From an uncultured Acidobacteriaceae bacterium (GTDB taxonomy: Bacteria > Acidobacteriota > Terriglobia > Terriglobales > Acidobacteriaceae): a stretch of DNA of 37,762 bases. Positions 1-37,762 of this stretch are shown here, one piece after another (the stretch's first letter is position 1; every line of letters begins with the position of its first letter). The notes under the pieces are model-generated. The model searched no databases. It was not told the DNA's origin and saw only the letters and a program-made list of their open reading frames with translations. The translations under genes and the position numbers were made by a program. Location of the stretch: the NCBI GenBank assembly GCA_903904755.1, contig CAIVDV010000010.1, forward strand, positions 1 to 37,762, read 5' to 3'.

Positions 1-165
1 ACCCGCAAACTGGAAATCCACACCCCGAACAAGCAACGGCAGGCGGAGCTATGTGCAAAAATCAGTTCCAGCACACCAACCAGAGGAAACCAAACTCTCA
101 GAACCAGACACTCGATGGGAAATGATGACTACACCTCGATGGTCTCGCTAAAAAATGCCTGGTGA
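1..165 (+). CDS. possible 3' end of an unidentified gene (partial)
   Basis: Frame 1 is open from the first base of the window to a TGA at 163-165, giving about 54 residues rich in Lys, Arg, Ser and Thr and ending in KNAW. There is no start codon near the left edge, so if real it is the tail of a gene that begins outside the window. The composition is charged and not proline-dominated, unlike the C-rich spurious frames just downstream. I do not recognise the family. It could equally be a chance opening, since 54 codons is short. Confidence 0.3.
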   Translation, partial: TRKLEIHTPNKQRQAELCAKISSSTPTRGNQTLRTRHSMGNDDYTSMVSLKNAW

Positions 166-570
166 TCACAGTCGGCAAGCTGTGGTGAGAAATGCGGGCT
201 AACTCTACTCCCCGCCCTGTCAAGCCCCCAAATCCCCGCGCCACCCCCAACCCCAACCGAGTCAACCACATACAACCGCAGAAAATCCCCCCACCCTTGC
301 CGGCAATTACCCCCCGAAAGCGCACAATGAAGGTTGCCATCCAGAGGGCAAACTTCATGGCCTATCCCATCCGAAAACTCGTCCCCGCCGCCGCAGCGCC
401 CCAGGACTCCACCCCGCCCCGAACCCCCAAACCGCGCAAAAAGCACACAAAAACACCCCGAAATCACCCAGGTAACCACCCCGCAACCCACACCCCATCA
501 ACAACATGGGAGGCATTTCCCACGAAAAACACTACCCCCCTCCCCCCAAGGCCCTAAAAGCCCCCGAATC
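166..570. other. C-rich stretch without a convincing gene
   Basis: About 400 bases lie between the possible partial gene and the membrane-protein gene ending at 594. The plus strand is strongly C-rich. Open frames on both strands give proline/arginine-rich or glycine/cysteine-rich translations with no recognisable domain, no signal peptide and no good ribosome binding site. I see no tRNA, clear terminator or long repeat. Confidence 0.5.
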
Positions 571-588
571 CCCTGACCACTGGCCACT
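571..588. repeat. short intergenic repeat, copy 1 (CCCTGACCACTGGCCACT)
   Basis: The 18-bp string CCCTGACCACTGGCCACT occurs just downstream of the minus-strand gene that ends at 594. An expanded version occurs at 7465-7496, again at the 3' end of a minus-strand gene. The identical core outside coding sequence suggests a dispersed short repeat. Confidence 0.5.
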
Positions 589-593
589 CCCCC

Positions 594-1196
594 TCACAAA
601 CTCCCCCCACTCCCCGTCGGTGCCTCGTCCCCTCCCGAAGCCGGAACCACCGCAGCCGCAGCAACCGCAGCAGGCGCCGCCGCCGGTGCCGACCCATCCT
701 TCGTCTCACCCCCGCCAAAGATCCCCGGCCGGTACGCACCAGCCAGAAACGTCGCAAAGCTCAGCACAATCGCGCCTACCCAGTGCTTGTCCTGGTACCA
801 GCTCAGCGTCGTAAACGGCCCACCCGTCGCGTACACCCAAATCGGAAACACCACGGTCGCAATCCATATCTGCGGCCACGACGTCTTCTTCCCCGGCACC
901 CGCGTCGCCAGGTACATGTACACCGGCGTGCACACTGCCGTCACCGCAGCCACCGTCCACACCGCAGTCTTGTAACTGGGATCCTTCACAGGCACCGCGT
1001 TGATCACACCCAGATACAGCGCAATCACCTCCGCCGGTATCCCCTTGGCCAGCTTGGATACATAGTTATCCGGCTGGATTCCAGCCACAGCCGCCGGGTC
1101 CACAATCCCCGCGCCAGGGTCATCCCCCAGCATCAGCTTTGCCTGCCCAGGTACCGCCGGCGCGCTCCCTTCCCCGTACTCAATCCGTCTACTCAT
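594..1196 (-). CDS. hypothetical membrane protein, partner of the CHAT gene
   Basis: This is a 200-residue protein starting at the ATG at 1196 (MSRRIEYGEG), chosen because that ATG overlaps the end of the upstream gene by 8 bases (ATGAGTAG). An in-frame longer start would lie inside that gene. After about 70 polar residues there are three or four hydrophobic segments: VIALYLGVINAV, AVWTVAAVTAVCTPVYMYLA, IWIATVVFPIWVYAT and AIVLSFATFLAGAY. The tail is Ala/Gly/Pro-rich. I do not recognise the family. The overlap implies translational coupling with the secreted CHAT-like protein, so the two probably act together at the envelope. A holin-like or sensor role is possible but unsupported. Confidence 0.75.
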   Translation of the reverse strand: MSRRIEYGEGSAPAVPGQAKLMLGDDPGAGIVDPAAVAGIQPDNYVSKLAKGIPAEVIALYLGVINAVPVKDPSYKTAVWTVAAVTAVCTPVYMYLATRVPGKKTSWPQIWIATVVFPIWVYATGGPFTTLSWYQDKHWVGAIVLSFATFLAGAYRPGIFGGGETKDGSAPAAAPAAVAAAAVVPASGGDEAPTGSGGSL

Positions 1197-2445
1197 CGCC
1201 CTTCCTCTCTCTCCTCCACAAAATCGGCTCCACCTCCAGCCGCACATACTGCTTCAGTTGCCCCCCGCCCTGCTGCAGGCTCTGCTCCTTCAGCCGCGCC
1301 AGCAGCGCCGGAATCTCCCGCGCGTCATACGGCTTGTCCGTCGCAAACACCGTCCGCGCAATCCCGTTCTTCAGCAGCACACGCGCAATCGACCCCGCCT
1401 CGCCCACACGGGCCGTACTGCACGCCGCCAGCACAATCCGCCGATGCGCCACCGCCGGATCTCCCCGCCGTTGAATCTTCGCCAAATCCGCCAGCGTAAT
1501 CTGCCCCTCCGGCCCGCTCGTCTCCGACCCCGCCAGGGAAATCGTCCCGTTCGAGTGGTGCGCATACAGCAGAATCGTGTCGCTTCGCCCCTTGCTCAGC
1601 TCCTCCAGCACCACCTCCCGCGTCGCCACCTCCATCCGGAAGACCCCTTCCGTCTGCTTCTCAATCTGCTGGTTCACCAGCTTCCAGTCCTCCACCGTCC
1701 CCGCCCGCTCCAGCCCCATCCGCCGCCGTTCCAACTGACTCCGCACCGGGTCCACCTCCCTCGGCAACGCGTTGAAGATCCGCACCATCCCCGGATTCAG
1801 CACCAGTGTCCCCAGCGCCGTCGCCTCCGCAATCGCCCTCGGCTCCTGGTTCGCCGAATCCGTTACATGAATCGCCACATTCCTGTGCTGCCCGGTAAAC
1901 GCCTCCCACTTTGGCCCCCACTCCGGCCCCTCCGGAATCTCCCCTTCATGCACCACCGGCCGGCCCCCATTCTCCAGCGCATGCAGGGCATCCGCGCTCA
2001 GCCACCGCCGACCGCCCGGCACCGTCGCATCCTCCAGATACGCGTCATACTTCACCTTCCCGCCCTCACCCACAGCCCTCTTCCACAGCACCCGCGGCGT
2101 CGGCTCCTGCACCAGCTTCGCCAGCCGCCTGCTCAGCAACTCATCCCAAAACTTCGCCATCTCCTCCGGACTCCCGGTGATATGCCCGGATAGCTCCTCC
2201 CGCTCCCGCTCTGCCTCCCGCTGGCGCTCCTCCTTCGTTTCAAAACCTTCGCCCTTCTCCACCTGAACCTGGAGATTACTCCCCGCCGCGTCTTTCAGCT
2301 TATCTTCGGGCCGCCGCTCCTCGCCCGCTCGCGGAATCTCCTGCTCCACATGCGGCACCTCTGGCATGGGATGCGCCTGCCCCGCCGCAACCATCGGCAT
2401 CAGCGCCAGGCACAGTGCCGGCAATCGCTTGAGAAAACTCTGCAT
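1189..2445 (-). CDS. secreted CHAT-like (caspase-family) protein
   Basis: A 418-residue protein with an N-terminal signal peptide (MQSFLKRLPALCLALMPMVA, cleavage near AAGQA). I chose the ATG at 2445 because GGGGGAGG lies directly upstream; a second ATG at 2460 would add five residues. Residues about 40-95 are highly charged and probably helical. The C-terminal 130 residues have the layout of a CHAT peptidase: a strand ending in LLYAHHSNG (His296/297), then TLADLAKI, then IVLAACSTA (Cys342), followed by ARVLLKNGIARTVFAT. In CHAT proteins this His/Cys dyad is catalytic, which is known for the family; activity here is inferred. CHAT proteins are usually cytosolic, so a predicted export signal is unusual. 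It overlaps the downstream membrane-protein gene. Confidence 0.7.
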   Translation of the reverse strand: MQSFLKRLPALCLALMPMVAAGQAHPMPEVPHVEQEIPRAGEERRPEDKLKDAAGSNLQVQVEKGEGFETKEERQREAEREREELSGHITGSPEEMAKFWDELLSRRLAKLVQEPTPRVLWKRAVGEGGKVKYDAYLEDATVPGGRRWLSADALHALENGGRPVVHEGEIPEGPEWGPKWEAFTGQHRNVAIHVTDSANQEPRAIAEATALGTLVLNPGMVRIFNALPREVDPVRSQLERRRMGLERAGTVEDWKLVNQQIEKQTEGVFRMEVATREVVLEELSKGRSDTILLYAHHSNGTISLAGSETSGPEGQITLADLAKIQRRGDPAVAHRRIVLAACSTARVGEAGSIARVLLKNGIARTVFATDKPYDAREIPALLARLKEQSLQQGGGQLKQYVRLEVEPILWRRERKGDE

Positions 2446-2723
2446 CCCGGCCTCCCCCATAGCTCAAAAAATCAAGCAGATATCTGTCCTGAATGAGTCG
2501 TAACGTAGCACACGCGCCAATCCGCCAGATAGCGAATTCTTCGCCGCCCGCCAACCCGCTCCCCAACCGCCCTCAGCCTCCCGTGCGCTAAGAACCCGCA
2601 CCTGGCCCATGCCTCGCGAAAATTCCTCAGTCCCGATCCCGCACTCACTCGTCCTACCTGACAGAGTAAGATTGACTTCGCACCAACTCCCACCACCCCA
2701 ACCCAAACCACGAGGCCCCGCCC

Positions 2724-3242
2724 ATGAAACGACTCGCCCTCCTCACCGCCGCCCTCGCCTTCACCCTCCTGCCCAACCTCCATGCCCAGGCTCCCGCCGC
2801 CCCCGCCGCCATCCAGTCCGCCCTCGCCTCTGATGCCGGCAAGCTCAGTGACAAGTTCTCCGCACTCGCCGGTGCCATGGCCGGCAAATACGACTACCGC
2901 CCCGGCCCCGGTGTCCGCTCCGTTGGCGAGGTCTTCAACCTCATCGTCGCGGAAAACGCCATGCTCACCGCCACCCTCACTGGCGCTCCTGCCGGCCCCC
3001 GCCCCGAGCCCATCACCGATCCCGCCAAGCTGCAGGAAGCCCTCAAAGCCTCCTACGCCGCCCTCGCCAAAGCCATCTCCGCCCTCCCCGACTCCGACCT
3101 CGCCACCCCCGTCAAACTCTTCGGCCGCGACTTCACCAGGCAGAGCGCCGCCATGCTCCTCCTCGGCGACCAGCACGAGCACCTCGGCCAGTCCATCGCC
3201 TACGCCCGCGTCAACGGCATCGTCCCCCCCTGGTCAAAATAA
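2724..3242 (+). CDS. secreted DinB-family protein
   Basis: A 172-residue protein with a clear signal peptide (MKRLALLTAALAFTLLPNLHAQA). The rest fits the DinB/YfiT four-helix-bundle fold: SVGEVFNLIVAEN in the second helix and GDQHEHLGQSIAYARVNGIV near the end, which is the typical DinB C-terminus. Metal-binding DinB proteins use three histidines. Here His151 and His153 are present, but the usual first histidine is replaced by Asn72, so metal binding may be lost or altered. The exact substrate of secreted DinB proteins is unknown. It is divergent from the CHAT gene and 78 bases upstream of the hydrolase-cupin gene, possibly in one operon. Confidence 0.85.
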   Translation: MKRLALLTAALAFTLLPNLHAQAPAAPAAIQSALASDAGKLSDKFSALAGAMAGKYDYRPGPGVRSVGEVFNLIVAENAMLTATLTGAPAGPRPEPITDPAKLQEALKASYAALAKAISALPDSDLATPVKLFGRDFTRQSAAMLLLGDQHEHLGQSIAYARVNGIVPPWSK

Positions 3243-3320
3243 ACCCATATCCCGCCGCCGCCGCGCCCCGCCGCCATAATCCCCGGGGCGCAGCCGCTGG
3301 CATCCCTCTCAGGTGCACCC

Positions 3321-4676
3321 ATGCGCAGATTCGCTCTTTCCTCCCTCGCACTCCTCATCCTCGCCTTCGCCGCAAACGCCCTGTGCGCCCAATCCGCCCT
3401 CACCGTCCTCGGCCGCGACTTCACTTTCCCCAACCATGTCGATGGCCTGCCCGCCAAGCTCTCTGACTTCCCCGGCCTCCAGATCCACTCCTTCACAACC
3501 AGCGACGGCGTCAAGCTCGCCTGGTGGGAAGCCGGCTCCGGCAAGCCCCTCATCTTCGTCCCAGCCTGGTCCGCCAACGGAGCCAACTACATCAACCTCC
3601 TCTATCTCCTCAGCAGCCATTACCACGTCTACGTCCTCGACATGCGCAATCACGGCCTCTCCCAGAAGGTCGACTTCGGAAACCGCATCTACCGCTATTC
3701 CATGGACCTCCACGAATTCACCCAGCACATCGGCATCCGCTCCGCCGACTACTGCGGCTGGTCCATGGGCGTCTCCATCCTCTACGGCTACATCGATCTC
3801 TTCGGAACCTCCGGCATCCACAAGCTCGCCCTCATCGACGAGCCGCCCACCATCCTCAGTCGCCCCGGAATGTCCCCCGACGAGCGCCTCCAGTCCGGCG
3901 CCATTGCAGACACCCTCCAGGGCCTCGGCCCCGCCATGTCCGCCCACACCGGAACCTCCGTCATGGACCGCTACAACGCCATGGATTCCCCCGCCTACGC
4001 CAACTCCGAAGCCTTCGCCCGCGCGCTCGTCCCCGTCGATCCTGAAGCCGTCAATCGCATCATGTACGACCACGCCGGCATCGACTGGCGCGACGTCATC
4101 CGCACCAAAATCAACGTCCCCACCGCCATCTTCTCCGGCGAGTTCAGCGCCAACCTCCCCAGCCAGCAGTGGATGCACTCCGTCATCCCAGACTCCACCC
4201 TCTACGTCTACTCCAGGGCCGAGCAGGGTGACCACTTCCTCGCCTTCAAAAACCCACTCAAATTCACCCGCGACCTCCAGGCCTTCCTGGAGAAAGGCCC
4301 CGAAGTGAGCACCAATCCCGCCATCCCCTCAGGCGTCGAAATCCAGGAAATCCTCCGCACCACCTCCTCCTGGAACGGCACCCCGTACTTGGCCTACCCC
4401 ACCGGCATCCCCGAGCCAGTCGTCACCCGCGTCACCATCCCCGCCAACGGCGAAATCACCTGGCACTCCCACCCCATGCCCAACTTCGCCTACGTCCTCT
4501 CCGGCGAAATCACCGTGGAAGACAACCTGGGAAACAAGCACCACTTCACCGCCGGCCAGGTCATGCCAGAGCTCGTCCACACCGCCCACCGCGGCATCGT
4601 CGGCCCCCAACCCGCAACCTTCATCGTCTTCTACGCCCGCACCAAAGACATGCCCCTCTCGCAACCCGCCAGCTAG
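3321..4676 (+). CDS. secreted alpha/beta-hydrolase fused to a C-terminal cupin
   Basis: A 451-residue protein with a signal peptide (first 23 residues, ending ANALCAQ). Residues about 50-325 form an alpha/beta-hydrolase: the nucleophile elbow is GWSMGV with Ser148, the HG-like loop is PAWSANG, and the late catalytic histidine is His305 in GDHFLAF. The acid is probably Glu274 in SGEFS. Residues about 340-445 are a cupin: WHSHPMPNFAYVLSGE supplies His382, His384 and Glu396, and LVHTAHRG supplies a further histidine. This order of motifs matches a metal-binding cupin barrel. The two domains are normally separate proteins, so the fusion suggests sequential or self-regulated chemistry on one periplasmic substrate. 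The substrate is unknown. Confidence 0.85.
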   Translation: MRRFALSSLALLILAFAANALCAQSALTVLGRDFTFPNHVDGLPAKLSDFPGLQIHSFTTSDGVKLAWWEAGSGKPLIFVPAWSANGANYINLLYLLSSHYHVYVLDMRNHGLSQKVDFGNRIYRYSMDLHEFTQHIGIRSADYCGWSMGVSILYGYIDLFGTSGIHKLALIDEPPTILSRPGMSPDERLQSGAIADTLQGLGPAMSAHTGTSVMDRYNAMDSPAYANSEAFARALVPVDPEAVNRIMYDHAGIDWRDVIRTKINVPTAIFSGEFSANLPSQQWMHSVIPDSTLYVYSRAEQGDHFLAFKNPLKFTRDLQAFLEKGPEVSTNPAIPSGVEIQEILRTTSSWNGTPYLAYPTGIPEPVVTRVTIPANGEITWHSHPMPNFAYVLSGEITVEDNLGNKHHFTAGQVMPELVHTAHRGIVGPQPATFIVFYARTKDMPLSQPAS

Positions 4677-4693
4677 CGGCCTCCACAAACACC

Positions 4694-4719
4694 ATGGGCA
4701 ACCCCCATGGGTTGCCCAT
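4694..4719. terminator. perfect inverted repeat between convergent genes
   Basis: ATGGGCAACCC at 4694-4704 and its exact reverse complement at 4709-4719 form an 11-bp stem with a 4-base loop. It lies between the hydrolase-cupin gene and the convergent diguanylate cyclase gene. There is no strong T-run on either side, so it is a likely bidirectional terminator or mRNA end hairpin rather than a textbook intrinsic terminator. Confidence 0.55.
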
Positions 4720-4768
4720 TTCAGATTCCCTCTCGGGGCTCGCCGCAGTCCCACTCCCCCTCACCGCC

Positions 4769-5971
4769 CTACCCGGCGCGCTCTTGCCCATTCCCCCGCA
4801 ACCCAATCATCTCCACGCACGCAACCCCATTCCGCCCAGAGTGCTTCACCGTGTACAACGCCTTGTCCGCCTGCGCCAGCAACGCCCCCAAATCATTCCC
4901 GCTTGCTTCATCGGTAATCACTCCCAGGCTCGCCGTCACCCGCGTCTGCCTGCCCCCAATCGTGAAATCCGCACGCTCCAGTTCCACCCGCAGCCGCATC
5001 GCCAGCTCATGCGCGGTCGCCTACCTGCAGCGCGGCAGCAGCACGCAAAACTCATCCCCACCCCAGCGGCAAACGAAATCCTCCTCGCGCAGTTTGCTCC
5101 GCAGCGTCATCGCAACATGGCGCAGCATCGCGTCGCCCGCATGATGCCCATGCTCATCGTTGATCTGCTTGAAGTGATCCAGGTCAACCACAATCAGCGA
5201 CAGCGGAGTGCCCGCACGCGCCGCGCCCGCAACCTCGCGCCGTGCAATCTCCTCAAACGCCCGCCGGTTATACAGCTCCGTCAGCGGATCAATCATTGCC
5301 TGCACGGCAAGTTCCCGCTGCAGCCGCGCAGACACCATCAGCAGAAACAGCGTCGTCAGCGTCCCCTCCATAATCGCCGACGCAATCGCGGAAATCACCA
5401 CCTGCGGGCTGTTGAAGTCGTACTCCCCGGTCACCTGCCAATTGCGAACCATCACCACGGCTCCGCCCAGGTACACCGCCGCCATCAGACCCAGCGAGAT
5501 TGCCGCCAGAATATCCGGAAAAGCACGCTCCCCATCTTGCTTCCGCTGCAGCGTCACCGCCATCACAATCAGAAAAACCGCCAGCAGCAAAAGGGCTGAC
5601 ACCACCCCCAGGCTCATATTCCGCCTGGATACCGTGAACCATACCCCTGACACCAACTGCAGCAGCGGCAGGCCAATCATCCATACCATCCGCGCGTCTT
5701 GCCGCTTCAGCAGGCAGATGCCCAGGTACATCAGCGCCGCACCAGAAATGAACAGTGTGTTCGACAGCACCTGGAAGGCAAACTCTCCCACCAGCGCCCG
5801 CTCCACCCGGAACATCCAACCCGTCCCCAGGCAGATATTCGCCACGCCAAAAGCCAGCATCACCCCCCGCAGATGAAGCGGATAGGTCTTGCGAACCAGC
5901 AGAACCAGCAATCCTGGCAGGAACGCGCAGCACGCACTGATCAGCCACAATATCCGAATATCCAGAGCCAT
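4769..5971 (-). pseudogene. membrane diguanylate cyclase (GGDEF) interrupted by an in-frame amber stop
   Basis: Reading starts at the ATG at 5971 (MALDIRIL, with AGAGG seven bases upstream). Roughly seven hydrophobic segments are followed by a GGDEF domain: DPLTELYNRRAF, DLDHFKQINDEHG, an inhibitory I-site motif REED, then WGGDEF. Eleven residues later a TAG at 5021-5023 stops translation. The same frame continues without any shift as ATAHELAMRLRVELERADFT and ends with the expected GGDEF tail (ADKALYTVKHSGRNGV) at 4769. The intact protein would be about 400 residues and would make cyclic di-GMP from two GTP. The 316-residue product lacks the last quarter of the catalytic domain and is likely inactive. 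A sequencing error or a natural nonsense mutation are both possible. Confidence 0.85.
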
Positions 5972-6129
5972 AATCGAACCTCTTCGAACGGATTCTCGAT
6001 GAAACCTTCCCCGCCTCAAGCCACTGTGATGGCGAAACTGGAGAGTTCAGTTGCGCTCTGCATCAAAAAACGAATTATATTCCCCGTGCCTTGCCAATGC
6101 GCTCAGCCCCAGGCTTCGGCGCACCACCG

Positions 6130-7062
6130 TTAAAACACCCCTGCATACCGCTCGCCCGTCGCAATCAGCTCCTCCACTGCACCCAGCCCCAGAATCCCGC
6201 CCCGCGCGCCAATCCCCGTGCAGTTCAAGGCTGCCGCCGCGCACGCAAACTCCAGCGTCCGGTCCAGCTCCCAACCCTGCAGCAGCCCATACAAATACCC
6301 GGCATGGAAGACATCCCCAGCCCCGGTCGAGTCCACCACCGGCACCCGGAACGCCCGACAGTAGTGCAAGTTTCGCCCGTCCCAGCCCAATACCCCCTCG
6401 GGCCCCAGCGTCGCCGCCGCCAGCTTTGCCCCAAAGCTCGCCCGCATCACCACCAGTGCCGCTCGCAAATCGCTCTCCCCCGTCAGCCGCGTCGGAAAAT
6501 CGCGGCTCACAATCAGGTGGTCAATCAGCGGCAGCAGCTCCTCCACGCCGGGGTACAGGTCATCCAGATCCGCCACCACCGGAATCCCCGCCTCCCGCGC
6601 CCACTTCGCCGCCTGCACCGCCGCCCGCGTGTCGTAGCCGTCCACATGCAGCGCCCGGGCATTCACAATCCACTCCCGCTTCAGCTCCTCCGGCCGCAAC
6701 TCCAGCCGCCCGTCCCGCTTCCACAGCACCGTACGGTCGCCCGTCGTCCCATCCACCAGAATCACCGACTGCTGGCTGTCGCACCCCGGCACCGTCAACG
6801 CCTGCGCCTCCACACCCGCCCGCGCAAACTCCGCCCGGTGCAGATCCGCAGCGTGGTCCTGCCCCAGCTTGCCCACATACCTTGTCTTCAAACCCCAGCT
6901 CTGACACGCCATCACCGTCGTCGCCACCATCCCGCCGGGCAGCACATACGACTTCTGGAACTCCACCTTGCTTCCCGCCACCGGGAAATCCGCGAGCGCA
7001 ACCACCGTATCCGTCGCGTTCAGCCCCACCCCGACCAGGTCCACCTGCTCACACTCAGCCAT
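6130..7062 (-). CDS. PfkB/ribokinase-family sugar kinase
   Basis: A 310-residue protein, a normal length for the ribokinase family. Near the N-terminus is the glycine-rich substrate loop (LPGGMVATTVMACQSWGL) followed by GKLGQD. The C-terminal PfkB signature DSTGAGDVFHAGYLYGLL carries the anion-hole glycines and the catalytic base Asp of the DTGAGD motif. The enzyme should phosphorylate a sugar, sugar acid or nucleoside with ATP in the cytoplasm. The substrate cannot be read from sequence. It stands alone on the minus strand, upstream of the broken GGDEF gene. Confidence 0.9.
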   Translation of the reverse strand: MAECEQVDLVGVGLNATDTVVALADFPVAGSKVEFQKSYVLPGGMVATTVMACQSWGLKTRYVGKLGQDHAADLHRAEFARAGVEAQALTVPGCDSQQSVILVDGTTGDRTVLWKRDGRLELRPEELKREWIVNARALHVDGYDTRAAVQAAKWAREAGIPVVADLDDLYPGVEELLPLIDHLIVSRDFPTRLTGESDLRAALVVMRASFGAKLAAATLGPEGVLGWDGRNLHYCRAFRVPVVDSTGAGDVFHAGYLYGLLQGWELDRTLEFACAAAALNCTGIGARGGILGLGAVEELIATGERYAGVF

Positions 7063-7228
7063 CTCCCAATCCTAAATCTCCGCCCCTGCCACCCTGAAAA
7101 TCCCCCGCTCCGCGTTCCACTCCACCACCGCGGCCACAACCGGAATCGCCACCGCTCTCCGCAGCATCCAACTCCCGTACGCGCCAGGCCATCGCACCCA
7201 CCGCCGACCCGCCAAAAGGACCACCGCC

Positions 7229-7456
7229 ATGTCCCTCGCCAGCCTCTTCATCCACTCCCGCAAGGTCACCTTGCTCGGCCTCGCCAGCCTGGTTCTTTCC
7301 CTCGCGCTCTTCCTCTTCGTCGAGCCCAACTACCACCCCACCCAGGGCGCCACCAACTGGCTCCACTTCGTCCGCGGCTTCCTCACCGGCTTCGCCCTCG
7401 TCGCCCTCATCGCCGCCCTCATCCTCAAACGCAACAAACCGAGCTGCTGCCAGTAG
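7229..7456 (+). CDS. small two-segment membrane protein
   Basis: A 75-residue protein starting at ATG 7229 with AAAGGA about nine bases upstream. Two hydrophobic segments are visible, VTLLGLASLVLSLALFLFV and FLTGFALVALIAALIL, joined by a short loop, with a basic C-terminus ending in two cysteines. I do not recognise the family. The readable ribosome binding site and membrane-protein pattern support a real gene over the antisense frames in the same place. Confidence 0.65.
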   Translation: MSLASLFIHSRKVTLLGLASLVLSLALFLFVEPNYHPTQGATNWLHFVRGFLTGFALVALIAALILKRNKPSCCQ

Positions 7457-7464
7457 CCCCCTTG

Positions 7465-7496
7465 CCCTGACCACTGATCACTGACCACTGGCCACT
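7465..7496. repeat. short intergenic repeat, copy 2, forming the stop of the PAQR gene
   Basis: CCCTGACCACTGATCACTGACCACTGGCCACT contains the copy-1 string at 571-588 with an internal 14-bp expansion of TGACCACTGATCAC type. On the minus strand the repeat encodes the last residues (ASGQ) and the TGA stop of the hemolysin III-family gene, so the repeat defines that protein's end. Confidence 0.5.
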
Positions 7497-8131
7497 CGCA
7501 CTCTCGCCACATACCCCAGCACCGCAACATAATGCGCGACACTTCCCGCCAGCACAAACACGTGCCACAGCGCATGGAAATACCTCAGCCGGTCCAGCGC
7601 AAAAAACAAAATCCCCAGCGTATACGCCGCCCCGCCCAGCGCAATCCACCCCACTCCATGCCATCCCAGCGCCCCCACCATCGGCCGCACCGCCACCACC
7701 CCCACCCAGCCCATCCCCAGGTACACCAGCGCTGAGGCCACCTCAAACCGCCCCACCGCCACGCTCTTGAAAATCACCCCCGCCACCGCCAGCGTCCACA
7801 CCACGCCAAACAGCCACCACCCCGTCGCTCCCCGCAGCGACACCAGCGTAAACGGCGTATACGTCCCGGCAATCAGCAGATAAATCGCCGCATGGTCCAG
7901 CACCTGGAAGACATGCCGCGCCCGCGTCAGCACCAGCGAGTGATACAGCGTCGAGCACACATACACCAGCACCAGCGTCACCGCAAACACCGTGCAGCTC
8001 ACCAGTTGCCAGCCTGTCCCGTGCGAAGCCACGGCAATCAGATACACCGCGCCGCACACCGCCAGCACCGCGCCCACGCCATGCGTTACTGCGTTGGCTA
8101 CAATGTCGCCGACCTTCGGTCTCTCGGTCAC
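7478..8131 (-). CDS. hemolysin III / PAQR-family membrane protein
   Basis: A 217-residue integral membrane protein with seven hydrophobic segments. It carries the PAQR/hemolysin III signatures: STLYHS after the second or third helix, DHAAIYLLIAGTYTPF in the middle, and FHALWHVFVLAGSVAHY at the end. The conserved Ser, Asp and three His residues that bind zinc in this family are all present. Bacterial members are linked to membrane fatty-acid homeostasis (TrhA type); the haemolysin name is historical. The start codon is GTG at 8131. It lies 37 bases downstream of crcB and may share its transcript. Confidence 0.92.
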   Translation of the reverse strand: MTERPKVGDIVANAVTHGVGAVLAVCGAVYLIAVASHGTGWQLVSCTVFAVTLVLVYVCSTLYHSLVLTRARHVFQVLDHAAIYLLIAGTYTPFTLVSLRGATGWWLFGVVWTLAVAGVIFKSVAVGRFEVASALVYLGMGWVGVVAVRPMVGALGWHGVGWIALGGAAYTLGILFFALDRLRYFHALWHVFVLAGSVAHYVAVLGYVARVRVASGQ

Positions 8132-8168
8132 TTTCCGCTTCCGAACTGCCGGAACCGTTATTCCCGGC

Positions 8169-8543
8169 CTAGCCCAGCCAGTCGCCCAGCCGCGCCCCTG
8201 CCCATACCGCGATAAACCCCGCCACCACGCTGCCTGCCAGATACAGCGCCGAGGTCAAAAAGTACCCGGCCCGCACCGTCATCAGAGCATCCCACTCAAA
8301 CGTGGAAAACGTGCTGTACGCGCCAATAAACCCCACCGGAATCAGAAACCGGAAAGCCGGGTCCAGGCTCGACCGCTTGCCCAGCCACTCCATCACAAAA
8401 CCGATCACCACGCACGCCGTCATGTTCACCACAAACGTGCCCCACGGAAAGCGGCTCTGCACCCGCGTCCCTACCGCACTGCCAACCCAGTAGCGCGCCA
8501 TGGAGCCCAGTGCCCCACCCAGCGCAATGTACAGGTATTTCAC
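8169..8543 (-). CDS. crcB: fluoride channel CrcB/FluC
   Basis: A 124-residue protein with four hydrophobic segments, the normal size for the dual-topology fluoride channel. Visible family motifs are GGALGSMARYW at the N-terminus, GTFVVNMTACVVIGF in helix 2 with the conserved Asn, and GFIGAYSTFSTFEWD, which contains the Phe-box and the Na+-site break in helix 3. It exports F- from the cytoplasm. The start is GTG at 8543 with GGGGAGAGAG upstream. I looked for a crcB (fluoride) riboswitch in the 100 bases upstream and did not find its conserved core. Confidence 0.93.
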   Translation of the reverse strand: MKYLYIALGGALGSMARYWVGSAVGTRVQSRFPWGTFVVNMTACVVIGFVMEWLGKRSSLDPAFRFLIPVGFIGAYSTFSTFEWDALMTVRAGYFLTSALYLAGSVVAGFIAVWAGARLGDWLG

Positions 8544-8593
8544 TTGGCTCTCTCCCCAGCGGACTTCACTCCTTTTGTATCACCCGCCGCCTG

Positions 8594-8624
8594 CGAAAAC
8601 GGCCAGGCTTCACGCCCGGCCGTT
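8594..8624 (-). terminator. intrinsic terminator of the respiratory operon
   Basis: Read on the minus strand, AACGGCCGGGC and GCCTGGCCGTT form an 11-bp stem (one G-U pair) with loop GTGAA, followed by a short TTTT run. It lies between the end of the CydA-like/cytochrome c gene at 8647 and crcB, so it separates the two transcription units. Confidence 0.75.
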
Positions 8625-8646
8625 CCCCTACTCATCTGGCCGTCGC

Positions 8647-10023
8647 CTACCTCCGCGCCGTCGTCACCTTGTCCCCGCCCGGATTCACATGCGCGTTCAG
8701 GTAGTCCGTCAGGTCAATCACATCCTGCTTGGTGCCCACCATCGGCGGCATAAACTTCCGGTAAGGCGAGTCCGCCTTGTACTCATGCAGCATCGTCACA
8801 AAGTTCTGGATATTCGCCCGGTCGCGCCCGGCCATCAGGTGCTTCATCGCGCGATACCCGTTCATCGTGTGGCAGCTTCCGCACTCCCCGCGGTAAATCG
8901 CCTCGCCCCGCGAGTAGTTCGTCGTCGCCCCGTTCCAAACCCACTGCGAGTTCGCCAGGTACCCGGTCTCATTCAGCTTCGGCACATAGCTCACCCGCAC
9001 TCCATTCGAGTACATGTGGTTGCCAATCACAAATGGCTTGCGCAGCATCTCGCGCGCATACTCGCCAGATCCCGTCGCCACCAGCGCCAGCAGCAGCACC
9101 GCCACCGCATGGCCCAGCGTAAACTCCAGCGGCGTCCGGTAGGCCAGGAAGTACGCCACCCCGATAATCGTCGCCGAGGTCAGCACGATAATCAGCGCAA
9201 TCCGCGTCACCTGCGAGAACGTCCCCGATCCAATCGTGTCAATGCCCAGGCTCAGCAGCGCCCGCTGCGTATCCGGAACCATCCACAGGTACCACACCAG
9301 CAGAAACGGCGTCGCCACAAACGACGGCACCAGCCACTTCACGCTCCACTTCACCAGGCTCGCCTTCAGGTCCGGCTGCTCTTCGCCATCAATCCGGCTC
9401 GACGTAATCAGCGCCCAAATGCCCGCCAGCGACGTGCAAACCCCGGCCCGCATCAGCAGGCTCGGCCAGTACGTCGGGTTAAAGAAGGCGTTCCAGAACT
9501 TGCTCGCCTCCGCTCCCGTTCCCGCCACCGCCAGCCACGTCCCGCCCGGCGTCAGCATAAACGCCAGAATGCCGTTGATAATCACCAGCGTCGCCACCGA
9601 TGCGCCCGCATACACCCAGCCCACCTTCAAGTGCAGCTTCGGGTCAATCCGGTTCCACGTGTAGTAGTACACCGCAGCCGTCGTCAGCTCCACCATGAAG
9701 AAGACCCACTCAATTGCCCAGCCAAAGACGAAGTTGTGAATCAGCGTGCTCGTCGCCTCAGGATGCGTCAGCCCGATGGCAAACCAGATGCCCACGCCCG
9801 ATACCGTCCCAAAAACACCCGTCAAAATCAGGAAGAACTTCGAGTGGTCCACCAGTTGCGCCAGCCAGTCCTCGCGCCCTTCCTTGTACGCCTTGCGCTC
9901 CGCTATCGGCAAATACAGCCCGCCGCCCACCGCAAACTGCGAAATCATCACGTGGAAGATGGCAATCATGCCAATCACCCACCCCGACCCGATATGCGGA
10001 ATTTCCCAGAATGGATAGTTCAT
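8647..10023 (-). CDS. CydA-like bd-type membrane subunit with C-terminal cytochrome c domain
   Basis: A 458-residue protein. The N-terminal 350 residues resemble subunit I of the cytochrome bd superfamily: His24 in MIAIFHVMISQF matches the conserved heme-b histidine, and WAIEWVFFMVELTTAAVYYY carries the paired glutamates of the bd core. The quinol-binding loop motif GRQPW of canonical CydA is absent. Residues about 375-450 form a class I cytochrome c domain with CGSCH and a likely Met ligand in KFMPPM. It closes a four-gene operon with a Rieske/cytochrome b pair, so it probably takes electrons from that complex through its own heme c rather than from quinol. Whether it reduces oxygen is not known from sequence. 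It matches the bd-like proteins found beside bc-type complexes. Confidence 0.8.
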   Translation of the reverse strand: MNYPFWEIPHIGSGWVIGMIAIFHVMISQFAVGGGLYLPIAERKAYKEGREDWLAQLVDHSKFFLILTGVFGTVSGVGIWFAIGLTHPEATSTLIHNFVFGWAIEWVFFMVELTTAAVYYYTWNRIDPKLHLKVGWVYAGASVATLVIINGILAFMLTPGGTWLAVAGTGAEASKFWNAFFNPTYWPSLLMRAGVCTSLAGIWALITSSRIDGEEQPDLKASLVKWSVKWLVPSFVATPFLLVWYLWMVPDTQRALLSLGIDTIGSGTFSQVTRIALIIVLTSATIIGVAYFLAYRTPLEFTLGHAVAVLLLALVATGSGEYAREMLRKPFVIGNHMYSNGVRVSYVPKLNETGYLANSQWVWNGATTNYSRGEAIYRGECGSCHTMNGYRAMKHLMAGRDRANIQNFVTMLHEYKADSPYRKFMPPMVGTKQDVIDLTDYLNAHVNPGGDKVTTARR

Positions 10024-10069
10024 CGAATCACTCTCTCGTGCCTTCGCTTCGTGCCACCGGCCTCACAGC

Positions 10070-11158
10070 CTAGCGCACCGTCCAGTAACCAATCGCCGTC
10101 GTCGCCACCAGCAGAAACACCGCCAGCAAACCGAAATAATGTGCATTCCGCGCCCGCTCTCCACGCTCGCGGCTGGTGTCATAAAACGGAATCAACACCC
10201 AGATCGCGATCCCCAGCGTGAAGATCAGCAGTCCGGCAATCTCCCCGAACTCGCCCGGCAGCCAGTTGCCCAGCAGCTTCAGCATCTCGAACGGGCTCAT
10301 GAAGTACCACTCCGGGTGAATCCCCAAAGGAGCCGGCTTCAGCGAATCCGCCTGGTTGCCCAGCTCCCACGGAAACACATGCGCCAGAACCGCCAATATA
10401 TTCAGCGAAACCAGCCACAGCGCCATATCCTTCACCAGAAAATTCGGGAAGAACGGCACACTCCGCCGCGCCATCGGCGGCTTCTCTTCCTCGCTCGGCG
10501 GAATCGCATTCCCGTGCCTCTGCACCAGCCACAGATGGAAGCCCAGCAGCGGCAGGAAGATTGCCGGCAGCACCACCACATGCAGCGCAAAGAACCGCTG
10601 CACCGTGAATTCGCTCACGTCCGGCCCGCCCCGCAGCATATTCGCAATCCCCTGCCCGATAAACGGAATCGCGGCCGGGATCTGCAAACCCACCTTGGTC
10701 GCAAAGTAGCTCAGCTCATCCATCGGCAGCAGATACCCGCTGAACCCAAACACCGTCGCCACTCCCAGCAGCGCCATCCCGCTCAGCCACCCAAACTCAC
10801 GCGGCTTGCGGTACGCCTTCATGAAGAAGACCGAGAACATGTGCACAAAAATGGCAAAGATAAACAGATTCGCTGACCACGAGTGCGCCGACCGAATCAG
10901 CCACCCGAAGTGCATCTGGAAGTTGATCTGCCGCACACTCTCGTACGCATCCGCGCCCGGCCGGTAGTACACCAGCAGCAGCACGCCGGTAAAGCACTGC
11001 ACCAGGAACAGAAACAGCGAAATCCCGCCCCAGTAATACCAGAACGAGTGCTCATGCACCGGCACCCGCTTCTTGCGCGCAAATGCCGCAATCTCCCGCA
11101 GTCCGAGCCGCTCATCCACCCATTCGAAAAGAGAGCTTGTCATCGTCTTCGTCGTCAT
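10070..11158 (-). CDS. cytochrome b (b6-type, fused b6/subunit IV)
   Basis: A 362-residue integral membrane protein. Two histidine pairs for the two b hemes lie in the N-terminal bundle: SAH...FVH with 13 residues between and ALH...GFH with 14 between. The second spacing is that of b6 rather than mitochondrial cytochrome b. The quinol-oxidation motif PEWY is in GIHPEWYFMSPFEMLKLL. The subunit IV region follows without a break. It forms the quinol:acceptor core with the Rieske protein encoded 14 bases upstream. The start is the ATG at 11158 with GGACGAGGA just upstream; an ATG at 11143 is also possible. Confidence 0.92.
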   Translation of the reverse strand: MTTKTMTSSLFEWVDERLGLREIAAFARKKRVPVHEHSFWYYWGGISLFLFLVQCFTGVLLLVYYRPGADAYESVRQINFQMHFGWLIRSAHSWSANLFIFAIFVHMFSVFFMKAYRKPREFGWLSGMALLGVATVFGFSGYLLPMDELSYFATKVGLQIPAAIPFIGQGIANMLRGGPDVSEFTVQRFFALHVVVLPAIFLPLLGFHLWLVQRHGNAIPPSEEEKPPMARRSVPFFPNFLVKDMALWLVSLNILAVLAHVFPWELGNQADSLKPAPLGIHPEWYFMSPFEMLKLLGNWLPGEFGEIAGLLIFTLGIAIWVLIPFYDTSRERGERARNAHYFGLLAVFLLVATTAIGYWTVR

Positions 11159-11172
11159 TCCTCGTCCCTTTC

Positions 11173-11658
11173 CTACGCCCGGGAAACCTGCACGCCGGCA
11201 TCTGTCACCGCCACCTTGTACGCCTTCAGTGGCTTCGGCGGCGGTCCGCTCACATTCGCCCCGGTGCGCGGGTCATACACCCCGCCGTGGCAGGCACAGT
11301 GGATTCGCTTCTGCTCCGGCTCATACTGCACCGTGCAGCCCAGGTGCGTGCAAACCGCCGTAAACGAGACCCACGTCCCGTCCTCGTGGTGAATCAGCAA
11401 CGCCGGCGAAGGGCCGAACTTGAACATCAGCACACTGCCCGCAGCCAGCTTCTGCGCGTCCTTCAGCATCACTTCCGTAATCGCCGTCGCGCTCAGCGCC
11501 ATCTCCACCGGCGACGCCAGATACCGGTAAATCGGATACGCCAGAGCCACCGTGTAGGCCAGCCCAGCCGCACCCGCCGCAGCCAGAAATATCCGCCGCG
11601 TCAGCTTGTCGTCCACCTTCTCAACCAGGGAAACCTCGTGTACAGAATCGGTACTCAT
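11173..11658 (-). CDS. Rieske iron-sulfur protein
   Basis: A 161-residue protein with a membrane anchor near residues 25-45 (IFLAAAGAAGLAYTVALAYPIYRYL) preceded by a TRR motif, which suggests twin-arginine export. The 2Fe-2S cluster motifs are CTHLGC and CACHGG, with two Cys and two His as expected, and a disulfide pair is available in the same loops. It carries electrons from quinol oxidation to a cytochrome c domain. I chose the ATG at 11658 because it overlaps the stop of the upstream bd-like gene (ATGA at 11655-11658). The longer frame reads back through that gene. Confidence 0.93.
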   Translation of the reverse strand: MSTDSVHEVSLVEKVDDKLTRRIFLAAAGAAGLAYTVALAYPIYRYLASPVEMALSATAITEVMLKDAQKLAAGSVLMFKFGPSPALLIHHEDGTWVSFTAVCTHLGCTVQYEPEQKRIHCACHGGVYDPRTGANVSGPPPKPLKAYKVAVTDAGVQVSRA

Positions 11659-12770
11659 GCCGCTGCACTCTCCATCACTTTCTTCGCTCGCGCCACTACT
11701 GACACCAGCCATCCCACCACGCCCAGGCTGGCCACAAACAACACCAGGAACAGCCCCACCACGCCCCAGTTGGTCACCACCACCCGGTTCCACACATCAA
11801 AGCCCTTGCTCAGCAGCGTCAGGTCGCGCACCGCGTCCCGGTACACCGTCAGCGATGCCAGCGCCACAAATCCCGCCAGCGCACCCGCCCAGCCCAGCCA
11901 ACCGGCAGTCACCCGGCCAAATCCAGCCACCGCGCCCACCGCAACCATCAGCACCACGCCCGCCAGCCACCCGTAAGCGCCCAGCCCGAACCAGTGATAC
12001 AGCGGATGCGTCTGCAACCCCTGTTTCACCGCATCCGGCTGCACCCGCGCCGCCCAAATCCCGGCCGCCAGGTACACCGCGCCAAATACGACCGCCAGTT
12101 TGCCGCCCACCCCGGCCAGGAACTTCTTGTCCCGCGCCGCAAAGGTGCTTCGCCCCGCCAGGTAAATCATCCACAGCCCGCCAAACGCAAACCCGCCGGC
12201 CACAAACAGCAGCCACCGCGGCGTCAGCGTCGGGTCGCCGGTGGGCAGATAAACGCCCGCAGCCGAGGCCGAGTACATTTTCAGCCACTCCTCCGGCCGC
12301 AGCATCAGCGTCATGTTCGTCGAAAGAATCCGCGCAATCGCCCCGCACAGCAGCCACGCCAGCAGACCCACATGCCAGCCCGCCTTGCCCGCCTCCAGCC
12401 GCCCGCTGAACTGGTACAGCAGCCAGTACGCCAGCGTCAGCAGCCCGATAATCGCAATCCAGTACGCGCCAATCAGCACGCTGCTCGTATACAACGCCCG
12501 CCCGTACAGCACCTGCGCAAACAGCAGCGGCGGCACTCCCAGGTTGATCACATACGTCATCACCACCGTCAGCCGCCGGGCCAGCGCCCGCGCTGCCGTC
12601 TGGCTCTCCGGCGTGCCCCGGAACAGGCTCAGCAGCACCGCCAGCAGCAAACCGCCCAGCAGCATCTCCACCGCCAGAAAATGCAGCGATAACGTAACGA
12701 TATGAAGCAGTTTGAAAAGCCAGATGGGAGCTGGCAAAGGAATGGGATCAACAGTTGGAAATTGTGGCAT
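11655..12770 (-). CDS. bd-like integral membrane subunit, first gene of the respiratory operon
   Basis: A 371-residue protein with about nine hydrophobic segments. The N-terminal pattern WLFKLLHIVTLSLHFLAVE, with His23 and His30 near the start of the first helix, resembles the heme-b helix of bd-superfamily subunits. There is no CXXCH and no Rieske or cytochrome b motif. I infer a second bd-like subunit that pairs with the CydA-like/cytochrome c protein at the other end of the operon. A simple membrane scaffold for the Rieske/cytochrome b complex is the alternative. It starts at ATG 12770 and is coupled to the Rieske gene by an ATGA overlap. A CRP/FNR-type palindrome lies 76 bases upstream. 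Confidence 0.65.
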   Translation of the reverse strand: MPQFPTVDPIPLPAPIWLFKLLHIVTLSLHFLAVEMLLGGLLLAVLLSLFRGTPESQTAARALARRLTVVMTYVINLGVPPLLFAQVLYGRALYTSSVLIGAYWIAIIGLLTLAYWLLYQFSGRLEAGKAGWHVGLLAWLLCGAIARILSTNMTLMLRPEEWLKMYSASAAGVYLPTGDPTLTPRWLLFVAGGFAFGGLWMIYLAGRSTFAARDKKFLAGVGGKLAVVFGAVYLAAGIWAARVQPDAVKQGLQTHPLYHWFGLGAYGWLAGVVLMVAVGAVAGFGRVTAGWLGWAGALAGFVALASLTVYRDAVRDLTLLSKGFDVWNRVVVTNWGVVGLFLVLFVASLGVVGWLVSVVARAKKVMESAAA

Positions 12771-12846
12771 AGGTCAAAAATTCCCCAGAATTCCCTCTGA
12801 GTCTATCCACCGTCAACCCCTTTCCGTGTGACTCCTCTCAAGCGCA

Positions 12847-12866
12847 ATTGTGACCCCTGTCACAAT
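12847..12866. promoter_or_regulatory. CRP/FNR-family operator upstream of the respiratory operon
   Basis: ATTGTGACCCCTGTCACAAT is a perfect 20-bp palindrome (8-bp arms, 4-base centre) containing TGTGA-N6-TCACA, the half-sites and spacing recognised by CRP-type regulators. It ends 76 bases before the start codon of the bd-like gene at 12770, in the only promoter region of the operon. Regulation by a CRP/FNR homologue is inferred; none is encoded in this window. Confidence 0.65.
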
Positions 12867-12878
12867 CTACCCGAAGCC

Positions 12879-12893
12879 TTTCACAGGGTGAAA
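12879..12893. promoter_or_regulatory. second palindrome TTTCAC-AGG-GTGAAA
   Basis: A perfect inverted repeat with 6-bp arms and a 3-base centre lies 12 bases beyond the CRP-type site. It could be another operator, or overlap the -35 region. The protein that would bind it is unknown. Confidence 0.35.
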
Positions 12894-12915
12894 CACCTTC
12901 CCGTTCCCGGAATGC

Positions 12916-12955
12916 AAAAATGCCCCAATCTGCATGATTCGCAACAGATTGAGGC
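12916..12955 (-). terminator. intrinsic terminator of the orphan gene at 12985-13392
   Basis: On the minus strand, GCCTCAATCTG (12955-12945) pairs with CAGATTGGGGC (12932-12922) over 11 bp with one G-U pair and a 12-base loop, followed directly by ATTTTT. It lies 30 bases after the stop of the orphan gene and before the respiratory promoter, so it insulates the two units. Confidence 0.8.
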
Positions 12956-12984
12956 ACCGTGTCCTGCAGATTTCCCGGCTGCTC

Positions 12985-13392
12985 CTAAAGCGTCATCGCC
13001 GTCTCCAGCGGCATCCGCGCGGCCGCCTCGGCAAACAGACGCACCGCCTCCGGCTCCTTCGCTATCAGCGCGTCATTGTGCCGCTTGTCGGCAATCATCT
13101 TCCCGTACCCCCATATCGCGCACAGCCCCCGCGCATCCCGCCGCGTTATGTCGTAGCCCCAACCCGCGTCCAGATGCGGATTCGCCACCTTGAACTGCGA
13201 TGCCGGAAACCAGCTCGGCTGTCCCGTATCATCCCGCACCAGCAGCACCAGGTGCAGGCCCAGCAGCGCCATCGCATGAACCACGTATTCATTGCCCGGC
13301 GTCACCTGGTACGCCGACTTCTCGCTGAAACCCACCGACTCGAAGATCTTCGGACTATGCCTGCACGAATTGGCTATGCACGTCACTACCAT
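12985..13392 (-). CDS. hypothetical small cytoplasmic protein
   Basis: A 135-residue protein from ATG 13392. There is no signal peptide or membrane segment. The middle (NEYVVHAMALL, then LLVRDDTGQPSWFPASQFKV, then DAGWGYD) looks like a small beta-rich domain that I have seen in uncharacterised, sometimes immunity-like, proteins. That resemblance is an impression and not a family assignment. The good intrinsic terminator just downstream supports a real transcribed gene. The first ten or so residues (MVVTCIANSC) contain two cysteines. There is no partner gene next to it. Confidence 0.6.
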   Translation of the reverse strand: MVVTCIANSCRHSPKIFESVGFSEKSAYQVTPGNEYVVHAMALLGLHLVLLVRDDTGQPSWFPASQFKVANPHLDAGWGYDITRRDARGLCAIWGYGKMIADKRHNDALIAKEPEAVRLFAEAAARMPLETAMTL

Positions 13393-13847
13393 GGCTCACA
13401 TCTCTTCCCGGCCCGGGCGCTGCTGGGGCTCGCCCACTGCGGCCGTCGTGAAAATACACTTCGAGCAACCCGGGAACAGGAACCCAGGCCTCTCTGCACC
13501 TGCAATGCTGCAAAACGTCTCGTCCTGGCAAATGCAGGCTTGCTCCATGCCGCATGTTCCATCCTCTGCGTACACGTTCCCCGCATCGCCGCCTCACTCT
13601 CCACCGGCTCAATCCCCGGCCACGGTCCTCTCAGAACCGCAAGGCGTATGACGCTTTCATCATGGTTGGTATCGCTCACGAGGTCAATCCAAACCATCAC
13701 CCCCAAAGGTGATGCGAGTCACAGGGATAGACCTCCCGCCAACCCGCCCCCAACCTCCAAAATTCAGCATCTTTCCATCGAAATCTCCGCCTTTCACGAC
13801 AGCCTCCGCCCTGCGGCTTTACTATGCGATGGGGGATTCTTTCTGTC
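13393..13847. other. intergenic stretch between divergent genes
   Basis: 455 bases separate the orphan minus-strand gene and the plus-strand alpha-mannosidase. Overlapping open frames of 80-120 codons exist on both strands, but they have no domain, signal peptide or ribosome binding site that I can support. The region must hold both promoters. GGGGGA at 13831-13836 is the ribosome binding site of the mannosidase. Confidence 0.5.
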
Positions 13848-16800
13848 ATGACTCGCTTCTCAAAACTTTGCTTCCGCTTCGCCCTTCCCGCCCTTGCCTG
13901 CTCGCTCCTCTTCGCCGCCGCCACACCGGCCGCAGCCCAAAGCGACGCTGAAATTGCCCACGCCAACGCCGCACTGCCCGCAGCCGCCCAGCAGGTCCTG
14001 CCTCGCCTCGCCGCTCTCGCTGAGCTGCCCGCCGGCTCCTGGAAGATGCACTCCGGCGACCTCGCCCACGGCGAAGCCATCGCCCTCGACGACTCCGACT
14101 GGCGCGCAATGTCCCGCGGCTCCAGGGCACCCAATGACGCCGTCTGGTTCCGCCAGCGCATCACCGTTCCCAAGACCCTCAACGGCTACGACCTCTCTGG
14201 CTCACGCATCTGGTTCCAGTTCCACGCCTATGGCAACGGCCCCATGCCCCAGATTCTCTACTTCAACGGCCGCCGCGCCGCCATGGGCGACGACCTCGAG
14301 CCCATCGTCCTGCTCGACAACGCACAGCCCGGCGACTCCATCACCATCGCCGTCAAGCTCCTCCACACCGTCGATACCAAAGACTTCCAGGGCGCAACCA
14401 TGCGCATCGACTTCCCCGCCAACCGCCCCAACCCCGACGCCCTCCGCAAGGAATTCCAGTCCGCCGCATTCCTCGTTCCCTCCCTCGCGCCCGGCGACGC
14501 CTCGGCCATGAAGACCCTAGCCGACGCCATCCAGACCGTTGACCTCAAGGCCCTGGACGCCGCCAACCAGCCCGCCTTCGATGCCTCCCTCACCGCCGCC
14601 CGCCAAAAGCTCGACGCCCTCCGCCCCCTCCTCCAGCGCGGCACCCTCCACCTCACCGGCAACTCCCACATCGATGCCGCCTGGCTCTGGCCCTGGACCG
14701 AGACCGTTGACGCCGTCAAGCGCACCTTCGGCACCGCCCTCCAGCTCATGTACGAGTACCCCCAGTACACCTACACCCAGTCCGCCGCCCTCTACAACGA
14801 GTGGATGGCCGAAAAATACCCCGACCTCAACGCCGACATCACCCGCCGCATCAAGGAAGGCCGCTGGGAAATCGTAGGCGGCATGTGGGTCGAGCCCGAC
14901 CTCAACATGCCCGACGGCGAATCCCTCGTCCGCCAGCTCCTGGTCGGCAAGCGCTTCTACAAGCAGACCTACGGCGTCGATGTCCGCATCGGCTGGAACC
15001 CCGACTCCTTCGGCTACAACTGGCAGCTCCCCCAGATCTACAAAAAATCCGGCGTCGACTACTTCGTCACCCAGAAAATGACCTGGAACGACACCAACCA
15101 GCTCCCCTTCAAGCTCTTCTGGTGGCAGTCTCCCGACGGCTCCAAGGTCCTCGCCTACTTCCCCCACGACTACTCCAACAACAACCTTGATCCCACCCGC
15201 CTCACCGCCGACCTCGCCACCGCACGCACCCGCGCCACCGGCGAAACCGACATCATGGACCTCTACGGCATCGGCGACCACGGCGGCGGCCCCACCCGCG
15301 CCGTCCTCGACGAGGGCGACTCCTGGGTCGCCAACTCCAAAACCGACGCCCTGCCCAAAATGGAGTTCGGCGTAGCCCAGCCCTTCTTCTCCGCCGTCGA
15401 AAAACAGATCGCCACCGAAAGCCCGGTCTGGAACTACTCCTCCATCGCCAGGGGCTACACCCCGCCCCCCGCCGTCGAAGGGAAAACCACCATCCCCACC
15501 TGGGACTCCGAGCTCTACTTCGAGTACCACCGCGGTGTGATGACCACCCAGGCCAACCACAAAAAGAACATGCGCGACTCCGAAGAGCAGGTCCTCAACG
15601 CCGAAAAGTGGGCCTCCCTCGCCTGGCTCGACGGTCGCCCCTACCCCGGCGCTGAAATCACCGAAGACTGGAAGAAGGTCCTCCTCAACCAGTTCCACGA
15701 CCTCGCCGCCGGCTCCGGCATCGGCATCATCTACAAGGACGCCCAGCGCGACTACGACGTCGTCCGCATGTCCACCAACGAAATCGGCTCAGGCTCCCTC
15801 GGCCTCGTCACCGACCACATCAACACCGCTGTCGGCGCTGAGGGCGAAGGACAGGCCATCGTCGTCTACAACCCCCTCGGCTGGGAGCGCTCCGGCCCGG
15901 TCCACGCCAGCATCCGCCTCACCCACCCGGAAAAGGCCCTGCGCATCGTAGACACCACCATCACCGCCGCGCCTTTCGAGCCCACCATCCTCTCCCGCAA
16001 CCCCGAAACCAACGTCGCGGAAATCTCCTTCGACGCTGCCTCCATCCCCGCCCTCGGCTACAAGGTCTTCCGGCCCATCTACGTTGACCGCGCCGCCGGC
16101 ACACACCAGGGCTTCATCCCCAAACAGGAACTCGGCGGCAAGGACCTCGTCCTCCAGAACGCCCCCGACGGCCTCACCGTCCGCGTCTCCACCACCTCCG
16201 GCTGCATCACCAGCATCTACAACCCCGCCGACAAATTCGAGTACCTCGCCCCCAACGCCTGCGGCAACCAGCTCCAGGCCTTCGCCGACAATCCCAAGGA
16301 CTACGACGCCTGGAACATCGACCCCGGAACCCTCGACGTCACCCCCACCACCTTCCCCAAGGCTGACTCCGTCGAGCTCGTCGGCGAGCGCGACCAGCCC
16401 GCCGTCCGCGTCACCTATACCTGGCAGAAGTCCAAGTTCGTCCAGACCATCAGCCTCAACGACGGCAAAATCGACATCGACAACGAAATCGACTGGCACG
16501 AATCCCACGTCCTGCTCAAGGCAGCCTTCCCGCTCGCCGCCACCAGCGACCACGCCACCTACGAAATCCCCTACGGCCAAATCGACCGCACCACCAAGCG
16601 CACCAACAGTTGGGAAAAGGCCCAATTCGAGGTCCCCGCCATGCGATGGGCCGACCTCGGCGACGGCTCCCACGGCCTCTCCATCCTCAACAACACCAAG
16701 TACGCCTACGACGCGGCCGGCAACCTCCTCCGCCTAACCCTCCTCCGCTCACCCAAGTGGCCCGACCCCGACGCCGACATGGGCCACCACCACTTCCACT

Positions 16801-17255
16801 TCGCCCTCTACCCCCACGCCGGCACCTGGCAGCAGGCCCTCACCGTCCGCCACGGCTGGGAGTACAACTACCCCCTCACCGCCCTCGTCACCACCTCCCA
16901 CCCCGGCCCGCTCCCGGCGCGCCACTCCTTCGTCTCCGTCTCGCCCGACAACGTCGTCCTCACCGCCGTCAAGAAGGCTGAAGACACCAACTCCCTCATC
17001 TTCCGCGTCTACGAGTGGGCCGGCAAAGCCGCCGACGTCCACTTCCACATCCCCGCCGGAGCCACCGCAGCCACCATCACCAACCTGCAGGAAGCCCCCG
17101 AAGGCAACCCCCTCACCATCACCGCCGACCCCGCCGGCAAGCAGCCGGCCCCCCTCCTCGGCGGCACTGCAGACATCCCCGGCGCAACCGTTACCGCCCC
17201 CATCCACCCCTACGAAATCCTCACCATCCGCGTCGACTACCCCGCCGCAAGATAA
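13848..17255 (+). CDS. secreted GH38 alpha-mannosidase
   Basis: A 1135-residue protein with a signal peptide (FALPALACSLLFAAATPAAAQS). The ATG at 13848 was chosen because GGGGGA precedes it by 11 bases. The GH38 catalytic region begins at about residue 270: TGNSHIDAAWLWPW holds zinc ligands His274 and Asp276, GRWEIVGGMWVEPDLNMPDGE matches the family core, and the nucleophile is Asp386 in GWNPDSFGYNWQLPQI. The remaining 600 residues are the beta-sandwich domains usual for the family. It hydrolyses alpha-mannosidic linkages outside the cytoplasm, probably on mannans or glycoprotein glycans. It is monocistronic, with a terminator just downstream. Confidence 0.95.
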   Translation: MTRFSKLCFRFALPALACSLLFAAATPAAAQSDAEIAHANAALPAAAQQVLPRLAALAELPAGSWKMHSGDLAHGEAIALDDSDWRAMSRGSRAPNDAVWFRQRITVPKTLNGYDLSGSRIWFQFHAYGNGPMPQILYFNGRRAAMGDDLEPIVLLDNAQPGDSITIAVKLLHTVDTKDFQGATMRIDFPANRPNPDALRKEFQSAAFLVPSLAPGDASAMKTLADAIQTVDLKALDAANQPAFDASLTAARQKLDALRPLLQRGTLHLTGNSHIDAAWLWPWTETVDAVKRTFGTALQLMYEYPQYTYTQSAALYNEWMAEKYPDLNADITRRIKEGRWEIVGGMWVEPDLNMPDGESLVRQLLVGKRFYKQTYGVDVRIGWNPDSFGYNWQLPQIYKKSGVDYFVTQKMTWNDTNQLPFKLFWWQSPDGSKVLAYFPHDYSNNNLDPTRLTADLATARTRATGETDIMDLYGIGDHGGGPTRAVLDEGDSWVANSKTDALPKMEFGVAQPFFSAVEKQIATESPVWNYSSIARGYTPPPAVEGKTTIPTWDSELYFEYHRGVMTTQANHKKNMRDSEEQVLNAEKWASLAWLDGRPYPGAEITEDWKKVLLNQFHDLAAGSGIGIIYKDAQRDYDVVRMSTNEIGSGSLGLVTDHINTAVGAEGEGQAIVVYNPLGWERSGPVHASIRLTHPEKALRIVDTTITAAPFEPTILSRNPETNVAEISFDAASIPALGYKVFRPIYVDRAAGTHQGFIPKQELGGKDLVLQNAPDGLTVRVSTTSGCITSIYNPADKFEYLAPNACGNQLQAFADNPKDYDAWNIDPGTLDVTPTTFPKADSVELVGERDQPAVRVTYTWQKSKFVQTISLNDGKIDIDNEIDWHESHVLLKAAFPLAATSDHATYEIPYGQIDRTTKRTNSWEKAQFEVPAMRWADLGDGSHGLSILNNTKYAYDAAGNLLRLTLLRSPKWPDPDADMGHHHFHFALYPHAGTWQQALTVRHGWEYNYPLTALVTTSHPGPLPARHSFVSVSPDNVVLTAVKKAEDTNSLIFRVYEWAGKAADVHFHIPAGATAATITNLQEAPEGNPLTITADPAGKQPAPLLGGTADIPGATVTAPIHPYEILTIRVDYPAAR

Positions 17256-17274
17256 CCACCCCAAACCCAAAACG

Positions 17275-17300
17275 GGGGATGCCACCACGGCATCCCCTCT
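17275..17300 (+). terminator. intrinsic terminator of the alpha-mannosidase gene
   Basis: GGGGATGCC at 17275-17283 and GGCATCCCC at 17289-17297 form a perfect 9-bp stem with loop ACCAC, followed by TCTTT. It lies 20 bases after the mannosidase stop codon. Confidence 0.85.
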
Positions 17301-17321
17301 TTGCTGCTAAAAACAAACAAT

Positions 17322-17381
17322 CCGCTGACTTGCTGACTCGCTATTGCGGCTTAGCCGCAGCTAACTCGCTGCCTTTGTCCT
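17322..17381. repeat. 60-bp dispersed intergenic repeat, copy A
   Basis: This stretch (CCGCTGACTTGCTGACTCGC at its start) aligns without gaps to 28952-29011 with about 50 of 60 bases identical. Its centre is a hairpin, TGCGGC-TTA-GCCGCA. Both copies lie immediately after the 3' end of a plus-strand gene. Confidence 0.7.
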
Positions 17382-17462
17382 ACCCGGCTTGTCATTCGTC
17401 AGTCGCCTACGCAAAATCCGATCAACATTCACGCCAAATCCGCGCTACCCTGTCATACAACC

Positions 17463-17976
17463 ATGCGCACCCCCCTCACCCTCGCCGCAATCACCCTCAT
17501 CGCCCTCGAGGCCATCCTCACCCCGCACTCCGTTGCCTCATCCACCCCCCCCCCGCGCCGACTCCATCCTCATCCTCAAACACGACCACACCCTCCAGCT
17601 CCTCGCCGCAGGCTCGGTCATCCGCACCTACAAGGTCGCCCTCGGCCAGGGCGGCCTGGCCCCCAAGCAGCGTGAAGGCGACGGCCTCACCCCCGAGGGC
17701 CACTACACCATCGACGCCCGCAACGCCCAAAGCCACTACTACAAATCCCTGCACATCTCCTACCCCAACCCCCAGGACCGCGCCCGCGCCCTGAAACTCG
17801 GCGTCACCCCCGGCGGAGCTGTCATGATCCACGGCCTGCCCAACGGCAAAGGCGCCATCGGCGCAGCCCACCGCCTCTACGACTGGACCCTCGGCTGCAT
17901 CGCCGTCACCGACCCGGAAATCGACGAAATCTGGAACCTCGTCCCCATCGGAACACCAGTCGATATCCGCCCCTGA
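17463..17976 (+). CDS. L,D-transpeptidase (YkuD), frameshifted in a C10 tract
   Basis: The catalytic domain is clear: an N-terminal strand ILILKHDHTLQLLAAG, GLTPEGHYTIDARN, MIHGLPNGKG with the conserved His, and DWTLGCIAVTDPEIDEIW with the catalytic Cys. Such enzymes cross-link peptidoglycan or attach lipoprotein. The signal peptide, however, is in a different frame: ATG 17463 gives MRTPLTLAAITLIALEAILT, which runs into a run of ten C at 17545-17554. Deleting one C joins the signal peptide exactly to the catalytic frame. As written, the catalytic frame opens only from an upstream start at 17389 whose first 55 residues are a Pro/Ser-rich non-signal sequence. This is a phase-variable tract, a recent mutation or a homopolymer base-calling error. 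Confidence 0.8.
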
Positions 17977-18036
17977 CCCCACGCCCCATCCCCGCCCGCA
18001 TCGTGCTAGGCTAAAAACGGAGGTTCCTTCTTTCCC

Positions 18037-18153
18037 ATGCACATCAATTCGCCGTTTTTCGTCGTGCCGCTTATCGCCGTCGTCTTCTTCAGTTGCATCC
18101 TCTTTGCCACCCTCACCGGCAAGGAAAAGCACGACGACCACGCCGCCCACTAG
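18037..18153 (+). CDS. 38-residue single-span membrane peptide
   Basis: ATG at 18037, with CGGAGG at 18018-18023 as ribosome binding site, opens a 38-codon frame ending in TAG at 18151-18153. The product has one hydrophobic segment (FFVVPLIAVVFFSCILFATL) and a His/Asp-rich tail (GKEKHDDHAAH). Small proteins of this type often assist membrane complexes, but I recognise no family. Its stop lies 21 bases from the convergent stop of the next gene. Confidence 0.55.
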   Translation: MHINSPFFVVPLIAVVFFSCILFATLTGKEKHDDHAAH

Positions 18154-18174
18154 ACTTCCGCAAAATCTCTGCCT

Positions 18175-20742
18175 CTAATGCGGCTGCGTCGCTCCAGCCG
18201 CCTGCCCCGTTGTGGGTCCAGCCGCACCCCCACCCACTGGCGCACTCGGCGCATCCGGCTGCGGCACTGCCTCCACGGGCGCCGTCGGCGTCATCGCAGT
18301 CACCGGCAGCGTCAGCGCCTGCACCGTCGCCGGATCATCCCGCAGCCGCAGATACAGGGTCCCCACCCCGCCCGTATGGTTCCCGTTCGGAACCGTCAGC
18401 GTATTCCCGGTAAACTCCGGCGGAACCTCCTGCGCATTCGCCATATCCGCCGTCGCGCCCACCGCTGACACCAGAAACAGATTCGTCCCCGTCAGCGTGC
18501 ATCCCTTGGCCACATTCCGCGGGCAGCGCAACTCCTTGAAGCCCGGCACCCGCACCAGCGTTCCCAGCGGAATCCAGTCCCCCGCCACCCCATCCGCCGC
18601 CACCACCCGCAAATGAATCGGCCCAAACGCTGAGGCCCCAAACCGCGCCATCGGGTCCACCACCGCCACCGCCGTATGGGCATCCTCCAGCATCAGGCTG
18701 CCATCGGCCAGGCTCAGCATCGTCGTAAAGCTGCCATCCTCTGCCGCCAGCTCCACCTTCTCATTCCGCGGAAACAGTGCCGGCACCCGCGACTTCAGGA
18801 AAAACACCAGCCGTCCCTGCAGCGGCAAATCCGCCGGACTGCCCAGCCGCACCGGCTGCGCGACGTCCCCTTCCGCCTGCTGCACACCCTTGCTCAGCAG
18901 GTCCACCTGCGGCCTCGCTGCCTCCACCGTCGCCGGCACCCGCAGCTCCCGCCCGTCCCGCAATACCACCTTCGCCTGGTAGTCGGCCCGCGGCTCCAGC
19001 GTCGCCGTTGACCCCGTCACCTGCAACGTCAGCAGATCGTAGTCCCCCACCCGCTTCAGCCCCGCCGGCGCCAGCCCAATCCCCGCCAAATTCGCTGACT
19101 CCACCTCATCCAGCCTTCGCCCCTTCAGCATCGCCGCCTTGTCGCCCGCGCTCACCGTCAGCCGCTCCAGCGCCGCCGCCTCCGCATACGCCCGCAGCGT
19201 CACCTCTTCGGCCGCATCCATCCCATACTGGTGCACCGCCAGCGTCACATCCCCCGGCTGCGCATCCTTCAGCGGAACCGTCACCTGCAGCTGATCCAGC
19301 TTGCCCGCCTTCCAGCCCGCAGCAACCGACTTCTGCTCGCCCACCTGCACATCCACGCCGGCCACGCACACCGTGCTCGCCCCATCCACCCGCACCTGGT
19401 CGTCCCGGCCCACAATCAGCGCATTCCGGTCGCCCTCTGCCACCGTCCACGCTCCCGCATGCGCGCTCGACAGGTGGAACTTCGGTCCCTCCCAATCGTC
19501 AAATCCCCACTTCCCGTGCAGCGTCGCCGTCACTTCCGCCTCCGGTAGCGCGGGAATCGGCTTTTGCAGCACAAATCCACCCAGCGCCGCCTGCGGTGCC
19601 ACCGGAATCTCCAGCCCGCCTTCCGCCGCCTTCGTCTCCAGATGCAGCATCAAATCATGGCCCAGCGGCGCGGCAAACACCAGCGGATTGCCCTCCGTAG
19701 CCAGCACCAGCCCCGGCTTCTGCGCGCACAGGCTGCCCACCCCATCCGCCACACGCATCTGCGGCATATGCGACGCGCTCCCGCCCTTCGCATAAATCGG
19801 CGGCATCGCCACCACAATCACGCTCTTCGGATCACGGAAACTCGGCGGCACATTCAGCCGCAAATTCAGCGTGTCCTTCTGCGGCAACGCCAGCGCCGGT
19901 ATGTACTGGTACTTCGCTGTGTGGAATGTGCTCAGCACCCGCGCCAAATCCATCACCGCCCCAACATACGGGCTGAAGGCCCCGCTCCCCCCCAGCGCCG
20001 AATAGCTGATCTGGTTCATCATGTCCGCCGTTGACCCGTTCGCCAACTGCGTAATCAGCGTCTGCGCATTCGCGTCGTCCAGAACCAGTCCCTCGGTATG
20101 CTGCACCAGGCACGGCGCCTGTTGCTCCGTCGGCTTGTCAAAGCACTGCTGGTCCAGCCGCATCCCCAGGCTCCGCGCCGCCAGCGCCGTCCGCTCTTTC
20201 AGCTCTTTCGCGTCGCCCGCACTCGCCGTCCGCACCTCAGCCAGGTAAGCCTCCAGCCTCTGCCGGTCCCAGCTCGCCTGCTGCAAATCCTGGCTCGACC
20301 GCACAAACGCACCCGGCCTCCCCTGCACCGCAGCCCGCAGCGTGCTGAAGTCGCCCCCCGTCTCCGGTGCCAGAAACACCAGCGCCTGCTGCGCTTCATC
20401 CGGCACTACAACAAACACGCCTTCCTGCCTCACCTCCCGGTTCCACGTCTCCACCCGCCGGAACCAGTCCGCCGGCGGCTTGTCCGTCGAACCCCGCAGA
20501 AACGCCACCACCAGCACAAAGTGCACACTCTGGCTCTCCGGCAAATCCGGATGGATCCAAAGCCGGTCCCCCGGCTCCAGGCTCGAAACTTCCCCAATCG
20601 GCAGCGTCTTACCGTTCCGCTGCACATGCACATCCACCTTCGGCCCAACCAGGTCAAAAGCCGGCGAATCCGCACCAAAGGCCGGCAAGCACATTCCCGC
20701 TGCCAGCGCCGCGCTCAGCGCAATCGTTTTCAAACTCCGCAT
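18175..20742 (-). CDS. large secreted protein of unknown function
   Basis: An 855-residue protein with a signal peptide (MRSLKTIALSAALAAGMCLP, cleavage near AFGADS). The ATG at 20742 is preceded by GGGGGT; the longer frame upstream lacks a signal. After the N-terminal 100 residues (beta-rich, with LEPGDRLWIHPDLPESQ) there is a helical region, then several repeated-looking beta-sandwich stretches with patterns such as VTVPLKDAQPGDVTLAVHQYG. The C-terminus is Pro/Ala/Gly-rich. There is no recognisable catalytic motif and no membrane anchor after the signal. I infer an extracytoplasmic adhesin-like or scaffold protein; the family is not recognised. Confidence 0.8.
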   Translation of the reverse strand: MRSLKTIALSAALAAGMCLPAFGADSPAFDLVGPKVDVHVQRNGKTLPIGEVSSLEPGDRLWIHPDLPESQSVHFVLVVAFLRGSTDKPPADWFRRVETWNREVRQEGVFVVVPDEAQQALVFLAPETGGDFSTLRAAVQGRPGAFVRSSQDLQQASWDRQRLEAYLAEVRTASAGDAKELKERTALAARSLGMRLDQQCFDKPTEQQAPCLVQHTEGLVLDDANAQTLITQLANGSTADMMNQISYSALGGSGAFSPYVGAVMDLARVLSTFHTAKYQYIPALALPQKDTLNLRLNVPPSFRDPKSVIVVAMPPIYAKGGSASHMPQMRVADGVGSLCAQKPGLVLATEGNPLVFAAPLGHDLMLHLETKAAEGGLEIPVAPQAALGGFVLQKPIPALPEAEVTATLHGKWGFDDWEGPKFHLSSAHAGAWTVAEGDRNALIVGRDDQVRVDGASTVCVAGVDVQVGEQKSVAAGWKAGKLDQLQVTVPLKDAQPGDVTLAVHQYGMDAAEEVTLRAYAEAAALERLTVSAGDKAAMLKGRRLDEVESANLAGIGLAPAGLKRVGDYDLLTLQVTGSTATLEPRADYQAKVVLRDGRELRVPATVEAARPQVDLLSKGVQQAEGDVAQPVRLGSPADLPLQGRLVFFLKSRVPALFPRNEKVELAAEDGSFTTMLSLADGSLMLEDAHTAVAVVDPMARFGASAFGPIHLRVVAADGVAGDWIPLGTLVRVPGFKELRCPRNVAKGCTLTGTNLFLVSAVGATADMANAQEVPPEFTGNTLTVPNGNHTGGVGTLYLRLRDDPATVQALTLPVTAMTPTAPVEAVPQPDAPSAPVGGGAAGPTTGQAAGATQPH

Positions 20743-21199
20743 ACACCCCCATTGTACGTACGCTCTCTCCTCTTCAAACCCAACCTTTCTCCTCAGGTTG
20801 CGAAGAACTTTCCATCCAATCCATCGGAATTCCGTTCCCCGCACCTACACCATCTTCTTTTCATCTGAACCCGCCCCTGTTCAATTCCCCGCACATCGAG
20901 TTACAATCGCGTCACTGGAGTGCGAACGCTTGCACGGAATATAAGTCCTTAATCCTAATCTTTCCGTCCCATCGGTTCTTGCTTTTCCCCAACCGACCCG
21001 CAAGCATGACTCACATCAACTCTCCAGGGGTCAGCGACCTCGCCACTCCTTTTCCCGGGATTGGGGAACATCGCTCCTCTGGTTGCGTAAGACTTACAGG
21101 CACGAAACTTCCCCCCCCGATGGCTGAGCGCCCTCGGATAACTGAAACCGATGCAACACCCCTCCATGTTTGGCCTCTATATAGGACCAGGAGACGATA
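20743..21199. other. divergent intergenic region upstream of the PIN operon
   Basis: 457 bases separate the large secreted protein and the plus-strand PIN operon. It holds a short palindrome GTAAG-A-CTTAC, a run of eight C, and TATATA at 21178-21183 close to the next start. AGGAG at 21189-21193 is an ideal ribosome binding site for the gene at 21200. I recognise no riboswitch, tRNA or protein-coding frame here. Confidence 0.45.
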
Positions 21200-21970
21200 A
21201 TGAAACTTCCCAAATTTGCCACAGAAGATGATCTCGCTCCCCTCTCAATTCCTGAAGCTGAAGAGATTATTGAAGACGCGCTCGAAGAGCTCTCCTTCTC
21301 CACCGATCCCGGCCTCTCCCGCGCCCTCCGCTTCCTCGCGCCCAAAGGCTACCAGGCCATCGTCGAGCTCTGCAGCGAAAACGGCCGCAGCAAGCGCCGC
21401 AACGGCGACGCCTCCACCTGGTCTCCGGAAGACGATGAAATCCGCATCTACTTCGAGCGCATCGACGATGCCGACGAAGACGACGAGCCCATCGCCCCAC
21501 GGGCCCGCGTTCAGGCCCCGGCCCGCACCCGCCCCCGCGTCCCCGCTCCAACCCCTGAGCCCGGCAACGTCGGCAACTCCTTCAACTTTGAGCCCACCGC
21601 GCCTGAGCCCCTGCCTGCCGACATCGACGACCGCATCAGGGAACTCTGCGCCGCCCTGGCCGAAGCCGAACGCGGTGGCCACGCCTTCATCGCCCTCAAG
21701 TGGTTCCGCGACTCCTTCCTTCCCCGCAAGGCCTTCGTCTGGAACCAAACCCCCGAGTCCCGCCAGCTCATCCTCGCCGAGGCCATCCAGCGCGGAGTCG
21801 TGCTCACCAGCAAAATCCCCAACCCTAAAACCCCCGCTTACCCCACCACCACCATCCGCCTCAACCGTGCCGAAGCCGGCATCCCCGAGGAAGCTCACCG
21901 CTTCCGCCCCGTCGCCATTCAGGGCGATCCCGTCGCCGACACCATTGAAGAGAGTCAGGGTGCATCATGA
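21200..21970 (+). CDS. 256-residue protein paired with a PIN-domain gene
   Basis: Start ATG 21200 with a near-ideal AGGAG six bases upstream. The N-terminal 90 residues are acidic and helical (EAEEIIEDALEELSF) and include a long EDDEIRIYFERIDDADEDDE stretch. A Pro/Arg-rich linker (about 100-135) leads to a C-terminal domain with DDRIRELCAALAEAERGG and an Arg/Asn-rich tail. I do not recognise the fold. It overlaps the PIN gene by four bases (ATGA), as antitoxin genes overlap toxin genes, but it is about three times the usual antitoxin length. It may be an unusual antitoxin or a regulator of the PIN protein. Confidence 0.7.
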   Translation: MKLPKFATEDDLAPLSIPEAEEIIEDALEELSFSTDPGLSRALRFLAPKGYQAIVELCSENGRSKRRNGDASTWSPEDDEIRIYFERIDDADEDDEPIAPRARVQAPARTRPRVPAPTPEPGNVGNSFNFEPTAPEPLPADIDDRIRELCAALAEAERGGHAFIALKWFRDSFLPRKAFVWNQTPESRQLILAEAIQRGVVLTSKIPNPKTPAYPTTTIRLNRAEAGIPEEAHRFRPVAIQGDPVADTIEESQGAS

Positions 21971-22416
21971 GCCGCTGTTTTCTCGATTCCACCGCCTTCG
22001 TCAAGCTCTTCGTCCAGGAGCCCGGCACCCAGGCGCTCATCACCTTGCTTGAGTCCATTGAGGACAACGCAAAACTCATCTCCGCCATCACCCCCATTGA
22101 GGTCACCGCGGCCCTCATCAAGCGCGAGCGCGCCGGCGACATCCGCCCCGAAGACAGTGAACTGGCCCGCGCCAGCCTCCGGCAGGAGGCCACACGCATC
22201 GTCCAGCAACCCCTCAACCCCGCCGTCCTTGAGGCCGCCCGCCAGCTCCTTGAGCAGCACGACCTCCGCGCTCAGGAAGCCATCCAGCTCGCCTCAGCCG
22301 TCGTCGCCCGCGAAATGTTCCACGGCCTCCCCATTACCTTTCTCTCCACCAACCCCCGCCTGCTCCACGCCGCCCGCCAGTTGCACTTTGAAACCGCTGA
22401 CCCCTCGGTAGCCTGA
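21967..22416 (+). CDS. PIN-domain protein (VapC-like)
   Basis: A 149-residue protein of PIN size. The first acidic site is Asp7 in FLDSTAFVKLF and the second is Glu45 in ITPIEVTAAL, as in VapC ribonucleases. At the third site the usual DAxxLA reads EAIQLASAV (Glu104), and the fourth site reads STNPRL with Asn129 where an Asp is usual. The metal-binding cluster is therefore altered, and ribonuclease activity may be weak or changed. PIN proteins of this class cleave RNA and are kept in check by a partner; here the only partner is the upstream 256-residue protein. The start codon overlaps that gene's stop. Confidence 0.85.
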   Translation: MSRCFLDSTAFVKLFVQEPGTQALITLLESIEDNAKLISAITPIEVTAALIKRERAGDIRPEDSELARASLRQEATRIVQQPLNPAVLEAARQLLEQHDLRAQEAIQLASAVVAREMFHGLPITFLSTNPRLLHAARQLHFETADPSVA

Positions 22417-22445
22417 GGCACCCCCACCCGACCAGAAACAACAAT

Positions 22446-22486
22446 CCCCGCGTATGGCATCTCTGCCGGCGCGGGGTTTCCCTTTT
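22446..22486 (+). terminator. intrinsic terminator of the PIN operon
   Basis: CCCCGCG at 22446-22452 pairs with CGCGGGG at 22470-22476, with a further GGC/GCC pairing inside the loop, followed by TTTCCCTTTT. It lies 30 bases after the PIN stop codon. Confidence 0.8.
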
Positions 22487-22526
22487 CCCATTGTCTCTGG
22501 ATTCTCTTGCGGCTGCCCTCGCCGCC

Positions 22527-22679
22527 CTAAACCGACTTCTTCCGGAAAATCTCGTCCTTCTCCCGGCAGCCGCAATCCGAGCAGCCCACACAGCAAAACA
22601 GTAGTACCGCCGCCCCAGCCGTAATCAGCAGCGCCAGTACGCTTTCCATTGAGAACAGTGCATGAAAAATCGTGTGCAT
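22527..22679 (-). CDS. 50-residue Cys-rich membrane peptide
   Basis: ATG 22679, with GGGGAGAG ten to fifteen bases upstream, opens a 50-codon frame. The product has one hydrophobic segment (SVLALLITAGAAVLLF) followed at once by CCVGCSDCGCREKDEIF, five cysteines in ten residues, and a basic tail. The pattern resembles small Cys-rich membrane proteins found near metal transporters, but no transporter is adjacent. It lies between the PIN terminator and the Y-family polymerase, on the opposite strand. Function unknown. Confidence 0.5.
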   Translation of the reverse strand: MHTIFHALFSMESVLALLITAGAAVLLFCCVGCSDCGCREKDEIFRKKSV

Positions 22680-22869
22680 CTTTGCCAGCTCTCCCCGGTT
22701 TCCAGGCTCTTTCATCTTCGCCTGCGCACCCCTGGCGCGCTTCGCGGCAAAAGCCCAGCCGGAGCTTCAACGCCAACAGTGTAGCACCACAAAATATCGC
22801 CGCGACAGCCCAAAATTGCACTTGTCATTTGGCGAAGAAAAAGCGAAAATAGTCCCAGTCGAAACCACC

Positions 22870-24189
22870 ATGGCTACCGCCACCATCCCCGCACCTCCAG
22901 CGCCTCCCGCTTCCCCCGGGCCCGCCGTCAACTGGCTCTTCGTCGACCTCAACTCCTACTTCGCCTCCGTCGAGCAGGAGGACCGCCCCGAGCTACGCAA
23001 CCGCCCCGTCGCCGTCGTCCCCATGGTCACCGACACCACCGTCTGCCTCGCCGCCAGCTATGAGGCCAAGGCCCTCGGCATCAAAACCGGCACCACTGTC
23101 CGCGACGCCCGCAACCTCTGCCCCGAAATCATCTTCGTCGAGGCCCGCCACCAGCTCTACGTCGAGTACCACCACCGCATCATCGCCGCCGTCGAATCCG
23201 TCCTCCCCGTCTCCGCCGTCCTCTCCATCGACGAGATGGCCTGCCGCCTCATCGGCCGCGAGCGCCCCCTCCTCTCCGCCATGGCCCTCGGACTCAAGGT
23301 CAAGCAGGCCATCCGCGACCTCGCCGGCTCCAGCCTCCGCTGCTCCGTTGGCCTCGCCCCCAATCGCTACCTCGCAAAAATCGCCTCCGACATGGAAAAA
23401 CCCGACGGCCTCGTCGCCCTGCCCCCAGACATCCTCCACGACGCCCTCTCGACCCTCACCCTCCGCGATCTCCCCGGCATCGGCGCACGCACTGAAAAAC
23501 GCCTCAACGACAAAGGCCTCACCTCCATGGCCCAGTTCCTCTCCCTCGACCGCGACGAAGCCGCCTCCCTCTGGGGCTCCGTCTGGGGCGAGCGCCTCTG
23601 GCACTGGCTTCGCGGGGAAGACTTCGAAATGGCCGAAACCGAGCACTCCAAATCCCTCTCCCACCAGCACGTCCTCGCCCCCGAACTCCGCACCCACGAC
23701 GGCGCCTGGGCCGTCGCCCACAAACTCCTCCACAAAGCCGCCATGCGCATGCGCAAGGAAGGACTCTGGGCCTCCCGCATCTCCGTCTCCCTCGCCTTCG
23801 TCCAGGACGGCAAAATGCCCCGCTCCTCCACCTTCGGCCCCACCCGCTCCGAAGGCTGGTCCGCCGACCTCCGCATCACCGAGTGCCAGGACAACCCCAC
23901 CCTCATCCACGCCCTCGCCAAGCTCTGGGCCACCCGCCCCACTGACCCCAAACACCAGCAGCCCTTCTTCGTCTCCGTCGTCCTCGGCGACCTCGTCCCC
24001 GACGCCCTCCACACCCTCACCCTCTTCGACTCCGAAGACGGCGGAACCCAGCGCAACCGCCTCGCACACACCATGGATACCCTCAACCACAAATACGGCC
24101 TCTCCACCCTCGCACCCGCCTCCATGCTCACCGCCCTCAAATCCGCCCCCACCCGCATCTCCTTCCACACCGTCCCCGACCTCTTCTAA
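22870..24189 (+). CDS. Y-family DNA polymerase (DinB/Pol IV-like)
   Basis: A 439-residue protein. The ATG at 22870 is chosen because the catalytic domain begins 30 residues later and the upstream frame is unrelated. LFVDLNSYFASVEQ is the first metal-binding motif, SIDEMACRL the second (Asp-Glu), and RCSVGLAPNRYLAKIASDMEKPDGL is the conserved palm segment. LRDLPGIGARTEKRL is the helix-hairpin-helix of the thumb. The C-terminal 180 residues are the little-finger region. The enzyme performs translesion synthesis past damaged bases. No imuA, dnaE2 or lexA gene lies next to it, so it is not part of the usual mutagenesis cassette. Confidence 0.92.
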   Translation: MATATIPAPPAPPASPGPAVNWLFVDLNSYFASVEQEDRPELRNRPVAVVPMVTDTTVCLAASYEAKALGIKTGTTVRDARNLCPEIIFVEARHQLYVEYHHRIIAAVESVLPVSAVLSIDEMACRLIGRERPLLSAMALGLKVKQAIRDLAGSSLRCSVGLAPNRYLAKIASDMEKPDGLVALPPDILHDALSTLTLRDLPGIGARTEKRLNDKGLTSMAQFLSLDRDEAASLWGSVWGERLWHWLRGEDFEMAETEHSKSLSHQHVLAPELRTHDGAWAVAHKLLHKAAMRMRKEGLWASRISVSLAFVQDGKMPRSSTFGPTRSEGWSADLRITECQDNPTLIHALAKLWATRPTDPKHQQPFFVSVVLGDLVPDALHTLTLFDSEDGGTQRNRLAHTMDTLNHKYGLSTLAPASMLTALKSAPTRISFHTVPDLF

Positions 24190-24197
24190 CCCCACCC

Positions 24198-24231
24198 ATC
24201 CGGACATCAATCCGGACATACATCCGGACAT
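24198..24231. repeat. 12-bp tandem repeat, three units, upstream of fic
   Basis: ATCCGGACAT occurs at 24198, 24210 and 24222, a strict 12-bp period. A fourth exact unit lies at 24300-24309 and a degenerate fifth (AACCCGACAT) at 24312-24321, both inside the first codons of the Fic gene (MHPDIKPDIH). The units flank the fic promoter on both sides, which suggests operator iterons. Confidence 0.75.
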
Positions 24232-24257
24232 TCCTTCCCATTTCTTCTCCATTTCCA

Positions 24258-24286
24258 TTGATTTATATGATAATTAAGCGCAAAAT
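24258..24286 (+). promoter_or_regulatory. AT-rich promoter region of the Fic gene
   Basis: The region is far more AT-rich than its surroundings. TTGATT at 24258-24263 and CAAAAT at 24281-24286 are 17 bases apart; TATGAT at 24266-24271 is an alternative -10. With the first pairing, transcription would begin a few bases before the ATG at 24296, giving an almost leaderless message. There is no clear ribosome binding site, which fits that reading. Confidence 0.45.
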
Positions 24287-24295
24287 AAACCCACC

Positions 24296-25531
24296 ATGCA
24301 TCCGGACATCAAACCCGACATCCACACCGCCCACTCCCCTATCCCCGACTGCGGCGAATCCATCTCCATGATGGAACCCATGCGCCTCGGCGAAGATTCC
24401 CGCCATCGCGCTGCGCTGCTGGATGACGCCCTCACGCTCGCCCAGGAGTCCTCAGCTCTCAAAAGCAGCCTGCCCGCCGACCTCGTCCCCACCCTCGCCA
24501 GGCTCGTTCGCTCCATGAACTGCTACTACTCCAATCTCATCGAGGGCCACAACACCCACCCCATCGACATCGACAAAGCCCTCAACAGCGACTTCAACGT
24601 CGACCCATGCAAGCGCGACCTCCAGCTCGAAGCCGCCGCCCACATCCGAGTCCAGAAGTGGATTGACGAGGGCGGCCTCGCCAATCCCCGCACCAGTGAT
24701 GCCATTCTCGAAGTCCATCGCCGCTTCTGCTCCCAGTTGCCCCACGAACTCCTCTGGGTCGAGGACCCCTCCACCAGCCGCCGCGAACGCGTCCTGCCAG
24801 GCCAGCTTCGCCCCAGTGACGTTCAGGTCGGACAGCACATCGCCATCTCCCCCGGCGCAGTTCCACGTTTCCTCGCCCGTTACAACGATTCATACAGCCG
24901 ACTTGGCAAAAGCGAATCCATCCTCGCCACCGCCGCCGCCCACCATCGCCTCGTCTGGATTCACCCTTTCCTTGACGGCAATGGCCGCGTCGCGCGCCTC
25001 ATTTCGCACGCCATGCTCCTCGAGTCCCTCGATACCGGTGCCATCTGGTCCGTCGCCCGAGGCCTCGCTCGCCGCATCGACGAGTACAAGCACCTCCTCG
25101 CCCTCTGCGACCGCACCCGCCGCAACGACCTCGACGGACGTGGCAATCTCAGCGAAGAGGCCCTCGCCGCATTCACCCGATTCTTTCTCTCCACCTGCAT
25201 CGATCAGGTCCGCTTCATGCGCGAACTCATGCAGCCGGAAACTCTCCGCGCCCGAATCCTCCGCTGGGCTCAGGAAGAGGCGCAGCTCGGCAAGCTCCCG
25301 GCCAGAGCCTCCACCCTCCTTGAGGCAATCCTCTACCGCGGAGAACTCGCGCGTGCCGATCTGCCCGCTTTGCTCAACACCACTGACCGCCAGGCCAGGC
25401 GTATCACTGCCCCCTTGCTCGATAGCGGTGTATTTATCTCAGAAAGCACCCGCGCCCCCCTCCGCCTCGCCTTCCCAGCCACCCTCGCCCACCGCTGGCT
25501 ACCTGGCCTCTTCCCCGAAAAACTCGACTGA
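24296..25531 (+). CDS. Fic-domain protein (AMP-transferase type) with C-terminal winged helix
   Basis: A 411-residue protein. The Fic core is H223-P-F-L-D-G-N-G-R231, with Arg234 at the end of the motif: the complete HPFxDGNGRxxR active site. An N-terminal helix YYSNLIEGH holds the inhibitory motif SxxxEG (Ser79, Glu83), so this is the self-inhibited class in which the glutamate blocks ATP. The C-terminal 100 residues (EAILYRGELARADLPALL, TTDRQARRIT) look like a winged helix, giving it a DNA-binding candidate domain. Fic enzymes usually transfer AMP to Ser/Thr/Tyr of a target. The short repeats around its promoter suggest it controls its own gene. No separate antitoxin is adjacent. Confidence 0.93.
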   Translation: MHPDIKPDIHTAHSPIPDCGESISMMEPMRLGEDSRHRAALLDDALTLAQESSALKSSLPADLVPTLARLVRSMNCYYSNLIEGHNTHPIDIDKALNSDFNVDPCKRDLQLEAAAHIRVQKWIDEGGLANPRTSDAILEVHRRFCSQLPHELLWVEDPSTSRRERVLPGQLRPSDVQVGQHIAISPGAVPRFLARYNDSYSRLGKSESILATAAAHHRLVWIHPFLDGNGRVARLISHAMLLESLDTGAIWSVARGLARRIDEYKHLLALCDRTRRNDLDGRGNLSEEALAAFTRFFLSTCIDQVRFMRELMQPETLRARILRWAQEEAQLGKLPARASTLLEAILYRGELARADLPALLNTTDRQARRITAPLLDSGVFISESTRAPLRLAFPATLAHRWLPGLFPEKLD

Positions 25532-25618
25532 CTCCCCCCAATCGAACATCTCCCCAACTTTTTGCGTACCCTCTGCATCCTCCCGCACCTTCCCCTGCGG
25601 TATACAGAGCAGACACCT

Positions 25619-26227
25619 ATGGCACTCGCCTTCCCATTCCGGCAGATCATCCCCTGGCCAAACCGGCCCGCCGGCGCAACCGCCGAAGCCATCCCCGCCT
25701 GGCAGCCTGACTTCGAGGCACTCGTCAACACCCACCAGTCCATGGTCTTCTCCCTCGCCCTCCGCATGACCGGCGACCCCGGCCTCGCCGAGGAAGTCGC
25801 CCAGGATGTCTTCCTCGAACTCGACCGCCACCTCGACCGCATCCTCTCTCCCGACCACGCCCGTTTCTGGCTCCGCCAGGTCACCGTGCACCGCTCCTCC
25901 GACGCACTCCGCCGACGCAACACCCGCCAGCCCGGCTGGAATGCCGGCCTCTGGGTCGAGCTCGAAGAGCACCACGCACAAATCCACCCCGACCCCACCC
26001 AGTCCGCCGACACCTTCTCCCCCGAGCTCGAATCCCTGCTCGCCGGCCTCCCCGCCACCCATCGCGCCGCTCTCCTCCTCCGCTATCAGGAGGACCTCAC
26101 CCCCGAAGAAATCGCCCGCACACTCAACACCCCGGTGGCCACCGTAAAAAGCCACCTGCAGCGCGGCCTCAAGAGCCTTCGCCTTCTGCTCGCCGCCCCT
26201 GCCAAGGAGACCCCCCATGGACAATAA
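25619..26227 (+). CDS. ECF-type RNA polymerase sigma factor
   Basis: A 202-residue protein from ATG 25619. Region 2 reads DFEALVNTHQSMVFSLALRM then AEEVAQDVFLELDRHL, and region 4 reads LAGLPATHRAALLLRYQEDL then PEEIARTLNTPVATVKSHLQ, the helix-turn-helix that reads the -35. Length and order are those of a two-region ECF sigma factor. It redirects RNA polymerase in response to an envelope signal. It overlaps the next gene by 11 bases and heads a four-gene operon. Confidence 0.93.
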   Translation: MALAFPFRQIIPWPNRPAGATAEAIPAWQPDFEALVNTHQSMVFSLALRMTGDPGLAEEVAQDVFLELDRHLDRILSPDHARFWLRQVTVHRSSDALRRRNTRQPGWNAGLWVELEEHHAQIHPDPTQSADTFSPELESLLAGLPATHRAALLLRYQEDLTPEEIARTLNTPVATVKSHLQRGLKSLRLLLAAPAKETPHGQ

Positions 26228-26576
26228 CCGTCCCAACCCCAATCTCGATCCCAAAATAGCCGATCTCGAGCGCCGCCTCCGCCTCGCCCTCCGCCATCAG
26301 CCCGCCCCCGCCGGCCTCCGCACCCGCGTCCTGGCCCAGTCCCAGTCTCTGTCCCGTGCCCGCCGCGCCCGCCAGCACGGCCGCACCTGGGTCCTCCAGC
26401 GCCTCGCCGCCTCCCTCGTCCTCGCCGCCGTCTTCGCCGGCCTCGTCGTCTACCGCCAGTCTGAAGAGCGCCGCAAGGGCGAGGCCGCTCGCCAGCAGGT
26501 CCTCACCGCTCTTCGCATCACCAGCCACGCCCTCCAGAACGCCGGCACCCGCGTCAACGACCACCCCGACAACTAG
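26217..26576 (+). CDS. single-span membrane protein, likely anti-sigma factor
   Basis: A 119-residue protein whose start overlaps the sigma gene by 11 bases. The N-terminal 55 residues are basic and cytoplasmic in character, followed by one membrane segment (LAASLVLAAVFAGLVVY) and a short charged exterior. There is no zinc-binding HxxxCxxC motif, so it is not a typical ZAS anti-sigma factor. Position and topology still make an anti-sigma role the best guess. Confidence 0.75.
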   Translation: MDNNRPNPNLDPKIADLERRLRLALRHQPAPAGLRTRVLAQSQSLSRARRARQHGRTWVLQRLAASLVLAAVFAGLVVYRQSEERRKGEAARQQVLTALRITSHALQNAGTRVNDHPDN

Positions 26577-26607
26577 CCCACTCCCCCAACCCAAAAGGAA
26601 TCACACC

Positions 26608-27171
26608 ATGAAGCCCATCAGAATCCTCCCCGCCCTCCTCGCCCTCGCCCTCGCGGCCCCCATCGCCGCCCTGGCGCAGGATCAACTGCCCACCCCCAGC
26701 CCCATTGAAAAATCCCTCGCCGACCGCGCCGAGCACACCACCGAAGTCACCCTCGACCGCAACATGCTCGCCTTCGCCGCCAAGTTCATGGACAGCAAAG
26801 ACAAGGACCAGGCCGCCGTCTCCGACATGCTCAAGGGCCTCCAGGGCGTCTACGTCCGCGAGTACCAGTTCGCCAAGGAGCACTCCTACACCACCGAAGA
26901 CATCGACGGCCTCCGCAAGTACTTCGAAAGCTCCGAGTGGTCCCCCATGGTCCGCGAACGCACCAAGGGCGTCGCCACCGGAACTGACGTCTACGTCAAG
27001 CTCGTCAACGGCTCCATGCAGGGCCTCTTCGTCCTCGACGCCGAAGACAAGGAACTCTCCCTCGTCCTCATCCTCGGGCCCATCGATATCGAGCACCTCA
27101 GCCAGCTCGGCGGCAACTTCGGCATTCCCAAGGACGCCGTCAAGAAGGCAGAAAAGAAGGTGACCAAGTGA
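26608..27171 (+). CDS. DUF4252-family secreted protein
   Basis: A 187-residue protein with a signal peptide (MKPIRILPALLALALAAPIA, cleavage near LAQ). The ATG at 26608 has AAAGGAA nine bases upstream. The mature part fits DUF4252: MLKGLQGVYVREYQFAKE, then SSEWSPMVRERTKG, then LFVLDAEDKELSLVLILGPI. No catalytic residues are known for this family. It is third in the sigma operon and is the most likely envelope target or sensor for that system. Confidence 0.85.
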   Translation: MKPIRILPALLALALAAPIAALAQDQLPTPSPIEKSLADRAEHTTEVTLDRNMLAFAAKFMDSKDKDQAAVSDMLKGLQGVYVREYQFAKEHSYTTEDIDGLRKYFESSEWSPMVRERTKGVATGTDVYVKLVNGSMQGLFVLDAEDKELSLVLILGPIDIEHLSQLGGNFGIPKDAVKKAEKKVTK

Positions 27172-27848
27172 CCTCCGCCCCCCTTCTTCCCAACCCCCAG
27201 CCCAGCCCTGCCGGCTACTCCCCCCGCCGGTCCATCTGGCCCATCGCCGTCCTCCCCCTCGCCCTCGTCGCCATCATGACGCCCATCATCGTCCTCGCCT
27301 CCACCGGCCCGGTCAACACCCTGGCCTCCGGCTTTGACGCCATCGTCCACGGCATTGAGTCCCGCTACCATGCCCACGCCACCCACATCCCCTTCGCCGG
27401 CATCATCTCCGGCCTCGCCAACCACGCCACCCATGGCGGAGTCCACCAGCTCCGCGTCGCCAACTTCGAAAACTTCAACCAGCCCATCGACGGCGAAGAG
27501 CTCAACGCCCTCGTCACCCAGCGCATCGGCCAGGGCTGGCAGCGCATCATTCGCGAAACCTCACGCTCCGGCGGCGAACAAACCCTCATCTTCGTCCGTC
27601 CTGAAGGCAACCGCATGGGCATGATGATCCTCGACCTCGACGGCAAGGAACTCGACGTCGTCGGCCTCAGCATCAACCCCGACCAGCTCGCCCAGCAAAT
27701 CAACGACCACACCCGCCACCACGACTCCGACGCCGACTCAGACAAGGACTCAGACTCTGGCAAGGACTCCGACGAAGACTCCGCCAACAAACCCCACGCC
27801 CCCAAGGAGGATGCCCCCGACTCCCCCGCCCAGCCCAACGCAAACTAG
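27168..27848 (+). CDS. membrane-anchored DUF4252-like protein
   Basis: A 226-residue protein with a GTG start overlapping the previous stop (GTGA at 27168-27171). It has one membrane segment near residues 25-45 (IAVLPLALVAIMTPIIVLA), so the rest is outside. NAENF-type text VANFENFNQPIDGEEL and WQRIIRETSRSGGEQTLIFV, then MMILDLDGKELDVVGLSINP, repeat the DUF4252 pattern of its neighbour, so the two are probably paralogues. The C-terminus is an Asp/Ser-rich run (DSDADSDKDSDSGKDSDED) of calcium-binding type. It may form a paired sensor with the preceding protein. Confidence 0.8.
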   Translation: MTSAPLLPNPQPSPAGYSPRRSIWPIAVLPLALVAIMTPIIVLASTGPVNTLASGFDAIVHGIESRYHAHATHIPFAGIISGLANHATHGGVHQLRVANFENFNQPIDGEELNALVTQRIGQGWQRIIRETSRSGGEQTLIFVRPEGNRMGMMILDLDGKELDVVGLSINPDQLAQQINDHTRHHDSDADSDKDSDSGKDSDEDSANKPHAPKEDAPDSPAQPNAN

Positions 27849-27858
27849 CTTTTTCACT

Positions 27859-27890
27859 CCCCTGACCGCATTCACGTCCGCGGTCAGGGG
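27859..27890 (+). terminator. hairpin after the sigma operon
   Basis: CCCCTGACCGC at 27859-27869 and GCGGTCAGGGG at 27880-27890 form a perfect 11-bp stem with a 10-base loop, eleven bases after the operon's last stop codon. No U-run follows, so it may terminate weakly or protect the message end. Confidence 0.6.
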
Positions 27891-27969
27891 TACTTCCCGG
27901 TTTCCCCACCGCACCCCGCACCCCCTCCGCGCATTGCCCCCCATTCCCCCCGCTGCGTATCCTCTACAG

Positions 27970-28929
27970 GTGGCATTCGACCTCTTCCATTCCCCGTCAG
28001 AACCCTATCGCGGTCGCCTCGCGCCCTCGCCCACGGGTCTGCTCCACGTCGGCCACGCACGCACCTTCTTTACCGCCTGGCAGCGCGCCCGCCAGGCCTC
28101 CGGCATCCTCGTCATGCGCGTAGACGACCTCGACTCCGAGCGCAGCCGACCCGAATTCGTCGAAGCCGCCCTCGAAGACCTCCGCTGGTTCGGCATCCGA
28201 TGGCAGGAGGGGCCAGGCCGCCCCGACCGCGCCGGCTCCTGGACCTCGCTCGTCCCCAGCTCCCAGGGCCCATACGGCCCCTATCTCCAAAGCAAGCGCC
28301 ACAGCTTCTACGACAACGCATGGCGCAAACTCATGCGCCGCGGATTCCTCTACCCCTGCACCTGCTCCCGCAAAGACCTCGCCGCCATCGCCACCGCTCC
28401 CCACGAAGCCCACCACGCCACCGACGACGAGCCCATCTACCCCGGCACCTGCCGCAACTTCGGCCCTTTCATCCCCCAGCTCCCCGGCCCCAATCAGCTC
28501 CCCGTCGACCTCGGCAACGTCAACTGGCGCTTCCGCGTCCCTGAGGGCACCATCGTCGAGTTTGAAGATCGCAACCTCGGCCCCCAGCGCTTCGTCGCCG
28601 GCCAGGACTTCGGCGACTTCCTCGTCTGGCGCAAAGACAACACCCCCAGCTACCAGCTCGCCTGCGCCGTCGACGACGCCGCCATGGCCATCACCGAAGT
28701 TGTCCGCGGTGCCGACCTGCTCAAATCCACCGCCCGCCAAATTCTCCTCCTCCGCGCCCTCGGCCAGCGCATCCCCGCCTGGTTCCACTGCCCCCTCATC
28801 GCCGACCACAACGGCCAGCGCCTTGCCAAGCGCCACGACGCCCTCGCCCTCCGCACCCTCCGCCAGCGCGGCCTCACTCCCATGAACATCCTCGCCGCGG
28901 AACTGCCCGTCATTCCCGTCATGGCATAG
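27970..28929 (+). CDS. gluQ: glutamyl-Q tRNA(Asp) synthetase
   Basis: A 319-residue protein, the length of GluQ-RS and shorter than GluRS because the anticodon-binding domain is missing. The GTG at 27970 is chosen as start; the longer frame crosses the previous gene's terminator. The HIGH-type motif is HVGH in APSPTGLLHVGHARTFF, the KMSKS equivalent is NGQRLAKRHDALAL, and the zinc site is YPCTCSRKDL with YPGTCRNF. It activates glutamate and attaches it to queuosine in the anticodon of tRNA(Asp). Confidence 0.93.
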   Translation: MAFDLFHSPSEPYRGRLAPSPTGLLHVGHARTFFTAWQRARQASGILVMRVDDLDSERSRPEFVEAALEDLRWFGIRWQEGPGRPDRAGSWTSLVPSSQGPYGPYLQSKRHSFYDNAWRKLMRRGFLYPCTCSRKDLAAIATAPHEAHHATDDEPIYPGTCRNFGPFIPQLPGPNQLPVDLGNVNWRFRVPEGTIVEFEDRNLGPQRFVAGQDFGDFLVWRKDNTPSYQLACAVDDAAMAITEVVRGADLLKSTARQILLLRALGQRIPAWFHCPLIADHNGQRLAKRHDALALRTLRQRGLTPMNILAAELPVIPVMA

Positions 28930-28951
28930 GTATCCAAAACCTCCACCACTC

Positions 28952-29011
28952 CTGCTAACTTGCTGACTTGCTATCGCGGCGCAGCCGCAGCTAACCCGCT
29001 GTCTCTGTCCT
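28952..29011. repeat. 60-bp dispersed intergenic repeat, copy B
   Basis: This aligns to 17322-17381 over 60 gap-free bases with about ten mismatches and has the same central hairpin (GCGGC-GCA-GCCGC). It begins 23 bases after the stop codon of gluQ. Confidence 0.7.
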
Positions 29012-29052
29012 CAAACCACAATCAGCGCAGCTCAATCTACGAAGGGGCTAGA

Positions 29053-29161
29053 GCATTTTAGGAAAAGGTGTAGGCCCACCAGCAGAAGGTCGCGTGGACT
29101 TTCTATCAAAGAAAGGCCACACCGAACTGATGCTGCGAGTCCACAGTATTTCCTGAAATGC
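29053..29161 (+). other. structured 109-nt intergenic element (candidate MITE or RNA)
   Basis: The ends, GCATTTTAGGAAA (29053-29065) and TTTCCTGAAATGC (29149-29161), pair over 13 bp with one G-U pair. Inside are GGTG-TAGGCC-CACC (29067-29080) and the segment GTGGACT (29094-29100). That segment can pair either with AGTCCAC (29138-29144) or within the hairpin 29094-29120. The remaining intergenic bases 29162-29393 are C-rich with no gene that I can support. No target-site duplication is visible. Confidence 0.55.
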
Positions 29162-29393
29162 GTCAATTGCGGGCGCCCCTGGCTTCGGGGTCACCACGGA
29201 CAGGTCTTCGTTCGTGGGGTGGAGTTCCCTCCCAATTGGAGACCGGGGAATAACCACCCATCCCAACCCTTTCCACCCCACACCAACAACTTTCCCCGCC
29301 CCCACCCCCCAAATTCCCCCCGATGCTATCCTTACTTTTGGGACTCCCTTCCCCGCCTGCCCCCTTGGGCAGAGATCAACACCCAGAGGTTTT

Positions 29394-30833
29394 ATGGCCA
29401 CCCTCGCACCCGCTGCACTCGACTACCAGGTCCGCGACATCTCCCTCGCCGACTTCGGCCGCAAGGAAATCAACATCGCCGAGCACGAGATGCCCGGCCT
29501 CATGGCCATCCGTCGCAAATACGCCCCCTCCCTGCCCCTCAAGGGCGTCCGCATCACCGGCTCGCTCCACATGACCATCCAGACCGCCGTCCTCATTGAG
29601 ACCCTCGTCTCCCTCGGCGCAGATGTCCGCTGGGCCTCCTGCAACATCTTCTCCACCCAGGACCACGCCGCAGCAGCCATCGCCGCCTCCGGCGTTCCCG
29701 TCTTCGCCTGGAAGGGCGAATCCCTCGAAGAGTATTGGGACTGCACCTGGCGCGCCCTCAGCTTCCCCGGCGGCCACGGCCCCGAGCTCGTCGTCGATGA
29801 CGGCGGCGACGTCACCCTCCTCATCCACAAGGGCTTCGAGCTCGAAAACGGCGACAACTGGGTCAACACCCCCTCCGGCAACCACGAAGAGCAGGTCATC
29901 AAGGATCTCCTCAAGCGCGTCCATGCCGAAAATCCCCAGCACTGGCACAAGGTCGCCTCCGCCTGGCGCGGAGTCTCCGAAGAGACCACCACCGGCGTCC
30001 ACCGCCTCTACAAGATGATGGAGCAGGGCACCCTCCTCGTCCCCGCCATCAACGTCAACGACTCCGTCACCAAGTCCAAGTTCGACAACCTCTACGGCTG
30101 CCGCGAATCCCTCGCCGACGGCATCAAGCGCGCCACCGACGTCATGGTCGCCGGCAAAGTCGCCGTCATCTGCGGCTACGGCGATGTCGGCAAAGGCTCC
30201 GCCCACTCCCTCCGCGGCATGGGCGCTCGCGTCATCGTCACCGAAGTCGACCCCATCAACGCCCTCCAGGCCGCCATGGAAGGCTTTGAAGTCACCACCG
30301 TCGAAGACACCCTCGGCCGCGGCGACATCTACGTCACCTGCACCGGCAACCTCGACATCATCACCCTCGAGCACATGAAGCGCATGAAGGATCAGGCCAT
30401 CGTCTGCAACATCGGCCACTTCGACAACGAGATCCAGATTGACCGCCTCAACTCCGACCCCACCGCCACCCGCCTCAACATCAAGCCCCAGGTGGACCAG
30501 TACACCTTCTCTGAAGCCCCCGGCCAGGCCGCCCACTCCATCTTCATCCTCGCGGAAGGCCGCCTCGTCAACCTCGGCTGCGCCACCGGCCACCCCAGCT
30601 TCGTCATGTCCAACAGCTTCGCCAACCAGACCCTCGCCCAGATCGACCTCTGGGCCAAGCGCGACTCCTACAAAATCGGCGTCTATGTCCTCCCCAAGTA
30701 CCTGGACGAAGAAGTCGCCCGCCTGCATCTGGAAAAAATCGGCGTCAAACTCACCACCCTCTCCAAAAAGCAAGCCGACTACCTCGGCGTACCCGTCGAA
30801 GGCCCCTTCAAACCCGAAACCTACCGCTACTAA
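29394..30833 (+). CDS. ahcY: S-adenosylhomocysteinase
   Basis: A 479-residue protein, start ATG 29394 ([20 protein letters not shown]) with AGAGG just upstream. Hallmarks are [16 protein letters not shown] near the N-terminus, the catalytic region [20 protein letters not shown], the NAD-binding [10 protein letters not shown], and [10 protein letters not shown]-type text [13 protein letters not shown]. The C-terminus ending in FKPETYRY is the family's subunit-locking tail. It hydrolyses S-adenosylhomocysteine to adenosine and homocysteine, keeping methylation running. It is the long form, with the internal insertion before the NAD domain. I found no SAH riboswitch upstream. Confidence 0.96.
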
Positions 30834-30861
30834 AGACTCCGCCGGGTGTCGGTTCCCGGAT

Positions 30862-30894
30862 GCCCCCGGTCCCTCGCAATTGCGGACCGGGGGC
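30862..30894. terminator. hairpin between convergent ahcY and greB
   Basis: GCCCCCGGTCC at 30862-30872 and GGACCGGGGGC at 30884-30894 form a perfect 11-bp stem with loop CTCGCAATTGC. No U-run follows on either strand, so it is a probable bidirectional end signal for ahcY and greB. Confidence 0.65.
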
Positions 30895-30986
30895 GCATTC
30901 GAGCGCAGCTCGAACCCGCCTTTGCTTTTGTTGTTTGGTCGTCATCCCCTCAGGGGATCTTCCTCTCGCCCGCACCCTCCCCCGGT

Positions 30987-31592
30987 CTACGAGGGCTTCT
31001 TCAAAGCGTCTCGCCCCGCAAACCCTGACCCATCAGGCTCCACAAACCGCTCCACATCAATCCGCTCGTAGCGCACTTCCAGAATCGTCAGCTCTTCCGT
31101 CCCCCCCGGCGCGCGCAGAACCACCTGGTCCCCCTCAGCCGACTTCAGCAACGCCCGTCCCAGCGGCGACACCCAACTGATGTGGTTGCGGCTCAAATCC
31201 ACTTCATCCGTCCCAACAATGCTCACCTCCCGCTCAACTCCAGCGGCATCGGCGTACCGCACCGTTGCTCCAAAATATGCCCTCGACCGCGCCAGTTCGG
31301 ATCGCGGAGCTTCCGGGTCCACCACCTCCGCAGCCTCAATTCGCTTGGAGAGAAACCGTATCCGCCCATCAATCTGCCGCAGTCGCCGCTTGCTGTACTG
31401 GTAGTCCGCATTTTCACTGCGGTCGCCATTGCTGGCAGCCCAGGACACCACCTCCGTCACCGCAGGCCGGTCCTTGGTCAGCAGAAAGCGATGCTCTGCC
31501 TTCAGCCGCTCCAGCCCACCCGGCGTGATGTAGTTCGTTGCGTGCTCGGTCGGGGCATCCGGCGCAGGTCTTCGGGTAAATCCCTTCCGCAT
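30987..31592 (-). CDS. greB: transcription elongation factor GreB
   Basis: A 201-residue protein. The coiled-coil N-terminus carries NYITPGGLERLKAEHRFLL and NGDRSENADYQYSKRRLRQI, whose Asp and Glu sit at the tip and supply metal to the RNA polymerase active site. The C-terminal domain has VSIVGTDEVDLSRNHISWVS and SPLGRALLKSAEGD, the GreA/GreB fold. Length and the SKRRLRQIDGRI segment favour GreB. It rescues stalled polymerase by stimulating transcript cleavage. It is monocistronic. Confidence 0.92.
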   Translation of the reverse strand: MRKGFTRRPAPDAPTEHATNYITPGGLERLKAEHRFLLTKDRPAVTEVVSWAASNGDRSENADYQYSKRRLRQIDGRIRFLSKRIEAAEVVDPEAPRSELARSRAYFGATVRYADAAGVEREVSIVGTDEVDLSRNHISWVSPLGRALLKSAEGDQVVLRAPGGTEELTILEVRYERIDVERFVEPDGSGFAGRDALKKPS

Positions 31593-31750
31593 CTCGTTAC
31601 TCCTCGCGCCACGTACGCACTGGTCCCTCGCAATCGATGCGGCTCGACTCCGAAAGAAAATGCTGCACTGTATCCACTTCCATACGGTTCATCATATGCG
31701 GCCCTGGGCGATTCTCCCACCTCTCCCAGCCTCGCGCCCACCCAAATCCC

Positions 31751-34228
31751 CTACCCCCGCACCACATGGCTCCCCGGCGTCACCCCAATCTCCACAAACT
31801 CTCCAACCCGCCGTCCCGCACACACCGCGCCATCCAGCGTAACCGGCCCACTCCGCCCGCCTGCATACAGGCGAACCACCGCCCCGTACCCCGCCGGACA
31901 ATCCAGTTTCAGCTCCAACGCCCCATCCTCCAGCGCCTTCCACTCCACCCCAACCGGGCCAAACTCCGTCACCGCAACCCCCTTCGCCCATCGCAATCCG
32001 CCACACCGTGGCTCAATTACAATCGACCGCGCAGCCACCGGCCCCTCCCGCCGCGCTCCCAGCACATACGCCGTCAAAAACGACCCCGGAACAATCCCGT
32101 AAATATGCGCCTTCGATCCCCCCTGCAAGTCCTCCCACGTCGTCTGCCACGGAGACTCCATCTGCGCCTTCCATCCCGTCCGTATCCGCGACAGTACCTC
32201 GGCATCCCGCTCCGGCTTCTCCATCCCGTACAGCGCATCAAACAGAAAGTAGTGGGACATCACACCCGTCACGTCCTGCGCATGCGCCAGCACAAACCGG
32301 CGCACCGAATCCACGCGCTCCGCCGGCACAATCCCGGCATACAGTGCCATCAGCTCCGCCTGCACCACCGGATGGAATCTCCCATCCACAATCGGCCCCG
32401 GAAACATCTTTCCATTCTGTTGCTCCGCCGTTTTTGAGCCTGGCCCAAACAGCGCACTGTCGTAAGCCCCTTCCCGCGTGTTCCACAGCTCCCGGTTGAA
32501 GTCCCTCCGCAGCTTTTCGGCGCTCGCCGCATAGCTTTCCGCCTTTCCCGCCGCGCCAATCTGCTCTCCCAGCCACGCCGCATCGCACAGCGCCCGGTAC
32601 AACAGCGCATTCAACCCCGCCCCCTCGCACACCTGGTACCGCAGCGGATTGTCCCACACCTCCCACTCCCTTGCCAGCACCAGCCCGCGCCCCGTCCGCT
32701 TGCTCAGGAACCAGCTCAGCAGCCGCGTCAGCGCCGGCCACAGCTCCCGCACCAGCGCCGTATCCATGGAACTCTCAAAGTACTCCCGCAGTTGAATCAC
32801 CCAGTCGCACGAACGGTCTTCCATAATCGCGTGGATATCCCACCGCTCCGAGCAGCTGTGCGCCTTCATCTGTCCGTCCGCCTGCTGCGTCAGCGCAATG
32901 CGCCGCAGCAGTGCCTTCTGCAGCCGGTTGTCCCCCCAGTAGGTCTGCGCTCCATCGTCCGGCCCGCGCATCATCGTGCGCGTGCAATCAAACGCCGGCG
33001 GCGAGTCATCCGTCCACTCCACCCGCTCCCGGTCCGCGCAGTCCACATAGGAATCCTCACTCATCAACTCCAGCGACCGCGCGCAGATGCACCATATCCG
33101 GTTCAGCGCCTCGTCCTCGCACGCAAAGCTCGCCACCCGCTCAAACGGATACCGCACTTCCACCGCCTCCGCCCGCCGCACCACCACCCGCCCTCGCTTC
33201 AGCCGAACAGAAAACTGCTTGAAGGCAAACGTATCTCCCCCCGTCCATCCCTGCACCCCGGCGCGCGCCGTATACGTGGACGCACCGCTCGATTCCCCCT
33301 CCGGCAGCAGGTACGCCGCTTCCAACTCGCTCCCTTCCTCCGCATCAAACTCCAGCTCGTGGTACCCCTGCACAATCTCCGGCAGCTCCAGCACCAGGTC
33401 CTTCTTTTCCTCCAGCGCTATGGGAAAGGAACCCCCTCCCGCGCTCCACTCGCGCCGCTTCTCCATCTGCAGCGGAGTCGTCCGCGGCCACACCGGGAAG
33501 AACTCCGCCCCCCCAACTGCCACAGCCGCCGGCCATCCATCGACCGCAAATCCCGCCGCGCTCAAGTCCAATCCCCTGCGTCCATCAACATGCTCCTGGA
33601 TCGACGCCCACGCCTCCTCCCGCGCACCAAAACCCGGCTCCGCACGCGCCCGCCAGCTTGCATCAGTTGCAATCCTCGCAGCGCCATCCCCCACCGTCAC
33701 CACCGCGGCAAACCCCGGCGCATGGCGCATAATCCGCCCCGTCGGGGCATCACAATGCACCAGCACCGCAATCGTGTTTCTGCCCGCCCTCAGTTGCCCG
33801 CCAATCTCCCGGGTGTCATACTCCGGCCGCTGGTTCTGGAACCGGCTCGGCCCCCGCCCCGCATACACCCCATTCACATACAGCCGGTACCGCGTATAGG
33901 CAAAAATCTGCATCGACGCATGAGCCGGCGCGGCCTCAAGCTCGAACTCACGCACAAAAACCGCGTGCTCGTCCGCCGCCTCCGTCACCGGGCTCCCCGG
34001 CCCCGACGACGCAATCCCAACCGCATTCCCCTCCCGCAGAATCGGAATCCGCCTCGGCTCCGCACACCAGATCATCTGCGCCACCAACTGCCCGCCCCCC
34101 GTGCCCTCCGCTGCCGCCTCCGCCGCCGCACCCGCCGCCAGCACCGCATCCGGCAGAAACACCACCCGCGGCAACGTCACCACCGCGCCTGCGGCAAACC
34201 CCGTCTTCAAAAACACCCTTCGATTCAT
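31751..34228 (-). CDS. Tat-exported GH78-type alpha-L-rhamnosidase
   Basis: An 825-residue protein from ATG 34228 with a twin-arginine signal: NRRVFLKTGF followed by a hydrophobic stretch (AAGAVVTLPRVVFLPDAVLA). Beta-sandwich domains precede an (alpha/alpha)6 barrel. The catalytic region YVDCADRERVEWTDDSP matches the GH78 pattern, with acidic residues serving as general acid/base. Later segments (EMEWPLWLF-like TTWEDLQGGSKAHIYGIVP) match the barrel end. It removes terminal alpha-L-rhamnose from plant or bacterial polymers outside the cytoplasm. It is divergent from the ABC operon, and no sugar-uptake gene adjoins it. Confidence 0.85.
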   Translation of the reverse strand: MNRRVFLKTGFAAGAVVTLPRVVFLPDAVLAAGAAAEAAAEGTGGGQLVAQMIWCAEPRRIPILREGNAVGIASSGPGSPVTEAADEHAVFVREFELEAAPAHASMQIFAYTRYRLYVNGVYAGRGPSRFQNQRPEYDTREIGGQLRAGRNTIAVLVHCDAPTGRIMRHAPGFAAVVTVGDGAARIATDASWRARAEPGFGAREEAWASIQEHVDGRRGLDLSAAGFAVDGWPAAVAVGGAEFFPVWPRTTPLQMEKRREWSAGGGSFPIALEEKKDLVLELPEIVQGYHELEFDAEEGSELEAAYLLPEGESSGASTYTARAGVQGWTGGDTFAFKQFSVRLKRGRVVVRRAEAVEVRYPFERVASFACEDEALNRIWCICARSLELMSEDSYVDCADRERVEWTDDSPPAFDCTRTMMRGPDDGAQTYWGDNRLQKALLRRIALTQQADGQMKAHSCSERWDIHAIMEDRSCDWVIQLREYFESSMDTALVRELWPALTRLLSWFLSKRTGRGLVLAREWEVWDNPLRYQVCEGAGLNALLYRALCDAAWLGEQIGAAGKAESYAASAEKLRRDFNRELWNTREGAYDSALFGPGSKTAEQQNGKMFPGPIVDGRFHPVVQAELMALYAGIVPAERVDSVRRFVLAHAQDVTGVMSHYFLFDALYGMEKPERDAEVLSRIRTGWKAQMESPWQTTWEDLQGGSKAHIYGIVPGSFLTAYVLGARREGPVAARSIVIEPRCGGLRWAKGVAVTEFGPVGVEWKALEDGALELKLDCPAGYGAVVRLYAGGRSGPVTLDGAVCAGRRVGEFVEIGVTPGSHVVRG

Positions 34229-34462
34229 GCTCAATCTCTTCCTCGTCTCTGCACCGGTCCATTTGGTAGACAAGCCGTCCCATCCAAACCACAGCCGCTA
34301 ACCGACACCATACTGCACCCCGCCCCCACCCCTCAATCCGCGCTCGCCCCCCCCCGCAACATCCAGCCCAAAAACCCGGCCCACGAATTCACGGCACAAA
34401 TCCCTCCCATCCTGCGTACCACCATCAGCACTCCCGGGACACTTCCCCGCAGGACAACCCTC

Positions 34463-35362
34463 GTGAACCTCGCAATCCAGCAGGTCGGCAAGCAGTACCG
34501 CGGCGGCAAGGTCGCTCTCTCCAACTTTTCCCTCACCCTCCAACCCGGCGTCCACGGACTCCTCGGACCCAACGGCGCCGGCAAATCCTCCCTCATGAAC
34601 ATCCTCGCCACCCTCACCCGCCCCACCTCAGGCCGCGTCCTCTGGAACGGCATCGACATCGCCCGCGACCCAACCCCGCTACGCCACGTCCTCGGCTACC
34701 TCCCTCAGGATTTCGGCGTCTACCCCAACCTCACCGCCATCGAATTCCTCGAATACCTCGCCGCCGTCAAGGGCCTCGACCGCGCCACTTCCCGCCGCCG
34801 CATCGACGAACTCCTCTCCATCCTCAACCTCCACTCCGCCGCCAAACGCGCCATCGGCGGCTTCTCCGGCGGCATGCGCCAGCGCGTTGGCATCGCCCAG
34901 GCCCTCCTCAACGACCCCCAGCTCCTCATCGTCGACGAGCCCACCGCCGGCCTCGACCCCGAAGAGCGCGTCCGCTTCCGCAACCTCCTCACCGAGCTCC
35001 CCGGCGAGCGCATCGTCATCCTCTCCACCCACATCGTCTCCGACGTTGAGGCCACCGCCTCCCACATCGCCCTCATCGCCAACGGCCTACTCCTTGAATA
35101 CCAGACCCCCGAGGCCCTCGTCGCCGCCGCCTCCGGCCACGTCTGGTCCGCCCTCGTCCCACCTGAAGCCCTCCCCCACCTCCGCCAGCGCCACACCCTC
35201 TGCGGCACCATCCGCCGCGGCAACCTCGTGGAAGTCCGCCTCCTCGCACCCGCTGCGCCAGCCGGCTTCGCCTTCCTTCCCGCCGAGCCAGCCCTTGAAG
35301 ACGCCTACCTTCTCGCCATGGCCCGCACCCGCACGCCCCTGGCTCCAGGAGCCGCCGCATGA
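34463..35362 (+). CDS. ABC transporter ATP-binding protein (ABC-2 type)
   Basis: A 299-residue ATPase. The GTG at 34463 is chosen because AGGACAACC lies just upstream and the domain begins right after (VNLAIQQVGKQYRGGKVAL). The longer frame runs back across the divergent rhamnosidase gene. Walker A is GPNGAGKSS, the signature motif is FSGGMRQRV, Walker B is LLIVDEPTAGLDP and the switch is STHIVS. The C-terminal 80 residues resemble the regulatory tail of drug and lipid exporters. It powers the permease it overlaps (ATGA at 35359-35362). Confidence 0.93.
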   Translation: MNLAIQQVGKQYRGGKVALSNFSLTLQPGVHGLLGPNGAGKSSLMNILATLTRPTSGRVLWNGIDIARDPTPLRHVLGYLPQDFGVYPNLTAIEFLEYLAAVKGLDRATSRRRIDELLSILNLHSAAKRAIGGFSGGMRQRVGIAQALLNDPQLLIVDEPTAGLDPEERVRFRNLLTELPGERIVILSTHIVSDVEATASHIALIANGLLLEYQTPEALVAAASGHVWSALVPPEALPHLRQRHTLCGTIRRGNLVEVRLLAPAAPAGFAFLPAEPALEDAYLLAMARTRTPLAPGAAA

Positions 35363-36927
35363 ACGCCCTCTTCCATCTCATCCGCGCGGACTTCCTTGAG
35401 CGCGTCCGCCGTTACAGCTTCCTCATCACTCTCGCCTTCGCCGTCTATCTCGGCCTCGCCGCCGCCACCGGCCAGGTCTCGCTTCGCCTCGGCGACTACT
35501 CCGGCATCCCCAACTCCGCCTGGGTCGGCGCCGTCATGGCGATGACCATCTCCGTCTTCCTCTCCCTCGTCGGCTTCTATATCGTCTCCAGCTCCGTCCA
35601 GCGCGACACCCAAACCCGCGTCGGCAGCATCCTCGCCGCCACCCCAATGAGCCGCTTCGCCTACACCCTCGCCAAAGCCCTCAGCAACTTCGCCGTCCTC
35701 GCCTCCATGGTTGCCGTCCTCGCCCTGGTCGGGGTCTCCACCGTACTCTTCCGCGCCGCCGCCCCCGTCCAGATCTGGCCGCTCCTCTCCCCCTTCCTCT
35801 TCATCGCTCTGCCCGCCGTGGCCATCGTCGCGGCCGTCGCCGTCTTCTTTGAGACCACCCCCATCCTCCGCACCATCTCCAGCTTCCTCTACTTCTTCCT
35901 CTGGACCTTCTCCCTCGCCTCCGCCTCCCAATCCGGCGCATTCGATCCCCTCGGCATCCACGTCATCTCCGCCAGCATGACTCAAAGCCTCAAAGCCCTC
36001 GACCCTGCCTACCAGGGTGGATTCAGCTTCGGCATCATCGTCGACGACCCCGCGAAGATCGTCCTCCGCCACCCCTTCCTCTGGACCGGCATCCACTGGA
36101 CCGCCTCCGCCATCCTCGGCCGACTCCTGCTCTTCCCCGCCGCCGCCCTCATCGCCCTCACCCCCGCCCTCTGGTTTCACCGCTTCGATCCCTCCCGCAC
36201 GGGCCTCTCCCGCCGGCTCCGGTTCTCCTGCCAGCCCGCCACCCTCAACCCCGAAATCCTCCCCGCCATGGCCATCACCGCCACCCTTCCCCCTGCCATC
36301 GAGCCCGCCCGCCTCACCCTCGCCCGCCCCAATCAGTCCGCGCTCCCCGCCCTCGTCACCCTCATCTTCGGCGAACTCCGCCTCGTCGCTGCACGCCGCA
36401 AGTGGTACATCTACGCCATCGCTGCCGGCCTCACCCTCGCCGGCTTCCTCTCCCCGCTCTCTGCCGCCCAGGGCCTGCTCGCCGCCATCTTTCTGGTGCC
36501 CATGCTCGTCTGGTCCCGCCTCGGCGCGCGCGAAGACCTCTTCGCCACCCGCTCCCTCATCTTTACCGCTCCCCAGGCCAGCCTCCGCCCATTGCTCGCC
36601 GCCTGGGTCGCCGGCGCCGCCCTGCCCATCACCCTCGCCTCCGGAATCCTCCTCCGCCTCGCCCTCGCCGGCAACCTTTCCGCCGCAGCCGCCATCCTCT
36701 CCGGGGCATCCTTCGTCACCGCCCTCGCCCTCGCCCTTGGCGCGCTCAGCCGCACTCCCCGCCTCTTTGAAGGCATCTACATTTTCTGGTGGTACGTCGG
36801 CCCCCTCCAGGGCGAACCCGGCCTCAACTTCGCCGGTCCCCTCTACCCCGCCCTCTGGGCCACCCTCTCCATCGTCCTCATCGCCCTCGCCTGGCTCACC
36901 CGCACACTCCGCCTCCGCCACGCCTGA
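35359..36927 (+). CDS. ABC-2 type permease
   Basis: A 522-residue integral membrane protein with about twelve hydrophobic segments in two blocks, one before and one after a hydrophilic region at about 270-335. The N-terminus (FLERVRRYSFLITLAFAVYL) and SSSVQRDTQTRVGSILAATP match ABC-2 permeases that export drugs, lipids or polysaccharide. The substrate is not readable from sequence. The two blocks may come from the fusion of two six-segment permeases. It is translationally coupled to the ATPase. Confidence 0.88.
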   Translation: MNALFHLIRADFLERVRRYSFLITLAFAVYLGLAAATGQVSLRLGDYSGIPNSAWVGAVMAMTISVFLSLVGFYIVSSSVQRDTQTRVGSILAATPMSRFAYTLAKALSNFAVLASMVAVLALVGVSTVLFRAAAPVQIWPLLSPFLFIALPAVAIVAAVAVFFETTPILRTISSFLYFFLWTFSLASASQSGAFDPLGIHVISASMTQSLKALDPAYQGGFSFGIIVDDPAKIVLRHPFLWTGIHWTASAILGRLLLFPAAALIALTPALWFHRFDPSRTGLSRRLRFSCQPATLNPEILPAMAITATLPPAIEPARLTLARPNQSALPALVTLIFGELRLVAARRKWYIYAIAAGLTLAGFLSPLSAAQGLLAAIFLVPMLVWSRLGAREDLFATRSLIFTAPQASLRPLLAAWVAGAALPITLASGILLRLALAGNLSAAAAILSGASFVTALALALGALSRTPRLFEGIYIFWWYVGPLQGEPGLNFAGPLYPALWATLSIVLIALAWLTRTLRLRHA

Positions 36928-36941
36928 GCAACACCCCCCCG

Positions 36942-37556
36942 TCAGCCCCGCTTCTCCCGCCCCTTCGGCCCCTTCCTCACCCGGTGCCACAGCCGCCACG
37001 GTGCCGAGTGCAGCAACCCCATCTGCTCCGCCTTCAGCGCCGTATACGACCGCTCTACATACCCGTCAAACTCCGGCGGCCAGCCAATCATCGAACGCCG
37101 CTCCTTGAAGTTCCCATCCGCCCACTTCCGCAGCAACGCCTTGTACCCCACCACATGCGTCACAAACTCCAGCAGACACTGCGGCATCTCCTCTTCAATC
37201 ACCAGGTACGCCCGCTCGATAATGATCCTCTCCCGCACGTCGTTCAGCGGCATGAAGATGGTGCGCATCCACAGCACCCACTCCTCCAGCTCCTCATCCC
37301 GAATCGGGTGGCACTTCGTCTTCCCCTGCTTGGCCAGCAACGACTTGTACGCAATATTGCCCGCCTTCGAGGCCACGTACAGCGGCCCGTAAAACTGGTT
37401 CAACCGCCGATTCACCAGCTTCAGCTTGTCCCGCCGGCGCGCCAGCATCCGCGCGCTCAAAAACGTCATCATGTAGCCCACAAACGCAAGCACGATCGTC
37501 ACCATCGTCGCGTTCTGCAGGAAGTTGCTCGGCGTAATTTGCGTAAAATCAGCCAT
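36942..37556 (-). CDS. membrane-anchored hypothetical protein
   Basis: A 204-residue protein from ATG 37556 (MADFTQITPS); an ATG at 37583 would add nine residues. One membrane segment lies near residues 15-38 (MVTIVLAFVGYMMTFLSARML), followed by a basic, helical cytoplasmic domain: NRRLNQFYGPLYVASKAGN, then EELEEWVLWMRTIFMPLNDV, then IIERAYLVIEEEMPQCLLEF. The C-terminus is basic. I do not recognise the family. It is convergent with the ABC permease gene, 14 bases apart. Confidence 0.75.
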   Translation of the reverse strand: MADFTQITPSNFLQNATMVTIVLAFVGYMMTFLSARMLARRRDKLKLVNRRLNQFYGPLYVASKAGNIAYKSLLAKQGKTKCHPIRDEELEEWVLWMRTIFMPLNDVRERIIIERAYLVIEEEMPQCLLEFVTHVVGYKALLRKWADGNFKERRSMIGWPPEFDGYVERSYTALKAEQMGLLHSAPWRLWHRVRKGPKGREKRG

Positions 37557-37686
37557 CACAGGAACGGGCAAGTATACGCTCATCCCCCGCCCACTGCACA
37601 AAAATGGGCCGCCGGGAATCGCTCCCTAACCCGCATTTCTCACCATAGCGTCAGTATCGAGATATAGAAATATTCAAAAAAAGCTG

Positions 37687-37757
37687 GAAAGGCCTTCGAA
37701 TGTGTGTCATAACTGCTTTGTCTAGAAGTAGTTTTTACACCCAGACAGAGGCCTTTC
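37687..37757. repeat. inverted repeat in AT-rich right edge
   Basis: GAAAGGCCT at 37687-37695 and AGGCCTTTC at 37749-37757 are exact inverted copies 53 bases apart. The surrounding 37640-37762 region is far more AT-rich than the rest of the window. An AGAGG at 37747-37751 precedes an ATG at 37760-37762, a possible start of a gene cut off by the window end. Confidence 0.4.
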
Positions 37758-37762
37758 ACATG

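Follow-up and report, generated by a model that had tools for sequence, protein, structure and literature searches.

The gene cluster and its conservation

The stretch of DNA analysed, referred to here as the window, covers positions 1-37,762 of contig CAIVDV010000010.1 of assembly GCA_903904755.1, from a soil Acidobacterium (an uncultured Acidobacteriaceae bacterium). ORF coordinates and Pfam matches define four adjacent genes on its minus strand, running from 12770 to 8647 in the order A-Rieske-cytochrome b-B, and a first-pass annotation had placed all four correctly. The genes and the motifs of subunit B are as follows.

11655..12770, minus strand: subunit A, 371 aa, a degenerate CydA paralogue (CydA'-like)
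11173..11658, minus strand: Rieske iron-sulfur protein, 161 aa, with an N-terminal RR-containing anchor and CTHLGC...CACHGG
10070..11158, minus strand: b6-type cytochrome b, 362 aa, with a C-terminal subunit IV-like part, PEWY and 14 residues between H193 and H208
8647..10023, minus strand: subunit B, 458 aa, a CydA-like core without Q-loop and a C-terminal monoheme cytochrome c domain
9952..9954, minus strand: B H24, equivalent by hhalign to E. coli CydA H19, an active-site heme ligand; 82/82 B sequences
9688..9711, minus strand: B E105 to E112, equivalent by hhalign to E. coli CydA E99 and E107; both Glu in 82/82
9040..9051, minus strand: B E325-M-L-R328, equivalent to E. coli CydA E445 (taken as the heme b595 ligand) and R448 of GRQPW; 82/82
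8869..8883, minus strand: heme c motif C381-G-S-C384-H385 of B; C381, C384 and H385 in 82/82

The most likely start of the Rieske gene is the ATG at 11658, which shares an ATGA with the 3' end of A; the GTG that opens a longer 206-aa ORF is the less likely choice. A promoter and terminator scan of the window found no sigma-70-like promoter, and its 8 terminator-like sites compare with 5.6 (sd 2.6) in shuffled sequence.

The gene order was kept in all 30 close loci whose available DNA reaches far enough upstream and is therefore not an effect of chance or assembly. These loci, which include one Fimbriimonas and one Sumerlaeia case (a single metagenome contig apiece), were found through peptide words of the window protein, with a resulting bias to close kin. 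The same order occurred in 11 phylum-sample genomes among the matches whose neighbours were examined, that is, the loci retrieved in the phylum and order searches, mostly the best matches. Occurrence of the genes apart in related genomes, named at the outset as an observation that would count against a joint function, was not encountered in the clade of B linked to Rieske and cytochrome b genes (bc-linked), where the four genes lie together wherever there is enough DNA.

The Rieske protein and cytochrome b

The Rieske protein matched Pfam PF00355 (3.1e-13, on the 206-aa ORF). Of the 36 related loci in which the match was of sufficient length, 32 have its strict motif and four have CTHLAC...CACHGG. 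Cytochrome b matched PF13631 (8.6e-44), PF00033 (2.8e-41) and PF00032 (1.4e-9), and its best NCBIfam match was cytochrome b6 (2.7e-61, below the cut-off). PEWY was found in 43/43 bc-linked loci, the 14-residue His spacing in 39/43 and the 13-residue N-terminal spacing in 42/43, so that PEWY, the heme His pairs and the Rieske cluster motif of a bc/b6f complex are all in place. Apart from the heme c domain of B, no gene for such a complex's own cytochrome c or f subunit adjoins the operon in the available flanks. The genome's two other cytochrome b genes each have a gene with 6 or 7 CXXCH next in line, at the place occupied by B in the window; only one of them has an adjoining Rieske match, so gene order could be compared with a single complete bc operon. 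Gene order puts B in the cytochrome c position of the operon.

Subunit B

Subunit B matched PF01654 (Cyt_bd_oxida_I) over residues 15-191 at 7e-20, with 71.4 bits against a cut-off of 26.2, and hhalign against canonical CydA gave 96% (E 1.9e-9). Its AlphaFold model, made for the single subunit and weak in places, has a pLDDT of 81 and finds CydA chains as its best PDB fold matches, so that B has both the fold and the sequence profile of CydA that mark the cytochrome bd oxygen reductase superfamily. Residues were compared over 82 B sequences from several phyla, 43 of them bc-linked and 39 not, with L020 counted among the latter without its upstream DNA. Counts and trees were made after removal of repeat loci (by list), of nine further rows whose first 350 residues duplicated another row, and of rows not exceeding about 400 aa or truncated at the N-terminal end (L029, L031, L032, L033, L035).

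The equivalents of H19, E99, E107, E445 and R448 were invariant in 82/82 sequences, the mapping of E105 and E112 involving a one-residue gap between the two Glu and that of E325 and R328 being based on hhalign and a HMMER alignment to 5doq. The heme-b His and paired Glu claimed by the first-pass annotation are therefore present as regards H19, E99 and E107, but the heme b558 ligand H186 is missing from B, which has Arg192 at that place in 82/82. Loss of the heme-b595/d ligands from both bd-like subunits had been named as evidence that would speak against an oxidase; B has them throughout. The same annotation reported that B lacked a GRQPW quinol motif. What is missing is the quinol-binding Q-loop, since almost nothing in B aligns by hhalign with E. 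coli residues ~240 to 390; GRQPW is not a quinol motif but follows the heme b595 ligand (E445), and its core is retained in B as E325-M-L-R328-K-P330-F. Glu321 replaces the canonical Trp441 in 82/82, and the B site therefore differs from that of a true bd oxidase. Taken from the alignments, the view that B keeps the active-site residues of the bd core without the canonical quinol site is supported.

The claim that the CydA-like protein ends in a CXXCH domain was borne out by the invariant motif and by a match to PF00034 (Cytochrom_C) at 3.3e-4, just over the cut-off. M425, conserved in 82/82, is possibly the axial Met of this heme c. Our reading of the model gives eight membrane helices, which would put the heme c domain on the N-terminus side of the membrane. 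Each of the 43 bc-linked B sequences has a single CXXCH, and no further heme c was seen in the operon. Next to the 43 bc-linked loci, where flanks were often only 1.5 kb, no additional cytochrome c gene turned up, and four nearby ORFs with CXXCH had no Pfam cytochrome c match.

Subunit A

Subunit A had no Pfam or NCBIfam match at E <= 1 and no believable match among PDB sequences (best E 0.22). Its AlphaFold model (pLDDT 91) has CydA chains as best PDB structure matches, and hhalign gave 64% (E 6.5e-5) against canonical CydA and 97% against B; the fold and the latter alignment rule out that A is unrelated to CydA. The earlier description of the first gene as a bd-like subunit thus holds as to ancestry and needs correction as to residues. 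H30 (codon 12683-12681), the counterpart of E. coli H19 in the alignment, was found in 65/65 A sequences, but the E99/E107 region has no conserved acidic residue, Glu or Asp, so A is without equivalents of E99 and E107. Their loss in the paralogue serves as an internal control for drift against the invariance of B. Asp stands at the E445 place in 28/28 bc-linked copies having a letter there. L188 (codon 12209-12207) occupies the position of the H186-equivalent His of stand-alone homologues; this b558-type His was absent from 28/29 bc-linked A and present in 36/36 stand-alone A. The counts refer to the 65 of 82 loci (29 of 43 linked) for which A was found, since many loci end before A. The exception is L090, which is bc-linked yet keeps the His, so that bc linking and His loss in A are not strictly tied. 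The Met of an FMG motif in stand-alone A was considered as a second b558 ligand, is not strictly conserved, and is not claimed as such. A is probably a non-catalytic second subunit, partnering B in the manner of CydB or CydA'.

Phylogeny and distribution

Trees were built of B and of A. In a careful tree of B (80 rows, without ECcydA, L099 and L100; the first tree was a quick version with long branches) the 43 bc-linked sequences formed one side of a branch with support of 100/100. This supports the reading, from sequence, that the Rieske and cytochrome b genes accompany only one clade of B. A quick tree of A requires two changes of the bc-linked state, which we put down to L090, whose A lies outside the other linked A. 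B-A pairs without bc genes also exist among the loci examined, with 1 to 8 CXXCH, and the bc link therefore looks like a derived state. A second pair of this kind occurs in the same genome, with a small ORF for a cytochrome c next to it (Pfam Cytochrome_CBB3, 3.2e-15). Distribution is patchy, a B homologue (E <= 1e-60, bc-linked or not) being found in 46/298 genomes of the order.

Relation to known systems

The nearest precedents are the OR-C/OR-N bd-type reductases and the arrangement in Nitrospirales of alternative complex III followed by CydAA'. Members of the OR-C family, as reportedly defined by Murali et al. in 2021, have a CydA-like subunit without a quinol site and with a cytochrome c domain. 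By this definition B qualifies: its CydA-like core has the active-site ligands and lacks the canonical quinol site, a cytochrome c is fused to it, and its stand-alone homologues pair B with A as OR-C/OR-N enzymes do. Unlike in those families, the pair in the window is split by Rieske and cytochrome b within one operon, there is one heme c only, and bc-linked A is mostly without the H186-equivalent His. Canonical CydAB shares the fold and active-site residues of B, whereas B is without Q-loop and H186 and has gained a heme c, and no CydB gene lies in the cluster.

Supercomplexes of complex III with a heme-copper oxidase are familiar from actinobacterial bcc-aa3. In Acidobacteria a caa3 heme-copper oxidase occurs in superoperons with bc1 or ACIII (PMC8407424). 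These likewise unite a complex that oxidises quinol with a terminal oxidase in one operon, but the terminal site in the window belongs to the bd superfamily. Alternative complex III genes lie directly beside OR-N5 CydAA' in Nitrospirales (PMC12342949), another case of a quinol-oxidising complex III gene-adjacent to a bd-superfamily reductase, in which complex III is of the Act type as against Rieske/cytochrome b here; the portion of the paper available mentions no fused cytochrome c. According to the same portion, petBC (Rieske-cytochrome b) adjoins the ONR nitrite reductase and is proposed to feed it (PMC12342949), so that Rieske and cytochrome b again lie beside a terminal reductase, although ONR converts nitrite to ammonia and, unlike B, is outside the bd superfamily. 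The bd-like oxidase of Nitrospina gracilis, as far as the accessible text goes, resembles B in having kept heme b ligands and lost quinol-binding residues; it has 14 predicted helices and lies beside nitrite oxidoreductase genes, and that text mentions no fused cytochrome c (PMC3578206). A search by title and start of abstract found no bc-bd operon in the literature, a weak absence as the key paper of the family fell outside its coverage.

Proposed mechanism and alternatives

We consider it rather probable, from the gene and residue content, that the products of the four genes form one membrane complex, a quinol:oxygen oxidoreductase in which a bc part feeds a bd-type site through the heme c of B. 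Cytochrome b and the Rieske protein would oxidise quinol via a Q-cycle, and electrons would pass from the Rieske cluster to B's one fused heme c, standing in for the usual cytochrome c subunit. From there they would go directly to the two-heme site of B, with H24 and E325 as ligands and E105/E112 as proton path, and would there reduce O2; A would pair with B like CydB or CydA' and is probably not catalytic. What we infer in this scheme is heme occupancy, the route of the electrons, O2 as the acceptor and physical assembly. Opinion is evenly poised on its stricter form, in which a bc complex captured a bd-type O2 site, the quinol site and b558-type heme were dropped, one covalent heme c became the sole bridge and the four proteins make up an obligate respirasome. 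In the M. tuberculosis bd enzyme a quinol site near heme b595 has been described (PMC9846854), so B or A might still bind quinol despite the missing Q-loop.

Another reading, which we regard as unlikely, makes B-A a bd-type cytochrome c oxidase merely co-expressed with Rieske/cytochrome b, electrons arriving by soluble cytochrome c or collision without a fixed supercomplex. Pairs without bc genes, in which electrons must come from elsewhere, and the cytochrome c ORF adjoining the second pair of the genome agree with it; the lack of any such gene in the (often short) flanks of the bc-linked loci and the position of B where a cytochrome c is expected argue for the fused heme c as the link. It is a good deal less probable that the bd-like proteins have lost O2 reduction and that B anchors the cytochrome c of the bc complex, which passes electrons to other periplasmic acceptors. 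Such a role would suit the absence of the b558 ligand and Q-loop, the Glu at the W441 place and the loss of the His from most bc-linked A, but an anchor would not require the invariance of H24, E105, E112, E325 and R328 across several phyla. Bd-type sites also react with NO and peroxide, and the site of B might reduce some such small molecule with quinol electrons from the bc part; this we think very improbable, the two downstream neighbours of the cluster named by Pfam, CrcB and HlyIII, not being suggestive of nitrogen oxides or peroxide.

Significance

Each kind of part in the cluster is known, while a study of a bc-bd union through a fused heme c was not found in the literature. The first-pass annotation proposed O2 reduction without a heme-copper oxidase; the genome itself does not lack such enzymes, for it also has two COX1 (heme-copper oxidase) genes and a canonical CydA. 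Reliance on the cluster alone for O2 respiration is thereby ruled out, and it need not be essential for it. In textbook stoichiometry a chain of the proposed kind would move ~2 charges per electron, against ~1 for canonical cytochrome bd. If the four-protein complex is real, it would be a quinol-to-O2 chain in one copper-free complex with ~2x the charge yield of cytochrome bd, combining Q-cycle coupling with a copper-free O2-reducing site. It would also put to the test the proposal that cytochrome c is the electron donor of bd-superfamily enzymes lacking a quinol site, and the stand-alone pairs and L090 would offer natural comparisons for the origin of the supercomplex and the shedding of a redundant heme.

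The gene cluster and its distribution

The four genes lie on the minus strand and were all found as the first-pass annotation had described them, in the order bd-like subunit, Rieske protein, cytochrome b and CydA-like protein with a CXXCH domain:

12770-11655, minus strand, A, CydA-like subunit (371 aa), first of the four genes
11658-11173, minus strand, Rieske protein, with an ATGA overlap with A
11158-10070, minus strand, cytochrome b, third of the four genes
10023-8647, minus strand, B, CydA-like subunit (458 aa) with a C-terminal cytochrome c domain, last of the four genes

B, cytochrome b and the Rieske protein were identified by Pfam and had NCBIfam matches below cut-off only; A had no Pfam name and no NCBIfam match. 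Downstream on the same strand Pfam recognised a CrcB-like protein (8169-8543) and a HlyIII family protein (7478-8131).

One scan of genome contigs found 36 loci, from which six were set aside: the stand-alone B-A pairs of Desulfocapsaceae (L038, L039), three loci whose sequence covers no upstream genes (L020, L029, L033) and L032, where the sequence covers part of cytochrome b and B is broken. The order A, Rieske, cytochrome b, B was found in all the other 30, including one Fimbriimonas and one Sumerlaeia contig, with A in two pieces in L010 and L011, cytochrome b in two pieces in L018 and B incomplete in L031 and L035. One locus labelled Verrucomicrobia (L025) carries the operon, yet its B groups among acidobacterial B in a quick tree, and the label may be a binning error.

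A search of 396 genomes from the window's own phylum gave a match at E <= 1e-10 in 105; among the loci checked, which represent part of those 105 genomes, the bc-linked order was present in 11 genomes, including the window and L090, and missing from 21 loci (L062-L080, L099, L100). Within the order, 46 of 298 genomes matched at E <= 1e-60, and cytochrome b adjoined B in 13/13 new loci returned among the best matches. The phylum of L038 gave matches at the same threshold in 49 of 297 genomes, and neither Rieske nor cytochrome b was found within the ~1.5 kb examined on each side of the 15 loci returned. Ten of these (L108, L109, L111-L118; Desulfosediminicola) encode B homologues of 854-909 aa with eight CXXCH motifs, fusions of a bd-like core with a multiheme part, and nine of the ten have an A gene alongside. 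Where A was seen in these Desulfobacterota loci the order was A then B, and in the stand-alone pairs checked in the window's own phylum it was B then A.

Subunit B

In E. coli CydA the high-spin hemes are ligated by H19 and E445 and heme b558 by H186 with M393, while E99 and E107 form a proton path. Alignment of 82 B sequences with 15 canonical CydA by hhalign (96%, E 1.9e-9) paired H24 of B with H19, E105 with E99, E112 with E107, E325 with E445 and R328 with R448, and put R192 at the place of H186 and E321 at that of W441. All seven residues occur in 82/82 B sequences, as do C381, C384, H385 and M425. When B was aligned by HMMER with 5doq, a Geobacillus structure, E325, R328 and P330 coincided with E, R and P in EVGRQPW, and the hhalign comparison revealed no counterpart of the Q-loop, which in canonical enzymes lies between helices six and seven according to PMC9846854. 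The heme-b His and paired Glu earlier ascribed to B are thus borne out, and the GRQPW motif reported as missing is retained in its core; it is the Q-loop that is missing. By these alignments B retains the residues of a two-heme site without the b558 His or the canonical quinol site. Since another quinol site near heme b595 is described for M. tuberculosis in PMC9846854, quinol may still bind elsewhere.

The structure model of B (pLDDT 81) was weak at its two termini and near residues 262-269, and by our own reading contains eight membrane helices. CydA has one more, and its N-terminus faces the periplasm. Because of the eight helices, the model places the heme c domain of B on the N-terminus side, the periplasmic side in CydA.

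Subunit A and the origin of the bc link

The best PDB matches of the A model (pLDDT 91) were CydA chains (TM 0.59-0.67 for the first ten), and hhalign aligned A with B over 199 columns (97%). The H19 equivalent, H30, is present in 65/65 A sequences, and the E99/E107 region of A holds no conserved Glu or Asp. The A-B alignment puts D312 at the E445 place. All 28 linked A that have a residue in this column carry Asp; of the other 36 A, 21 have Asp, seven His, five Ala, two Phe and one Glu. A is thus degenerate by sequence, but with an acid retained at the E445 place, so it may still bind something or carry a heme. The H186 place is His in 36/36 stand-alone A and in L090, a bc-linked locus of genome G244, and Leu, Phe, Met or Thr in the remaining 28 of the 29 linked A. 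Stand-alone A may therefore carry a b558-like heme that could have become dispensable once Rieske could feed the heme c of B.

A careful tree built from 80 B proteins placed all 43 bc-linked B on one side of a branch (100/100), which was present in 100% of 200 bootstrap trees, and a quick B tree with an outgroup gave an SH-aLRT of 99. From this branch and the quick-tree support it is most likely that the bc link arose once, out of a stand-alone pair. L090 was the deepest of the linked B in the quick tree; its A, bc-linked yet with the H186-equivalent His, stood apart from the rest of the linked A when a quick tree of A was built, in which long branches make the placement unsure. L090 may be an intermediate or a second recruitment.

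The proposed electron path

The bc part has conserved features, with PEWY in 43/43 cytochrome b, the 14-residue His spacing in 39/43, the 13-residue N-terminal spacing in 42/43 and Rieske boxes in all 36 proteins with a long enough match (four with the variant CTHLAC). Exactly one CXXCH occurs in each of the 43 linked B, and one to eight in stand-alone B. A further CXXCH ORF lay within 3 kb in 4/43 linked loci, including the window, though flanks often extended only 1.5 kb; Pfam found a cytochrome c in none of the four, one being a zinc-ribbon protein.

Several roles for B can be set against these data: with A it could form a separate cytochrome c oxidase, it could be a non-catalytic anchor, or its site could act on another substrate. 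With a cytochrome c gene missing from the cluster, the Q-loop missing from B and the active site invariant, the reading that best fits is one in which quinol would be oxidised by cytochrome b/Rieske in a Q-cycle, electrons would pass to the heme c of B, and thence to its two-heme site and O2.

Related systems

Within the bd superfamily, OR-C members have a fused cytochrome c. PMC13189123 names the families qOR, OR-C and OR-N, and PMC10839748 gives cytochrome c as the likely donor of OR-N. From Nitrospina comes a report of a bd-like oxidase that lacks the quinol residues (PMC3578206). For Nitrospirales PMC12342949 describes alternative complex III followed directly by an OR-N5 CydAA', as well as genes for Rieske-cytochrome b next to that of ONR, a nitrite reductase. 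Superoperons of complex III and heme-copper oxidase are on record for Acidobacteria (PMC8407424). The available text of PMC10564751 and PMC6018796 refers to oxidases that are bd-type or of high affinity and to quinol-cytochrome c reductases, with no mention there of a bc-bd operon of this type. The bc-linked cluster is best read as a variant of an already known kind of system.

Oxidase and cytochrome b genes of the host genome

The source genome (4.22 Mb, 83 contigs), whose closest named relatives judged by B are Acidobacteriaceae, has two further cytochrome b genes. The gene that comes after each of them carries 6 or 7 CXXCH, and only the first of the two cytochrome b genes has a Rieske match beside it; in the window cluster B occupies the cytochrome c position. 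Contig 15 holds a second, stand-alone B-A pair (L040:6701-9429) with two CXXCH and, adjoining on the opposite strand, a short ORF that Pfam recognises as a cytochrome c (Cytochrome_CBB3, 3.2e-15). Five nearly full-length canonical CydA matches and one fragment were seen in a single genome of the same genus (G783). The first-pass annotation had envisaged O2 reduction without a heme-copper oxidase; the genome nevertheless encodes two COX1 genes, as well as a canonical CydA, and the cluster would be an additional respiratory branch and no substitute for the heme-copper oxidases.
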